Source: an uncultured Victivallales bacterium
Lineage (GTDB): Bacteria > Verrucomicrobiota > Lentisphaeria > Victivallales > UBA1829
Length of the DNA: 64,000 nt
Reading direction: 5' to 3'
Assembly: GCA_944390735.1 (NCBI GenBank)
Contig: CALXRL010000093.1
Span: 1 to 64,000 of the forward strand
A program made the position numbers and the translations under genes. The notes beneath the pieces are model-generated. The model was not told the DNA's origin. It searched no databases and saw only the letters and a program-made list of their open reading frames with translations. This document shows, in pieces, positions 1 through 64,000 of this stretch; position 1 is the first letter of the stretch; every line of letters begins with the position of its first letter.

Positions 1-15
1 ATTATGAAGAGGGAA

Positions 16-49
16 ATGCCGTCGGGCGGTCATCGTAGCCCGACGGCAT
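16..49. terminator. Perfect 12-bp stem-loop at the left edge
   Basis: Positions 16-27 and 38-49 are exact reverse complements around a 10-nt loop, followed by a short T-rich run. It probably ends a gene lying left of the window. Orientation cannot be decided. Bases 50-215 hold no gene I can support. Confidence 0.45.
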
Positions 50-217
50 TCATTTTGTGGCCATTTTCCCCTTCGAAAAAATCTCCCCTCGATCCACCAT
101 CACCATGGGGCTGGCTGGGCGCTTACGACGACTTCACCAACCGCCCTCCGCCGTCCATCCCACAAGAGGGGGAACAAGTCCATTCGGATATGGGGAAACG
201 GTCCCGGAAAGCGGAGA

Positions 218-253
218 TAAAAAAACCGGGAAGATCATTCTTCCCGGTTTTCT
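218..253 (-). terminator. Rho-independent terminator of the transhydrogenase operon
   Basis: A stem of AAAACCGGGAAGA and its complement closes a short loop. Read on the minus strand it is followed by a run of seven T. It lies 24 bp past the stop codon of the last operon gene, which ends at 277. Confidence 0.8.
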
Positions 254-276
254 CAAAGGATCCGATGGGATCCGGC

Positions 277-2313
277 TTATTTTTTGACCTTCCAGTCGAG
301 AGCCCCGACCGGACACTCCTCGACGCAGGCGCCGCAATCCGCACAGGAAAGCGGAAGCCCCTGATTGAACGCCGTTCCGACGCCGGTCTGGAATCCGCGT
401 TTCATCGGAGCAAGCAGATGCTTGTTGATGATTTCCGCACAAACCTTCACACAGGTTCCGCAGCGGACGCATTTCATCCGGTCGTAAATAATAGCGGGAT
501 GACGGGTATCCGGCGCCTCCTTCGGTTTCTGACCGGAGAAGGTATCGGGACGAACCTGAAGAAGGGTGGAGTATTTTTTCAGTTTGCAGTCGCCCTTTGC
601 GGTGCAGCTGCACTCGATACAGCGCTCTCCTTCCTTCTGCATTTTTTCTTTTCCGATGGAGGGGAACAACTCCGTGAAGGTGGTTTTGCGTTCTTCCAGG
701 GAAATGAAATCCGGTTTGACCCTTGGCTCTTCCGAGACCGGATGGAGGTAGACAAGATCGTCTTTGGAAAGGCTCTGCCAGTGTCCGCGGGAGACATTGA
801 ATTCGAAGGGCAGCTCGACTTTCCGGCCCTCAAGGAAGGCGCAGACGGCATCCGCGGCGCGATGTCCGGACGCCAGAGCTTCGACCACGGTGGCAGGTCC
901 CGTCACGCAGTCGCCCGCGGCAAAGACCTTGGAAACGCCTTCGCATGCCTGTTCCCCTTTGGTGACGGCCACATCGCCGCGCTTGGTTGCGACAAGACCT
1001 TCCGGGGAAATGGTGCGCTGTCCGATGGCCGCGATGACGGTATCCGCCTCGATGTCGAACTCGGATCCGGGGATCGGTTCGGGTTTGCGCCGGCCGGAGG
1101 CGTCGGGCTCGCCGAGCTGCATTTTCCGGCAGGTCAGGACCAGATGTCCGGCTGCATTTTTCTTCAGCTGCACGGGCGCGGTCAGGAGCTGGAGTTTAAC
1201 GCCTTCCTCCACGGCCTCGTTGACTTCGACGGCTTCCGCGGGCATTTCCGCCTGAGTTCTGCGGTAAACGATCGTCACATCGCCGCCGAGACGAAGAGCC
1301 GTTCTGGCGCAGTCCATCGCGGTGTTGCCTCCGCCGACCACAAGGGTTCTGCCCGGATTCGGACAGTCTTTCCAGTTTTTCGCGGCAATTCCTTCGAGCC
1401 AGCGGATGCCCATTTCGGAGAGTTCATCCCCTTCAATGCGCATGGAGCTGGGAGCCCAGGAACCGACGGCAATGACGACGGCGTCATACTTTGCTTTCAG
1501 GTCGTCGAGGGAGAGATTTTTTCCGAGTTCTTTTCCGCATTCGATCCGGATCCCCATCTTCTCGAAATGGGAAAGTTCCTTGCGCAGGATCGCCTTGGGA
1601 AGACGGAACTCCGGAATTCCGTAGCGGAGCATACCGCCGGGTTCGGCCTGTTTATCGAACAGATCGACCTGAACGCCGTGAAGACGCAGATCGTATGCCG
1701 TGCTGAATCCGGCGGGACCGGCTCCGACCACGGCGACTTTTTTCCCGTTGTACGGCGGCAGCTCTTCCATGTAGGATTCATAGTAGAGATCGGCGGCCAG
1801 ACGTTTGAAATCGTTGATGGAGACCGGTTTGGAATCCACATTGCGCCGGCAGTCCTTTTCGCAGAAGCGCGGGCAGACGCGTCCGACCGACATCGGAAGC
1901 GGAATGCGTTTCTTGATGATTTTCAGCGATTCCAGGAAATTGCCTTTGCGTCCTTCGCGGACATATTCCTCCACGGAGGCATGAGCGGGACAGGCCATTG
2001 TGCAGGGAGCCTCGCAGTCGCCGGTGTGTTCGGAGAGGAGCAGACCGAGCGCGGTGCGGCGCATGTCGAGCACCTCATCGGAAGAGGCTTCGATCTCCTG
2101 GCCCTCCGTCGGACAGGCCGAGCAGGAGGGAAGGAAACGACCGGTTTTGCTGTCTTTCACCACACAGACAAAGCAGGAGGTCGTTCTGGAGATTTTCTGG
2201 TTATAGCAGAGAGTCGGGATATCAAGTCCCATTTTCCTCGCCACGGAAAGTATGGTCTCACCGGGAGCCGCGGTCTGCGGCTTTCCGTCGATTTTGAAAT
2301 GAATATCAGGCAT
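277..2313 (-). CDS. NfnB/GltD-like flavoprotein subunit of an Stn-type transhydrogenase
   Basis: A 678-residue iron-sulfur flavoprotein. The order is: an N-terminal [2Fe-2S] domain (residues 1-80, cysteines in LCYNQ...SCFVC...CSACP); a GltD/NfnB-type N-terminal cluster domain (CEAPCTMACP, CPRFCEKDC); an FAD fold (VAVVGAGPAGF, near 192); an NAD(P)H fold (LVVGGGNTAMD, near 325); and a C-terminal two-cluster ferredoxin (CVRCGTCVKVC, CADCGACVEECP). It is the last gene of an operon with NuoF- and NuoE-like subunits. That trio matches the Sporomusa-type Nfn (StnABC), which couples NADPH with ferredoxin and NAD. Known of the family: the NfnB-like chain carries the NADPH/FAD site. Inferred: this is the StnC equivalent. 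Alternative: an electron-transfer subunit for a formate dehydrogenase or hydrogenase, but no such catalytic gene is present here. Confidence 0.85.
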   Translation of the reverse strand: MPDIHFKIDGKPQTAAPGETILSVARKMGLDIPTLCYNQKISRTTSCFVCVVKDSKTGRFLPSCSACPTEGQEIEASSDEVLDMRRTALGLLLSEHTGDCEAPCTMACPAHASVEEYVREGRKGNFLESLKIIKKRIPLPMSVGRVCPRFCEKDCRRNVDSKPVSINDFKRLAADLYYESYMEELPPYNGKKVAVVGAGPAGFSTAYDLRLHGVQVDLFDKQAEPGGMLRYGIPEFRLPKAILRKELSHFEKMGIRIECGKELGKNLSLDDLKAKYDAVVIAVGSWAPSSMRIEGDELSEMGIRWLEGIAAKNWKDCPNPGRTLVVGGGNTAMDCARTALRLGGDVTIVYRRTQAEMPAEAVEVNEAVEEGVKLQLLTAPVQLKKNAAGHLVLTCRKMQLGEPDASGRRKPEPIPGSEFDIEADTVIAAIGQRTISPEGLVATKRGDVAVTKGEQACEGVSKVFAAGDCVTGPATVVEALASGHRAADAVCAFLEGRKVELPFEFNVSRGHWQSLSKDDLVYLHPVSEEPRVKPDFISLEERKTTFTELFPSIGKEKMQKEGERCIECSCTAKGDCKLKKYSTLLQVRPDTFSGQKPKEAPDTRHPAIIYDRMKCVRCGTCVKVCAEIINKHLLAPMKRGFQTGVGTAFNQGLPLSCADCGACVEECPVGALDWKVKK

Positions 2314-2328
2314 TGGTCAATACTCCGG

Positions 2329-4065
2329 TCACTTGTTGTTTGAGTTGAAGCCCTGTCCGCGGGGCACGCGTTTGATTGCCTTTTTCGGACAGACTTCCAG
2401 ACAGGAATTGCATTTGAGGCATTTTGCATTGTCGATTACGAATCCGTCGGAAATCGCTCCCGCCGGACAGCTCCGGATGCAGAGTTTGCATTTGACGCAC
2501 TTGCTCTGATCCAGCGTCAGGTCAACCAGAGTCGGGCAGACCAGCGACGGACAGATTTTTTCCTTCACATGAGCCTCATATTCGTTCCGGAAATAGCGGA
2601 TGGTGGAAAGAGCCGGATTCGGCGCCGTCTGTCCGAGCCCGCAGAGAGCTCCCTTGCGGATTTTCGGTCCCAGATTTTCCAGAAACGCGATATCCTCCTC
2701 GCACCCTTCTCCTGCGCAGATGCGTTCCAGCGTCTCATACATGCGCATCGTTCCGACGCGGCAGAAGGTGCATTTTCCGCAGGACTCCCGATGAGTGAAC
2801 GAGAGGAAGTAGCGCGCGGTTTCGACCATGCAGCGGTTCTTTCCGATCACGATCAGTCCGCCGGAACCCATGATGGCGCCGAGCTCCTTCAGGGAATCGT
2901 AATCGACCTTTACGTCGAATTTTTCCGCGGGAATGCAGCCGCCGGAGGGTCCGCCGGTCTGAACGGCCTTGACGCTGCCGCGTTCTGCTCCGCCGATGTC
3001 ATAGACGATTTCCGCGAGGGTGACGCCCATCGGCACTTCGGTCAGTCCGGGGTATTTCAAATCGCCGGCGAGTGCGAAAATTTTTGTTCCCTTGCTCTTC
3101 TCCGATCCGATGGCGGCAAAGGCCTCGCCGCCCATGTTGATAAGGGGCGCGATATTGGCAAAGGTTTCCACATTGTTGATGGCCGTCGGCAGGGAGTTCC
3201 AGCCGCTGTCGGTCGGGAACGGAGGACGGAAGCGCGGGGTGCCGCGTTTGCCTTCCAGAGAGGCGATCATGGCGGTTTCCTCGCCGCAGACAAAGGCACC
3301 GGCGCCTTCCTTGATCTTGATCTCCAGGGGATTTTCACGTCCGGGCAGGCGGTCGAGTCCGGCCTCCTGAATCTTTGCGATGGCGATCTTGAGATGTTTG
3401 ATCGCCATCGGGTATTCCGCACGGCAGTAAATAAAGAGCTTGGTGGCTCCCGTCGCATAGGCGCCGATGAGCATTCCCTCCAGCACCTGGAAGGGGACGC
3501 TTTCCATCATGGAACGGTCCATGAATGCGCCGGGGTCGCCCTCGTCCGCGTTCATGATCAGGACCTTTTCCGGAACCTGTTTTGCCGCAAGGAAGGACCA
3601 TTTCATCCCGGTCGGGAATCCGCCGCCTCCGCGGCCGCGAAGTCCGGAAACCTTGACCATGTCGACCACTTCACCGGGCTTCATGGAAAAGGCTTTTTTC
3701 AATGCGGAAAAGCCGCCGTTGGCCTTGTATTCCTCCAGATTGCAGGGCTCGATGCGTCCCGCAAGTTTTGTCACATAAAGCGCCTCCTTGGAGGAGCGGA
3801 TCTCCGGAATGACAAACCGTCCCTCCTCCGAAAGAGAAAGGATTTTCTGAGCGGATGCGTCATCGCCTTTGACGGAGGAGTATAAGACGGAACCGTTCTC
3901 CGTTTCGACTTCCACCATCGGTTCGGCATAGCAGTGACCGATGCAGCCGACTCCGACAACTGGAACATCTCCTGCATTGCGCTTGAGAGCCTCCATCACG
4001 GCTTCGGCACCGGCGGCGACGCCGCAGGATGCAACGCCGACTTTGATTCGTTTGATCTGAGCCAT
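2329..4065 (-). CDS. NuoF/HydB-like NADH-binding subunit of an Stn-type transhydrogenase
   Basis: A 578-residue NADH-binding flavoprotein. It begins with a thioredoxin-like [2Fe-2S] domain (VGVASCGVAAG...GCIGHC). It then has the FMN/NADH domain (GRGGGGFPTGMKW near 175; GEETAMIASLEGKRGTP near 275), the N3-type [4Fe-4S] ligands (ESCGKCTFCRVG and a later GALCGLG), and a C-terminal two-cluster ferredoxin (CVKCKLCIRSCP, CLKCNSCLEVCP). I place the start at 4065 (MAQIKR), 4 bp after the preceding gene's stop. An in-frame upstream ATG at 4092 would overlap that gene and adds residues not expected in the family. In electron-bifurcating HydABC and Stn complexes this chain holds the bifurcating flavin. 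Confidence 0.9.
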   Translation of the reverse strand: MAQIKRIKVGVASCGVAAGAEAVMEALKRNAGDVPVVGVGCIGHCYAEPMVEVETENGSVLYSSVKGDDASAQKILSLSEEGRFVIPEIRSSKEALYVTKLAGRIEPCNLEEYKANGGFSALKKAFSMKPGEVVDMVKVSGLRGRGGGGFPTGMKWSFLAAKQVPEKVLIMNADEGDPGAFMDRSMMESVPFQVLEGMLIGAYATGATKLFIYCRAEYPMAIKHLKIAIAKIQEAGLDRLPGRENPLEIKIKEGAGAFVCGEETAMIASLEGKRGTPRFRPPFPTDSGWNSLPTAINNVETFANIAPLINMGGEAFAAIGSEKSKGTKIFALAGDLKYPGLTEVPMGVTLAEIVYDIGGAERGSVKAVQTGGPSGGCIPAEKFDVKVDYDSLKELGAIMGSGGLIVIGKNRCMVETARYFLSFTHRESCGKCTFCRVGTMRMYETLERICAGEGCEEDIAFLENLGPKIRKGALCGLGQTAPNPALSTIRYFRNEYEAHVKEKICPSLVCPTLVDLTLDQSKCVKCKLCIRSCPAGAISDGFVIDNAKCLKCNSCLEVCPKKAIKRVPRGQGFNSNNK

Positions 4066-4069
4066 GTTA

Positions 4070-4525
4070 TCAGTCCATCTTTTTGTATTCATTTAAAATT
4101 TTGACAAGTCCCTTGCGATCCAGCTTGCCGTACACGCGGCCGTTGATCGCCATCACGGGAGCCAGACTGCAGCAGCCGAGACAGGCCACGGTTTCCAGGG
4201 AAAAACGTCCCTCCTTGTCCGTCTCACCGCTCTTGATCCCGAGCTCCGCCTGAATCCACTGCTGAATCAGCGGAGTCCCCTTGATGTGACAGGCGGTTCC
4301 GTCGCAGGAACTGATCTGAAAACGGCCGGGTTTCACCCGTTTGAACTGCGCATAGAACGTGAGAACTCCTTCCACTTCCGCTTCCGCCATGTTGAAATTG
4401 GCGGCAACCGCTTTGACAGCGTCATCGGATACGTAGCCTTCCTTCTGCTGAATCAGCTGAAGACCCTTGATGAGATCTCCCTTCTCGTGTCCTACCTCTT
4501 CAAGATAGAAATAGTCTGACAACAT
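4070..4525 (-). CDS. NuoE/HydC-like [2Fe-2S] subunit of an Stn-type transhydrogenase
   Basis: A 151-residue thioredoxin-like [2Fe-2S] protein of normal NuoE length. The ligands CDGTAC (near 76) and CLGCC (near 115) follow the C-x4-C ... C-x3-C family pattern. First gene of the operon, with a strong Shine-Dalgarno sequence (GGGAGGT) before ATG 4525. The following NuoF-like gene starts 4 bp after its stop. It would pass electrons between the NuoF-like chain and the rest of the complex. Confidence 0.9.
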   Translation of the reverse strand: MLSDYFYLEEVGHEKGDLIKGLQLIQQKEGYVSDDAVKAVAANFNMAEAEVEGVLTFYAQFKRVKPGRFQISSCDGTACHIKGTPLIQQWIQAELGIKSGETDKEGRFSLETVACLGCCSLAPVMAINGRVYGKLDRKGLVKILNEYKKMD

Positions 4526-4544
4526 AACTTAAACCTCCCAGATG

Positions 4545-4564
4545 ATTATATCCGTTTAAACGGA
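4545..4564 (-). promoter_or_regulatory. -10 box with adjoining 14-bp palindrome before the transhydrogenase operon
   Basis: On the minus strand a consensus TATAAT (4545-4550) lies 19 bp before the first start codon. Directly upstream of it is a perfect palindrome, TCCGTTTAAACGGA (4551-4564), in the place of the promoter spacer. No good -35 hexamer is seen at 16-18 bp. This suggests a regulator acting at the promoter; the regulator is unknown. Confidence 0.55.
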
Positions 4565-4616
4565 ATACATTACCACAAAACAACGTTTTTTCAATCCTGA
4601 GCCCCTCTTTTTTCAC

Positions 4617-4660
4617 AAAAAAAAGCCGCCGCATGTCCCTCCGCGGACGGGCATGCGGCT
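4617..4660 (-). terminator. Terminator of the giant surface-protein gene
   Basis: A GC-rich imperfect hairpin (GCCGC...GCGGC arms with an inner TCC/GGA step) is followed on the minus strand by eight T. It lies about 25 bp past the stop of the 3032-residue gene. Confidence 0.7.
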
Positions 4661-4684
4661 GAAGGGCCCGGTTCACTCCCGGAA

Positions 4685-7600
4685 TTATATGGAGGTAATT
4701 CCCAAAGTGAAGTCGTTGCTGTAATATTTCTTCTCGCTCTTCGTCGAGATCTCGACATAGTAGGCGCCGGAAAGCTGATCCTTGGAGACGCCATACTTGT
4801 CAAACGACACCTTCTTGTTGGTGTCGACCGATCGGACTTCATACTTCAGATTCGTGGAATTGAAGTTGGAGAAGTCCAGTCTTACCGCGGAAGAGCCGCT
4901 GACATCGAAACGGAAGAAGTCGGATGCGTCGTTGTAGCCGACCCAGCCGCTGAGCTGGATGGTCTCATTTGCCGCAAGCGTCTGTGTCTGAGCCACCGTA
5001 TCGGTATCCCAGACGGAATTGTCATTGACATGCGAGTCATTGACAAAATAGCTTCCGTTGAAATTCAGATTGTAAGCGGTTTCCTGTTTCGCGGTCTTCT
5101 TGTCGCCGGACTCGACGACCACATAATAGGAACCGGAATCCAGCAACAGATCCTTCTTGAAGGCGGAATCGGTGTTCGTTCCGGCATACAGCGTTGCGGA
5201 AGCAAGCTTCTTGCCCGCGACCCCCTCCGCCTTCTTCTCGTAGACATAGACTTTCGCCTTGGCTCCCAGATCGTAGACCCCGAGATTGAAGACGCCGTCT
5301 CCGGCAAGATTGATCTCGTAGTAATCCACCGGATCGCCATAGCCGACCCACAGATCGTTCGCGGCGGTCGTCTTCTGATTCACGATCAGGGTGCTCCGGT
5401 CCGCCGCGGCAAAGCTGCTGTTCGACGAAGCCGGATGCTTATACTGATCGCTGATCGTCAGATCGTAATACGAATTTTCCTTGCCTTTTCCTTTGTCTCC
5501 GGATTCCACCGTGATGAGGAAGTCCCCGACCGGCGTCAGGTAATCCTTGAACAAGTTCGTATTGTTTGTCGTATACTTGACGGTAACGCTCTTGAGCTTC
5601 TTCTGTTTTCCGTTGACGAACTGATACAACGTCACCTTGAGCTTTGCATCCTGTTTGACATTGATGGAAACGTTCAGCGCTCCGGCATGGGCCGTCGAGA
5701 AGCTGTAATAATCCACCGCGTCACTGTAACCGACCCACTCGTTGGTCGAGGCATAGTAGCCGTTCGTATCCAGAGAAACAGCGTTGGCCGGGTTGGACGA
5801 CGGATTCTTCGCAGGCAGATAATCTTCCGTAACACTCAGATTGTAATACGAGTTGACTTTCCCTTTTCCGCTGTCCGTCGTTTCCACCGCGATGAAGTAC
5901 AGTTCCGGAATCAGCTGTCCCGAGAAGAGACCGTAGGCATCCTGAGTGATTGTCACGGAGGCTTTCTTCTTCCAGGCGTTGTCATACAGAGTGACTTTCA
6001 GTTTGCCGGTCACGCCGGTGATGTTGACGCCCTGAATGGTCGCCGCATCATTTCCCTGAACCATGAAGTAGTCGCCCTTGTCCTGATAGCCGACCCAGTC
6101 GCTGACGGTTCCCGAGGCGGAGCCGCCCGTCGTCGTCAGAACGAGAGACTGCGGATTCGTCTTGAGCGCATCGTCATCGGGAGATTCAAAGAACGTCATG
6201 CTTCCATTGATCGTGTACTGAGCGCGTGTGGTGTTCTTGTCGCCCTCGACATAGACATAGATGCGATCGCCATACTTCGCGGGGTCGATAATGAGGTTCG
6301 ACACTCCGCCGGATCCGCTCTTCACCGTGAATTTCTTGATGGTCTTCTTCGTGAGATCATCACAGATTGTCACGGTCACTTTCGACGTGACGCCGGTCAG
6401 AGAAAGATTCAGGACTCCGCCAAGCGGTCTTCCATTGATATCCAGCTTGCCCTCATTCGGAAGGTCGAACTTGTACCAGATACCGTTGAGTTTTGTCTCC
6501 GTTGCAAGTCCGAGTTCCCCGGCAGCCGTGGTCGTATAGTAGTTGGTGCCCGGAGTGATGTTGTCAAGCACAAACGCCACATCGGAAGAACTTCCGTCGC
6601 CGGTGTAAACATCTTCCGAAACCGTGTAAGCGATTTTATCGCTCCAGTCGCTGGTCCGTCCGCTGCCGTCCACGGCCTGAACACGGAAGTAATAGGTTCC
6701 CGAATTCAGCGTCAGATAGGCGCCGCTGACATACAGATTGTTGGTGGAGATCTCATCCGCCGGCAAATAGTGGTAACCGACCTCCTTCTGGTTGGAAATC
6801 TCAATATTGTATCCTTGAATTCCAAATGTGTCGAAAGACGGAATCCAGGAAATGCGATGCGTGAATTCGGAACCCGCGACCGCATTTTCCGTCACGCTGA
6901 CATTTTCCGGCGTTGTCGGATTCGTATAAATATCGACGATATCAATATCATACTCACCACTGGAATCCTTCAGCTGGAACGGGGTGACCTGCTGACTCCA
7001 GTTTGCCACCTCGTGCCCTCTGCCGTCCACCGCCTTCACACGCCAGTAGAACGTGGTTCCGGGCGCATAACCGGCAAGACGGGTGATTCCGTTGTTCTCC
7101 GTGCTCAGAACCAGCGAACTGCCTTCGTAGGCGGCCGTGCCGGAGTATTCCGTCAGGGAGTTGTAAAGGAGCTTGCTGTCATCCTGGAAGGTCTGATCCA
7201 GCGAAATCTGGTAGATGAAATAGACGCCCGACGCATCCTCATAGGTATGATTGGACGCATCAAACGTAATCGAGATGGTGGCCGGATCGCGGACCGGAAC
7301 CGCCTCTTCCGGTCCCTCGATGCCCGGCTGCGGGAACCAGTTGTATTCAACCGTGATCGTCGGTTCCGGGAGAGAGGTGAAATGTCCCTCTTCCCCGTTG
7401 GGGCCGTGCGGAGCGTCGCGGTCGATGATAAAGGAATCCCCGGTCAGAGCGGCGGACTTGTTCCCCGCATAATCCACAGCGACAATGGACCAGGAGTAGC
7501 TTCCATCCTGATACCCGTTCCAGAAATTGCTGGAGATGGTATAGGAGATCTGCGACGGATCGCTCAGAGTAAACTCGATATCCTGTTCGTCAAGGCTGGC

Positions 7601-10600
7601 GCCCTCCCGGTGCAGTGTGAAAATGTACTCCTTGACTCCGGACTGCGGCGTCACGGAAGCATCCTCGACAGCCGGCGCTTTCCAGTTGAACGTGACATTG
7701 TTGTCGGTATCCACCGTCACGGTGACATCCGTTCTGGGGAAGACCGGCGCGGTCACATCTCCGTTCCAGGAGGAGGATACGACCGTGGAATTTCCGACAT
7801 TGTCATACGCCGTAATCTCGAACACATAATTGCCGTGCGCAAGATTCGTGAAGGTGTAGGTGGTATCCGTCAGCAGACCGGAAATTTCGTTCCACTCCTT
7901 GACGCTTTCATCATTGAGTTTGTAGCGAATCGTATATCCGCGGATTCCGGAAGCACCTCCGTCATCGGCGGGATTCCAGGTGATGGTCACATTCTGCAGG
8001 GACGTATCACCGGAAAGAACATATTCCACATCGGCTCCGGTAAGGTGATCGACCGTAAAGACCGGGCCCTCGTGATCGCCGACCCAGGAGGCTGTCAAAC
8101 CGTCCGCAACCGCCGTCGTATTGCCCGCCTTGTCCGTGGCAAGAATCCGGATGGTGTAATCGCCATTGTCAATCAGAATTCCGAGATCCTCGTAGAGGTT
8201 GACATAGGGGGAATTCACATTCTCAAGAACATACCGGTTCGGATCGTTCGGATCCGCGGCAAGGTAGACCTTGTAGGAGTTCGCATCATAGGCGGAATCC
8301 GGATCGGAGGTCACTTTGAACTGGAGCGTATAGTATTCCACGCCGGAGGAGACGGAACCGTCGCTGGAGGAATCATCCGCAGGAGACCAGGTGATGGTCA
8401 CGTTCTGCTTCCAGTCTTCCCCGGGCTCCCCGACGTAGCCGAGGACCTGCGCCGAGACTTCACCGCCCATCGTGGGAGCGTTGATGTCGCCGTCGAACGT
8501 TCCCACGGCGGTCTCATCGGTCATATTTCCGACCTTGTCATACGCAACGACCATCCATTCATACGATCCGTTGGCAGGAGTCAGACCGGTGATCTGATAG
8601 GTATAAAGCTTCAGCGAACTGTCATACGCAATGAAATTCCCGTCGTTCGCGGCCGTCCAGTCAAAGGTCGCCCCCGCGAGACGGTAGTAGAGCTTGTAGC
8701 CGTACAGTCCGGAGGAATCATCCGATCCGGGCGTCCAGCTGACCGTTGCATTCAAGGTTCCATTTTCAAAAGCGACGACCACGGATCCGAGGTTCGTGCC
8801 ATCGAAGACCGGAGCGGTCACGTCGCCGGTCCAGCCTTCCACCGAATCGCCTTCCAGATAGCCGGAAACGTTCCCGGACCAGTCAACCGCCTGCACCCGC
8901 CACTGATAGTCGGCATTGCCGAAATTGAACGCCAGAGTTTCCGGGTTCAGCGTATAGGTGGTTCCTGTAATCAGATTCTCCGTGGAATTGACCGTGTACC
9001 AGGCACCGAAATCGGCATCCGTCGGAAGCTTGTAGCGGTATTCGAGGAGATATCCCTGAATTCCGGAGGGATCCACGGTATTGGAGTCCACTGTCTGCGC
9101 GGCGTCCGCGGCAGCCGTCCAGGAGACCGTCACCTGAACCTGCGCAAACGATCCCTGAGCGAGATCCCCGCCGACAAAAGCCACATCCCCATGCGTTCCC
9201 GCCGCCCCTTCCGCAAAGGTGGGCGCCAGCGTATCTTTCTGCCAGGTTCCGGAAACAGGAAGCGATTCATTTCCGCGTTTGTCGACAGCAATCACCTGCC
9301 ATTCATAATTTCCATCCACAAGCGCCGGATCGGAAAGCGTCAGAGCGGAGGTCCCTTCGGAGTGCTTGGCCCAGACCGGAGTGCTCCATTCCGTTTCCCC
9401 CTGTTTGCGGTACGAGATCCAGTATCCGTCAACGCCGGAACCGGAATCCTCCGCCGACTTCCACGACAGATCCACCACCTGAAGCAGTGTCCCGTTCACA
9501 ACCGAGTAATGAACATGATAATTCATCGCGGGATCGTTGAAAACAGGCGGCTCCGTATCTTCCTCCACATTGACCGTGACCGATGAAAAATGCTTTTCCT
9601 TATCCGCCGCGGCTGCAGTGGTATACAGCCAGTCATAGGCGGTGATCGTCACCGTGAATTTATCCTCAAGCGCGGCATTCGTAATCGTGCAGACCAGAGG
9701 ATCGTTCGAGGAGATGTACTGCGCCTGAATCTGGGAACCGCTTTCATTGTAGACCTGAACCTGATAAAAAGCGACTCCCGTTTCATCGGTTGCGGAATCC
9801 CAGACAATCGTATAAGTCCTGCTGTCCGCATTGTACGCGAAATTCGGAGTTGTTGAGAACACCGGCGCCGTGGTATCCCCGGCAACCGAAAAGAGATCTT
9901 CGGTAAATGCCGTGGTGTTTCCGGCCTTGTCATAGGCGGTAATCAGGAACTCGTAATTCTTTGATCCGGAGAATGTCCCGGAGTCCGTAATGGTCCAGGT
10001 CTTGTCATAATTCTCCTCGCGGGTATCCAGATGGCTGTAATAGATCCAGCTGCTGGATCCAACCTCCCGATAGGAGAGTGTGAACATTGCCATATCGGAG
10101 TCATCATCGGAAATACCGGAAAGATCCAGCGTAATGTTCACATTCTGCGGAACCATCAGCACGTCTTTTCCGGAGGCATCCACGAGCTTGGGCTCCGCTC
10201 CGGCTGTGATACTCACGGAATAAGGGGTGACGTCAATCGAGGATTCCAGATTGTCAACGGTAAAGGATCCTGTCGGCCCGGTGGTATCGCGAGTCCACTG
10301 CACATCCTTTTTGCCCAGGGACTCCTGTCCCGTCAGATCCCATACGGAAAGCGAGGCATTATAGGTCGAATAATCCAGCGACAGGTATTTGGTTGTATAG
10401 GAGAGTTCCTGGGAGGACGATGCGTCGGAAGGTACATACGTATATCCGCGATCCTGCAGCGAAGGATTCCCCTCGGGGCTCCAGACCCACATATATTTGT
10501 CAATTCCGGAACCATAATCCAGGGCGACATTCTGCCACGTGGAGGTGACATTCCATCCGCCGGAGAACGTCTGAGTCTCGTCATCCCACGTCCATTCGTT

Positions 10601-13600
10601 ATCGTATCCGACAACGAAATTCACCTTTACGGAGTCCGGATCCAGAATCGGCGGATCCTGATCGGTCGTGTTGACTTTGAAGCGGACGCCGTCCGTCCAG
10701 CCGCCAGCGTTCCCTTTGGTATCGTAAGCCTGAACCTGCCAGTAATAGAACTGGTTGTCATTCAGGTTGGAAATGATGACGTGATTGGTCGTCACGGTCT
10801 TCGAATAGACCGTTCCCTGATAAGTCTGTCCATTCACCGAAACCGAGAACGCATATCCAGCGGCAGGCAGAGAATCCGGATAGGTCTCACTGATATTGTT
10901 CCAGATTGCCTCCAGAACAGAGGAATCCGTGATGTTTTCATCCGTGACGATAAAGCGCATTTCGTAATGGCTGAGCCCATAGGTGCAGTCGGCGGCGACA
11001 TCCTGCCAGCCGAGGTCGATCACGGTACTGGTTGCACCGGACGCATTGCCGGGAAGAATCTCGGTGTTCCCATCATCCACTTTTCCAACAACATAGGAGA
11101 CATCGCTTTCCGGAATGGCATTCACAACCAGCCCTTCCCGGTCCGATCCCTCCGCGCCATACCATTTTGAATACAGCACTCCGTTGGAGGTGTTGAGACG
11201 AATCCGGGCGGAAACACTTTTTCCCGCCAGAATATTATGAATGGTATAGGATGTCTGTGTTCCCGCCAGCATCACGACAATGGATTTGCCGCCGTTGACC
11301 GAATACTCCAGTTCAAAAGAGGTCTGCGAATCAAGAGACATCTGATCCCAGGAGAAGGTCACGGATTCATTTCCTTCGGAGTAGACTCCGGCAAAATTCT
11401 GAATCTCCTCTTTTCGTCCGTAAACAGAATCGCCTTCCACGGTAATATACAGAGAAACACTCCCGTTTTCCTGCTGAAGCCAGATACGGTAGTTAAGGGT
11501 ATCTCCATCGATGCTCTGCACAGTACCATTGGCGGAACTCATACCGCCATTCAGGAAGGAAAGTTTATGGGTGGACTGCTCCGGATTGTTCCGATTGTAA
11601 ATCAGGGAAATTGATTTTTCATCTTCCAATCCCCACAAGGTTCCGCTTGCGATCTTGTACGTTCCGGCTTTGGCGTTGTTCAGATTGATGGAAATTCCGG
11701 ACTGAGCCGATCCCATGGTGGAACCGCTGGTCTGAAGAATGGCCGTTGTCGGCAGGACACCGGCATCCTCCGAATAATGATCTCCCATGCGGGGATTGAC
11801 CACGGAGCCATACTGGTTCAGGGCCACCGTGATATTCAACTGACCGTTGCTTGCCAGAAGATCGCCGGTCACGGTCGCATTGCTGTCAATATAAATATAG
11901 TTGGAACCGGTTCCCAGTTCGATATTTCCCTTAATAACCGCACCTGCGGCAATCTGAAGCGTATCATTTTTCGATCCGGCAATCGAACTGTCATCATTGT
12001 AAATCGCATAGTTTCCAAGGATCGTATTCTTAAGAGAAATCTCCCCGGAAACACGCATATTCATCAGACTTGCGGTATTAATGCCATATCCTCTGTCCAC
12101 AAGGATGGTGCCGTTCAGATCAAAAATGCCATCGCTTCCGGAAGAGAACGATGTCACGGCCATTCCCTGCCCGCCACCGGAGATGGTGATCTCTCCGGAA
12201 AATGCTTCCGCAATCAGCTTGCCGGTATCAATTCCGGCCACCTCCTCGATGTCCGAACCGGTAACCTTGACATTGATCGACGAATCCAGAATTCCAACAC
12301 CGGAAACCGGAGAGGCAAGCAGATTGGCCCCATTGACGGTAATGGAACCCGTTGCATAAATTCCATATGAGAAGATCCGCTCAGAATTGGTATCGAAAAA
12401 CCCGTAATTTCCCGTGGATGTAACGGTGAAATTTCCGGCAAACGTATTATTCGCGACAAGATTAGCCACATAAATGCCAACCGTCCACAGTTCATTTCCT
12501 GACATTACAGATACAGTAGCACCCTCTCCGTCAAATTGGCGTTGAATGTTGTTTCCCTGAGCCGTAGAGGTAATGGACCCGAGAAACTGACCATTCACCG
12601 TCAGGGTCTGCGCGGCAATCCCGATGGAACGAATGGAATTGTTGGAAACATCCATCGTAAATGAGCCAGTCGGACTGTTTCCATAGGCACGCGCTCTGAA
12701 AGAGTTATTGTTTGCCGTGGTGGAAATGGAACCATTGTATCCATAAGCGCCGAACAATCCGGACTCCTGCCCCAGAGTAATGGAACCGCTGTAGGAAAGA
12801 CTGGACGCATCTCCGGCGCGCAGTCCATATGCCCCGATCTTGTTTCCAGTCACATAAGCGGAACGCCCCTGTTTTTCGCCCTCGGTGACATCCGGCTGAG
12901 AGATGCCGTCCGCGAGCAGCGAGGAATTGTTTGCGGTGGAAACAATGGATCCCACAAGCCCCGACGAGGTCTGATTTCCGAAATATCCGTTGACAAGCAG
13001 AGAGGTCTCCACCAGAATACCATGGGCCTGCGCCGTGTTGTTGTCCACCCGGAAGCCCGTATATGCGGAAGTACCCTTGTATTGAACGGTCTCTGCAAGA
13101 TTCCCTGTGAAATTATTGCTGATCAGAAGCTGCTGCGCATGAAATGCAGAAGCATTGCCGACATTGTCGGAGTTGTTGTTGGTCAGGGTCTTATTCTTCA
13201 GCAGATAAGACGTCGTCAGGTTGCTGTTGACTTCGACATCCGCGGAGAGGTCTCCCGTCACGGTCAGGAGTCCGGAGGTGGAATAAACTCCGTTTGAACT
13301 GTAATTCAAGGACGGATCGAAATCATCGGGAGAGGCTCCCGGGTCAATGATTCCCCCCTGGTCCACAAAAATCCGGATATCATGGTCAAGCGGCTTTTCC
13401 GACAGGGAACCGGATTTCGTTACATAGGCCCCTCCGGTCTGTGCGGAAAAATTGATCGACCCGCCATTCCCGGAAAATTTTGCTCCGGAAATTTCTTTCT
13501 GAGCAACCCCGTTTATCATATAATAAAGGTTGTAAGCTCCATACTGGGAAGTGGAAACGTAATTTCCTGCCAGAGTCAGCATATTGTTGGTTTTCAGTTC

Positions 13601-13783
13601 CAGCAGAGCATCTTCATAAACGGTATCTCTTGTTTTCACCCAGCTGCTGCCATACGACTGGAAACTCTGTCCGCCGATATCCTGCCCCGGACTCGTGGCC
13701 ATGTTCACAATATCATAATTCGTGGCAGAAACAAGAAAACCATCTTTGATCCCTGGATTTGCTATAATCAGATTGCTTGCCAT
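4685..13783 (-). CDS. Giant repeat-containing surface or secreted protein
   Basis: A 3032-residue protein. Residues 1 to about 800 are rich in short Asn/Gly/Ser/Thr/Val strands, suggesting a right-handed beta-helix. Residues about 800-2390 hold roughly 12 fibronectin III-like repeats, many opening with D-x-x-x-P-x-F and carrying a W in strand B. Residues about 2395-3032 hold five related domains resembling bacterial pre-peptidase C-terminal domains; four carry WVGYxDxxDY/F near residues 2562, 2683, 2813 and 2946. There is no N-terminal signal peptide or transmembrane segment and no GGxGxD calcium repeats. Type I or another leaderless export route is possible, but no exporter genes are next to it. 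The start is supported by AGGAG before ATG 13783. Likely an adhesin or matrix protein; no enzyme motif seen. Confidence 0.85.
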   Translation of the reverse strand: MASNLIIANPGIKDGFLVSATNYDIVNMATSPGQDIGGQSFQSYGSSWVKTRDTVYEDALLELKTNNMLTLAGNYVSTSQYGAYNLYYMINGVAQKEISGAKFSGNGGSINFSAQTGGAYVTKSGSLSEKPLDHDIRIFVDQGGIIDPGASPDDFDPSLNYSSNGVYSTSGLLTVTGDLSADVEVNSNLTTSYLLKNKTLTNNNSDNVGNASAFHAQQLLISNNFTGNLAETVQYKGTSAYTGFRVDNNTAQAHGILVETSLLVNGYFGNQTSSGLVGSIVSTANNSSLLADGISQPDVTEGEKQGRSAYVTGNKIGAYGLRAGDASSLSYSGSITLGQESGLFGAYGYNGSISTTANNNSFRARAYGNSPTGSFTMDVSNNSIRSIGIAAQTLTVNGQFLGSITSTAQGNNIQRQFDGEGATVSVMSGNELWTVGIYVANLVANNTFAGNFTVTSTGNYGFFDTNSERIFSYGIYATGSITVNGANLLASPVSGVGILDSSINVKVTGSDIEEVAGIDTGKLIAEAFSGEITISGGGQGMAVTSFSSGSDGIFDLNGTILVDRGYGINTASLMNMRVSGEISLKNTILGNYAIYNDDSSIAGSKNDTLQIAAGAVIKGNIELGTGSNYIYIDSNATVTGDLLASNGQLNITVALNQYGSVVNPRMGDHYSEDAGVLPTTAILQTSGSTMGSAQSGISINLNNAKAGTYKIASGTLWGLEDEKSISLIYNRNNPEQSTHKLSFLNGGMSSANGTVQSIDGDTLNYRIWLQQENGSVSLYITVEGDSVYGRKEEIQNFAGVYSEGNESVTFSWDQMSLDSQTSFELEYSVNGGKSIVVMLAGTQTSYTIHNILAGKSVSARIRLNTSNGVLYSKWYGAEGSDREGLVVNAIPESDVSYVVGKVDDGNTEILPGNASGATSTVIDLGWQDVAADCTYGLSHYEMRFIVTDENITDSSVLEAIWNNISETYPDSLPAAGYAFSVSVNGQTYQGTVYSKTVTTNHVIISNLNDNQFYYWQVQAYDTKGNAGGWTDGVRFKVNTTDQDPPILDPDSVKVNFVVGYDNEWTWDDETQTFSGGWNVTSTWQNVALDYGSGIDKYMWVWSPEGNPSLQDRGYTYVPSDASSSQELSYTTKYLSLDYSTYNASLSVWDLTGQESLGKKDVQWTRDTTGPTGSFTVDNLESSIDVTPYSVSITAGAEPKLVDASGKDVLMVPQNVNITLDLSGISDDDSDMAMFTLSYREVGSSSWIYYSHLDTREENYDKTWTITDSGTFSGSKNYEFLITAYDKAGNTTAFTEDLFSVAGDTTAPVFSTTPNFAYNADSRTYTIVWDSATDETGVAFYQVQVYNESGSQIQAQYISSNDPLVCTITNAALEDKFTVTITAYDWLYTTAAAADKEKHFSSVTVNVEEDTEPPVFNDPAMNYHVHYSVVNGTLLQVVDLSWKSAEDSGSGVDGYWISYRKQGETEWSTPVWAKHSEGTSALTLSDPALVDGNYEWQVIAVDKRGNESLPVSGTWQKDTLAPTFAEGAAGTHGDVAFVGGDLAQGSFAQVQVTVSWTAAADAAQTVDSNTVDPSGIQGYLLEYRYKLPTDADFGAWYTVNSTENLITGTTYTLNPETLAFNFGNADYQWRVQAVDWSGNVSGYLEGDSVEGWTGDVTAPVFDGTNLGSVVVAFENGTLNATVSWTPGSDDSSGLYGYKLYYRLAGATFDWTAANDGNFIAYDSSLKLYTYQITGLTPANGSYEWMVVAYDKVGNMTDETAVGTFDGDINAPTMGGEVSAQVLGYVGEPGEDWKQNVTITWSPADDSSSDGSVSSGVEYYTLQFKVTSDPDSAYDANSYKVYLAADPNDPNRYVLENVNSPYVNLYEDLGILIDNGDYTIRILATDKAGNTTAVADGLTASWVGDHEGPVFTVDHLTGADVEYVLSGDTSLQNVTITWNPADDGGASGIRGYTIRYKLNDESVKEWNEISGLLTDTTYTFTNLAHGNYVFEITAYDNVGNSTVVSSSWNGDVTAPVFPRTDVTVTVDTDNNVTFNWKAPAVEDASVTPQSGVKEYIFTLHREGASLDEQDIEFTLSDPSQISYTISSNFWNGYQDGSYSWSIVAVDYAGNKSAALTGDSFIIDRDAPHGPNGEEGHFTSLPEPTITVEYNWFPQPGIEGPEEAVPVRDPATISITFDASNHTYEDASGVYFIYQISLDQTFQDDSKLLYNSLTEYSGTAAYEGSSLVLSTENNGITRLAGYAPGTTFYWRVKAVDGRGHEVANWSQQVTPFQLKDSSGEYDIDIVDIYTNPTTPENVSVTENAVAGSEFTHRISWIPSFDTFGIQGYNIEISNQKEVGYHYLPADEISTNNLYVSGAYLTLNSGTYYFRVQAVDGSGRTSDWSDKIAYTVSEDVYTGDGSSSDVAFVLDNITPGTNYYTTTAAGELGLATETKLNGIWYKFDLPNEGKLDINGRPLGGVLNLSLTGVTSKVTVTICDDLTKKTIKKFTVKSGSGGVSNLIIDPAKYGDRIYVYVEGDKNTTRAQYTINGSMTFFESPDDDALKTNPQSLVLTTTGGSASGTVSDWVGYQDKGDYFMVQGNDAATIQGVNITGVTGKLKVTLYDNAWKKKASVTITQDAYGLFSGQLIPELYFIAVETTDSGKGKVNSYYNLSVTEDYLPAKNPSSNPANAVSLDTNGYYASTNEWVGYSDAVDYYSFSTAHAGALNVSINVKQDAKLKVTLYQFVNGKQKKLKSVTVKYTTNNTNLFKDYLTPVGDFLITVESGDKGKGKENSYYDLTISDQYKHPASSNSSFAAADRSTLIVNQKTTAANDLWVGYGDPVDYYEINLAGDGVFNLGVYDLGAKAKVYVYEKKAEGVAGKKLASATLYAGTNTDSAFKKDLLLDSGSYYVVVESGDKKTAKQETAYNLNFNGSYFVNDSHVNDNSVWDTDTVAQTQTLAANETIQLSGWVGYNDASDFFRFDVSGSSAVRLDFSNFNSTNLKYEVRSVDTNKKVSFDKYGVSKDQLSGAYYVEISTKSEKKYYSNDFTLGITSI

Positions 13784-13998
13784 TCTTCTACTCCTGAATT
13801 ATGCTGTTTTCATTGATTTCCGGATTTCATCGAGAGAAAAGAAAGGCGAACAGCCGGGCGTTCGAAATCCCACTCTTTTCTGATTGCCGACAGCGTGAAA
13901 AAGCCGTCTTTCCGTCTGTTCAAAACCGTTCCATTTTCTGTGCATACTCTTTTCCTCTCAAATATTGCTTGGCATATCTTCTCCATATACACGATAAA

Positions 13999-14027
13999 TA
14001 TATAAACCATCAGTTGAAAAAATTCAA
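13999..14027 (-). promoter_or_regulatory. Candidate sigma-70 promoter for the giant gene
   Basis: On the minus strand TTGAAT (14022-14027) and TATATA (13999-14004) are separated by 17 bp, leaving a leader of about 210 nt before ATG 13783. The surrounding gap 13784-14308 is AT-rich and otherwise shows no gene. Confidence 0.4.
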
Positions 14028-14308
14028 GTACATATTCGTGCATTCCGATGGGAAAATTCTCTTTTTTTTCATCTTTTTCCGTTTTTTACAGAAATTCGCC
14101 GGAATTTCATTCCGAAGAAGGATTCTAAGAAAACGGATATCAGGACGTTAGCCATTTCCCTTCCCGGAAAAAATTCGGCGGATCAGGAAGAGCGGAACGC
14201 CGATTTCCGATCCGGAAAAATCTTTTTTGCATTTCTTTGATTTTCCGCGTGAATTTTTCGGGATGTGAAGTATATTATTCCTTTCAACAGCTGGGAGATT
14301 CCTCTGAG

Positions 14309-14797
14309 ATGAAAGTGCTTTTTGTATGCACAGGCAACACCTGCCGGAGCCCGATGGCGGAAGGATATTTCAATCACCTCTGCCGCCAGGCGGGAGCCGA
14401 ATGGCTCTCCGCGGAGTCCGCGGGTCTGTATGCCAGACCGGGCAGCGCCCCCTCCCCTCAGGCGACGGAAACCATGAAACGTCTCGGCATCGACATTACC
14501 GCGCACAGAAGCACCGTTCTCAGTCCGGATCTCGTGCAGAATGCCGACCGGATCATCGCCATGACGGAATCGCACCGCTCCGGAGCGGCGGCTCTTTTTC
14601 CCGCCTCCGCAAAAAAAATCCGGACCCTGGCAGAGTGCGGCGGAACCGGCGTCGGCAAAGACATCGCCGATCCCTTCGGCGGCTCTCTGCAAACCTATCA
14701 GCTCTGCTTCGAGGAGATGAAACAGCCGCTGGAAAGCCTCTTCCTCGACCTGCTGTCCGCGCACAAACGAGAAAAATCATCATTCAAGATTCAATAA
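14309..14797 (+). CDS. Low-molecular-weight phosphatase, YwlE-like protein-arginine phosphatase
   Basis: A 162-residue low-molecular-weight phosphatase. The P-loop is CTGNTCRS (residues 7-14) and the general-acid loop is DPFGGS (near 123). Tyrosine-specific members usually have I or L after GN. The Thr in CTGNT is the residue known in Bacillus YwlE to favour phospho-arginine. The gene order, phosphatase then rpiB then glyA, matches the B. subtilis ywlE-rpiB(ywlF)-ywlG-glyA region. GGGAG lies upstream of ATG 14309. Its stop is 15 bp before the next start, so co-transcription is likely. What is seen: motif and context. What is inferred: arginine specificity. Confidence 0.85.
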   Translation: MKVLFVCTGNTCRSPMAEGYFNHLCRQAGAEWLSAESAGLYARPGSAPSPQATETMKRLGIDITAHRSTVLSPDLVQNADRIIAMTESHRSGAAALFPASAKKIRTLAECGGTGVGKDIADPFGGSLQTYQLCFEEMKQPLESLFLDLLSAHKREKSSFKIQ

Positions 14798-14812
14798 TTG
14801 AAAGGATTCCAA

Positions 14813-16534
14813 ATGAAACCCATCACCGACTGGACAAAAAACGACATGCGAATCGGCATTGCCGCCGATCACGGCGGGTTCGAGCTGAAAAAGAAAATGA
14901 CCGCCGAACTCTCCGCAAAAGGACTCGAAGTCATCGACTACGGTCCGGCGTCGTTCGATCCGAACGACGACTACAATGAGTTCGGTGCAGCCCTCGCGCT
15001 CGCCGTCTCCAAAGGAGAAATCGAAAAAGGAATCCTGATCTGCCGCTCCGGAATCGGCATGGCGGTTGTGGCAAACCGGTTCCACGGGGTGCGCGCCGCG
15101 GTGGCATACAGCGAGAAACTGGCAAAAGCCAGCCGCGATCACAACTGCTCGAATGTGCTTGTCATTCCCGCGGACTATGTGACGGAAGAGGAGGTGCGCG
15201 CCATCGTTTCCACCTGGCTCGCCACTCCGTTCGTCTGCACGGAAGGCCGCCATGCGAGACGTCTTGCGAATCTTGAAAAGGATTCCTATGACGACATCGC
15301 CGCCATCCGTTCCGCCGATCCGGAAATCGCCGGCTGGATCGACCGGGAGGCCCGCAGACAGTTTGAAGGAATTGAACTCATCGCATCCGAAAACTTCACC
15401 AGCACCGCGGTTCGCGCCGCCCAGGGCTCCGTTCTCACCAACAAATACGCCGAGGGGTATCCCGGAAAACGCTATTACAACGGCTGCGAATTCGTGGATG
15501 AAGTCGAACGCATCGCCATTGAGCGTGCCTGCAAGCTCTTCGGCGCGGAAGCGGCGAATGTGCAGCCCCACTCCGGTTCCCAGGCGAACATGGCAGCCTA
15601 CTTTGCACTCATCAACCCCGGCGACACCATTCTCGCCATGAGCCTCGACCACGGCGGACATCTGACGCACGGACATCGGATGAACTTCAGCGGTCAGCTC
15701 TACAATGTGGTGCCCTACGGGGTTTCCAAAGACACGGAAACCATTGGCTATGATGAAGTTCAGCGTCTTGCAACGGAACATCGTCCCGCGCTGATCGTCG
15801 CCGGGGCCAGCGCGTATCCGCGCACGATCGACTTTGCGGCGCTGCGCCGGATCGCCGATTCCGTCGGAGCCAAACTGATGGTCGACATGGCGCACATTGC
15901 CGGACTGGTTGCGGCCGGACTTCACCCCTCTCCGGTTCCCTACTGCGACATCGTCACCACCACCACGCACAAGACCCTGCGCGGCCCCCGCGGCGGACTC
16001 ATTCTCTGCAAAGAGCAGTACATCAAAGCGGTCAATTCCAAGGTGTTCCCCGGCATTCAGGGCGGTCCTCTGATGCACGTGATCGCGGGAAAAGCGGTCT
16101 GCTTCGGCGAAGCGCTGAAACCGGAATTCAAAGAGTATCAGAAGCAGCTGGTCAAAAATGCGGCGGTGCTTGCCAAGGCGCTGGTCGACAAGGGCTTCCG
16201 GATCGTCTCCGGCGGAACGGACAACCATCTTATGCTCGTGGATCTCCGTCCGAAACACGCCACGGGAAAAGAGGTTGCCACCGCCCTTGACAAGGCTCTG
16301 ATCACGGTCAACAAGAACATGATCCCGTTCGATCCGGAAAAACCGACCGTCACCAGCGGCATCCGAATCGGAACGCCGGCGGTCACCACCCGCGGCATGA
16401 AGGAACCGGAAATGCTCCGGATCGCCGATTTCATCAACCGCGCCGTCGAAAACAAGGAAAATGAGGAAGTCCTCGCACAAATCGCCGAAGAGGTCCGCGC
16501 CTTCACAAAGGCCTTCCCTCTTCCCCAGTTCTAA
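14813..16534 (+). CDS. RpiB-GlyA fusion: ribose-5-phosphate isomerase B and serine hydroxymethyltransferase
   Basis: A 573-residue single chain. Residues about 10-150 are a complete RpiB domain (AADHGG, catalytic-loop Cys in [17 protein letters not shown] before the NVLV strand), for ribulose-5-P/ribose-5-P interconversion. Residues about 155-573 are complete GlyA ([20 protein letters not shown] lysine in [14 protein letters not shown]), for serine plus tetrahydrofolate to glycine plus methylene-tetrahydrofolate. All main active-site residues look intact. AAAGGA lies 7 bp before ATG 14813; a TTG at 14798 is less likely. The reading frame is open across the junction near 15285, where an SD-like stretch and an out-of-frame ATG (15288) remain. 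serS follows 18 bp later. Confidence 0.93.
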
Positions 16535-16552
16535 CGCAGGAGAATCCGTATC

Positions 16553-17803
16553 ATGATCGACATTAAATACATTCGCGAAAATCCCGATTTTGTCAAACAG
16601 AACTGCAAACTCAGAGGCAGCGACGCCGATGTGGATGCTATCGCCGCCCTGGACAAGGAACGGCGCGAAGTCACTCAGAAGGCCGAAACTCTGCGCTCCG
16701 AACGCAACCGTCTCAGCAAGGAGTGCCAGACCAATCCCGCCGCCCGCGACCAGGTCAAGGCGATGAAGGAAGAGCTCGCCGCGCTCGAAATCCGGGAAAA
16801 AGAACTCGGAGAGAAACTCGACGCCGCCCTCTCCTGGCTCCCGAACATTCTCGATCCGGAGGTCCCGATGGGCAAGGACGATACCGACAACAAGGAGATC
16901 CGCAAGGTCGGTGCCATCCCGAAATTCGATTTCAAAATCCGCGATCACGTCGAGCTGGGGGAATCCCTGGATATTCTCGACATCAAACGCGGGGCGAAAG
17001 TCGCCCAGTCCGGATTCTACTACTGGAAAGGCAAAGGCGCCCTTCTCTGCGACGCCCTTTACACCTGGGTCAAGGCCGAACTCATCAAGCGCGGCTTCCT
17101 CCCGATGATCACCCCCTGTCTCGCCAAGGAGCGCACGCTCTACGGGACCGGCTATCTGCCCTTCTTCGCCGATCAGACCTACAAGCTGGAACGCGAGGAT
17201 CTCGCACTCATCGGAACCTCGGAACAGACGCTCGTCGGCTTCCATGCGGATGAAACCCTCGATGCGGAAAAGCTCCCGCTCTTCTACACGGCCTACTCTC
17301 CCTGCTTCCGCACGGAGGCGGGCAGCTATGGGAAGGCGAGCCGCGGCATCTTCCGCGTCCATCAGTTCCATAAAGTGGAACAGATCATCTTCTGCAAACC
17401 GGAGGATTCGGTCAACCAGCACAAGTTCGCGCTTGAAAACGAGGAGATGCTGCTGCAGAAACTGGGACTTCCTTATCATGTGGTCGATGTCTGCGTCGGC
17501 GACATGGGCGCTCCCGGATACCGGAAGTACGATATCGAAGCGTGGTATCCGAGCTTCAACGGATACCGCGAAGTGACGTCGAACACCAACCTGACGGAAT
17601 TCCAGTCCCGCCGTCTGAACATCCGCTACAAGGGCAAGGACGGTTCCAAAGGCTACGTCCACACCATCAGCGCAACCGCGGCAACCGACCGCGTCGCCAT
17701 CTGCATTCTGGAAAACTACCAGCAGGCGGACGGCTCCGTCGTCGTGCCGGAAGTGCTCCGTCCCTACACCGGTTTCGACAAGATCGAACCGCCGGCAAAA
17801 TAA
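16553..17803 (+). CDS. serS: Seryl-tRNA synthetase
   Basis: A 416-residue class II aminoacyl-tRNA synthetase of normal SerRS length. The N-terminal coiled-coil arm (residues about 1-100, rich in E/K/R, with LRSERNRLSKE) binds tRNA-Ser. The catalytic core has motif 2 (FRTEAGSYGKASRGIFRVHQF, split as FRTEAGS and RGIFRVHQF) and motif 3 (GYVHTISATAATDR). The start is MIDIKYIREN, as is typical. Last gene of the phosphatase-rpiB/glyA operon, followed by a strong terminator. Confidence 0.97.
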   Translation: MIDIKYIRENPDFVKQNCKLRGSDADVDAIAALDKERREVTQKAETLRSERNRLSKECQTNPAARDQVKAMKEELAALEIREKELGEKLDAALSWLPNILDPEVPMGKDDTDNKEIRKVGAIPKFDFKIRDHVELGESLDILDIKRGAKVAQSGFYYWKGKGALLCDALYTWVKAELIKRGFLPMITPCLAKERTLYGTGYLPFFADQTYKLEREDLALIGTSEQTLVGFHADETLDAEKLPLFYTAYSPCFRTEAGSYGKASRGIFRVHQFHKVEQIIFCKPEDSVNQHKFALENEEMLLQKLGLPYHVVDVCVGDMGAPGYRKYDIEAWYPSFNGYREVTSNTNLTEFQSRRLNIRYKGKDGSKGYVHTISATAATDRVAICILENYQQADGSVVVPEVLRPYTGFDKIEPPAK

Positions 17804-17826
17804 TCGCTTCGAATTTCCGAACGCGA

Positions 17827-17869
17827 ATAAAAAAATCCCCGGGTCCAATTGGAACCGGGGATTTTTTTT
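17827..17869 (+). terminator. Rho-independent terminator after serS
   Basis: AAAAATCCCCGG pairs with CCGGGGATTTTT around a GTCCAATTGGAA loop that can itself fold, followed by eight T. The A-run on the left arm could also let it stop transcription arriving from the minus-strand gene that ends at 17918. Confidence 0.88.
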
Positions 17870-17917
17870 GGATCTTTCATTTCCGGAACCCGTCGGCTCC
17901 GGAAATGTCTCACAGGA

Positions 17918-18802
17918 TCATTTTCCGCTGCGGATGCGGTCCACAAGCGCCATCAGACGCTTTCCGTATTCGACATAATTCTCAAAGGAAAGCTTTTCAT
18001 TGACGTTCGCATCGGGATCGTGAAACACCTTGTTCATATGCGGTTCAATGGAGATTCCGCCGTCATATCCGGTTGCGAATGCGTCGGAGAGAATGCGTTC
18101 GACTTCGCCCCAGCCCTCGCCTGCAAAGGTGTAAACGGGCTGGTTTCCGTTCCATTTGGCATCCTTGATATGAATGTAGACGATGAACTCGCGAACATTT
18201 TTGTAGAACTCCCAGGAGCTCTGCTTCCGGTACGGCGCCTTGCCGCGGATATCGTCATTGAAAACGGGATTTCCGGTGTCGAACACCAGACGGAACGCGG
18301 GCGAGGAAGCCAGCTTGTCGCAAAGGCGCAGGGTGTGCTCATAGGAAAGCCCGCCCCAGTTCATGCAGTTCTCATGAACGCAAACGACGCCGGCGTCCTC
18401 CGCCATTTTCACAATGACCTGCAACCGTTTCACAACCTCGTCAAAGAACTCCATCGAACGGGGCTTGAGTTCCGCGGGAACCGCAAAGCTCATGATGCGG
18501 ATCAGTTTGGTGCCGAGCTTCTGCATGCGCGGCAGAGCGACCCGCATCTCCTGATAGGATTTCTCCGGAGATTCCGTGATCGGATTTGCCCAGTTTGCCA
18601 CCGCACTGCCGTAGCAGTTGAAATGGACGCCGGACTCCTCCAGTTTGCGCTGAACGATTTCGAATTCCTCATCCGAAATGGTTCCCAGATTTTTTCCGAA
18701 CAGGGCACGGGTTTCGATATTGGTCCAGCCGAGTGCCTTCGTCGCTTCGATCTGACGGTCGAGATCGGCGGAGGCTTCATCTGCAAATCCGGTGAAATAC
18801 AT
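17918..18802 (-). CDS. Sugar-phosphate isomerase/epimerase, TIM-barrel family
   Basis: A 294-residue xylose-isomerase-like TIM-barrel protein. It shows family metal-site segments: VHENCMNWGG near 160, FDTGNP near 190, VYIHIKDAK near 220, and a late ISIEPHMNK. The start at 18802 (MYFTGFADEA) is chosen because AGGAGC sits at good distance inside the end of the upstream gene, whose stop is 1 bp away. It forms a two-gene unit with a paralogue. The substrate cannot be named; IolE/IolI-like or 3-keto-sugar epimerases are possible. Confidence 0.8.
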   Translation of the reverse strand: MYFTGFADEASADLDRQIEATKALGWTNIETRALFGKNLGTISDEEFEIVQRKLEESGVHFNCYGSAVANWANPITESPEKSYQEMRVALPRMQKLGTKLIRIMSFAVPAELKPRSMEFFDEVVKRLQVIVKMAEDAGVVCVHENCMNWGGLSYEHTLRLCDKLASSPAFRLVFDTGNPVFNDDIRGKAPYRKQSSWEFYKNVREFIVYIHIKDAKWNGNQPVYTFAGEGWGEVERILSDAFATGYDGGISIEPHMNKVFHDPDANVNEKLSFENYVEYGKRLMALVDRIRSGK

Positions 18803-18803
18803 A

Positions 18804-19571
18804 TCAGAACAGCTCCTGTGCAATGTAGTCATAGCTCATTTTGAGAGAATCGAAGGGGCAGCCCGGGCAGGTGTCCTCTTCCACGATGTACCAGAGGCAT
18901 CCGGCCTCATCGGCAGCCTTGACGATCTTTTTCCATTCGAGATTGCCGTTTCCGATTTCCGTCATCATGGCCTGACCGTTGACGAAACCGGTATCCTTCA
19001 TATGAAGGAGCGGGAGGCGTCCGGAGAGTTTTCTGCACCATGAGACCGGATTTGCGCCGCCCATCTGAACCCAGTGGGTGTCGGGCTCGCCTTTGAGGTT
19101 GTCGGCGCAGGAGGCGGAGTAGATGATGTCGAGCGCGGTTCTGCCGTTGAATTTGGCGAACTCGATATTGTGATTGTGGTAGCAGAGGGTGATTCCCGCC
19201 TCGCGGAGCTTTGCGCCGACCGCGTCAAGACGTTTTGCCAGCGCGACCCATTCCGCCTCGGTTTTCGGCGAGGTGTGCGGCCAGGGATAGGCGACATAGG
19301 AGCATTTGACGGTATGCAGTTTTTCGATCAGGGCATCGGTTTTGTTGAACAGATCCTCGCCGCCGTCATGGGAGGCGCAGCAGACCAGGCCTTCGCCGTC
19401 GAGAATCGCCGCAAGTTCCTTCGGGTCAATCGGGCCGAGTCCGGAAATCTGCACGGCGTCATAGCCGATTGCCTTGATTTTCTTCATGGATTCGGCGATG
19501 TCTTTCGGCGTTTTCGTGTATTCACGAATGGTGAAAAGCTGTGCCGCAAGATTTTTTTTGCTGATTTTCAT
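18804..19571 (-). CDS. Sugar-phosphate isomerase/epimerase, TIM-barrel paralogue
   Basis: A 255-residue TIM-barrel protein of the AP endonuclease 2/xylose-isomerase-like family. Motifs seen are LCYHNHNIEF, a HWVQMGG segment with metal-ligand character, PLLHMKDTG, and a late WYIVEEDTCPG. ATG 19571 is preceded by GAGGAA. First gene of the unit, directly upstream of the other isomerase, with a single base between. Divergent from an SGNH hydrolase, which supports a role in use of a modified or acetylated sugar. Confidence 0.8.
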   Translation of the reverse strand: MKISKKNLAAQLFTIREYTKTPKDIAESMKKIKAIGYDAVQISGLGPIDPKELAAILDGEGLVCCASHDGGEDLFNKTDALIEKLHTVKCSYVAYPWPHTSPKTEAEWVALAKRLDAVGAKLREAGITLCYHNHNIEFAKFNGRTALDIIYSASCADNLKGEPDTHWVQMGGANPVSWCRKLSGRLPLLHMKDTGFVNGQAMMTEIGNGNLEWKKIVKAADEAGCLWYIVEEDTCPGCPFDSLKMSYDYIAQELF

Positions 19572-19747
19572 ACTGGATTCCTCTCTGTTTCCGAAATGCG
19601 TGTCGGGATGGCGACCCGCCATCCGTTTTTTTCCGGTTTTCGGTAATATAAACGTCCCGGCCGGAATTGAAAATGGAGAAAAGCATCATAAAAATAGATT
19701 TTCTGATTTTTTTTGAAAAAAAGAACCGCCGCCACATCCGGAAGGCA

Positions 19748-19775
19748 TTGAAAAATTTCCGAACGACAATACAGT
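19748..19775 (+). promoter_or_regulatory. Sigma-70-like promoter before the SGNH hydrolase gene
   Basis: TTGAAA (19748-19753), a 16-bp spacer, then TACAGT (19770-19775), 63 bp before the chosen start codon. Confidence 0.45.
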
Positions 19776-19838
19776 AAACCACATTCAAAACAAGGACGGA
19801 TGCCGGAGGAAGAAGAGGGAAAGGAAAGGATTCGTTTT

Positions 19839-20918
19839 ATGAAAATTGAAGAGATTGACCGCAACTTTAAAATTTCAACGGTCGGAGACCGCGAAATTGT
19901 CTATTTCAACGCGCTGGAGGCCCCGTTCCGTCTGGAGGGATTTCCATGGTATCCGCAGCATCACCGGCTCTACCGCCTCCCGGCCCGATTCACTTTGCAG
20001 CAGGTGAATCAGGGGGAGCTGGATCTCGCTCAGCATACCAGCGGAGGAGCCGTCCGCTTCCGGACCGACGCCCGGCAAATCGCCATCCGGGCCCGGCTGG
20101 TCTTTTCCTTCGATATGAACCACATGCCGCGCACGGGCAGCGCGGGATTCGACCTGTTTCGCGGAACCGGTCCGGAAAAGTTTCACATCGCCAGCGCCCA
20201 GCCGAGCCGGGATCAGGAACTTCTGGAAATGCTCCTCGTCGCGGACAACGACGCCGGCATGCAGGAATGGATGCTCAATCTTCCCCTTTACGGCGGAGTC
20301 GGCGCCCTGGAGATCGGCGTGAATCCGGGATCGCACCTTGAACTGCCCTTCCCCCATGCGATTCCGAACCCCATTCTCTTCTACGGATCATCGATCACGC
20401 AGGGCGGCTGCGCATCCCGGCCGGGAAACGCCTACACATCCATGCTCTGCCGGGAAGTCGACGCCGAACAGATCAATCTCGGTTTTTCCGGCTCCGCGCG
20501 CGGAGAATTTCCGCTGGCGGAAGCCATCGCCGATCTGGAACTCTCCGTTTTCGTCATGGATTACGACCACAACACGCCGAATCCGGAACATCTGAGAAAA
20601 ACGCATGAGCCCTTCTTCCGGATCATCCGGGAAAAACAGCCGGAACTGCCGATCATCCTGATGTCCAAGTGCGATATCTGGGACTACAAGAACCGGAAAG
20701 ACGATGAAGAACGGCGAAGCATCATCCGCGACACCTATGAACACGCGCTCGCCGCCGGAGACCGCAACGTCTATTTCATCGACGGGGAAACCCTCTTCGG
20801 CACCACCCGCAGAAGCTGGTGCACGGTCGACACCTGCCACCCGAACGATCTCGGATTTTTCCGCATGTTCGAACACACCCTGCCGGTTCTGGAGGAGGCA
20901 CTCAAAAAATATCGCTGA
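19839..20918 (+). CDS. SGNH/GDSL hydrolase, probable carbohydrate esterase
   Basis: A 359-residue two-domain protein. A beta-rich N-terminal domain (residues 1-165) precedes an SGNH hydrolase domain with the nucleophile block (FYGSSITQGGCAS near 180), an NLGFSG segment (block II), and the catalytic Asp/His pair in DTCHPNDLGF near 330. No signal peptide is seen, so it is probably cytoplasmic. The start at 19839 has GGAAAGGA upstream; an in-frame ATG at 19800 would add 13 charged residues. Divergent from two sugar isomerases and followed by a GH36 gene, so deacetylation of a carbohydrate is likely. The exact substrate is unknown. Confidence 0.85.
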   Translation: MKIEEIDRNFKISTVGDREIVYFNALEAPFRLEGFPWYPQHHRLYRLPARFTLQQVNQGELDLAQHTSGGAVRFRTDARQIAIRARLVFSFDMNHMPRTGSAGFDLFRGTGPEKFHIASAQPSRDQELLEMLLVADNDAGMQEWMLNLPLYGGVGALEIGVNPGSHLELPFPHAIPNPILFYGSSITQGGCASRPGNAYTSMLCREVDAEQINLGFSGSARGEFPLAEAIADLELSVFVMDYDHNTPNPEHLRKTHEPFFRIIREKQPELPIILMSKCDIWDYKNRKDDEERRSIIRDTYEHALAAGDRNVYFIDGETLFGTTRRSWCTVDTCHPNDLGFFRMFEHTLPVLEEALKKYR

Positions 20919-21048
20919 TTTTTTACGGATTCTTTTGAAAAATACGTCGGGATGTGTCATATTACTGGCGCATTTTTCCTGACACGTTTTTCCCGCCTTT
21001 CCGGGGAAGGCGAATCTGTCAACGATTCATCAAAGGAAGAAAAAAAAG

Positions 21049-23190
21049 ATGTTCCCTTTTCAAGAATTCAGCCATTTTGTCATGGGGGATATGACCGTCT
21101 ATTATCTGCAGGACGGCAGCCGACTCACCTTCACCCTGATTCCGACCGGAATGGAAAATCAGCTTCCGGAACACCGGCTCAGTCTCAAAGACACCGTGGC
21201 CTGCCGCGGGATCGCCAAGGTGTTCCAGTGCGATTTCCCGGCCTCCGTTCTCGAGGACATGACGCAGTTCAAGCTCGTGGGGGACGGCTATCCCAACCGC
21301 TTTGCGCCGGGCAACACCATGCGCGGCAGCGCCAGTCTCCAGGGTCTTGAATTCGAGGCGCAGAAGGAGCATGGAAATACCGTGGAAACCATTTTTTCGA
21401 ACCGCCGCGGCATCCGGCTCGTTCATAGCGTCAAATACAGGAAGGGAACCGGATATCTTGAGATCAACACTTCGATCACAAACAACTCCGCCGAAACGGT
21501 CGAACTGGAAATGCTTGACAGCTTCTCCATCGGAATGCTCTCGCCCTTCCAGCCGGACGACGGACTCGACAAATACCGGATTCACCGTTTCCGCTCCTTC
21601 TGGAGCATGGAGGGAAGACACGAATCGACGGCGGTGGAGGATCTGGGACTGGAGATGTCCTGGTCGACCTACGGCATGCGCGTGCTGCGCTTCGGGCAGA
21701 CCAGCTCCATGCCGGTGAAGGAGTTCTTCCCGATGATCGGATTTGAAGACACGGATGCCGGAGTTGTCTGGGGCGCGCAGCTTGCCGCAACCGGTCCCTG
21801 GAGACTCGAAGCAACCCGGTTCGCGGATCACCTCAACCTCTCCGGCGGACATCCCGACCGCGAACTCGGAAACTGGACGAAAAAGCTCCAACCGGGAGAA
21901 ACATTCCGGGGTCCGGCTGCGATCGTCAGCTGCGTCAAAGGCGACATCCAGGATTTGATGACGCGCCTGACCGCATGGCCCATCGACAATGCTCTTTCCA
22001 ACGTTCCGTCCGAAACGGATCTTCCGGTCATTTTCAATGAATGGTGCACCACATGGGGATGCCCCAGCCGGGAGAATCTGCTTCCGATTGCCAGAACTCT
22101 CAAGGGACACGGCATCCGCTACTTTGTTCTCGACGACGGCTGGTTCAAAAGCAAAAACTCGAAATACAACGGAATCGGCGACTGGATCGTTTCCGAGGAG
22201 AAATATCCGGGAGGTCTGAAAAAATTCACCGGAGAACTGCGCAAAATGGGATTCATTCCGGGAGTGTGGTTCGAATTTGAGAACTGTCTTCCGGGCTCGC
22301 ATCTGCTGGAGGAGCGGCCGGAACTGCTCCTGACGCTGGATGACCGGATCTATCAGACGGAACGGAGATTCCTCGACTTCCGGAAGAAAGAGGTCTGGGA
22401 CTACCTGGATGAGAAACTCATCCGCATGCTGAAGGAGAACGACTTCGGATATTTGAAGGTGGATTACAACGCCCCGATCGGGTTCGGAGCCGATACGGAA
22501 AACGGCAGTCCGGCGGAAGGACTCCGCGAACACCTGGAAGCGGTCGGCAGATACTACCGGCATCTTCGCAGGGAACTGCCGGAGCTGGTGATCGAAATCT
22601 GCTCCTCGGGAGGCCATCGTCTGACTCCGGAATGGATGCGGATCGGAAACATGGGAAGTTTTTCGGATGCGCATGAGGGAGAATCCATTCCGCTGATCGG
22701 AGCCTCCACGCAGCAGCTCATTCCGATGGAACGCAACCAGATCTGGGCGGTTCTCCGGGCGGAAAACGATGCGCAGCGTCTGTATTATTCGCTTGCCGCG
22801 GGATTTCTCGGCAGACTCTGCCTCTCCGGAGAGATCGACAAGCTGTCTCCCCGGCAGAAAAAAATCATGTTTGAAGCGGTCGATTTCTATCATCGGATCG
22901 CACCGCTGGTCAAATACGGCGTCTCGCGTCTGGAACGGAAGCTGACAAGCCGCTCCAGCAACTATCCGGCCGGATGGCAGATCCTCACAAGAAGCTGGAG
23001 AAAAGAGAAGATGCTGGTCATTCACGGGTTCCGGAACACGCCGGAACAGCTCAGCGTTTGCCTGAACGGAAACGCGGAGATCCTCGGAGTATTGAAAGAG
23101 GACACCATTGACGTCCGAATCGGAAACGGCAAGCTGCTTGTCAGCGGCCTGCGCGATTATTCGGGACTCGTCGTACTTGTCAGACAATAA
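21049..23190 (+). CDS. Glycoside hydrolase family 36, alpha-galactosidase-like
   Basis: A 713-residue protein with the GH36 plan: an N-terminal beta-supersandwich (1-320), a TIM barrel from about 325 (VIFNEWCTTWG, YFVLDDGWF), and a C-terminal beta domain. The probable nucleophile is Asp in YLKVDYN (near 470). A later conserved segment is ICSSGGHRLTPEWMR, and SFSDAHEG is in the acid/base region. No signal peptide, so cytoplasmic. A possible promoter (TTGAAA 20935, CATATT 20958) lies upstream, and AAAGGAAGAAAA precedes the ATG. A symporter gene follows 178 bp later on the same strand. Alpha-galactosidase is the likeliest activity; related GH36 specificities cannot be excluded. Confidence 0.88.
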   Translation: MFPFQEFSHFVMGDMTVYYLQDGSRLTFTLIPTGMENQLPEHRLSLKDTVACRGIAKVFQCDFPASVLEDMTQFKLVGDGYPNRFAPGNTMRGSASLQGLEFEAQKEHGNTVETIFSNRRGIRLVHSVKYRKGTGYLEINTSITNNSAETVELEMLDSFSIGMLSPFQPDDGLDKYRIHRFRSFWSMEGRHESTAVEDLGLEMSWSTYGMRVLRFGQTSSMPVKEFFPMIGFEDTDAGVVWGAQLAATGPWRLEATRFADHLNLSGGHPDRELGNWTKKLQPGETFRGPAAIVSCVKGDIQDLMTRLTAWPIDNALSNVPSETDLPVIFNEWCTTWGCPSRENLLPIARTLKGHGIRYFVLDDGWFKSKNSKYNGIGDWIVSEEKYPGGLKKFTGELRKMGFIPGVWFEFENCLPGSHLLEERPELLLTLDDRIYQTERRFLDFRKKEVWDYLDEKLIRMLKENDFGYLKVDYNAPIGFGADTENGSPAEGLREHLEAVGRYYRHLRRELPELVIEICSSGGHRLTPEWMRIGNMGSFSDAHEGESIPLIGASTQQLIPMERNQIWAVLRAENDAQRLYYSLAAGFLGRLCLSGEIDKLSPRQKKIMFEAVDFYHRIAPLVKYGVSRLERKLTSRSSNYPAGWQILTRSWRKEKMLVIHGFRNTPEQLSVCLNGNAEILGVLKEDTIDVRIGNGKLLVSGLRDYSGLVVLVRQ

Positions 23191-23368
23191 GAGAATACAG
23201 AGACACGGTCAGAGCCGGAGAAAGGCGATCCCCTTCTCCGGACTCAAGTTCCCATAGAAGCTGTTCAACAAATCCCCGCACACAGAACTGTCATCGGTAC
23301 ACAATCGGAAGGATCCGTACAACGGATATTCACAAGGCAAACCAGCAAGGCAACAAGAGTGGAAGGCT

Positions 23369-24919
23369 ATGATTGAATTGGATGCAAAAACACAGACTGT
23401 TCTGTGGATCGGAATCGGAGTGTACATTGCCGTGATGCTCGGCATCGGGTATCTCTCCGGACGCAAGGTAAAGGATATGAACGATTTTCTTGTCGCGGGC
23501 AGACGGCTGCCGCTCTGGATGGCAACCGCAACGCTGCTGGCGACCTGGTTCGGAGCAGGCTCCAGCATGGGAGTCGCGGCAACGGTCTATTCGGGGAATC
23601 TGCGGGATGTGATCGCCGATCCGTTCGCGGCCGCGGCCAGTCTGGTTCTCGCGGGAATCTTTATTGTGGGATTCCTGCGGAAAAGCAGCTGTCTGACGGT
23701 CACGGACATCATCCAGAAAAAATATGGCAAAGCCGCGGGAATTTACGCATCGTTCTGGATGATTCCGGTTTACGTCGGCTGGCTCGGAGCGCAGATGCTC
23801 GGACTGGGAACGATCCTTCATCTTCTGACGGGCATCAACATGCTTTACGGCACGCTGGTCGGGGCGCTGATCGTTCTGATCTACACGGCTTCCGGCGGAA
23901 TGTGGGCCGTGACGCTGACGGATATTGTACAGGTTTCGCTGATTATTCTCGGACTGGTCATCATTGTCCCCGGAGCGGTGAAATTTGCCGGAGGATGGGA
24001 GGCGGTCTACACGAATCCCGCAGCGGATCTCTCCCTGCTGCCGGCTTCCGGAGGATGGGACAACACGGTCAACTACCTCGGCAACTGGATGATTATGGGA
24101 CTGGGATGTATGGTCGGACAGGATCTGGTTCAGCGCTCCCTGGCCTCGCGCAATGAAACCATCGCGATCCGCAGTTCGATCTACTCGGGCATTCTCTACA
24201 TGCTGATCGGCATGATTCCGATCACGATCGGACTGGCGGCGAAAATTGCATTTCCGGCCTGGGGAATCACGGAGGCGGCGTTCGGTTCCGATCTGGAGAA
24301 TCAGGTGCTGCCGCGAATGGCGATTCAGGTTCTCGGGGGAATCCATCCGGTTCTTCTGACGATCTTTCTCAGTGCGCTGATTTCGGCGATCATGAGTTCC
24401 GCGGACAGTTCCCTTCTGGCGGCCTCGAGTCTGTTTTCCAACAACATTCTCCATCCGCTCTTTCCGAAACTGACGGAAAAGAAAATGCTTCTGATCATCC
24501 GTTTTGTCACGATCATGGTTCTGGTGATCGCGACGGTGCTGGCGCTGGAGGTCCGGAGCATCTATGCTCTGATGATCAACTGCTGGGCGTCGCAGCTGGT
24601 GATTGTTTTTCTTCCGGTGGTGACGGCGATCTATTGTCCGAAGGCGTCGGTCCGCTCGGCCTGGGCGGCGATGGGGACATCCACCGTGGTATGGACAGGC
24701 TACATGACCGCGGTGGCGTTTGGGATCCGGGGAGATTTTACGGATATCATGGGATCGGATCTATTCCAGTTCTCGCTGACCAACGGAGCGGTTTACGGTT
24801 TTGCCGCGGGAACGGCGGCGTTTCTGCTCTCCTACGCCTTTGATCTGGCCCCTCTCCGCGGCGGCACGGGCGCGGCGGAAGCGGCCCGTCTTCCTCTGAC
24901 TTCCGCAAGGAACGAATAA
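23369..24919 (+). CDS. Sodium:solute symporter family transporter
   Basis: A 516-residue membrane protein with about 13 hydrophobic segments, typical of the SSS family. Family features are the GRRLPLWMATATLLATWFGAGS stretch in TM2 (given here in part as GRRLPLW and ATWFGAGS), a VTDIIQKKYG segment, and SALISAIMSSADSSLLAASS in the sodium-site helix (SAIMSSADSS). ATG 23369 follows GGAAGG. It sits between GH36 and GH5 genes on the same strand, so uptake of a sugar or glycoside released from plant or host glycans is the natural guess. No substrate can be read from the sequence. Confidence 0.88.
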   Translation: MIELDAKTQTVLWIGIGVYIAVMLGIGYLSGRKVKDMNDFLVAGRRLPLWMATATLLATWFGAGSSMGVAATVYSGNLRDVIADPFAAAASLVLAGIFIVGFLRKSSCLTVTDIIQKKYGKAAGIYASFWMIPVYVGWLGAQMLGLGTILHLLTGINMLYGTLVGALIVLIYTASGGMWAVTLTDIVQVSLIILGLVIIVPGAVKFAGGWEAVYTNPAADLSLLPASGGWDNTVNYLGNWMIMGLGCMVGQDLVQRSLASRNETIAIRSSIYSGILYMLIGMIPITIGLAAKIAFPAWGITEAAFGSDLENQVLPRMAIQVLGGIHPVLLTIFLSALISAIMSSADSSLLAASSLFSNNILHPLFPKLTEKKMLLIIRFVTIMVLVIATVLALEVRSIYALMINCWASQLVIVFLPVVTAIYCPKASVRSAWAAMGTSTVVWTGYMTAVAFGIRGDFTDIMGSDLFQFSLTNGAVYGFAAGTAAFLLSYAFDLAPLRGGTGAAEAARLPLTSARNE

Positions 24920-25307
24920 GCGAAAAGACGTCTGAAAACGGGAACCGCACGGGAATTCTCTTTTCCTCGTCGGCGGTTCCCGGAAAACTCGCATGGAAAT
25001 CGGGATTCGCCTCATTCCTCCGTTCCCCGAATGCAGCGGTTCAGAGTTCGCCATCCGCCGGAAATCGCCGCCCTGTTTTTCTCATCTCCAGAAGCATCTT
25101 CAAAGAGGGACAATGATCCCGGGAGCACAGGAACTTGAGGTTCAACTGCTCCGGATCTGATTTTTTCTCCGGAGCCAGACACGCATGTTACTCTTTTCAC
25201 ATTTTTTCCCGCTTCGCCCTCCCCTTCCGCAGTTGAAAGAGAACTCCGGAAGAAATACTGTACCGGAACATCAAACAGACGGAACAAAACGGAAAAAGGA
25301 TCGAAAG
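24920..25307 (+). other. Intergenic stretch with two stem-loops
   Basis: This 388-bp gap between the symporter and the GH5 gene has no supported gene. A perfect 10-bp stem (24939-24948 with 24973-24982) lies just after the symporter stop without a T-run. A second 7-bp stem (25149-25155 with 25168-25174) lies 134 bp before the GH5 start. Either could be a processing or attenuation site. Confidence 0.4.
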
Positions 25308-26399
25308 ATGGCGGCTTTCAAAGGATTCATGCACGGAATGGGCATCGGCGGATGGCTCACAAATTACAAACGCTTCAACGTTCTTCCTCCCGAACGACGC
25401 TTTCCGCTCTCCATCGGGGATTTTGAACATTTCGACACCTATATCACAAAACGCGACATCGACTCCATCGCCTCCCTCGGAATGGATCATATCCGTCTCG
25501 GCTTCGATCAGATCGTGCTGGAGGAGACTCCCGGCGTCTACCGGGAACGCATCTGGAAGCTCTTCGACGCCTTCATCGAATGGTGCGAAAGCGCCGGAGT
25601 CAACATCGTCCTGAATCTCCACAAGGCTGTCGGAAACTACTGCGACATTCCCGAACCGGTTTCCCTGATGGATTCCGGAGAACTGCAGGATCGTTTTCTG
25701 CATCTCTGGCTCGCATTCGAAGACCGCTACTCCGGCAAACCGCATATCGCATTCGAACTGCTCAATGAGGTCCGGAACATCGACCCCGCACTCTGGAACG
25801 CCCTCGCGGAACGCACCATCTCCGCGATCCGGAAGAAAAATCCATCCCGCCGGATCATCGTCGGCGGAACATGCTGGAACGCACCCGCGGCCCTCGCAAA
25901 TCTGAAGATCTTCGACGATCCCGCCGTCATCTACACCTTCCACAACTACGCGCCCTTCGAGTTCACCCATCAGCGCGGGGTCCTGCAGCCGGACACGCTC
26001 TACTACAACCGGGAAATGCCTTATCCGGGCGACATTGAACGCTATCGCGATTACCAGCGCTATGTTCACGGCGCCGTCGATCCCTATCCCCGCTTCACGC
26101 GCATCGACAAGGAGTTCCTGCGCCATGAACTTCAGCCGGCCTTCGATTTCACCGCGCAGCATCCCGAAAAAATTCTCTGGTGCGGCGAATTCGGAACCAT
26201 CCGCCATTGCAAACTGGAATACCGGGAAAACTATATGCGCGACATGATCTCCCTGCTGAAAGAACACGAAATTGCCTACTGCGTCTGGAACTATCTGAGC
26301 ACCCCGAACGACGGCAACCGTTTCAGTCTCGTCGATGATGACAGCCGCCGGATTCTCAGTCCCGAACTGGCCCGAATCATCGCGGGGAACGCGGACTGA
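25308..26399 (+). CDS. Glycoside hydrolase family 5-like enzyme
   Basis: A 363-residue TIM-barrel hydrolase. GH5 landmarks: the GIGGWL opening, DHIRLGFDQ (strand 2 Arg), VNIVLNLHKA, the acid/base in AFELLNEVRN (near 152), YTFHNYAPFEFTHQ with the strand-6 His, and the nucleophile in ILWCGEFGTI (near 300). It ends with the typical CVWNYLS. No signal peptide, so it is intracellular and probably acts on short imported oligosaccharides or glycosides. ATG 25308 is preceded by AAAAAGGA. Lies after the symporter gene in the same direction. Confidence 0.88.
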   Translation: MAAFKGFMHGMGIGGWLTNYKRFNVLPPERRFPLSIGDFEHFDTYITKRDIDSIASLGMDHIRLGFDQIVLEETPGVYRERIWKLFDAFIEWCESAGVNIVLNLHKAVGNYCDIPEPVSLMDSGELQDRFLHLWLAFEDRYSGKPHIAFELLNEVRNIDPALWNALAERTISAIRKKNPSRRIIVGGTCWNAPAALANLKIFDDPAVIYTFHNYAPFEFTHQRGVLQPDTLYYNREMPYPGDIERYRDYQRYVHGAVDPYPRFTRIDKEFLRHELQPAFDFTAQHPEKILWCGEFGTIRHCKLEYRENYMRDMISLLKEHEIAYCVWNYLSTPNDGNRFSLVDDDSRRILSPELARIIAGNAD

Positions 26400-26458
26400 C
26401 CGCGCTTTCCCCTTCCCCGGTTTTTCCCCTGATTTCCATTCCGATTTCCGGAAACGGA

Positions 26459-26498
26459 AAAGCCGGATTTCTCTCCCTCAGGAAAGAAATCCGGCTTT
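26459..26498. terminator. Terminator between convergent GH5 and leuD genes
   Basis: A perfect 14-bp stem (26459-26472 with 26485-26498) closes a 12-nt loop. The outer ends are A/T-rich on both sides, so it can serve both convergent transcripts. Confidence 0.75.
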
Positions 26499-26524
26499 GA
26501 AAGAATCCGCCTGCGGATTGCGGA

Positions 26525-27049
26525 TCAATACTTGCTGTCTGCGTAATCGACCCAGCCGCCCGCCTTGACCAGTTCAAAATCGAACTCGCCGACGGTAAAC
26601 GGATAGACTTTCGTGACACTTCCGTTGGAGATCGTGAACGTCTTCTTCTCCGTGTCGGTTGTGCAGACGGCGTCCGTTCCGGCAAAGGTTTTGAAAATGT
26701 CGTCGATCTGCTCCTTCGGCAGAGAGATCGCCATCAGACCGCAGTTGAACATGTTCTGACGGAAAATACGGGCGAAATTTTCCGCGATCACAAGATTGAT
26801 GTCGTTGTATTCCAGCACCCAGGGGGCGTGCTCGCGCGAGGAGCCGCAGCCGAAATTCGCGCGGGTCACAACAACGCTTTTCCCGGCAATGTCCTTTTTC
26901 GGATCGAATCCCGGAAGATTCAGATCCTCCAGACAGTAGGGCTTGAGCGCCTCCTTCGTGAGTTCGGTCAGGTATTTGGCCGGAATGATTTCATCGGTAT
27001 TGATGTCGGAACGGTCGAGAAAAAGAATTTTACCACTGAAGTTTTTCAT
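26525..27049 (-). CDS. leuD: 3-isopropylmalate dehydratase small subunit
   Basis: A 174-residue aconitase-type swivel-domain protein. It has DRSDINTDEIIPAKYL near the N-terminus, the substrate-binding GCGSSREHAPW near 68, and NLVIAENFARIFRQN. This is the short, archaeal/clostridial-type LeuD. It lies 18 bp downstream of leuC in the same operon and acts with it to convert 2- to 3-isopropylmalate in leucine synthesis. The preceding ribosome-binding site is GGAAAGGA. A role in the homoaconitate-type reaction is the main alternative for this subfamily. Confidence 0.9.
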   Translation of the reverse strand: MKNFSGKILFLDRSDINTDEIIPAKYLTELTKEALKPYCLEDLNLPGFDPKKDIAGKSVVVTRANFGCGSSREHAPWVLEYNDINLVIAENFARIFRQNMFNCGLMAISLPKEQIDDIFKTFAGTDAVCTTDTEKKTFTISNGSVTKVYPFTVGEFDFELVKAGGWVDYADSKY

Positions 27050-27067
27050 GTTGCAGTCCTTTCCAGA

Positions 27068-28354
27068 TCAGCCTTTGTAGAGCGGGGAGTTTGTGACGAA
27101 ACCGGCCAGTGCCGTGGCCGCCGCGCTGGCCGGACTCATCAGATGAACCATGCCGCCTTTGCCCATGCGTCCGTTGAAGTTGCGGTTGGTGGTCGATGCG
27201 CAGCTCTCACCGCTGGCAAGCACACCGTTGCTCATGCCGAGACATGCGCCGCAGGTCGGATTCGTCACGCAGAATCCGGCATCCATGAAAATCTGAATGA
27301 TGCCTTCCGCCAGCGCCTGGCGATAGATCTTCGGCGTCGCGGGAGAAACAATCGCCCGCAGATTCGGACTGATCTTTTTGCCCTTCAGCACCTCCGCCGC
27401 GATCCGCAGATCCTCGATCCTGCCGTTTGTGCAGGAGCCGATATAGACCTGATCGATTCTGGTTCCGGTCATCTCCCGGATGGTCCGCACCTGATCGGGC
27501 TTGTAATTGACGGTCATCAGGGGTTCGAGTTTCGAGGCATCGAACTCGATGACACGGGCGTAGACCGCATCGGGATCCGGACGCCATCTGGAGTATTCGG
27601 CAAGCGCGGCCTCCCGGCTTGGGAACTCGTCCTTGATGAACTCCCAGAGATAGTCGACCGTCACACGGTCCGGATAGCAGATGCCGCAGGTGCCGCCGGC
27701 TTCAATCGCCATATTGCAGAGCGTCATGCGGGACTCCATGGACATGTCGTCGATGGTCGGCCCGGCAAATTCAATCACTTTGTCCGTCGCGCCGTTGACG
27801 GTGAGAAGCTGAATGAGCGCCAGAATCAGATCCTTGGCATAAACGCCGTCCGGCAGACGCCCGGTCACGTTGATCTTGATGGTTTCCGGAGAGCGCATCG
27901 TGCAGACGCCTTTCAGAATGCCGACTTCCAGATCCGTCGTTCCCACCCCCGCGGCAAAGGCTCCGAACGCGCCGTGGGTGCAGGTGTGGGAGTCGCCCAT
28001 AATCACCGTGAATCCGGGGCGCACAAATCCCTTTTCCGGGAAAATCGCATGGCAGACTCCGTTTTCTCCAATGTCAAAGAAATCCTTGATTCCCTGCCGG
28101 CGCGCCCAGTCGCGCATGGTTTTGCCCTGTTCCGCCGTCTTGGAATCCTTCGCGGGAGTGACATGGTCGATGACCGCCTTGATCTTTGTCGGATCGAACA
28201 CTCTGTCCTTGCCGCGTTTGACCAGATCGTTGATGGCGATCGGCGTCGTGATTTCATGACAGAACACACGGTCGAGCGAGAGCACATTGACTCCTTCGGT
28301 CGGCTGGTCGATCAGATGTGCGTCGAATATCTTCTGCGCAACGGTTTTTCCCAT
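27068..28354 (-). CDS. leuC: 3-isopropylmalate dehydratase large subunit
   Basis: A 428-residue aconitase-family protein of the short LeuC/HACN type. The [4Fe-4S] ligands lie in YIGSCTNGR (near 300) and NPTCGACLG (near 360). Substrate-site motifs include MGDSHTCTHGAFGAFAAGVG and a late STTNRNFNGRMG. AAGGAG precedes ATG 28354. It heads a two-gene operon with leuD. Other leu genes (leuA, leuB) are not in this window. Confidence 0.92.
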   Translation of the reverse strand: MGKTVAQKIFDAHLIDQPTEGVNVLSLDRVFCHEITTPIAINDLVKRGKDRVFDPTKIKAVIDHVTPAKDSKTAEQGKTMRDWARRQGIKDFFDIGENGVCHAIFPEKGFVRPGFTVIMGDSHTCTHGAFGAFAAGVGTTDLEVGILKGVCTMRSPETIKINVTGRLPDGVYAKDLILALIQLLTVNGATDKVIEFAGPTIDDMSMESRMTLCNMAIEAGGTCGICYPDRVTVDYLWEFIKDEFPSREAALAEYSRWRPDPDAVYARVIEFDASKLEPLMTVNYKPDQVRTIREMTGTRIDQVYIGSCTNGRIEDLRIAAEVLKGKKISPNLRAIVSPATPKIYRQALAEGIIQIFMDAGFCVTNPTCGACLGMSNGVLASGESCASTTNRNFNGRMGKGGMVHLMSPASAAATALAGFVTNSPLYKG

Positions 28355-28520
28355 TTTTTACTCCTTGTTTGCGTTCATGAAACAGCAGTTGTCTTCAATC
28401 GGATAACATAGCACAAAAGCGTGAAAAATGCAACAGTTCCGCAAAATTTAATTCTTCCGATTTCTCCGATTTCCGCGCGTTTTTTTCCCGCATCCCGGAA
28501 AAAGAAATCTCCTGACGCGC

Positions 28521-28548
28521 TTGCATATTCTCCGATTGCATGTATCAG
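28521..28548 (+). promoter_or_regulatory. Candidate promoter for the first GntR-type regulator
   Basis: TTGCAT (28521-28526), 16-bp spacer, TATCAG (28543-28548), 32 bp before the start codon. The -10 box is weak. Confidence 0.3.
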
Positions 28549-28579
28549 TATCCGGAACAACGCGGAGAATTCCAAATTG

Positions 28580-29683
28580 ATGAACAGCGCCATTCGAACC
28601 GTTTTCCGACACCTGCTCCGCAGAATGATGGACGGAACCCTTCCACCCGGAACCTCTCTGCCTACGGAAACCGCGCTCGCCGGAGAGTTCGGAACAACCC
28701 GGATGAACGTCTTCCGGGCGCTGGAACAGCTGAAACAGCATGGTCTTGTCGTCCGCAGGAAACGCGCGGGAAGCGCCGTCGCGCCGCAGCCCGATCCGGA
28801 ACGGATCCGTCAGCTGTATAATGAAAGCAGCAAGGTGGTCTACGCCCTGCTCTCGCGGAATCCGCGCGGAATTCACTGGAACCGGACCACCCTCACGGCT
28901 CTGGCCCAGACGCTGCGGAGCGCCGGTTATGAACTGCGCAGACTCCCCTTCCCCGCCGTCCCCTCCCGCCGCGACCTTCAGACCATTCTCGACCGGACCA
29001 CCGACGACGGCGCCGCCGCACTCGTCATCTTCCCCGATACTGGTGATGAACCGCTTCTGCGCGCCAGCATTCCGCTTCTGCTGGCGGCGAAAACCCCGAT
29101 CATGCTTCTCCACCGTTCCGATGAGCTCAACCGTCTTGACTTTGCCTCCTCGCTGGTCATCGACCATTTCAGCGACGGCATCCGGATGGGAACTCTTCTG
29201 CGCCGGAACGGAGTCAGGAAAGTGATCGCCCTCCGGAGGCCGGATCCGAAACCGGTCTGGTGCGCCCTCCGAACCGCGGGGCTCGCCACCGGACTGACCG
29301 GCGTGGAGGGCGATGCCGTTCCAATGGAGGAGTTTTTCATCGGCACCTCCACCCCGGACCCGCTGTTTGAAGCCATCCGCAGGGACCGCGGCAGGGAGCT
29401 CTTCTTCACCGCGCTGAACGACGAATACGCCGCGGAGTTTCTCCTCCAGGCCCGCGCACAGGGCCTCGCCGCAGGACGCGACTATCATCTTGCCGCGTTC
29501 GACGACAATCCGCGCTACCGCTCCCTCGGCATCTCCACCATGCAGGTGCCCCACAGACGCATCGGAGAGATCTTCGGACGCATGATCTGCGAAAACGCCT
29601 GGTACCGGCAGTACCCTCTTCATCTCTCCATCCGCGTCGAATCGCGCTTTCTCCAGCGTTCGAGCTGCCGGAAACTGCGGTGA
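28580..29683 (+). CDS. GntR-type transcriptional regulator with LacI-like sensor domain
   Basis: A 367-residue regulator. Residues 1-70 are a GntR winged helix-turn-helix (GTLPPGTSLPTETALAGEF, given as TLPPGTSLPTE; then NVFRALEQLKQHGLVVRRK). Residues about 95-360 resemble the periplasmic-binding-like effector domain of LacI/AraR regulators. The start at 28580 (MNSAIRTVF) has GGAG upstream; in-frame upstream residues do not look like protein. It is followed on the same strand by a GH43-like gene, the likely target. The effector is probably a sugar. Confidence 0.88.
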   Translation: MNSAIRTVFRHLLRRMMDGTLPPGTSLPTETALAGEFGTTRMNVFRALEQLKQHGLVVRRKRAGSAVAPQPDPERIRQLYNESSKVVYALLSRNPRGIHWNRTTLTALAQTLRSAGYELRRLPFPAVPSRRDLQTILDRTTDDGAAALVIFPDTGDEPLLRASIPLLLAAKTPIMLLHRSDELNRLDFASSLVIDHFSDGIRMGTLLRRNGVRKVIALRRPDPKPVWCALRTAGLATGLTGVEGDAVPMEEFFIGTSTPDPLFEAIRRDRGRELFFTALNDEYAAEFLLQARAQGLAAGRDYHLAAFDDNPRYRSLGISTMQVPHRRIGEIFGRMICENAWYRQYPLHLSIRVESRFLQRSSCRKLR

Positions 29684-29820
29684 GGCGTTCCGCCGCTTCC
29701 GGACCGATTATCCGGGGTGGAATCCGGAAAAAAAGCACATTTCCCTTTGATTTTTCCCGTTTTGTATTGTACATTTATAATGTTCATGAAACTTGAACTT
29801 TAAAACCGGGAATGAAGATC

Positions 29821-30804
29821 ATGTCGATCACCGAAAAGCGAATTCTGAGAGCCGATCTATCCTGCGGCTTCCGCATGGAGGACAGCTGGGTCTGGTGCGG
29901 TTCCGTTCTCCAGGGGGACGACGGCTATCACATGTACGCCGCCAGATGGCCGAAACAGTATCCGATGTTTGTCGGCTACCTCTATCAATCCGAAATTGTG
30001 CATGCGTACTCGGAGAGCATGTGCGGCCCCTACCGCTTTGTGGAACGGGTTCTGCCGACCGGGAAAAATCCCGCCGCATGGGACGGCCGCATGGCACATA
30101 ATCCGACTGTCGTGCGATACGGGAAACGGTGTCTTCTCTACTACATCGGGACGACCTACCGCGAGGACTCCCCCCGGATCATCGACCACGATCCCGTCCT
30201 GACCGACGCCATCTACAAACGCATCCGCATCGGGGCGGCCATCGCGGACTCTCCGGCGGGACCGTGGAACGTCCTGGATCATCCGATTCTGGAACCGCGT
30301 CCGGGGCACTGGGATCACCAGATCGTCACCAATCCGGCCCCCTGCGTTCTGCCGGACGGACGGATCTATCTTTACTATCGGAGCAACACGCCGGACGGAC
30401 TGCGCATCGGTCTGGCGGTCGCCGACCGGCCCGAAGGCCCCTACCGCCGCATCCAGGACGATCCCGTTCTCAGCGGATTCGACGTGGAGGATCCCTTCGT
30501 CTGGCACAACGGCTCGGAATTCGAAATGCTCGCCAAGGATATGAAGGGAACCATCACCGGGGAACTTCATGCCGGAGCGCATTTCAAATCCGCGGACGGC
30601 ATCCGCTGGGAACTGATCGGAAAGGCCTATTCCCGGACCCTGGAGGACGAACAGGGAAAACCGCTGCACCTCGGCTGTCTGGAACGGCCGCAGCTGCTGT
30701 TTGACGAACACCGGAAGCCCTGCTGTCTCTTTGCCGCGGCGGCGGACGGCCCCGGCGGATTTCATCACGCGCTTCACACCTGGAACATCGCCATTCCCCT
30801 GTAA
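29821..30804 (+). CDS. GH43-like five-bladed beta-propeller glycosidase
   Basis: A 327-residue cytoplasmic protein with the repeated-blade pattern of GH43/GH130-like glycosidases: AAWDGRMAHNPTVVRYG, HWDHQIVTNPAPCVLPDG, FDVEDPFVWHNG, and a final CLERPQLLFDE. Repeated N-P-x-V/C and D-P-F segments supply the acidic residues. The start at 29821 (MSITEKR) has GGGAATGAAG at proper distance; ATG 29812 is too close to that site. A clear TATAAT (29776-29781) lies upstream without a good -35. It lies after the GntR-type regulator, probably its regulon. Substrate not known. Confidence 0.75.
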   Translation: MSITEKRILRADLSCGFRMEDSWVWCGSVLQGDDGYHMYAARWPKQYPMFVGYLYQSEIVHAYSESMCGPYRFVERVLPTGKNPAAWDGRMAHNPTVVRYGKRCLLYYIGTTYREDSPRIIDHDPVLTDAIYKRIRIGAAIADSPAGPWNVLDHPILEPRPGHWDHQIVTNPAPCVLPDGRIYLYYRSNTPDGLRIGLAVADRPEGPYRRIQDDPVLSGFDVEDPFVWHNGSEFEMLAKDMKGTITGELHAGAHFKSADGIRWELIGKAYSRTLEDEQGKPLHLGCLERPQLLFDEHRKPCCLFAAAADGPGGFHHALHTWNIAIPL

Positions 30805-30966
30805 GCGGAGAGAGAACGGAAACGCGTCGAAACGCCCCCGTTCCGCGAAAAAAACGGAAAAAATCGCGGAGACCGGGAACCTCCGCGCCTCCCGGCTTGT
30901 CTTTTCAGAAAAAACAGCAGAGATTTTTCCTTTGCGGAATGTTTTTCAACCATAAGGAATGACAAG

Positions 30967-32193
30967 ATGACGAATCGCACCAAACAGTTTTTCATTCTGT
31001 TGACGGCCTCCGTCTGCGGAGGTCTGGCCGCCCTGCTTCTGGCACAGTTGTTCGCGCAGGACAGCCCCCGCGCGACAGCGGAGAAAGCGCGTCTTCCGAA
31101 GCCGCCGGAGCAGCGGCGCGTTTCCCCCGCCCTTCCCGCCTCCCTTCCCCTTTCCGGCGGAGCCGATGCGGAAACGCTTCAAACGCAATTTTCCGAAACG
31201 ATCTCCCGCTCCATGCCGGCGGTGGTTCTGATTACCGCGCAGAAACGCATCGGAGTCGTCAGCCCCTATGCGAATCTGTACAACTTCGGACGGAGAAGAA
31301 TTGACTACATGGAGATTCCTTCGGGCCAGGGCTCCGGATTCTTCATCCGGGAGAACGGTTACATTCTCACCAATCACCATGTGGTCCGCAATCAGGACTC
31401 CTTCTGGATCACCACGCATGAGGGGGAGGAGTATCCGGCAAAAGTGGTCGGAATTGATCCGCCCACCGACCTTGCGCTGCTGAAAATCGATGCGAAACGC
31501 AAATTTCCGGTTCTGGACTTCGCCAACGCCGATGATGTGCGGATCGGACACTGGGCCATCGCCATCGGCGCGCCGTTCAGTCTTTCGCGCACCGTGACCA
31601 TCGGCATTGTCTCCAACACCCGCCGCAACGGAGTGGGCATGAATCTGCATGAAAGTTATGTTCAGACGGATGCCTCCATCAATCCCGGCAATTCCGGCGG
31701 TCCGCTTCTGAACATCCAGGGGAAGGTGATCGGAGTGAACGATTTCATTCTCTCGCCCTCCGGCGGGAACATCGGCCTGAGTTTCGCCATCTCCTCGGAC
31801 ATTGCCAGACAGGTCGCCACGGAACTCATCAATCACGGTCATGTGGAACGTCCGTGGCTGGGTGCGGTCCTCGCGCCGCTCAACCGGAACGCGAAAAAGA
31901 AGCTCGGAGTCGAACACGGCGTACTGATTTCCCAGCTTTTCCGGAACTCTCCGGCGGCAACGGCGCTGCGCCCGGGCGATGTGGTCCTGAAGGCAAACGG
32001 ACGGGATATCGCCACTCCGTATGATCTTCAGGGTTGCATCTTCAGCCTTCTTCCCGGAGCAAAACTGAATCTGACGGTCCGGCGCGCGGGGAAGACCATC
32101 CCCATTGAACTGACCTTGACCAAATCGCCGCGCAACTGGTTCCGGAGCGGAATGAATTACGACGACGATTCCGTCTACGTCCGGCAGATGTAA
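30967..32193 (+). CDS. HtrA/DegP-like serine protease with a PDZ domain
   Basis: A 408-residue envelope protease. An N-terminal hydrophobic segment (residues 7-30) acts as signal or anchor, followed by a Pro-rich linker. The trypsin-like domain (about 75-290) has the triad His in LTNHHVV, Asp in PPTDLALLKI, and Ser in NPGNSGGPLLN. One PDZ domain (about 290-390) follows, ending in the usual LTLTK strand. At 408 residues with one visible PDZ it is DegS-like in architecture. It would cut misfolded or regulatory proteins outside the cytoplasm. It sits alone between unrelated genes. Confidence 0.93.
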   Translation: MTNRTKQFFILLTASVCGGLAALLLAQLFAQDSPRATAEKARLPKPPEQRRVSPALPASLPLSGGADAETLQTQFSETISRSMPAVVLITAQKRIGVVSPYANLYNFGRRRIDYMEIPSGQGSGFFIRENGYILTNHHVVRNQDSFWITTHEGEEYPAKVVGIDPPTDLALLKIDAKRKFPVLDFANADDVRIGHWAIAIGAPFSLSRTVTIGIVSNTRRNGVGMNLHESYVQTDASINPGNSGGPLLNIQGKVIGVNDFILSPSGGNIGLSFAISSDIARQVATELINHGHVERPWLGAVLAPLNRNAKKKLGVEHGVLISQLFRNSPAATALRPGDVVLKANGRDIATPYDLQGCIFSLLPGAKLNLTVRRAGKTIPIELTLTKSPRNWFRSGMNYDDDSVYVRQM

Positions 32194-32209
32194 CAGGATC
32201 CTGTCCGCT

Positions 32210-32260
32210 TTCCGCCGCCGAGCCTCCCCGGAGAGAGGCCGCCGACGGCGTTTCTTTTAT
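32210..32260. terminator. Possible terminator between htrA-like and ADP-ribosylglycohydrolase genes
   Basis: A GC-rich imperfect stem (GCCGCCGAGCCTC with GAGGCCGCCGACGGC, bulged) is followed on the plus strand by TTTCTTTT. It lies between convergent genes. Confidence 0.4.
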
Positions 32261-33589
32261 TCAACGGGCGTTGACCCGCTTCCAGACGGCGAGCGTCCGT
32301 TCGGCGAGAGCGGTCATGGTGACCTCCGTCTCGCCGATGAAATTCGGCTTGATCGTGTCGTTCAGCCGCTCCGCCAGACGGCTGGAAGAGTTGATGATTC
32401 CGACAATGGATCCGACGGTGGCCCCGTTGCAGTCGGTGTCCATCCCTCCCATGACCGCAAGGGCGCAGGAGCGGTCGAGATCCAGATTTCCGTACAGCAG
32501 CGCCATCAGAACGATCATCGCGTTGTTGACGGTATGAACGCGGTTCATGGTACGGTACCGGTCGTCGAGACGGTCCATGAACGACTCCCAGTCCCGGCAC
32601 TGCCGCCTCCATTCGAGCGCCTCGTGAACGGCCTGCGCGAACTTGCAGCGCGCCGGAATCTCGGAAAGGCCGATCTCGATCAGGCGATACGGATCGTGTT
32701 CGACAAATGCGGCGGCAATGACCGCGGCAAAGAACATCTCTCCATAGATTCCGTTCCGGGTATGGGTCCAATGAGCGTCGCGCCAGGCGAATTCGGCGGC
32801 GAGCTCCGGATTGCCGGCACAGGCATAGGCCCAGCCGTCGGCGCGGATCTGGGCGCCGATCCACTCCCGGTAGGGATTGTTGAAGCGGCGGGTGAAGGCG
32901 GGCGTCACAACGGATGGTCTGTCCGCATGGCGGGGACCGCGCAGATTGTAGTTCAGAATCGCCTGCCGCTCCGCCGTGCAGATCGCGGAATAGGGAAGAC
33001 GGGTGTTCCAGGTGTTGGCTATGTCGTACCACTGGAACTGCGGACCGAACGTTTCCAGAACCACCAGTCCCATCAGGGTGTAATGGATATCGTCGTCGGG
33101 TTCCATGAAGGCGATGTTTTCGCGAGTGGAGGCGCGACAGAATGCTTTTTCGGAATCATACGGCACGTAATCGGAAAGCTCCCAGGCGTTTTTGGAGACG
33201 AGATATTCCCGAATCCATCCGCGGGAGCGTCCCTCGACAGGCTTTCCGAGCGCGCAGCCCACGGAGCGTCCCCGCCAGGCGCCGTGAAACCGGTTCTTCA
33301 GCTCCTCTTCGGAAAGGGTCATCGGGCATCTTCGCGGGCCCTGCGAACGGAGTGCGCGGATCTCCTCCAGACCGTTCGGCTCCACCCAGTCATACCCCGG
33401 GACTCTGGGAAGCGCTTCCAGCTGTTTGTAAAATCCGGGAATGACGGAAGACCATGCGTCGGTCTCCGGATCAATCATCTCCAGTTTTTCCCGAAGCTCT
33501 TCGGGAATTTGAAATCCTTCATATTCCAGCTGCACCAGTTCATCCTTCAAGAGCTGAAGCGGCGTTGTCCATCCCGCGATCGGAATCAT
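32261..33589 (-). CDS. ADP-ribosylglycohydrolase family protein
   Basis: A 442-residue DraG-fold protein. After an N-terminal extension of about 100 residues comes FHGAWRGRSVGCALGKPVEG (in part GRSVGCALGKPVEG). The metal-binding acidic cluster is EPDDDIHYT (near 160) and the second metal site is GGMDTDCNGATVG (near 390), as in ADP-ribosyl hydrolases using two Mg/Mn ions. A perfect AAAGGAGG precedes ATG 33589. No ADP-ribosyltransferase partner is nearby. In such bacteria this subfamily often lies near sugar genes and its substrate may be a small ADP-ribose or other glycoside rather than protein. Confidence 0.88.
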   Translation of the reverse strand: MIPIAGWTTPLQLLKDELVQLEYEGFQIPEELREKLEMIDPETDAWSSVIPGFYKQLEALPRVPGYDWVEPNGLEEIRALRSQGPRRCPMTLSEEELKNRFHGAWRGRSVGCALGKPVEGRSRGWIREYLVSKNAWELSDYVPYDSEKAFCRASTRENIAFMEPDDDIHYTLMGLVVLETFGPQFQWYDIANTWNTRLPYSAICTAERQAILNYNLRGPRHADRPSVVTPAFTRRFNNPYREWIGAQIRADGWAYACAGNPELAAEFAWRDAHWTHTRNGIYGEMFFAAVIAAAFVEHDPYRLIEIGLSEIPARCKFAQAVHEALEWRRQCRDWESFMDRLDDRYRTMNRVHTVNNAMIVLMALLYGNLDLDRSCALAVMGGMDTDCNGATVGSIVGIINSSSRLAERLNDTIKPNFIGETEVTMTALAERTLAVWKRVNAR

Positions 33590-33723
33590 GGGAACCTCCT
33601 TTGTCTGTCCGGTTTACGTTTGGTCTTAATTATAGCAGAAAAAAAGGAGAAAATCTTCCTGAAAACCCCCTTTTTTCGAGCAAAAACAACCATTTCAACC
33701 GTTGAAAAAAAGAGGACGCGCCC

Positions 33724-33751
33724 TTGACATTTCGAAAAACGGGAATATAGT
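33724..33751 (+). promoter_or_regulatory. Strong sigma-70 promoter for the marR-thiG-thiH unit
   Basis: Consensus TTGACA (33724-33729), 16-bp spacer, TATAGT (33746-33751). The start codon is 37 bp past the -10 box, so the leader is only about 28 nt and cannot hold a riboswitch. Confidence 0.8.
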
Positions 33752-33764
33752 TAGCTTTCTAACT
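33749..33764. promoter_or_regulatory. MarR/SlyA-type operator overlapping the -10 box
   Basis: AGTTAG (33749-33754) and CTAACT (33759-33764) are exact reverse complements around CTTT. The core TTAGCTTTCTAA has the same size and arms as the SlyA consensus TTAGCAAGCTAA. It overlaps the -10 box and probable start point, so a bound MarR dimer would block initiation. Confidence 0.7.
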
Positions 33765-33787
33765 GTTTCAGAAAGTTTTCCGAAAAA

Positions 33788-34249
33788 ATGAGAGTGGAAC
33801 AATCGTTGCATTTCATGCTGCTGAAAGCGGAGGCCTCGCTGGCGAAAAAACTGTATCAGACGCTTCCCGGCCTGAACCTCTCGCCCGGCCAGCCGAAACT
33901 TCTGGACTATCTGTGCGAACACGACGGCTGCATTCAGAAAGAACTGGCCTCCGTCTGCGAGGTGGAATCGGCGACCATCACCCGCCTTCTGGCGCGGATG
34001 GAGGATGCGGGACTAGTCGAACGCCGTCCCTCCGCAACCGACCGCCGTTCGGTCAGTGTGTTTCTGACCGAGAAGGGCCGCCGGGCCGGGAAAATCGTAC
34101 AGGAACAATTTGCGCGAATCGAAACCGGAGCCCTCGCGGAAATCGACGAGGAACACCGGAACCTTTTTCTGGAACTGCTCTGCAGAATCCATCAGAATCT
34201 CTCGCACCGGGACGCGAATCCCGGACGATGCCGCAAGGCTCATCATTAA
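33788..34249 (+). CDS. MarR-family transcriptional regulator
   Basis: A 153-residue regulator of normal MarR length. The winged helix-turn-helix spans about 50-110: [22 protein letters not shown] is the helix pair (given as [17 protein letters not shown]) and [19 protein letters not shown] is the wing with the conserved DRR. ATG 33788. An SlyA-like palindrome overlaps its own promoter, pointing to autoregulation. thiG follows 19 bp after its stop, so the same repressor probably controls thiamine-thiazole genes. The ligand is unknown. Confidence 0.9.
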
Positions 34250-34268
34250 CAGAAAGGACCGATCCATC

Positions 34269-35042
34269 ATGAAACCGTTGCTCATCGGCGGAAAAGAATT
34301 CAAATCCAGACTCTTCCTCGGAACGGGGAAATTCGCATCGAACGAAGAAATGAAGAAAGCGATTCTTGCCTCCGGAACGGAACTTGTCACGGTTGCCCTG
34401 CGCCGCGTCAGCACCCAGCCGGACAGCAAGGACGACAATCTCCTCGCAGCCATTCCCCCCCATGTGAAAGTCATGCTGAACACCAGCGGAGCGAGAACCG
34501 CGGAGGACGCCGTCAAAATCGCGAAAATCGCCCGGGCGGCCGGCTGTGACTGGATCAAACTTGAGATTCATCCCGATCCGAACTATCTGCTGCCGGATCC
34601 GATTGAGACGTTCAAAGCGGCGGAGGAGCTGGTCCGCATGGGCTTCACGGTTCTGCCGTACATCAATGCCGATCCGGTGCTGGCGAAACGTCTGGAAGAT
34701 GTCGGGGTCGCGGCGGTCATGCCGCTGGGGTCCCCGATCGGAAGCAATCAGGGAATCAAAACGGAAGCGATGCTCCGGATCATCATCGAACAGTCGAATG
34801 TGCCGGTTGTGGTGGACGCCGGACTCGGACTGCCCTCCCATGCGGCACAGGCGATCGAACTGGGAGCGGACGCCATTCTGGTCAACAGCGCGATATCCGC
34901 CGCGGGAAATCCCTGCGCGATGGCGGAGGCCTTCGCTTCCGCGGTAGCCGCTTCGGAAAAAGCGATTCTGGCGGGCCCGGCGGCGGTGCTGGGAAATGCC
35001 AGCGCCTCCTCTCCGGCGGATCTCTTCAGCGAGGTGATCTGA
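34269..35042 (+). CDS. thiG: Thiazole synthase
   Basis: A 257-residue TIM-barrel enzyme that builds the thiazole phosphate of thiamine from DXP, dehydroglycine and ThiS thiocarboxylate. Family motifs: FLGTGKF near 17, the Schiff-base lysine in [16 protein letters not shown] (near 97), [25 protein letters not shown], and [11 protein letters not shown] 34269 follows AGAAAGGA. thiH follows, its ATG 1 bp after this stop. No thiS, thiF or thiS-like gene is seen in the window. Confidence 0.96.
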
Positions 35043-35043
35043 A

Positions 35044-36159
35044 ATGAAAATGCTCCCCTATTCCAAGTACACGGCGGAGGAACTGGATTCCTACATCAAC
35101 AGCGTGACGCCGGAAAAAGTCAGGGCGTCGCTGCTTCGGCCGGAAGCGCAGTTTGTCGATTTTCTCCATTTCATCTCGCCTGCGGCGGCGGATCTCATTG
35201 CGGAGATGACGCCGTATGCGGCGGCAATCAAGCGGCGCTATTTCGGCAACACGATCCGCATGTTTGCTCCGCTTTACATTTCCAACTTCTGCATCAACAA
35301 CTGCGTCTACTGCGGCTTCCGCAAATCGTTCCACTACGAACGCAGACGCCTCAGTTTCGACGAAGTGATGAACGAGGCGCGGATCATTCACGAGATGGGA
35401 CACGACAGTCTGCTTCTGATTACCGGAGAGGATCCCAAAATCACCCCGGATTTCACGGCGGACTGCATCCGGGAACTCAAGCACAAGTTCGACTACATCA
35501 ACATTGAATACTATCCGATGCGGGAACCCGACTACCGGAAACTCTTTGAGGCCGGATGCCACGGTCTGACCATTTTCCAGGAGACCTACGATCCCGAACT
35601 GTATCCGAGTCTTCATCCGTCGGGACCGAAAGCGGACTACAACTTCCGTCTGAACGCTCTGGCGGAGGGCGGCCGCGCCGGATTCTACAATCTCGGCATG
35701 GGAGCGCTTCTCGGACTGAATCCGAACTGGCGCATCGAAGCGATCAATCTCGCCATCCACGGCATGTGGATCCGGAAGAACTTCTGGAAGAGTCACATTC
35801 AGTTCTCCTTCCCCCGGATCACGCCGACCAAGTGGGGCTTCAATGTTCCGGCGCCGATCACGCAGGACAATCTGGAGCAGATGATCCTTGCCTTCCGGCT
35901 CTTCTTCCACGAGGCGGATCTGATTCTTTCCACAAGGGAAACGCTGGAATTCCGGCTGCACATGGCGGAAAGCTGTCTGAGCCATATGAGCGCGGCGTCG
36001 CAGGTCAATCCGGGCGGATATCAGGATCACCTCGACGGAAAGTCGCTCGGACAATTCAAGATGCACGACGAATCCTCCGTGGAAACGGTCGCCGCCGGCC
36101 TCCGCGCCCATGGTCTGGAACCCGTCTTCAAAGACTGGGATATGAGTTTCGCTGGATAA
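35044..36159 (+). CDS. thiH: 2-iminoacetate synthase (radical SAM)
   Basis: A 371-residue radical SAM enzyme that cleaves tyrosine to dehydroglycine and p-cresol for ThiG. The cluster motif C-x3-C-x2-C is CINNCVYCGF near 81-90. Other family segments are LLLITGEDPK, IEYYPM, GLTIFQETYD and FSFPRITP. The arrangement TGA-A-ATG with thiG indicates translational coupling. It uses oxygen-sensitive chemistry, consistent with an anaerobe. Confidence 0.96.
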   Translation: MKMLPYSKYTAEELDSYINSVTPEKVRASLLRPEAQFVDFLHFISPAAADLIAEMTPYAAAIKRRYFGNTIRMFAPLYISNFCINNCVYCGFRKSFHYERRRLSFDEVMNEARIIHEMGHDSLLLITGEDPKITPDFTADCIRELKHKFDYINIEYYPMREPDYRKLFEAGCHGLTIFQETYDPELYPSLHPSGPKADYNFRLNALAEGGRAGFYNLGMGALLGLNPNWRIEAINLAIHGMWIRKNFWKSHIQFSFPRITPTKWGFNVPAPITQDNLEQMILAFRLFFHEADLILSTRETLEFRLHMAESCLSHMSAASQVNPGGYQDHLDGKSLGQFKMHDESSVETVAAGLRAHGLEPVFKDWDMSFAG

Positions 36160-36308
36160 GCGTCTTTTGCGCCCGGCATTCCCGCAGCCGGGGGAGCGAC
36201 AAACCGTCTTCCCGGAGAAAAAAACCTTCTCCGGGACTCCCCGGCCGTTTGAATTTTTTTCAAAGGCAATGTAGGGTACCATAGCTCCGGAAGCAGGAAG
36301 GAAACAGA

Positions 36309-36815
36309 ATGCCGCAGTCACCGAAAACTCCCATGGAAACAGCCGTCATGCTGCTGACCAGACAGCCATTGTCCCGTCTGGCGCTCAAACGCAGACTTCA
36401 CGACAAGGGCTTCTCCTGGAAGGATTCGGAGGAGACCGTCTCGGAATGCGAGCGATACGGCTACATCAATGACAAACTCATTGCCGAAGCCAGAGTCGCC
36501 CTGATGCGCGACCGCGGCGACGGAGCCAAAAAAATCAAGCTTCATCTCCGGCTCAAGGGCTTCGAAAAAGAGGTCATTGAAGAGGCATTCAAAACCGATG
36601 ACCGAAACTCGGAACGAAACGAAATCTCCATTGCCGTCGCCCTTCTCCAGCGGAAAAAAAGCTCCTTCGACCGGGAGACGGACCCGATAAAGAAAAAGAC
36701 CAGGGCCCTGCGGACCCTCGCGGCAAAAGGCTTCTCGGCCGGCGTCTCGTATGAGGCGATTGCGCGCGTTTTCGGCAGCAGCGAACCCGATTTCCCGGAA
36801 GACGACTCTCCATGA
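36309..36815 (+). CDS. recX: RecX-family regulatory protein
   Basis: A 168-residue helical protein with the RecX three-helix repeats: ETAVMLLTRQPLSRLALKRRL near 11-31 (core RQPLSRLALKRRL), then GYINDKLIAEARV, then a later repeat with KGFSAGVSYEAIARVFG. RecX inhibits RecA filament growth. No recA is in this window. Its stop overlaps the start of the next gene (ATGA at 36812). Slightly weak but family-typical similarity. Confidence 0.82.
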   Translation: MPQSPKTPMETAVMLLTRQPLSRLALKRRLHDKGFSWKDSEETVSECERYGYINDKLIAEARVALMRDRGDGAKKIKLHLRLKGFEKEVIEEAFKTDDRNSERNEISIAVALLQRKKSSFDRETDPIKKKTRALRTLAAKGFSAGVSYEAIARVFGSSEPDFPEDDSP

Positions 36816-38647
36816 AACCGGTTTTTCCGTTCTCCAAAGCGATCTCATCCATTGCGGGAAGCATTCTGCTCCTTGGCGCGGCGTTTTTTCTTCCGGGCTG
36901 CTCCGGCGATTCGGCGAAAACGAAACCGGAATCCAGGGTTCTGCACACCTGTCTGAACAAGATTCTCACGACGCTGGATCCGGCACTGGCGGCGGACACC
37001 GCATGCCAGTACATGACGGCGGCGTTCTATGACACGTTGCTGCAATACTCTTACACGGCGCGGCCGTATCGGCTGGAGCCTTCGATGCTGGCGGAAATGC
37101 CGGAAATTGAAAACAATGCGACCGTCTTCCGCTGCCGTCTGCGCGATGATCTCTACTTCCAGGAGGGGGAGTGTTTCCGCTCCGGAACGAAGCAGGAACG
37201 GAAAATCACGTCAAAGGATGTCATCTTCTCGATTCTCCGTCTTGCGGACACCCGTCTGAAATCCAGCGGGTACTGGCTGATCCGGGGCAAGGTCCGGGGG
37301 ATCGACGAGTTCCGAAGACGAACGGAAAACGCGTCACCGGAGGATCTCTCCGTCTACGATACGCCCTGCGAAGGACTGAAGATCATCGACGATCACCGCT
37401 TCACCATCACGCTCAACGCACCCGATCCCCGTTTTATCTATGCGCTGGCGATGCCCTATTTTTCCGTGGTGTCGCGCAAAGCCGTCGCCTGGTGGGGGGA
37501 TCGGTTTTCCGACCATCCCGTCGGCTCGGGCCCCTACCGGCTGACCGCATGGAAAAAGGACTATCAGATCCGGATGAAACGCAATCCGGAATACCGCACG
37601 GAATATTTTGCCTCCGCCGCGCGGGAGGGCGACCGAAAACGCCGGCTGCCGCTGCTGGATGAAATTGTCTGCAGCTTCATCAAACAGCCGCTCGCCGGCT
37701 GGCTGCTGTTTCTTCAGGGAGAACTGGATTTCTATGTGCTGGATGGAGAAAACTTTGCGGCGGTTGTCAATGAAAAGCTCGAACTGGCGCCCTCGCTGGT
37801 CCAACGCGGCATCACGCTGGCGCGCACTCCGGAGTTTCAGACCAATTACATCGGGTTCAATTTCACCGATCCGCTTCTCGGGCGCAATGAGAATCTCCGG
37901 CGCGCCATCTCCCTGGCGTTCGACAAACAAAAACGCCTTCTGTTTTTCAGCGGACGGATCGAACCGGCCTACGGTCCCGTTCCTCCCGGAGCCGACGGAT
38001 GGCTGGAACGGCCGGGAACCTTCGGAGAGAAAAATCTGCCGCTGGCAAGGAAATATCTGGAGCTTGCGGGGTATCCGGGCGGCCTGGATCCTTCGACGGG
38101 AAAACCGCTGGAGCTCACCTTCGATCAGGCGGGCAGCGACTCCTTCTACCGTCAGACCGCGGAGCTGCTGGCGATTGATCTTCAGGAGATCGGCATCCGC
38201 CTCCGTCCGGAATTCAACAACCGGGCGCGTTTTCTCCAGAAACTGGCACAGGGGCAGATGCAACTTTTCCGTCTCTCCTGGACCGGCGACTATCCAGATG
38301 CGGAAAACTTTCTCCAGCTCTTCTACGGTCCGAATGCCGGTTCCAGCAACCGGGTCTGCTGCTCCTTCCCCGAATTCGACCGGATGTACCGCGAAATCCG
38401 GACCATGCCCGACACCCCCGAACGGAAACAGAAATATGAACAGATGGCCCGCTGGATCACCGACCGCTGTCCGTGGATTTTTGAAAGCCATCCCGTCTCG
38501 TTTCTGGTCCGGCACAGCTGGCTGGAAAATTACCGTGCGCACGACTTTGCATTCAACCGCTGGAAATACCTCTCCGTCGATTCCGGGGACCGGATCCGGA
38601 AAAAGGCCTCCTTCAAGCCGCTCAGCATGAGGGAACTGCGGAAATAA
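36812..38647 (+). CDS. ABC transporter substrate-binding lipoprotein, oligopeptide type
   Basis: A 611-residue family 5 solute-binding protein. The signal peptide ends in a lipobox (FFLPGC, Cys at about residue 30), so it is a lipoprotein. Family features: LDPALAADTACQY near 50, VGSGPYRLTAWKKDYQIRMKRN (core GSGPYRLTAWKK), TNYIGFNFTDPLLGRNENLRRAISLAFDK (core NLRRAISLAFDK), and a final domain around LSWTGDYPDAENFLQLFY. Peptides, nickel or sugars are possible ligands. No permease or ATPase genes adjoin it. Overlaps recX by 4 bp. Confidence 0.92.
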   Translation: MKPVFPFSKAISSIAGSILLLGAAFFLPGCSGDSAKTKPESRVLHTCLNKILTTLDPALAADTACQYMTAAFYDTLLQYSYTARPYRLEPSMLAEMPEIENNATVFRCRLRDDLYFQEGECFRSGTKQERKITSKDVIFSILRLADTRLKSSGYWLIRGKVRGIDEFRRRTENASPEDLSVYDTPCEGLKIIDDHRFTITLNAPDPRFIYALAMPYFSVVSRKAVAWWGDRFSDHPVGSGPYRLTAWKKDYQIRMKRNPEYRTEYFASAAREGDRKRRLPLLDEIVCSFIKQPLAGWLLFLQGELDFYVLDGENFAAVVNEKLELAPSLVQRGITLARTPEFQTNYIGFNFTDPLLGRNENLRRAISLAFDKQKRLLFFSGRIEPAYGPVPPGADGWLERPGTFGEKNLPLARKYLELAGYPGGLDPSTGKPLELTFDQAGSDSFYRQTAELLAIDLQEIGIRLRPEFNNRARFLQKLAQGQMQLFRLSWTGDYPDAENFLQLFYGPNAGSSNRVCCSFPEFDRMYREIRTMPDTPERKQKYEQMARWITDRCPWIFESHPVSFLVRHSWLENYRAHDFAFNRWKYLSVDSGDRIRKKASFKPLSMRELRK

Positions 38648-38687
38648 ATCGGATTTCTCCATTGAACCAGGAAGGAAGAAACTCAAC

Positions 38688-39002
38688 ATGTACGAAGAAA
38701 AACTGGAAACCATCAAAGAACGCATCCGGACCTCCCGGATGAGACCGGAACGGAAAACCGAGGTTCTTCATCTGCTGGATGAACTTGCCAGAGAGATCGA
38801 GGTCCTCCCCTCCACCTCCCGCGGCGAAGCGGACCGGCTCGTCGAAATTGCCAACCGCTCCACCCGGGCGGCTATCGACGATTCCGAAAACTATCCTCTC
38901 AAGGAGCTGGAAGCCTCCGTCAAGGAGTTTGAAATCCGTTATCCGAATCTGGTCCGCATTGTCAACCGCATCTGCATGATGTTCGCCAATCTCGGCGTCT
39001 GA
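38688..39002 (+). CDS. DUF4404-like small helical protein
   Basis: A 104-residue protein of three predicted helices with a coiled-coil character (LETIKERIRTSRM, VLHLLDELAREIEVL, LKELEASVKEFEIRYP) and a C-terminal IVNRICMMFANLGV helix that resembles the end of DUF4404 proteins. No signal peptide. It lies 40 bp after the binding-protein gene and is followed by a terminator. Function unknown. Confidence 0.75.
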   Translation: MYEEKLETIKERIRTSRMRPERKTEVLHLLDELAREIEVLPSTSRGEADRLVEIANRSTRAAIDDSENYPLKELEASVKEFEIRYPNLVRIVNRICMMFANLGV

Positions 39003-39066
39003 GACCTCATCGGATTCCGATCGCGTCCCGCCGGAAACGGAAGCGGAGTTCCGTCTCCGCTCAACA

Positions 39067-39108
39067 GAAAACCGTCCCCGCAATGTTTGTTGCAGGGACG
39101 GTTTTTTT
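39067..39108 (+). terminator. Rho-independent terminator
   Basis: AAAACCGTCCC pairs with GGGACGGTTTT, with an inner GCAA/TTGC step and seven T after it. It ends the recX/binding-protein/DUF4404 unit. Confidence 0.85.
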
Positions 39109-39159
39109 GTGCGGGAACACGGAAAGGTTTTCCGCATCCCGCCGGATGCAATCCCGAAC

Positions 39160-39540
39160 TCAGCGAACCGCGTTGGCGGACATGTTGATGGAACGGGAGT
39201 AGAAGATCAGTCCGCTCTCGGAATACTGCGACGCGATGTTCAGCGTCTGAGAGGCCTTCAGATCCTTGCTCTTTTTCGTCAGGACCGGAAGCATGGACTC
39301 GACATTGACCGTATCCTGAAGCACGGCGATATTGCCCGGAGCCTCGGTGGAACCGGTCAGCAGAGGAATCGTGAACAGGTAGATTCCCCAGTTCTGCGCA
39401 TTGATGTGCGCAACAGGCGTGCCGCTGTTGCTGATTTTTTCGCCGTTCAGATTCGGATTCTGGACGGCTTCAACACTGACGCAGCCGACAAAAAGCGAAG
39501 CGGCGGCGATCACAGAAGCGAAAAGCATAATCTTTTTCAT
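39160..39540 (-). CDS. Small lipoprotein, paralogue 2
   Basis: A 126-residue lipoprotein with a signal peptide and a lipobox (SLFVGC, Cys at about 20). It shares with its upstream neighbour the plan NGxKIxxSGTxVAH, W/Y-I-P-x-x-TGS, LTKKSKDLKAS, and the C-terminal NAVR. The start at 39540 (MKKIML) is preferred since AGGG lies 9 bp upstream; ATG 39546 is an alternative. Probably an envelope protein of the lineage; no function known. Transcribed with the paralogue, 43 bp between the genes. Confidence 0.8.
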   Translation of the reverse strand: MKKIMLFASVIAAASLFVGCVSVEAVQNPNLNGEKISNSGTPVAHINAQNWGIYLFTIPLLTGSTEAPGNIAVLQDTVNVESMLPVLTKKSKDLKASQTLNIASQYSESGLIFYSRSINMSANAVR

Positions 39541-39583
39541 TTTCATTATCCCTGAATTTAAATTCTCAAGTATGTTCACGGAC

Positions 39584-39979
39584 TCAGCGGACCGCATTGC
39601 CGGAAACGGTATCCGTGCGCCAGTAGAAAATGTACGGGAACGGAATCGGAATGGTTGCGCTGTTGGAGGAGGAAACGAGGTCAATCGTGCGCGACGCTTT
39701 CATGCTTTTGCTCTTCTTCGTAACCATATTGGTCACAGCCGTGACATTGCAGGAATCCTCATTGAAGGCAATGGACCCCGGATTGGCAGCCGAACCGGTG
39801 AAAATCGGAATCCACAGCAGATAAAGACCGCTGGTGTAGCCGCTGACATGAGCGACTCCGGTTCCGGACGCTGTGATTTTCTGGCCGTTGAACGCATTGC
39901 TGGACTGCAAAGAGGAACAGCCCGTGAACAGTGCGGCGGCTCCGGCCATGACGAGCAGGAGCATGAGTTTCTTCTTCAT
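39584..39979 (-). CDS. Small lipoprotein, paralogue 1
   Basis: A 131-residue lipoprotein with signal peptide and lipobox (ALFTGC, Cys at about 21). Core segments NGQKITASGTGVAHVSG, LLWIPIFTGSAANPGSIAF, VTKKSKSMKASRT, and the C-terminal NAVR are shared with the next gene. AAGGAAA precedes ATG 39979. A promoter lies about 85 bp upstream. First gene of a two-gene unit; function unknown. Confidence 0.8.
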   Translation of the reverse strand: MKKKLMLLLVMAGAAALFTGCSSLQSSNAFNGQKITASGTGVAHVSGYTSGLYLLWIPIFTGSAANPGSIAFNEDSCNVTAVTNMVTKKSKSMKASRTIDLVSSSNSATIPIPFPYIFYWRTDTVSGNAVR

Positions 39980-40063
39980 TTTCCTTGACCTTTCTTTTGT
40001 TGTTTTTGCTTCATCCGGAAAAACCACCAACCACTGGTTTCTCCCGGGACAAGGCTTACTTGT

Positions 40064-40091
40064 AATATAGGACCTATCACGAAAAAAACAA
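40064..40091 (-). promoter_or_regulatory. Promoter of the paired lipoprotein genes
   Basis: On the minus strand TTGTTT (40086-40091), 16-bp spacer, TATATT (40064-40069), 85 bp before ATG 39979. Confidence 0.6.
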
Positions 40092-40144
40092 GCATTCTTC
40101 CGAAAAACCCGCCTTTCCCCTTCGAAGAAAGAGTCGGATTCCAC

Positions 40145-40173
40145 TTGAAATCAACCGGGCGGACCGCTATATT
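40145..40173 (+). promoter_or_regulatory. Promoter of mutY
   Basis: TTGAAA (40145-40150), 17-bp spacer, TATATT (40168-40173), 29 bp before the mutY start. Confidence 0.6.
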
Positions 40174-40202
40174 CCCCGTTCCGTCAACACAGGAAAAAAA
40201 GA

Positions 40203-41279
40203 ATGAAAACCGACGACAAACGCCTTCCGCACCTGCTCGAACAGATCGTTCACCCTCTTCTTGAGTGGTACGACGCCAACGCCCGCATTCTCCCCTGGCG
40301 GGCCTCCCGCGACCCCTACCGGATCTGGATCTCGGAGATCATGCTTCAGCAGACCCGCGTCGAGACCGTCAGACCCTATTTTGAACGGTTTCTTGCGGAG
40401 CTTCCCACCATCCGGTTTCTTGCCGAGGTTCCGGAGGAGCGTCTGATGAAGCTCTGGGAAGGACTCGGTTATTACAGCCGGGCGCGCAACATGCAGAAAG
40501 CCGCACGCATCATTCTGGAACGGCACGGCGGAATCTTTCCCTCGGATCCGGATGAGATTCTGGCTCTTCCCGGCATCGGAGAATACACCGCGGGAGCAAT
40601 CGCATCCATTGCGTTTCAACAGCCGGTGCCCGCGGTCGACGGAAATGTCCTCCGGGTGGCGGCGCGACTGATCGAAAGTCAGGAGGATCCCGCATCGCCG
40701 CGAGTCCGCGCAAACCTGGTCGCCGCTCTGAAGAAAATCTATCCGGAAGAGCGGTGCGGCGATTTCACGCAGAGTCTCATGGAGCTTGGCGCGACCGTCT
40801 GTCTGCCGAACGGAAAGCCGAAATGCGGCCAATGTCCGCTGGCGGAACTCTGTCTGGCAAAACGGAACAACCGGACGGACGAACTGCCCGTCAAGCCGCC
40901 CAAAAAACCGCGAAGAATCGAAAGGAAAACCGTGCTGCTGATCCTCTGCGGAGAAAAAACAGCCATCTGCCGCAGAAACAGCCGGGGACTCCTCGCGGGA
41001 CTCTTTGAGTTTCCCAACCGCGAAGGCGATCTCTCCGTCGACGAGATCCGGCGGGAGCTGACCACAGCGCAGGAAATCCGTCCCTTTCTCCCGGCCCGTC
41101 ACATTTTTTCCCATGTGGAGTGGGAGATGAAAAGCTATCGGATCCGCGTTCCCGAAGAGCTGCCGCAGTTCCAGTGGATCGGCCGCAGGGAACTTGCGGA
41201 AGAAATCACGCTTCCCACGGCCTTCCAGCCCTTCCGGAAAGCGCTTCTTGCCGAAGGACTTCCGGGGACGGAGAAATAA
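40203..41279 (+). CDS. mutY: A/G-specific adenine DNA glycosylase
   Basis: A 358-residue DNA repair glycosylase that removes adenine opposite 8-oxoguanine. It has the MutY signature IMLQQTRVETVRPYF (near 43), the helix-hairpin-helix LPGIGEYTAGAIASIAF with catalytic Asp in PAVDGNVLRV, the [4Fe-4S] ligands C-x6-C-x2-C-x5-C (VCLPNGKPKCGQCPLAELC), and a C-terminal NUDIX-like domain (about 235-350) that reads 8-oxoG. Stop codon lies 16 bp from the convergent bioA. Confidence 0.96.
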   Translation: MKTDDKRLPHLLEQIVHPLLEWYDANARILPWRASRDPYRIWISEIMLQQTRVETVRPYFERFLAELPTIRFLAEVPEERLMKLWEGLGYYSRARNMQKAARIILERHGGIFPSDPDEILALPGIGEYTAGAIASIAFQQPVPAVDGNVLRVAARLIESQEDPASPRVRANLVAALKKIYPEERCGDFTQSLMELGATVCLPNGKPKCGQCPLAELCLAKRNNRTDELPVKPPKKPRRIERKTVLLILCGEKTAICRRNSRGLLAGLFEFPNREGDLSVDEIRRELTTAQEIRPFLPARHIFSHVEWEMKSYRIRVPEELPQFQWIGRRELAEEITLPTAFQPFRKALLAEGLPGTEK

Positions 41280-41295
41280 AAGACTCCGGGTCAGC

Positions 41296-42582
41296 TCAGC
41301 AGGCTTCCGCGATCCGGCGCATCGCTTCGACGATCCTGGAGATCTCGTTTTCCGGCGTGATGAAAGGCGGCATCGTGTAGAGCCAGGAGCCGAACGGACG
41401 AAGCCAGACCCCGGTTTCACGCACGATTCTCTGCACCGTATCCGGCGACGGCACCTTCCGCAGCGCCGCCACGCCGACCGCACCCAGCACGCGGATATCC
41501 GCCACGTTCGGCAGTTCCGCGAGCGTCTGAAGTTCCTGCTTCAGCTGCCGTTCGATGTTCCGGACGCAGCCGGCCCAGTCATACTCGCGGAACAGCTCCA
41601 GCGAAGCGCAGCCCGCGGCGCACGCCATCGGACTGGCCATGAAGGTGGGACCATGCAGAAAGACTCCGGGCGTTCCGGCGGAAATCACTTCCGCGACCTT
41701 TTCCGAGGCGACGACCGCCGCAAGCGTAATCGCCCCTCCCGTCAGTCCTTTTCCGACGCACATGATGTCCGGCACGATCTCCGGATATTCCAAAGCGAAG
41801 AACCTGCCGAGTCTTCCGAATCCGGTCGCCACTTCGTCGAGGATCAGAAGAATTCCCCGGTCGCTGCACGCCTTCCGCAGACAGCGCAGATATTCCGGAT
41901 GATAAAAACGCATGGCATTGGCGCCCTGGAACACCGGCTCCAGAATCACTGCGGCGATTTCATGTCCATAGCGGTCGAGCAGTCCCTCCATCGGGACGAA
42001 ATCGGCGGGATCCCATTCCTCTCCGAAGCGGCAGTGCGGCTGGGGCGCGAAATGGTGACGGGTGATGATTCCGCTGAACATGCGGTGCATTCCGTCGGGA
42101 TCGCTGAGAGCCATCGCACCCGCGGTATCCCCGTGATATCCGCCTTTGACGCTGGCCAGACGGCAGCGCTCCGGAAAACCGGACGCCATCTGATATTGAA
42201 TCGCCATCTTCGCCGCGCACTCCACGCTCACGGATCCGGAATCGGCAAAAAAGACCTTGTTCAAACCCGGAGGAGTCCGCTGGGTCAGCAGTTCGGCAAG
42301 ACGAATGGCCGGTTCATGAGTAAACCCGGCAAACATCACCTGCGCCAGCTTTTCCGACTGGCGGCGGATCGCCTCCATGATCTTCGGATGGTTGTGTCCG
42401 TGACAGACGCACCACCAGCTTGAAACCCCGTCGATCAGCTCCGTTCCGTCCGCCAGACGGATGTGCGTTCCGGAGGCCGATTCCGCAAAATTCACCGGCG
42501 GCGGCTGCGTCATGGAAGCGTAAGGATGCCAGAGATGCCGGCGGTCAAAGGTCATCAGGTTCTTTTTTTCAGTCTCATCCAT
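41296..42582 (-). CDS. bioA: Adenosylmethionine-8-amino-7-oxononanoate aminotransferase
   Basis: A 428-residue class III PLP aminotransferase for biotin synthesis. It starts with HLWHPYASMTQ near 15, then SSWWCVCHGHNHP, SGSVSVECAAKMAIQY, and ILDEVATGFGRLGRFFA. The PLP lysine is in MCVGKGLTGG near 270. GGAGGAGAG precedes ATG 42582. The other bio genes are absent from the window, so it stands alone, divergent from the DUF134-type gene. Confidence 0.93.
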   Translation of the reverse strand: MDETEKKNLMTFDRRHLWHPYASMTQPPPVNFAESASGTHIRLADGTELIDGVSSWWCVCHGHNHPKIMEAIRRQSEKLAQVMFAGFTHEPAIRLAELLTQRTPPGLNKVFFADSGSVSVECAAKMAIQYQMASGFPERCRLASVKGGYHGDTAGAMALSDPDGMHRMFSGIITRHHFAPQPHCRFGEEWDPADFVPMEGLLDRYGHEIAAVILEPVFQGANAMRFYHPEYLRCLRKACSDRGILLILDEVATGFGRLGRFFALEYPEIVPDIMCVGKGLTGGAITLAAVVASEKVAEVISAGTPGVFLHGPTFMASPMACAAGCASLELFREYDWAGCVRNIERQLKQELQTLAELPNVADIRVLGAVGVAALRKVPSPDTVQRIVRETGVWLRPFGSWLYTMPPFITPENEISRIVEAMRRIAEAC

Positions 42583-42671
42583 GGGCTCTCTCCTCCAGTT
42601 TCCTTGCTCTTTCATTCCCGGGGTCTGCTTCCCGGCGGTGCGCCGTGTATCCTTCCGGCTTTTTCCCTGAT

Positions 42672-42699
42672 AATATACGCGAAGGAGAGACAAAATCAA
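42672..42699 (-). promoter_or_regulatory. Promoter of bioA
   Basis: On the minus strand TTGATT (42694-42699), 16-bp spacer, TATATT (42672-42677), about 90 bp before the bioA start. Confidence 0.55.
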
Positions 42700-42775
42700 T
42701 CCCGGTTTTCCCGTTTCCCGTCCGACGAACTTCCGTTTGCGTTTCATCGAATTGAAAAAAGTTTCCTCTTTCCGA

Positions 42776-42831
42776 TTGCATTTGCAGGATCCGCTGTTAT
42801 ATTATGTGCATAGGCACAAAAAAAAAAAAAA
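42776..42831 (+). promoter_or_regulatory. Promoter and 14-A tract before the DUF134-NifX gene
   Basis: TTGCAT (42776-42781), 16-bp spacer, TATATT (42798-42803). The early transcribed leader then holds an uninterrupted run of 14 A (42818-42831), about 35 bp before the start codon. Confidence 0.6.
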
Positions 42832-42865
42832 CAGCAAAGAAACGATCAGGATGGGATTCCGGATC

Positions 42866-43618
42866 ATGGCGAGAAGCAAAAAATGCAGAAGAATCTGTCT
42901 GGACGTGGCATGCAGCACCTTTCAGGCGCTCGGCAGGGAGGAGAAGACGCTTCTCGAACTGGACGAACTGGAAGCGATGCGTCTGGCGGACTACGAGAAT
43001 ATGGAACAGGAGAAGGCCGCGGACAAAATGAACGTTTCCCGCGGAACCTTCCAGCGGATTCTCTACTCCGCGCGCCGGAAAGTCGCCGACGCCCTTCTCA
43101 ACGGACGCTCCATCCACATCGAATCCCGGGAACGGGAACGGACCTGCTGCACAACGGGACCGGTTTGCAGTCGCTGCTACTTTCCCAGGCGCGCCGCCGG
43201 AACCGAAACTCATATCAGAAAGGAAAATTGTATGAAAATCGCAGTCACCTGTGAAAACGACCAGGTCTATCAGCACTTCGGTCACACGCCGGAATTCGCG
43301 GTCTTTGAAATTGTCGACGGGAAAATCAACGGAATGCAGAAAGTTCCCACCGGCGATTCCGGACATGGCGCGCTGGCGGGCTTCCTGGCGGATCGCAATG
43401 TGGAACTTCTGCTCTGCGGCGGAATCGGCGGAGGCGCGCTGCAGGCGCTCGCAGAGGCGGGAATCGAGGTCATCGGCGGGGTAAGCGGCGATGTGGTCAA
43501 CGCGGTCGGCGACTACCTGAAGGGCGTCCTGAAGCCCGATCCGAACTTCCGATGCAGCCATCACCATCACGAGGGAGGAGAAGAAGGACACAGCTGCCAC
43601 TGCCATTCCCGCGAATAA
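42866..43618 (+). CDS. DUF134 DNA-binding domain fused to a NifX/dinitrogenase-cofactor domain
   Basis: A 250-residue protein. Residues 1-95 are a DUF134 helix-turn-helix domain (RRICLDVACSTFQALG, LDELEAMRLADYENM, MNVSRGTFQRILYSARRKVADAL). Residues 96-122 are a Cys-rich linker. Residues 123-235 are an NifX/NifB-type cluster-binding domain (MKIAVTCENDQVYQHFG, LLCGGIGGGALQALAEAGIEV). A His/Cys-rich tail follows (SHHHHEGGEEGHSCHCH), probably metal-binding. Inside the frame, AGAAAGGA sits 7 bp before the Met at 43232, so the C-terminal domain (128 residues) may also be made alone. In other bacteria the two are often separate neighbours. Role: perhaps metal- or cluster-dependent regulation. Confidence 0.85.
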   Translation: MARSKKCRRICLDVACSTFQALGREEKTLLELDELEAMRLADYENMEQEKAADKMNVSRGTFQRILYSARRKVADALLNGRSIHIESRERERTCCTTGPVCSRCYFPRRAAGTETHIRKENCMKIAVTCENDQVYQHFGHTPEFAVFEIVDGKINGMQKVPTGDSGHGALAGFLADRNVELLLCGGIGGGALQALAEAGIEVIGGVSGDVVNAVGDYLKGVLKPDPNFRCSHHHHEGGEEGHSCHCHSRE

Positions 43619-43659
43619 AAAACCGTTTTCATTCCGGGGAGAGAGGCAGAGAGATTTGA

Positions 43660-43706
43660 GCGGGAGCCGTCAGGGAGAGAGCATTGAAGAAAATGACGGC
43701 TCCCGC
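43660..43706. other. 13-bp stem-loop between convergent genes
   Basis: Positions 43660-43672 and 43694-43706 are exact reverse complements around a 21-nt loop. There is no strong T-run. It may slow both convergent transcripts or protect their ends. Confidence 0.5.
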
Positions 43707-43709
43707 CGT

Positions 43710-43801
43710 CTTATTCCAAGGCTCCGGCGATCGTCCGTTTCCCGCGTGACGAGTTCCCTGCCGGGAATCCCCGCACTCTTATTCCAAGCCTCCGGCAATC
43801 G
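43710..43801. repeat. Duplicated 24-bp segment covering the 3' end of the ROK gene
   Basis: Positions 43710-43733 and 43778-43801 match at 22 of 24 bases. The second copy covers the last codons and stop of the ROK gene; the first lies 45 bp past that stop. It looks like a vestige of a partial duplication. Confidence 0.6.
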
Positions 43802-44756
43802 CCAGACAGGCGATGTCCCCGATTCGCTCCCCGAGTCCGGCGGGAACGATCCGGCAGACGGAGCGCGTCAAAGGCAAAGCCTCCTCCCGGATCACCCGTT
43901 CCATCTCCTCCCGGAAAAGGCGTTCCGAGCGGGCGAAAACGCTGCCGATCACGATACATTCCGGATTCAGAAGATCCATCAGGATCGCCACGCCCTTTCC
44001 AAGATGACGGGCGGATTCCCGATAGATCTCCAGAGCCAGCGCATCCCCCCTCTCCGCGGCCTCGGCCACGAGCTTTGCATCCACCTGTTCCGGTTCCGGC
44101 GCCCAGGAGACGCTTCTTCCACACTGTGAAAGTTCCAGCAGACGCATCCGGGCCAGACGGGCAATGCCGCCTCCGCTGCAGAATCCCTCCATCGACCCGG
44201 CCTTGCCGTATCCGACCGGTCCGTAGGGTTCCAGACGGATATGACCGCACTCGCCGGCGTTGTCATTGGTGCCGGAATAGAGGCGTCCGTCCAGAATCAG
44301 TCCGGCGCCCATGCCGGTGCCGAATGTCAGGAAGATCATGTTTCGCGTCCCGCGTCCCGCGCCGTATTTCCACTCCGCGACGGCGCAGGCGTTGGCGTCG
44401 TTCTGAAGAAAGACGGGGACGGGAAAACGCCTTTTCAGCAGGTCCGCGACAGGCACATCGTCCCAGCCGGGCAGGTTCGGAGGAGAAAGGATCCGTCCGG
44501 ACCGGCTGTCCAGCGGACTGCCGCAGCTGATGCCGATCCCGATCGGAGACTCCGGAGAAAAATGCCGTTCCCGAAGCAGAAGTTCCGCCTCGCGGCAAAA
44601 GCGGTCGATGCAGGCGGCGGGGCCTCCTGTTTCCGCGGTAGGAAAACGTGTCTTGCCGAGGATGTCGATGTCGCCGGAGGGGGTTTCTCTTCCCAGCACG
44701 GCGGCGCATTTGGTTCCTCCGATGTCAAATCCAAGCAGAAGACGATCCGATTTCAT
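43779..44756 (-). CDS. ROK-family sugar kinase
   Basis: A 325-residue ROK kinase. The ATP motif is FDIGGTKCAAVLG (near 10). The catalytic Asp is in LQNDANACAVAEW, with phosphate-loop segment FLTFGTGMGAGLILDG and GECGHIRLEPYG. The usual zinc site C-x-C-G-x2-G-C-x-E reads VGYGKAGSME here, so all three zinc cysteines are replaced although Gly and Glu are kept. The start at 44756 (MKSDRLLLGF) fits the family; upstream in-frame residues are not protein-like. Likely a glucokinase or N-acetylhexosamine kinase. It stands alone, divergent from the diaminobutyrate genes. Confidence 0.87.
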   Translation of the reverse strand: MKSDRLLLGFDIGGTKCAAVLGRETPSGDIDILGKTRFPTAETGGPAACIDRFCREAELLLRERHFSPESPIGIGISCGSPLDSRSGRILSPPNLPGWDDVPVADLLKRRFPVPVFLQNDANACAVAEWKYGAGRGTRNMIFLTFGTGMGAGLILDGRLYSGTNDNAGECGHIRLEPYGPVGYGKAGSMEGFCSGGGIARLARMRLLELSQCGRSVSWAPEPEQVDAKLVAEAAERGDALALEIYRESARHLGKGVAILMDLLNPECIVIGSVFARSERLFREEMERVIREEALPLTRSVCRIVPAGLGERIGDIACLAIAGGLE

Positions 44757-45031
44757 GGTCAGAAACTTTCCTGTTTTTATTTTTCTGTCAGTCCGGTCCG
44801 GTTGTTCAGGAGATCCGGCGGGTAATGTAGTTCCGGATGGCCGGGAATGCAATCGGCGTACCGAAAGATTCCGGTGGGATGGAGACGGGGGACGGAAGGT
44901 TGCGGAAATTCCATCGAAACAAGGAAAGGCGGAACCCCTCATGGGAGAGACTCCGGAGCTCCCCCGATTTCCCGGAAAAGGGGCGATCCGATTTTTTTCC
45001 GAAAAAGAGGCTCCGGAATTTCACTTTTCCC

Positions 45032-45059
45032 TTGTAATTACCCGGCAAGGGGATATAGT
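45032..45059 (+). promoter_or_regulatory. Promoter of the diaminobutyrate operon
   Basis: TTGTAA (45032-45037), 16-bp spacer, TATAGT (45054-45059), 59 bp before the first start. The rest of the 362-bp gap 44757-45118 shows no gene. Confidence 0.7.
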
Positions 45060-45118
45060 ATTTTACAACAATTTTTTTCAGCAAACAACGGCAACTATCT
45101 ATCTTTGTTGAGGTCATA

Positions 45119-46495
45119 ATGGCAGAGAAATGTGGGCTGGAGCTTACGGGCGGAGAAAAGAACTCCGACTATATGTCCCGCTTGGAACACAGGGAATCCA
45201 ACGCGAGAACATATTCAAGAAAATTCCCGTTTTCCCTGAAACGGGCAAAAGGGTGCCGAATTGAGGACGTGGAAGGCAACCGGTATCTGGACTTCCTTTG
45301 CGGAGCCGGTTCGCTCGCCCTGGGACACAACGATCCCGAAGTCAATGCGGCAATGATCGACATGCTGACATCCGAAGCGCCGCTGCATACGCTGGACCTG
45401 ATGACGCCGGTCAAGGACCGCTTCATTCAGAGGCTGCTGAATCTGCTGCCGGGAGAACTGCGCGATCATTCCAGGATCCAGTTCTGCAGTCCCTCGGGAA
45501 CGGATGCGGTGGATGCGGCGATCAAGCTGTGCAAAACCGCAACGGGGCGCTCCTCCATCGTTGCCTTTACGGGGGCCTATCACGGAATGGGTCACGGGGC
45601 GCTCTCCCTGACGGGCAATCTGAATGCGAAATCCAAAGTCAACGGGCTGATGCCCGATGCGCATTTCTTTCCGTATCCCTACTCCTACCGCTGTCCGTTC
45701 GGACTCGGAGGCGAGGCGGGAACCGATGCCGCATGCGCCTATTTCGAACGGGTCCTGAAGGATCCGGAAAGCGGAATCACAAAACCGGCGGCGGTCATTA
45801 TTGAACCGATTCAGGGAGAAGGCGGAGTCATTCCCGCGCCGGTCAAGTTCCTTCAGACGGTCCGGCGGGTCACGCGCGAACTGGAGATCCCGATGATCGT
45901 CGACGAAATCCAGTGCGGATGCGGTCGTTCCGGGCGCTTCTTCGCCTTCGAATACGCCGACATTGTGCCGGATGTGGTGCTGATCTCCAAAGCCATCGGC
46001 GGTTCCCAGCCGCTTTCCGTGGTGGTGTATCATGAGAAACTTGATGTCTGGAAGCCGGGCGCCCATGCGGGAACCTTCCGCGGCAACCAGCTCGCCATGA
46101 GGGCGGGAATGGTGGTCATGGAACGGGTTGCAAAACCCGAATTCCTGAAAGAGGTCGCGGAAAAGGGAGAACTCATTGTCAGCCGTCTGAAGGCGCTGAA
46201 GGAAAAGGTTTCGATTATCGGGGACATCCGTGGAAAAGGACTGATGATCGGGTGCGAATTCGTGAATCCGAAAGCGACTCCCGATTCTCTGGGTGCGCTT
46301 CCGCCGGATGGCGACCTCGCAGCGCTGATCCAGCACAAGTGCTTCCTGAACAAGCTGGTGATCGAACGCGGAGGACGCAACGGCGCGGTGCTGCGCTGTC
46401 TGGTGGCCCTGAACGTGACACGGGAAGAAATCGAAGAGATGCTCTCGATTCTGGAGCGCGTGGTTCTTGAGGTCAATGCCGATGCCGTCCGCTGA
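45119..46495 (+). CDS. dat: Diaminobutyrate-2-oxoglutarate aminotransferase
   Basis: A 458-residue class III PLP aminotransferase that makes L-2,4-diaminobutyrate from aspartate semialdehyde with glutamate as donor. Motifs: FLCGAGSLALGHNDPEV, FCSPSGTDAVDAAIKL, FTGAYHGMGHGALSLTGN (core AYHGMGHGALSLTG), IVDEIQCGCGRSGRFFAFE, and the PLP lysine in VLISKAIGGSQPL (near 292). GAGG precedes ATG 45119. The decarboxylase gene downstream overlaps its end by 14 bp, which fixes the pathway better than the sequence alone. EctB-type ectoine enzyme is the alternative, but no ectA or ectC is present. Confidence 0.9.
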   Translation: MAEKCGLELTGGEKNSDYMSRLEHRESNARTYSRKFPFSLKRAKGCRIEDVEGNRYLDFLCGAGSLALGHNDPEVNAAMIDMLTSEAPLHTLDLMTPVKDRFIQRLLNLLPGELRDHSRIQFCSPSGTDAVDAAIKLCKTATGRSSIVAFTGAYHGMGHGALSLTGNLNAKSKVNGLMPDAHFFPYPYSYRCPFGLGGEAGTDAACAYFERVLKDPESGITKPAAVIIEPIQGEGGVIPAPVKFLQTVRRVTRELEIPMIVDEIQCGCGRSGRFFAFEYADIVPDVVLISKAIGGSQPLSVVVYHEKLDVWKPGAHAGTFRGNQLAMRAGMVVMERVAKPEFLKEVAEKGELIVSRLKALKEKVSIIGDIRGKGLMIGCEFVNPKATPDSLGALPPDGDLAALIQHKCFLNKLVIERGGRNGAVLRCLVALNVTREEIEEMLSILERVVLEVNADAVR

Positions 46496-47930
46496 ACTGC
46501 TTCTGACCGACCGGAAGGCCGATCAGGAGGAATTCCGCCGGCAGATTCTTGCCGGGGTCGACGCGGTTCTGAAAGCGATGAACACGTCCAAAGCCTACGC
46601 GGGAATGCTGCCGCGCGATCTGGAGCGGTTCCTTCATGAGGAGGTGCTGCTTCCGGAACACGGACTGGGATTCGACGAAGTTCTCCGGCGCACGGAGGAG
46701 AAGATCCTGCCGAACATGCTTCATCCCTCCTCGCAGACCTATATGGCGCATCTGCACAGTCCGGTTCTGCTGGAAAGCATTGTGGCGGAATTGATTATTG
46801 CGGTATTCAACCAGTCGATGGATTCCTGGGACCAGTCTCCGGCGGCGACGGAGATTGAGGTGGATACGATCCGTCATCTCTGCCGTCTGTACGGATTCGG
46901 CGAGGAGGCGGATGGAGTCTTCACTTCCGGCGGATCGCAATCGAACCTGACGGCTCTTCTCTTGGCGCGCGACCGCTTCTGCCGGGAAAAACTGACCTGG
47001 GATGTGCAGAAACACGGTCTGCCGGAACAATATCGGAAACTGCGGCTTTACACGTCGGAAATCTCGCATTTCTCTATGGAGAAAAGCGCGCATCTTCTGG
47101 GACTTGGCTATGAGGCCGTGGTAAAAGTTCCGGTCGATGCGGCTCAGAAAATGGATGTCGGGGAACTGACTCGTCTTGTGGAGGAGGATGTTCGTCGCGG
47201 CAATCTTCCCTTCTGCGTCGTGGCGACGGAAGGAACAACGGATTACGGAAGCATTGATCCGGTTCCGGCCATTCGCAAGGTCTGTGACCGCTTCGGGATG
47301 CTTCTGCATGCGGATGCGGCCTATGGAAGCGGAGTCATTCTTTCCGGAAAGTATGCCGGCAGAGTGGCGGGGCTTTCGCTCTGTGACTCGCTGACGGTTG
47401 ATTTCCATAAAATGTTCCTTCTTCCGATCAGCTGCAGTGCGATTCTTCTGAAGAATGGAAAGGACTTCCGCCCGCTCGAATATCATGCCGATTATCTGAA
47501 CCGCGAGGAGGATGAGGAGGATGGATATACCAATCTGGTTGGCAAATCCATTCAGACGACCCGGAGGTTCGATGCGCTGAAGGTCTGGATCTCCTTCCAG
47601 GTTCGCGGAAAAGACGGATGGGACAAGCTCATTTCCAGCGGGATTGAAAATGCGGCCTATCTCCATGAACGACTCGTTGCTTCTCCGGATTTTGAAACGA
47701 CGACTCTTCCGGAAATTACATCGGTGGTTTTCCGCGTCCGGGATACCGATGAAGTGAACAGAAAGATCCGGCGGGCGTTGATTCATCAATGCGGAATCGT
47801 CATCGGCCAGACCGTCTTTCAGGGACATGTCTGTCTGAAATGCACCCTTCTGAATCCGGAACTCACACATGAAACTCTGGACAAGCTCCTTGCTCAGATT
47901 CTCATTCTGCGGGATCAGGTGAAACAGTAA
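46482..47930 (+). CDS. ddc: L-2,4-diaminobutyrate decarboxylase
   Basis: A 482-residue group II PLP decarboxylase. Features: HPSSQTYMAHLHSPVL near 85, DQSPAATEIE, FTSGGSQSNLTALLLARD (near 145), HADAAYGSG, and the PLP lysine in LTVDFHKMFLLPISC (near 307). The start at 46482 (MPSAELL) is chosen because GAGG lies 9 bp upstream within dat; ATG 46476 is closer to it. It would convert diaminobutyrate to 1,3-diaminopropane and CO2. Overlap with dat indicates translational coupling. The product can be a polyamine or a precursor of norspermidine. Confidence 0.92.
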   Translation: MPSAELLLTDRKADQEEFRRQILAGVDAVLKAMNTSKAYAGMLPRDLERFLHEEVLLPEHGLGFDEVLRRTEEKILPNMLHPSSQTYMAHLHSPVLLESIVAELIIAVFNQSMDSWDQSPAATEIEVDTIRHLCRLYGFGEEADGVFTSGGSQSNLTALLLARDRFCREKLTWDVQKHGLPEQYRKLRLYTSEISHFSMEKSAHLLGLGYEAVVKVPVDAAQKMDVGELTRLVEEDVRRGNLPFCVVATEGTTDYGSIDPVPAIRKVCDRFGMLLHADAAYGSGVILSGKYAGRVAGLSLCDSLTVDFHKMFLLPISCSAILLKNGKDFRPLEYHADYLNREEDEEDGYTNLVGKSIQTTRRFDALKVWISFQVRGKDGWDKLISSGIENAAYLHERLVASPDFETTTLPEITSVVFRVRDTDEVNRKIRRALIHQCGIVIGQTVFQGHVCLKCTLLNPELTHETLDKLLAQILILRDQVKQ

Positions 47931-47935
47931 ATTCC

Positions 47936-48185
47936 GTGTTGGCAATCATCCGGATTGGGGAGAAGGCTTTCTTTTACGGAAAAATGCAACGCATTTTTCT
48001 CGGGTCAAGGGCAGAGTGCCCTTGTCGCGGTCCAGCGGCGAGACGCTGGCCGTGCAGCGCACGGAACTTCTTCTTTCTATAAAAAATGCGAGGGACGAAA
48101 ACCGCTTTGAAAAGCGGTTCTTCTCCCCTCGCGCTCCTCTCTTTCCCTAAACTTTTGACGCCTTTGCAACAATGCGCAAAGGCTC
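47936..48185. repeat. Hairpin-rich intergenic repeat, copy A with a four-hairpin insertion
   Basis: A non-coding unit. Left arm 47936-47987 and right arm 48086-48185 match copy B. Between them about 98 bp is inserted, and AAAAATGC occurs at both edges (47980-47987 and 48082-48089). At and in the insertion four short perfect hairpins follow one another: AAAAATGC/GCATTTTT (47980-47998), CAAGGGCA/TGCCCTTG (48006-48024), CCAGCG/CGCTGG (48032-48049), CCGTGC/GCACGG (48050-48064). The right arm has two more (AACCGCTTT/AAAGCGGTT inside GCGAGG/CCTCGC; CCTTTGC/GCAAAGG). Confidence 0.85.
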
Positions 48186-48192
48186 CCACTTC

Positions 48193-48340
48193 GTGTTGGC
48201 GATCATCCGGATTGGGGAGAAGGCTTTCTTTTACGGAAAAATGCGAGGAACGAAAACCGCTTTGAAAAGCGGTTCTTCTCCCCTCGCGCTCCCCTCTTTC
48301 CCTAAACTTTCGACGCCTTTGCAACAATACGCAAAGGCTC
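48193..48340. repeat. Hairpin-rich intergenic repeat, copy B without the insertion
   Basis: A 148-bp direct repeat of copy A, 7 bp after it. The 52-bp left arm differs at 1 base and the 100-bp right arm at 4. It ends exactly at the stop codon (48341) of the convergent hydrolase gene. The high identity points to a recent duplication, or recent loss/gain of the insertion. Confidence 0.85.
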
Positions 48341-49333
48341 TCAGAGGAAACGTTCCATCGCGTTCCATGCAATATCGGCATAGAAACGATGTTCCCCATC
48401 CCCGATAACATGAACGCAGTTGTCTTCTTTTCCAGCGGCTTTATAGATCCGGCGCAGCCGTTCGAACTGACGATTCGCCGCGTCAATCGGAAATATCGGA
48501 TCGAAACGACCATTGACAATGACCATCGGTTTCGGCGCGGCCAGACCGACCACATCCGCACTCTCGCCGTACAGCAGAAGCCCCGGCACAAAATTGCAGA
48601 TGCAGTGATACATGGAACCGATGCTGTCATGAAATGAGGAGAAACTGCAGGACGGCATCACATGAGTAATCCGGTCAAGCAGCGCGCCGGCAAACATGGC
48701 GGTAGTGCCGCCTCCGGAATTTCCCATGATTCCCAGCACATGAAGATCCAGTTCCGGACGATTGGAAAGAAGATCAATGACCCGGTCCACATCGTAAATT
48801 CTTGCCGCAAGCATGGTTCGGTTGTACAGCAGCATGGCGGTGGAGGGTTCATAACAGGAAGGAGCACGTTCCGGAGAGGTCCCCCGTTCCCCCATGGCCC
48901 GCTGCTCCAGACAGACTGCGGCAAGACCACGCTTCATGCAGGCAATGGCGAAATCGCGGTCGCCTTCCGTTTTTTTCAGAGTGATCTCATCCATCCACTC
49001 CACAGCGATCGAATTGTGCATTCCGGTGGAGTGCCCCTGAAGACAGAGAAAGGTCCGATACGGTTTTTCAGCGTGTTTCGGAAGACACAGATATGCGAAC
49101 GCCGTCTCTCCCGGTTCCGTCTCAAAGCGCAGTTTCTCGATGGTTCCGAGATCATTTTCCCGCATCCAGAGGGTTTCCGGAACAATCGGGCGCCGAGGCA
49201 GAGCAAGCCAGTGATTGAGTCCGAGTGTTTTCACAAGGGCGGGTTTTGCCGCTTTTTTCCACTCCTCGAAGGAGGAATACTGTTCAAAGGCGTAACGCGG
49301 TTCATCTGCAATCTGCTCCTGGGACGCAACCAT
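48341..49333 (-). CDS. Alpha/beta hydrolase, dienelactone/acetylxylan-esterase-like
   Basis: A 330-residue alpha/beta hydrolase. The oxyanion/strand segment is FLCLQGHSTGMHNS near 95. The nucleophile elbow is LGIMGNSGGGTTAMFAG (Ser near 205). The acid is in VNGRFDPIFPID and the His in VIGDGEHRFYAD near the end. No signal peptide. The start at 49333 (MVASQEQ) has AAAGGA 10 bp upstream; a TTG at 49372 is less likely. It resembles large-substrate esterases of carbohydrate loci; substrate unknown. Flanked by the repeat element and a divergent regulator. Confidence 0.82.
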   Translation of the reverse strand: MVASQEQIADEPRYAFEQYSSFEEWKKAAKPALVKTLGLNHWLALPRRPIVPETLWMRENDLGTIEKLRFETEPGETAFAYLCLPKHAEKPYRTFLCLQGHSTGMHNSIAVEWMDEITLKKTEGDRDFAIACMKRGLAAVCLEQRAMGERGTSPERAPSCYEPSTAMLLYNRTMLAARIYDVDRVIDLLSNRPELDLHVLGIMGNSGGGTTAMFAGALLDRITHVMPSCSFSSFHDSIGSMYHCICNFVPGLLLYGESADVVGLAAPKPMVIVNGRFDPIFPIDAANRQFERLRRIYKAAGKEDNCVHVIGDGEHRFYADIAWNAMERFL

Positions 49334-49404
49334 GATTAGAGGAATCCTTTCGTTGATATGATCCGCGGACAATGACCGAACTCCGGCCGTTCGCGTTGAA
49401 AAAT

Positions 49405-49432
49405 AATATAGGTGTGTTGGACAGGATTACAA
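49405..49432 (-). promoter_or_regulatory. Promoter of the alpha/beta hydrolase gene
   Basis: On the minus strand TTGTAA (49427-49432), 16-bp spacer, TATATT (49405-49410), 72 bp before ATG 49333. Confidence 0.6.
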
Positions 49433-49587
49433 ATCCGTCCATTGGAAAGGAAGAGGAAATTCCATCATGCAATAGCCCGCATCGTCAGAAATGATTCATC
49501 CTCCTGCCGGGCGAATTATTCCAGAACCGGGAACATGTAACTTAAAGTGACTTAATCTGATTTTCTTTTTTTTCGTTGTTTCCCCGG

Positions 49588-49616
49588 TTGACGAAAATCA
49601 AGGTTTCGAATATAAT
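49588..49616 (+). promoter_or_regulatory. Promoter of the GntR-pseudopilin-GH2 cluster
   Basis: TTGACG (49588-49593), 17-bp spacer, TATAAT (49611-49616), 33 bp before the regulator start. It is the strongest-looking promoter in this part of the window. Confidence 0.75.
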
Positions 49617-49648
49617 AAAAGAAGGAAAATCAAAGGTGTACCGGAATC

Positions 49649-50746
49649 ATGAGAGAAATGGAACAGAATCGGAATCACCCTTATGGTGAATTATCCCGTG
49701 CATTAGTCCGGGAGTTGCGGAAAGCAGTTGACGCAGGAGACTATCCCCCGGGAGGAAAACTGCCTTCCCATCGGCAGCTGGCGAGAGAGAGCGGAGTCAG
49801 TCAGGTTACCGCCCGAATGGCCGTTCTTCAGCTTGTCCGGGAAGGCCTCCTGGAGGTGCGCAAGAACTGCGGGACATACGTGCGGAACATCCCGCGAGGC
49901 AGTATTTCGGAACCCGTGGGAAGACCATCCCGCATCGGAGTGATCCTCTCCCCATGGGACACGGAAAACACACCCGCCTGGAACAGCAAAGGCAGTCTTT
50001 CCGAAATTCTCCGATACGTTTCCCGCAACGAGTGCCAGATCATGATTTTTTCCTATTCGCAATGGAGAAAATATGCGGAAAATGCCCCGGAAGAGCTGAT
50101 CACTCGCAACAATCTGGACACCCTGGTCTGGTTCTATACCGGCCCGCACGAAGTCCGCTTCATTCTCGAACTGGAACGCCGCCGTTTCCGACAGCTGATT
50201 CTGAACCGCCGCACCTTCGGACTCCGAGCCTCCGCCATTCTTCTCGATGAGGAAGGTCTGGCGGAGGATATCCCACACCACTTGACTGAGCAGGAATGCG
50301 CCTCCCTGCTTGTCATCAGCGCCTCGACAGATATTCAACCTTACGCAGACCGGGTCGGCGCGCTGAAGAACCGGTTGGAAAAAGCAGGGCTCCTCCCCGA
50401 GGATTTTCTTCTGATCCTGCCTGAAGCAAGACCGGAGGGCAACTTTCCGGAATGGACCCGTCTTGTTCTGAAATCCGAACTGGAAAGAATCCGTCCCAAA
50501 GCCATCGTTGATTTTGCCGGATACATCAACTTCCTTTCGCAGTTCCCGGATTCCTTTTTCCGGACGATCGGAAATCCACGTTTCATCAGCACCGCGCCGC
50601 CAACCGCATGGACATGCCGTCGGGATTTTCATTACACATGCTATGACCCTGAACAACAGTCCGTCAACAAGGCAATCCGCCAGTTTTTTGAAAAAGGCTC
50701 TCCGGGCCGGACGGTCCGTCTGCCCTACATCCGGAAAGAAATATGA
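49649..50746 (+). CDS. GntR-type transcriptional regulator with LacI-like sensor domain
   Basis: A 365-residue regulator. Residues 1-80 hold the GntR winged helix ([34 protein letters not shown], core [17 protein letters not shown]). Residues about 95-355 are a divergent periplasmic-binding-like sensor beginning [16 protein letters not shown] lies 10 bp before ATG 49649. Its stop overlaps an ATG of the next frame, and the pseudopilin start follows 45 bp later, so a shared transcript is likely. Probably senses a sugar and controls the GH2 gene. Confidence 0.87.
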
Positions 50747-50790
50747 ACAGAACATACAAATTCAAAATCAATACGGGAAAGGATGAACAA

Positions 50791-51519
50791 ATGAAACAGA
50801 AATTCACATTGATAGAACTCCTTGTGGTTATTGCAGTGATAGCGATTCTCACATCACTGCTTCTGCCTGCTCTGGGGAAAGCCCGCGCCACAGCCAGAAA
50901 AATCGCCTGCATCTCCAACATGAAGCAGCTTGCACTCGGCTTTGAACTTTACAGTTCCAGTTACGACGACTTCATTCCCAAGCCCTTCGGTCCGGTTCCA
51001 TGGGGAGGCAGCCGAAGCTGGCACAGCGTCGTCTATCCCCTCTTTCTTCCGCAGGTGAACGGCCAGGAGCTTGTCCACGATTTCGATGCAAAAGCGAAAT
51101 TCTACTGTCCGGCTCTCGACAATCTCAACGCCTACCAGAAACAGACCACATACAGCATGAACGGCTATATGGGAGACAATCAATGGTGGGGCGGCTCCAC
51201 TCCCGCCAACACTTACGCAAAAAGAAACACCATCCGGAACGCCGCTATGGTTTTTCTCGTCGGAGAAAAGGGCACCAACGCCGACTGGGGATACACTATC
51301 GTAAAAAACGCTTTCAAAAATTTTGAAGCCAATCTGCTGAGTTCATCGGAAAGCGTTCTCAAGACCCGCATTGAACCGCGCCACTCCTACGGTGCCAACT
51401 TTCTCTATCTGGATGGACACGCCGGACACTCCACCCGCACGCAGATTCCCGCCTTCTCCGACATAGCCATCGGCCGTGATATTCCCCAGGCGAACTATTC
51501 CGGAACCTTCTACAACTGA
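50791..51519 (+). CDS. Prepilin-type protein with C-terminal DG motif (pseudopilin-like)
   Basis: A 242-residue protein with a type IV pilin N-terminus ([16 protein letters not shown], one membrane helix). The residue before the Phe is Lys rather than the usual Gly, as is common in Lentisphaerota/Planctomycete homologues, where E5 is kept. The rest is a globular domain with [17 protein letters not shown] near the end, similar to DUF1559-type proteins. The start at 50791 (MKQKF) has AAAGGA 9 bp upstream; ATG 50743 is less likely. Placed between a GntR regulator and a secreted GH2-like enzyme. Probably a surface or secretion pseudopilin. Confidence 0.88.
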
Positions 51520-51550
51520 TCCTCCTAAAAAAATCAGGAACGACTCTTTT

Positions 51551-54500
51551 ATGAAATCATTTCTTTTTTCTCTTCTGCTTTTAACCGGAGCCGCCGTGCT
51601 TTCGGCATCTCCACTTCTTCCGGAAGTCAGCGATTTCTCCTGGGATGCTCCGGGAATCCGGAAAAACGCCGAACGCGAACAGATTTGTCTGAACGGCTAC
51701 TGGGCATTTCATCCTGTTGCCGGCACTCTGGATCCCGGAGCCAAAGCACCTGCGCGTTCCGAGACCGGCTGGGGATACGCCAAAGTTCCCTATCCCTGGG
51801 AGACCATGCGCCCGCTGAAGCTCCCCAAAAATGCACCGGGAAAAGCAAAATGGCATACGGCATGGTACCGTAGAACCATCCGGGTTCCGGAATTCCGGAA
51901 AGGAGTGCGCGTCTTTCTGGAAATCCAGCATATTCAAACACGCGGAACGGTTTATCTCGATGGAAAAGAGGCGGGAAAAATCGTATTCCCCGGCGGCTCC
52001 CTCGATCTCACACCGCTGATCCGGCCGGGTCAGAAACAGGAACTGACCATCCGGGTCTCGGCAGTTCCATCCTCCGCGGAAGAATATGTCATCATGGACA
52101 TCAACAACATTTACAAAGTGGCATCCCGTATCCGGAACAAGGGAATCGTCGGAGACGTTTTTCTGAATCTGGTTCCGAATACCCGCATCGAACATACCCA
52201 TTTCATCACCTCCGTGAAGGGAAAGCAGATCACCTTTCAGGTCATTCCGGAGAATCCCGCCCCGGAAAAGCGGTATACGATCGAAGCGGAAATCCGTGAT
52301 TCCGCAGGAAAACCGGTAAAAACCTTCCGGAGCCCTGTATTCACCCGCCGGATGCTGAAACAGGGGGCCTGGACATTTTCCGCCCCATGGGCCGATCCGG
52401 ACCTCTGGGACATCGACACTCCGCAAAACCTCTACACAGCCGTCCTGCGACTTTCCGAAAACGGTCTGATCGCCGATACAACCCTGCCGGAAAAATTCGG
52501 ATTCCGCGAATTCACAATCCGGGGACGGGATTATCTCCTCAACGGCAAGCCGATTCATCTTCTGGCATACATTCCCGGAAACTACAGCTACTTCTGGGCA
52601 TCGGACAAATCCAGCCGTCCGCTGGCGGAAATGACTCTGAAACGACTGAAAACAATGGGTTACAATTTTGCCATCAGCGAAAACTACAACTTCAACGAAG
52701 GCGCCACCGGCTACATCCGCGGTTTTTTTGAAGCCGCCGACAACGTCGGATTTCTGCACTCGTTCTCTCTTCCGCATCCGCGCGCGTTCCAGAGCGCTCT
52801 TGATACGGATCCCCGGAAACGCGGGGAATATCGGAAACTGGCCGAATACCTGATCCGTCTCTACTGGAACCATCCGTCCCTGGTCATGTTCGCCACGACC
52901 CACAACTGCACCGGCGCCTGGGGCGATCAGAATCCGACTCGTCTCGGCGGCGACTATGTCGCGGCAACGGCGAAGGACGAACGGGAACTCAAGGAGAAAA
53001 ACCGCAGGAACGCCGAAGTCACACGGGATATTGTTCGGGAAATTGATCCGGTGCATCCGGTCTACGTGCACTCCTCCGGCAGTCTCTGCGGACAGTATAC
53101 TCTGAACATGTACCTGAACTGGGCCCCCCTGCAGGAACGCAGCGACTGGCTGGAATATTACAGCAGACACGGGAAAATGCCGCTTGCCCTGGTGGAATGG
53201 GGACCTCCGCACAGCGCATCGTTTTCCAGTTTCCGCGGATGGGTCTGGAGCCGTCCCCATATTCAGACCGCCTGGGACGCCGAATATGTCTCAGCCTACT
53301 ACGGCGACAAGGTCGGCGAGTGGACCCCTCAGCGACTCGAACTGCTGGACCGGATCATCCAGAACAACGGCAAACCGGTTCATTTCGGAAGATTCACCCT
53401 TTTTGAACGTTTCGATATCGTAAACCGCCTCCAGGGAGATTTTTTTGCGGACAACTATCGTTCCATGCGCGCTTGGGGTCTCTCCCTGATGCTTCCATGG
53501 GATTACGACTCCAACTATATCCGCGTTCCCGGCAACTGGAAATCCAAGGAATGGCCCGACCGTTACAAAAACCTCAATCGGCCGGGACTCGTCCCCGATT
53601 TCGTCGGTCACGACAAATATCCGCTGACCATCTATCCGGAAGCCTATCGTCTGAGTCATCTTGGAAAAGCCATTCAGAACTGGGGAGCCCCCCTGATCGG
53701 CTTCATCGGCGGAGAAAAGGTGTTCACGACCAAAGAACACATCTATCTGCCGGAAGAACGCATCCGGAAAACACTCGTGATCATCAACGACAAGCGGAAG
53801 GATCAGGAGTGCGCCTGGCAGCTGATGCTCAGAAGCCGTCCCGAAACAAAACGATCCGGCAAAGTCCGGATTTCGGCAGGGGAACGGGCCTTTCAGACCG
53901 TGGAGCTTTCCCTCCCCTCCGACCTGAAACGAGGATCTTTTGCGCTGGACGCGGAATTCCGTTTCTCCGACGGGACGCTTCGGAAGGACTCCTTTGCATT
54001 TCAGATTCTTCCCTCTTCCGCGGAATCGTCCGCCCGGGGACGCACCATCGCCGCCCTGTACGATCCGAAAGGGATGACGGAACCCCTGCTGAAACGATGG
54101 AATGTCCGATATCGGAAAGTCGGACTCCGGGAGAATCTGGCCCGATATCGGACACTCATCATCGGCCGGGAGGCGCTCTCCGCAAAAGGTCCCCTTCCGA
54201 ATCTGAATGCGGTCCGCAATGGACAGCAGGTCCTGATCTTTGAGCAGCAGACGCCTGTTCTGGAACGTCTCGGCTTCCGAATCAACGAGATCGGGCTGCG
54301 AAAACTTTTTCTTCGCGATGCCGGGAATCCTCTGGTGAAGGGGATGGGGGAGGAACTCTTTTCCGACTGGCGCGGCGAATCCACTCTTCTGCCGCCGATG
54401 CTCGACTATAATGGATTCTTCTGTCCCCCCTGGAACTGGTGCGGATTCAAAACGCATCGGGTCTGGCGGTGCGGCAACCGGGGGACCGTCGCAGACGCGC

Positions 54501-55330
54501 TGATCGAAAAACCGACCATCGGAAACTTCCTGCCCATCCTTGACGGAGGATTCTGCCTGCAATACGCCCCTTTGCTGGAATACCGGGAGGGAAAAGGACG
54601 AATCCTTTTCTGTCAGCTCAATGTGACCGGAAGAACCGAAACGGAGCCCGCCGCCATGCAGGTGGTCGCAAACCTTCTGCAATCGCTCGAAAGCCCCCCC
54701 GTGAATGATTGCAAAACCTGGGACATTCTCGGAGGGAAAAGATTCCGGGAAGAGATCGCAAAACTTGGATTCCGCACTCCTGCGGCAAAGCGGAATGCGG
54801 AGGTTCTTGTGATCGGTCCCGGCGCGAAGAAGTATCCGGATCTCACCCCGATGGTTGAACGGGGGACAAAAGTTCTCTGCTTCGGACTCGGAGCCGATGA
54901 GCTGAATTCTCTCTTCCCGGGAAAAATCAAGGCTCGGGATCTGAAAAATCAGCCGTCGCGCCTTGCGGACCTGGACCATCCGGAGTTCGCAGGAATCTCC
55001 AATATGGACACCTACTTCCAAACCCGGCTCGACTATGCCGTCACCGGAAACGGAGCGGAACTGGACCGCATTGCAATCGGGAAAGGATCGGTTGTCATCT
55101 GCTCCGTAACGGCGGAGATGCTGGATTACCGCACGCTTTTTCATCTACGGACCTCCTTCCGCCGGAGAAGCAATCTGATGTCCCGACTGCTGAACAATGC
55201 GGGGATCCCGTCTCAAAGCGTTCTTCTGAAGCGTTTTACGGAATCCCCGTCCCCCAAGCCGTGGCTTGACAGCTTCTATGTGCAGGAACCGGTCGACGAG
55301 GATAATCCCTACCGCTATTACCACTGGTAA
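51551..55330 (+). CDS. Large secreted GH2-family-like glycosidase
   Basis: A 1259-residue protein. It has a signal peptide (residues 1-20, ending in ASP/LLP region), a GH2 jelly-roll sugar-binding domain (about 45-215, CLNGYWAFHP, WYRRTIRVP), an Ig-like domain (about 230-330), a TIM barrel (about 335-700), and a long C-terminal beta/flavodoxin-like part (850-1259). The nucleophile is probably Glu in LALVEWGPPHS (near 550). In the acid/base position the family has GNE after NHPSxxMW; here NHPSLVMFATTHNC has Cys where Glu is expected. Either another residue serves or the specificity is unusual. No sorting signal or lipobox. Last gene of the cluster. Confidence 0.83.
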   Translation: MKSFLFSLLLLTGAAVLSASPLLPEVSDFSWDAPGIRKNAEREQICLNGYWAFHPVAGTLDPGAKAPARSETGWGYAKVPYPWETMRPLKLPKNAPGKAKWHTAWYRRTIRVPEFRKGVRVFLEIQHIQTRGTVYLDGKEAGKIVFPGGSLDLTPLIRPGQKQELTIRVSAVPSSAEEYVIMDINNIYKVASRIRNKGIVGDVFLNLVPNTRIEHTHFITSVKGKQITFQVIPENPAPEKRYTIEAEIRDSAGKPVKTFRSPVFTRRMLKQGAWTFSAPWADPDLWDIDTPQNLYTAVLRLSENGLIADTTLPEKFGFREFTIRGRDYLLNGKPIHLLAYIPGNYSYFWASDKSSRPLAEMTLKRLKTMGYNFAISENYNFNEGATGYIRGFFEAADNVGFLHSFSLPHPRAFQSALDTDPRKRGEYRKLAEYLIRLYWNHPSLVMFATTHNCTGAWGDQNPTRLGGDYVAATAKDERELKEKNRRNAEVTRDIVREIDPVHPVYVHSSGSLCGQYTLNMYLNWAPLQERSDWLEYYSRHGKMPLALVEWGPPHSASFSSFRGWVWSRPHIQTAWDAEYVSAYYGDKVGEWTPQRLELLDRIIQNNGKPVHFGRFTLFERFDIVNRLQGDFFADNYRSMRAWGLSLMLPWDYDSNYIRVPGNWKSKEWPDRYKNLNRPGLVPDFVGHDKYPLTIYPEAYRLSHLGKAIQNWGAPLIGFIGGEKVFTTKEHIYLPEERIRKTLVIINDKRKDQECAWQLMLRSRPETKRSGKVRISAGERAFQTVELSLPSDLKRGSFALDAEFRFSDGTLRKDSFAFQILPSSAESSARGRTIAALYDPKGMTEPLLKRWNVRYRKVGLRENLARYRTLIIGREALSAKGPLPNLNAVRNGQQVLIFEQQTPVLERLGFRINEIGLRKLFLRDAGNPLVKGMGEELFSDWRGESTLLPPMLDYNGFFCPPWNWCGFKTHRVWRCGNRGTVADALIEKPTIGNFLPILDGGFCLQYAPLLEYREGKGRILFCQLNVTGRTETEPAAMQVVANLLQSLESPPVNDCKTWDILGGKRFREEIAKLGFRTPAAKRNAEVLVIGPGAKKYPDLTPMVERGTKVLCFGLGADELNSLFPGKIKARDLKNQPSRLADLDHPEFAGISNMDTYFQTRLDYAVTGNGAELDRIAIGKGSVVICSVTAEMLDYRTLFHLRTSFRRRSNLMSRLLNNAGIPSQSVLLKRFTESPSPKPWLDSFYVQEPVDEDNPYRYYHW

Positions 55331-55347
55331 TGCATCCAGGCAATCGG

Positions 55348-55386
55348 AAAAGTCCGGAACGCAGCGACATGCCTTCCGGACTTTTT
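55348..55386. terminator. Terminator between convergent GH2 and chromate-transporter genes
   Basis: A 12-bp stem (55348-55359 with 55374-55385), AAAAGTCCGGAA and its complement, then a T-run. The A-run on the left allows use in both directions. Confidence 0.82.
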
Positions 55387-55409
55387 GTATGACAAAAGAA
55401 AACGCGGTT

Positions 55410-56009
55410 TCAGATCTGATAGAGGAAATAACTCAGGATCGCGGAAGCAATCAGAACGTAAATCAGATTCAGCTTCCATTTCCATTCCACAAAAAGAACC
55501 AGGGCAAAAATCAGTCCGCCCTGCCAGCTGATGCCGAATGTCTGCCCAGACGTCCAGAGATTCCGAAGAGGCGCCGTGAAAACCGAGGTCTCGGCAAAGA
55601 AAATCACCGCCGCGGCAATCAGTCCGAGCGTCGCAGGGCGAATGCCGGAAAGAACCGCCTTCACAATCGCATTCTCCTTGAACACCTGAATGAAGTAGGC
55701 TATCAACGTCACAAGAATCAGCGACGGCGTCATCACACCAAGCGTCCCGACCACCCCTCCGATCGCTCCGCCGAACATCCCCCCGATATTCTGCACCCCG
55801 CACTGATATCCGACATAGGTCGCCGCATTCAGCCCCACCGGTCCCGGAGTCACCTGCGCAAGAGCGACAAAATTCGCAAACTGCGCATTCGTCATAAAGT
55901 GATAGTTGTTCACAAGCTCCGTCTGAAAAAGAGGAATCATCGCGTACCCTCCCCCGAATGTGAATGCACCGAGCTTCACAAACAGAAGATACATCTGAAG
56001 CAGTGTCAT
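55410..56009 (-). CDS. Chromate-transporter family protein, half-size, second
   Basis: A 199-residue membrane protein with about six hydrophobic segments. CHR-family motifs: FVKLGAFTFGGGYAMIPLFQ near 12-31 (core GAFTFGGGYAMIP), and VALAQVTPGPVGLNAATYVGY (core AQVTPGPVGLNAATY). Half-size ChrA proteins work as pairs. Its start overlaps the stop of the preceding half by 4 bp. Substrate may be chromate or, in anaerobes, another anion such as sulfate; not readable from the sequence. Confidence 0.88.
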   Translation of the reverse strand: MTLLQMYLLFVKLGAFTFGGGYAMIPLFQTELVNNYHFMTNAQFANFVALAQVTPGPVGLNAATYVGYQCGVQNIGGMFGGAIGGVVGTLGVMTPSLILVTLIAYFIQVFKENAIVKAVLSGIRPATLGLIAAAVIFFAETSVFTAPLRNLWTSGQTFGISWQGGLIFALVLFVEWKWKLNLIYVLIASAILSYFLYQI

Positions 56010-56617
56010 TTCCCCTTCTCCTCTTCTGCGCATGACGCAAGCGTTTTTTTCCGGAGCCTCCGGATCCCGGCAATCAGCACTCCCGCGAATGCCGAAGCGA
56101 CAATCAATCCGACAGCATCCACATCAAACACCACCAGCAGCAGAAAACCGACAAGCGCTATAACAATCGGAATTGGTCCCTTCAGAATGCTTTTCGACAT
56201 CTTGATTACGGAAAGCAGAATCAGCGCGGAAACGGCCGCCCGGACCCCTGTGAAAATATGATCGGCCGTCGCATTTCCCGACAGCTGAAACAGAAGCGCC
56301 GCAATCACCACAATCACCACCACCGGCGGAATCACCACTCCGAGGGATGCGACAAGCGCTCCCGCCAGCCCCGCCGTCCTCTGTCCGATCAGAATCGCCA
56401 TGTTCACTGCGATAATCCCGGGCACCGACTGCACGATTGCCACCACATCCACCATATCGGATTCGCTCATCCAGTTTCGTTTTTCCACGAATTCCCGGTC
56501 CATCAGCGGCAGCATGGTCAGCCCTCCCCCGACCGATACCGCTGAAATCTTGAAGAAAACCTGGAACAAGGTCCACAGACGGTTTTCCCTGCCGTTCCTT
56601 TTCGCCGGATTTTTCAT
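56006..56617 (-). CDS. Chromate-transporter family protein, half-size, first
   Basis: A 203-residue membrane protein, six hydrophobic segments. CHR motifs: FFKISAVSVGGGLTMLPLMDREF (core SVGGGLTMLPLM) and VAIVQSVPGIIAVNMAILIG (core QSVPGIIAVN). The C-terminal tail is basic (RRLRKKTL). It lies 3 bp downstream of the aldose epimerase stop in the same direction, so the three genes form one transcript. Confidence 0.88.
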   Translation of the reverse strand: MKNPAKRNGRENRLWTLFQVFFKISAVSVGGGLTMLPLMDREFVEKRNWMSESDMVDVVAIVQSVPGIIAVNMAILIGQRTAGLAGALVASLGVVIPPVVVIVVIAALLFQLSGNATADHIFTGVRAAVSALILLSVIKMSKSILKGPIPIVIALVGFLLLVVFDVDAVGLIVASAFAGVLIAGIRRLRKKTLASCAEEEKGK

Positions 56618-56620
56618 AAC

Positions 56621-57619
56621 TCAGTCGTGCTCCACGGAGATGGTGTTTTCCGCGCTCCAGACCTCTCCGGGATTCAGCGGACAGAGTCCCGTCACCGAAT
56701 CCGGAAGCGGCAGATTCGGGGAATCCGCCATCCAGCTCATGGGTTCGGCACAGAAGAAATCCTCCATGCCCTCCCGGTTCCACAGCGCGGTCTGCCCGAA
56801 CTTTTCATCCCAGCGGTACACCACCTTCGTGCGGATAACGGGAAAATTCAGAATCGCTCCCCGGAAGGGTTTGCCGTCCAGAAGCGCCTCCACCACCGGA
56901 CACTGCCGGGAGATCGGCTGACGGTTGATGATTTTTCCCCTTCGGAAATCGTCATATCCATTCCAGTTTGCCTTTTCCCCGGTGACGGCAAACCGTTTTT
57001 CATGATCGAATTTCCAGTAGAAGTCGGCCGTGGTCACGCGCACCGAGCTGGTGCGGTACGCTTCAGGGGACTTGTCGCCAAGGGGAAAACGGAATGTGGA
57101 ATGAAATCCCGCTCCCAGCGGCATGGTCTCCGAACCGATGTTGGTCACCGTCAGACGCTGCAGAACCCGGTCCGGCAGAAACGTATACCGGAGATCCGCG
57201 CGGAATTCATGCGGAAATCCTTCGAACATTTCATTTGCCGCGTCATAGGTGTACGAGGTTTCCACCCAGGCCGTTCCGTTCTCCTCGCCGGAATCGGCCA
57301 GATGCCATTTCCGGTTCAGAACAACGCCGTGAATGTGATTGCCGAACCGGTTGTTCACCGGAAGATGATACTGCCGCCCGCGCCAGGAAAAGAGTCCCTT
57401 GTAAATGCAGTTCGGAGGGATCAGAACGGGAAAGCCGTAGACCTCCGGCTGGAATTTCAAATCCTCGATTGTCTCCGGCGAACGCAGCAGATTCAGTCCG
57501 CTCTTTTTCTCCGTCAGTTCCAGCAGGATGGAGCCAACGGAAAGGATCATCCGTCCTTTCCACTCGGGCGTTTCGATTTCAAGATAGGATTCCCCTTCGG
57601 CAGCAAACTCTTTTATCAC
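56621..57619 (-). CDS. Aldose 1-epimerase family protein
   Basis: A 332-residue beta-supersandwich mutarotase-like protein. Seen: PVLIPPNCIYKGLFSWRGRQYHLPVNNRFGNHIHGVV in the N-terminal half (cores RFGNHIHG and LPVN), GAGFHSTFRFPL with the second conserved His (near 180), and a later Glu in CLNPGEVWSAEN. Those match the catalytic His pair and Glu of galactose mutarotases. First gene of the transcript with the two chromate-transporter halves. It may interconvert alpha/beta anomers of a sugar released by nearby glycosidases. Confidence 0.83.
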   Translation of the reverse strand: MIKEFAAEGESYLEIETPEWKGRMILSVGSILLELTEKKSGLNLLRSPETIEDLKFQPEVYGFPVLIPPNCIYKGLFSWRGRQYHLPVNNRFGNHIHGVVLNRKWHLADSGEENGTAWVETSYTYDAANEMFEGFPHEFRADLRYTFLPDRVLQRLTVTNIGSETMPLGAGFHSTFRFPLGDKSPEAYRTSSVRVTTADFYWKFDHEKRFAVTGEKANWNGYDDFRRGKIINRQPISRQCPVVEALLDGKPFRGAILNFPVIRTKVVYRWDEKFGQTALWNREGMEDFFCAEPMSWMADSPNLPLPDSVTGLCPLNPGEVWSAENTISVEHD

Positions 57620-57747
57620 GATTTTCCTCCTGTGTCAATTCCCTGATATTATATCATATCCCGAGCATTTTTCCAGAAAAAGAAAGCAAATAAGCGGGGA
57701 TTTCCTTTCCGGCTCTTCGCCGTGTCTCCCATTTCCACACAGAAAAA

Positions 57748-57779
57748 GCCCCTGAAACGGGAGCAGCCGTTTCAGGGGC
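57748..57779 (-). terminator. Terminator of glutamine synthetase gene
   Basis: A perfect 13-bp stem (GCCCCTGAAACGG and its complement) with a 6-nt loop, followed on the minus strand by TTTTTCT. It lies 29 bp past the stop of the glutamine synthetase gene. Confidence 0.88.
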
Positions 57780-57807
57780 GTGGAATTTCACTCAGATGAG
57801 GAAATCC

Positions 57808-59940
57808 TCAGGAGATGAAGAGCATCTCGCGATATTTCGGCAGCGGCCAGAGTTCGTCGTCGACGTTCAGTTCGAGAGCATCCACATTGTGGCGCAGCGC
57901 CGCCATCGCCTTCACGACAGGCGCCTGATTGCCGGTCTTGAGCGCGTCCTCAAGATCCTTGCAGCAGGAATCCACATTGTCGAGGAGTCCGCCGATGGTC
58001 TCCGCCATGGCTTTTTTCGCCGCGACGCCCGCGGTAATTCCGGCATTCTTCTGATCCACAATGGATTTTGCCAGCTCCGCCAGCTGCTTGGAGGCGGCAG
58101 GCATAATCACGGTTCTTGCCAGACTCAGGGAAAGCTCGCCTTCGATCTTGATTTTCTTGGCGTACTCTTCCATGAAGATCTCGTAACGGGACTCCAGTTC
58201 CGCCTCGGTGAAGACGTTGAACCGGCCGAAGAGCGCCTTGCTCTTTTCGGAGACAAACGCTCCCAGAGCTTCCGGAGTGGAGGGGAAGTTCGGCAGACCG
58301 CGCTTTGCGGCCTCTTTTCTCCATGCCGTCGTGTAGCCGTCGCCGTTGAAGATCACGCGCTTGTGCTCCTTGATGATCTTCTGGAGCAGAAGTTGCAGTT
58401 TCTCGTTGAAGTTCTTCTTCGGGAACTTTTCGAGTTCATCGGCAATCTCCTCGAGCGATTCGGCCACGATGGTGTTGATCACAATGTTCGCTCCTGCGCA
58501 GGACTGGCTGGAACCGGGTGCGCGGAATTCGAACTTGTTTCCGGTAAAGGCAAACGGACTGGTTCTGTTGCGGTCGGTCGCATCGCGGGGCAGAGGCGGA
58601 AGCGTGTCGACGCCGATCTTCATGAGGCTTCCATGCTTGGAGGATTTGAGGCAGCCTTTCTCAATCTGCTCAATCACATCGGTCAGCTGTTCCCCGAGGA
58701 AGATGGAGATGATCGCCGGAGGAGCTTCGTTCGCACCGAGACGATGATCGTTTCCGGCTCCCGCGGTCGCCACGCGAAGCAGATCGGCATGGCGGTCGAC
58801 CGCCTGAATCACCGCGCAGAGCGTGGTCAGGAAGATCGCATTCTGATGCGGATCGTTTCCGGGATTCAGAAGGTTGCGGTCGCCGTAGCTGACCGACCAG
58901 TTGTTGTGTTTGCCGGAACCGTTGATGCCCGCAAAGGGTTTTTCATGCAGCAGACAGACGAAGCCGTGTTCCTCGGCCTTCTGCTTGAGGATCTCCATCA
59001 CAAGCATGTTGTGGTCGCAGGCGAGATTGAGCTCTTCGAAGAGCGGAGCAAGCTCGTACTGGGCCGGAGCCACCTCGTTGTGTCTGGTCTTGGCGGGAAT
59101 GCCGAGTCTCCAGAGTTCCTGTTCCACATCGCTCATGAAGTTCAGAACACGGTGCTTGATCGTGCCGAAGTAATGATCTTCCAGCTGCTGATGCTTCGGA
59201 GGAGGTGCGCCGAAAAGGGTGCGCCCGGTTTGCACAAGATCGGGACGGGCAAAATAGAAGTTCTTGTCCACCAGGAAATATTCCTGTTCAGGCCCGAGGG
59301 TGACTTTCGGCATCAGTCCGCCGTTCTCGCCGAAGCATTTCAGGAGTCTCTTGACCGCCTTGGCAAGCGCCTGAGTCGATTTCAGGAGCGGAGTTTTCTT
59401 GTCGAGCGCTTCGCCCGTATAGGAGCAGAACGCCGTCGGGATGCAGAGCGTGGCTCCGTTCTGATGCCGTTTGATGAACGCCGGGCTGGAAGGATCCCAC
59501 GCCGTGTATCCACGAGCTTCAAATGTGGCGCGCAGTCCTCCGGAGGGGAAGCTGGAGGCGTCCGGTTCGCCGACAATCAGGTTCTTTCCGGAAAAGACGG
59601 AAATGGCTTTGCCCGATCCATCCGGCTCCAGGAAGGCATCATGCTTTTCCGCGGTGGCTCCGGTCAGCGGCTGGAACCAGTGGGTGTAGTGCGTGGCTCC
59701 TTTTTCAATGGCCCATTGCTTCATGGCGTTGGCCACGTCATCCGCAATGGAAGCATCCAGCGGAGAGCCTTCGGTAATCGTTTTGTACAGGGTCTTGAAG
59801 ACGGGTTTGGGAAGCCGTTCGCGCATGCACTCAATACTGAACACATCGCTTCCGTAATCGCCGAGTTCAAATTTCGGATTCCCGATCGTTTCCTTCCGGG
59901 CGGCCACACGTTCAATCGCGTCAATTCTTGTTCTGTTCAT
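57808..59940 (-). CDS. glnN: Glutamine synthetase type III
   Basis: A 710-residue type III glutamine synthetase, much longer than GSI (about 450). It shows the GSIII features [10 protein letters not shown] (near 220), [18 protein letters not shown] (near 285), [14 protein letters not shown] (near 340), and a helical C-terminal extension. ATG 59940 is preceded by AGGAGATTGGG; the upstream in-frame Met at 59976 is less likely. Makes glutamine from glutamate, ammonia and ATP. Divergent from the glutamate synthase gene with a shared regulatory gap, so the GS/GOGAT cycle is probably co-controlled. Confidence 0.95.
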
Positions 59941-60086
59941 GATTCCCAATCTCCTGATTTCGTTTTCAAAACGCACAGTTCTTAACGGATTACCGGCAAA
60001 TAAGCAGATCCGATGCCAAAGTTTTTATTTCCGCCAGGTTTCCCTCAGAAAAATGTTCCCCAGCCTCTTTTTTCTCCGAATTCCAT

Positions 60087-60092
60087 AATATA
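60087..60092 (-). promoter_or_regulatory. -10 box candidate for glnN
   Basis: TATATT on the minus strand, about 147 bp before ATG 59940. The best -35 at 16-17 bp is weak (TGTTAT or CTGTTA). Confidence 0.35.
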
Positions 60093-60138
60093 ACCGCTTT
60101 TCGGAAAAATAACAGAGCAGATTTCAAATATTCATACT

Positions 60139-60185
60139 GTTACATTTTTGTAATATTCCCGGAATTTTCAATACAAAAATGTAAC
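60139..60185. promoter_or_regulatory. 14-bp dyad in the glnN-gltB divergent region
   Basis: GTTACATTTTTGTA (60139-60152) and TACAAAAATGTAAC (60172-60185) are exact reverse complements. The left arm with its next base holds a smaller palindrome, TTACA-TTTT-TGTAA. The 19-nt loop contains a near-palindrome around TTCCCGGAA. It lies about 60-105 bp upstream of the likely glnN start point, suiting an activator or repressor site for nitrogen control. Confidence 0.65.
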
Positions 60186-60242
60186 TTCTCCTTAAAGAAA
60201 ACACTCCGAAAAAAAAGGAAATCAATGAAAGAGAGGAAGAAA

Positions 60243-60344
60243 ATGGCAGAAAAAGGGTTCTTTTTCAATAAATTACAAAATTATCATATCCCGATGCACG
60301 CCATCTCCTGTCATGTTTCAAAAAATTGGCATGAAACTTGTTAG
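60243..60344 (+). CDS. Possible 33-residue leader peptide upstream of gltB
   Basis: A short open frame with a strong Shine-Dalgarno sequence (GAGAGGAAG, 4-5 bp before ATG 60243). It begins MAEKGFFFNKLQNY and ends SKNWHETC, then TAG, 44 bp before the gltB start. It is rich in Phe, His, Asn and Cys and not clearly a membrane peptide. It could be a regulatory leader, or chance. It resembles no family known to me. If real, the gltB transcript must start upstream of 60243, and the sigma-54-like site at 60327 cannot be the only promoter. Confidence 0.45.
   Translation: MAEKGFFFNKLQNYHIPMHAISCHVSKNWHETC
60327..60342 (+). promoter_or_regulatory. Sigma-54-like -24/-12 element before gltB
   Basis: TGGCATG-AAAC-TTGTT has the GG and G-x pair 12 bp apart, as in the sigma-54 form TGGCACG-N4-TTGCA. 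The highly conserved GC at -12 is GT here, which weakens the call. It lies 46 bp before the gltB start. Confidence 0.3.
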
Positions 60345-60388
60345 AATGAGTCACAGCAACGGACGAAACAAACAGGGAGGCCTGAACT

Positions 60389-64000
<3,612 letters not shown>

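Follow-up and report, generated by a model that had tools for sequence, protein, structure and literature searches.

A modular, dispersed intergenic DNA element of Victivallales that joins a chain of four hairpins to a purine-motif triplex hairpin motif

A hairpin-rich repeat between two convergent genes is best explained, with a probability of about 0.6, as a locus of a dispersed intergenic DNA element with a modular build. Its normal unit would be AB, consisting of module A, a chain of four hairpins, followed by module B, a putative purine-motif intrastrand triplex hairpin with a terminal hairpin. At the locus described here, a unit composed of a spacer and both modules (S-A-B) would have been duplicated in tandem, and a deletion of 102 bp between flanking copies of AAAAATGC, probably through slippage on hairpin-rich DNA, would then have removed A from the second unit. 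The modules would be maintained as DNA secondary structures. Composites such as A-B-S-A-B would be copied between gene ends by a non-Y1 route, which may be transposition in trans or copying by template switch or gene conversion. Between convergent genes the hairpins could serve as two-way transcription terminators, so that hosts might tolerate or recruit the elements in place of older terminators. The observations behind this explanation are the sequence and its module structure, the dispersal of the modules, the variation in copy number from site to site, the covariation of the stems and of the third strand, and the bias towards the 3' ends of genes. All of them come from metagenome-assembled or draft genomes. 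The window, i.e., the whole stretch of DNA that was analysed, comprises 64,000 nucleotides from an uncultured Victivallales bacterium.

The repeat region consists of tandem units of 254 bp and 152 bp, which differ in length by 102 bp. Two pairs of direct repeats were found, 47935-47987 with 48192-48244 (98% identity) and 48071-48188 with 48226-48343 (92% identity); the members of these pairs start 257 and 155 bp apart, so the extra segment measures 102 bp. The shared unit of 152 bp thus occupies 47935-48188, where it carries the extra segment, and 48192-48343. The sequence-only reading had described two nearly identical units of 148 bp, the first with 98 additional bp; the arrangement between convergent genes, the extra piece and its AAAAATGC edges were recovered, and the sizes were revised to 152 and 102 bp. 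Copies of AAAAATGC lie at 47980, 48082 and 48237, and the first two bound the extra 102 bp. Hairpins H1-H4 of the extra piece (47979-48064) and the two further hairpins of each unit, one long and one short, were all located (Table 1). As had also been stated, no believable open reading frame lies inside the repeat region. The left flanking gene codes for a Pyridoxal_deC protein (+ strand, end at 47930), and the right one for an alpha/beta-hydrolase-like protein (48341-49372, - strand). At 45119-47930, a diaminobutyrate transaminase-like gene (TIGR00709) overlaps the PLP decarboxylase gene left of the repeat, whose best match, below that model's cut-off, is L-2,4-diaminobutyrate decarboxylase. 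The folding energy of the repeat region corresponds to a z-score of -7.2, and none of 100 shuffles was as stable. Rfam gave no match to the region at gathering scores, and the hits at relaxed E-values were sub-threshold noise.

Table 1. Features of the repeat locus (positions in the window)
Feature	Position	Strand	Description or basis
Spacer S, first copy	47935..47977	+	CGTGTTGGC...TTTTAC; C20 and C69 have a homologous spacer between their AB units
Module A, chain of four hairpins (insertion in the sequence-only reading)	47979..48068	+	Own-genome copies; covariance model R1
Module A, H1	47979..47999	+	GAAAAATGC...GCATTTTTC; 5' arm contains the AAAAATGC direct repeat
Module A, H2	48006..48024	+	CAAGGGC-AGAGT-GCCCTTG; loop hypervariable
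Module A, H3	48032..48049	+	CCAGCG-GCGAGA-CGCTGG; most conserved part; preceded by linker TCGCGGT
Module A, H4	48050..48064	+	CCGTGC-AGC-GCACGG; abuts H3
Module B, first copy	48085..48185	+	Model R2, 117 bits
Module B long hairpin, first copy	48088..48132	-	Purine/pyrimidine stem of the triplex motif on the - strand
Module B third strand, first copy	48134..48147	-	GGGAAAGAGAGGAG; mirror repeat of the stem purine arm across a 3-nt loop
Module B terminal hairpin, first copy	48160..48183	+	GCCTTTGC...GCAAAGGC; sequence changes between genera
Spacer S, second copy	48192..48234	+	Repeat comparison with first copy
AAAAATGC, putative scar of module A deletion	48237..48244	+	Compare 47980-47987 and 48082-48089
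Module B, second copy	48240..48340	+	Long hairpin 48243-48287, third strand 48289-48302, terminal hairpin 48315-48338

Sequence searches of the window's own genome (4.29 Mb, 100 contigs) revealed 31 copies of module A and about 26 copies of module B. Covariance model R1, which was built from 23 own-genome copies of module A, gave 34 matches in this genome and also picked up relatives in genus g3 and elsewhere across the order. Several contigs end within or beside A or B copies (L012, L018, L011, L025, L008), so the counts are probably underestimates. The copies form about 28 clusters, which contain A alone, B alone, AB, ABAB, AAB or BB. Where the two modules stand together, they share a strand and A comes first, with a few bases between them and always head to tail. 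At C62, C55, C15, C6 and C74, module A stands without a B, and at C22, C27, C30 and C18, B stands without an A, which agrees with the earlier suggestion that the extra piece is a separate module. Single modules as well as AB and ABAB arrangements were found across four congeneric species, and genomes of this genus hold 27-46 copies of module A each. In genus g3, three of four species carry 60-71 copies of A and essentially no B. Within the phylum, the module A family was detected in 24 of 289 sampled genomes, all of the same order as the window, and the records with an exact module A core were named Victivallales or Lentisphaeria. The unit and the extra piece, each searched for in the genome and its relatives, are therefore clearly not confined to this locus, and the proposal of an element of the lineage is supported, as a dispersed one, for both modules, genome-wide and in congeners. 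A pattern search outside the lineage gave a match in a Propionibacterium MAG (L101); its model score was poor, and chance or a coding sequence appears to account for it. Exact cores of module A and of a B relative were not found in viral contigs, and a search of the literature on repeats in Victivallis or Lentisphaera found nothing relevant.

Model R1 also identified paralogues of module A in the own genome, designated module C, with the layout CAGGTCCGTGACCTG-CTTCGGTC-CAGCTGAATAAGCTGG-T-CGCCC...GGGCG-AAA. Module C is a second hairpin-chain subfamily, often inverted and facing module A in the manner of BIME units (L040 1674-1869, L043 1338-1412, L044 1224-1433, L049 1810-2012 and L051 1605-1857). 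A minisatellite made of TGCGAAGCACGAAATCTTATTA repeats, a single hairpin that copies the H4 end of module A, lies at L049 1716-1800 and L044 1460-1510, and it looks like a local slippage amplification of the last module A hairpin. At L036 1250-1480, CCGCTGCGCGG hairpins, each array member with T-runs after it, lie beside a lone copy of A.

The stems of module A are paired almost without exception (97.7% of the stem cells in 103 aligned matches), and both partners vary in 26 of the 28 pairs. One pair of the H2 stem occurs as GC, AT, TA and CG. Double-changed cells numbered 391, compared with 73 in shuffles and 15-66 in slid controls, and in a set weighted to other genera there were 283 compared with 73.5 in shuffles; these are counts of cells, not of independent events, in a model-fitted alignment, and the effect size is thus indicative only.

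The core of module B, read on the - strand, consists of the third strand GGGAAAGAGGGGAG, CGC, the purine strand of the stem GAGGGGAGAAG, an inner hairpin and the pyrimidine strand. It has the sequence features of the purine motif (a mirror third strand, a short loop, third-strand G at stem G, and third-strand A or T at stem A), and by this sequence definition module B is an intrastrand DNA triplex motif, which may form a triplex in the cell. Opposite stem G, the third strand has G in 59 cases, A in 8 and T in 0; opposite stem A, it has A in 40, T in 7, G in 5 and C in 1. All seven third-strand T residues are opposite stem A, as the purine-motif rules allow. In B relatives from other genera, whose stems differ, the mirror relation between stem and upstream strand is nonetheless preserved. 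The match across lineages was 119 of 168, compared with a permuted mean of 94 and a maximum of 118 in 100,000 permutations (p about 1e-5), with lineage boundaries set by eye and shared ancestry left in by the permutation; between own-genome copies it was 167 compared with 150 (p 5e-5). Copies within a genus share the terminal hairpin of B, which is replaced between genera. In the triplex modules of other genera (L138, L139, L141, L142, L144, L145, L147), we observed that the core is kept and the terminal hairpin is wholly different, being alike among the copies examined from one genus.

The module content of orthologous sites turned out to be variable. At the window site, G000 has AB followed by B, G003 has a single AB, and the roughly 80 bp in G002 contain just a B-like hairpin. 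Seven further orthologous sites were compared; the content was different or decayed at several of them and unchanged at C7 and C77b. The C20 site holds AB or ABAB, depending on the genome. At C84a, we found A in G002, a decayed A in G003 and ABAB in G000. The C31 site contains B, BAB or AAB (AAB in G000); in G003, the right gene has a terminator-like hairpin of its own after B, and G002 has AB at that place. The two genes that flank the ABAB array of C84b (L016, L217, L218, L219, L220) are apart in G002 and G003, each beside its own AB, which suggests a rearrangement with breakpoints at the repeats. At the boundaries of the seven sites we saw no clean empty site or target-site duplication, and no shared terminal inverted repeat, a hallmark of MITEs, was recognised by eye. 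The spacers between AB units are alike across loci (92% identity between C20 and C69, 84% between C84a and C84b), which is consistent with the copying of whole composites.

Y1/RAYT transposase (PF01797) was absent from G000 (92% complete), G002 and G025, which contain 27-71 copies of A, and G056 and G059 have 17-20 Y1 matches and no module A. A driver that is missing from element-rich genomes and abundant in element-free ones was rejected, and, as far as draft assemblies allow, Y1/RAYT is excluded as the resident driver in these three genomes rich in the element. Among 12 Y1 loci, one has a degenerate A-like copy nearby; it lies in G041 (L251 620-710), where the IS200-like Y1 transposase gene is about 250 bp away. 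The mobility proposed in the sequence-only reading is retained as probable from the variation in copy number and the copied composites, with neither a clean empty site nor an enzyme found; the mechanism of copying may be any of those named above.

The elements are located mainly downstream of genes. Using gene calls from a simple codon-usage script rather than a full gene finder, we counted 14 convergent, 9 tandem and 1 divergent settings for the own-genome clusters, and 17, 15 and 1, respectively, in related contigs; the background in the window is 7 convergent and 8 divergent gene pairs. Between convergent genes, the inner hairpin of B is preceded by an A-rich and followed by a T-rich stretch on both strands. 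A looser terminator scan, run without a matched control, showed tails on both strands in most copies. The pattern-based terminator scan of the window gave 1 hit compared with 1.2 expected from shuffles, which is no better than chance, and it was set aside as evidence of function. Conservation of the T-rich tail after the long hairpin of B does not extend to other genera. Convergent sites with the element often have no other terminator, at C31 the AB of G002 takes the position of the terminator-like hairpin of G003, and the elements may take over transcription termination at gene ends.

The history of the locus can be read in two ways. In the sequence-only reading, module A is an insertion gained by the first unit and AAAAATGC is its target duplication, as the presence of AAAAATGC on both sides of the extra 102 bp and the solitary copies of A at other loci would allow. 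However, AB occurs in equal order and spacing at many other loci, the G003 orthologue is a single AB, the B copies of the window are 95-97% identical to those of other AB loci, and the left AAAAATGC is the first arm of module A's own H1. We consider such an insertion very improbable. Most simply, module A is the part lost from the second unit, because AB is standard at many loci and G003 has a single AB at this site. The ancestor would have been S-A-B S-A-B, since the spacer of the window (C93) is related to those between the AB units of C20 and C69 (71-73% identity; 73% with C20). The deletion is deduced from the arrangement, its mechanism is likewise presumptive, and no intermediate between S-A-B S-A-B and the window arrangement was observed.

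A different question is what kind of constraint maintains the structures. Strong folding, strong covariation and placement downstream of genes would also suit RNA elements, such as 3'-UTR stabilisers or structured small RNAs, with stems kept in the transcript. In an RNA under selection, G-U is expected to be favoured on one strand. Among 2574 cells of module A, however, G-T and A-C were equally rare (26 and 24; 22 and 23 in a second tally), and the constraint therefore looks DNA-level. Three tRNAs from the same genomes, which had 3 G-U and 0 A-C, are too small a control to calibrate this comparison. The third strand of module B obeys the rules of the DNA purine-motif triplex, and Rfam gave no match. 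The RNA-level role raised earlier is accordingly not favoured and appears improbable, and the mismatches point to a stem constraint that acts on DNA rather than RNA. It is more plausible, though still doubtful, that the elements are purely selfish or neutral structured DNA, similar to REPINs or MITEs, without a role in termination. Their copies turn over fast among congeners, no shared gene function other than the 3'-end bias was noticed, and a neutral or parasitic repeat purged elsewhere would show the same bias; pneumococcal repeats with a like convergent bias have been read as parasitism (PMC3049150). On the other side, perfect stems and a covarying third strand are kept across genera, which implies a structure-dependent process, possibly the copying itself.

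The preferred explanation, a DNA-level modular element, joins in one element BIME- or BOX-style mosaic repeats and intrastrand DNA triplexes, which are usually treated apart. The coevolving third strand provides comparative evidence for a constraint on triplex formation and not on the hairpin alone, a point that experiments with the motif from E. coli had not settled. In other repeat families, DNA-level and RNA-level selection on hairpins could be distinguished simply by checking whether the stems covary without a G-U bias. Only tentatively would we go further and regard module A as a new class of DNA-level element. It would be a fixed four-hairpin chain with constant linkers (H2-yCGyGRTC-H3-T-H4-AAAT), whose stems are freely rewritten across the order yet perfect. 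An undiscovered enzyme would recognise the chain in its folded, single-stranded DNA form and copy it, and in one genus the chain would be coupled to a triplex module with three coevolving strands.

Among known systems, bidirectional intrinsic terminators resemble the inner B hairpin with its A-rich and T-rich flanks between convergent genes; in contrast, A/B is a repeated family with conserved extra parts and a T-tract that other genera do not conserve. Module B shares with the TM motifs, formerly BoxC-PIT (ITxF, PMC4666352), the succession of a purine third strand, a 3-nt loop, a purine stem strand, a hairpin loop and a pyrimidine strand, and both are intergenic and repeated, with rearranged surroundings. 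Module B differs in its longer stem of mixed A and G, in the inner hairpin, in a terminal hairpin that is specific to the genus, and in its link to module A in the window's genus. TM/ITxF motifs have been linked to genomic instability; for a similar motif, Holder et al. found no stable triplex in vivo, and no terminator activity is cited (PMC4666352). The text of that paper names neither Lentisphaerota nor Verrucomicrobiota.

Like BIME and REP sequences, the modules are dispersed intergenic palindromes, mostly downstream of genes, which form mosaic clusters with conserved spacers. With regard to the alternating orientation of BIME units, the picture is mixed: module A often faces C or D modules, and A and B stand head to tail throughout. 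REPs are single hairpins of 20-40 bp tagged with GTAG or CGTC (PMC3733652), whereas the present modules measure about 90-100 bp, with four hairpins in the approximately 90 bp of A, and the consensus sequences of A and B have no such tag at their ends. The association of REPs with RAYT is likewise not reproduced in G000, G002 and G025, where A is abundant without Y1. In layout, the element is close to BOX of Streptococcus pneumoniae (boxA-boxB-boxC), a composite intergenic repeat of separable structured modules in variable number, which is over-represented between convergent genes (PMC3049150). A and B are likewise separable, structured, variable in number, intergenic and biased towards convergent genes; here the modules are also independent, one of them is a triplex motif, and the likeness is one of architecture. 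The A/B element thus departs from REPs in tag, size and RAYT, but works like a BIME or BOX mosaic.
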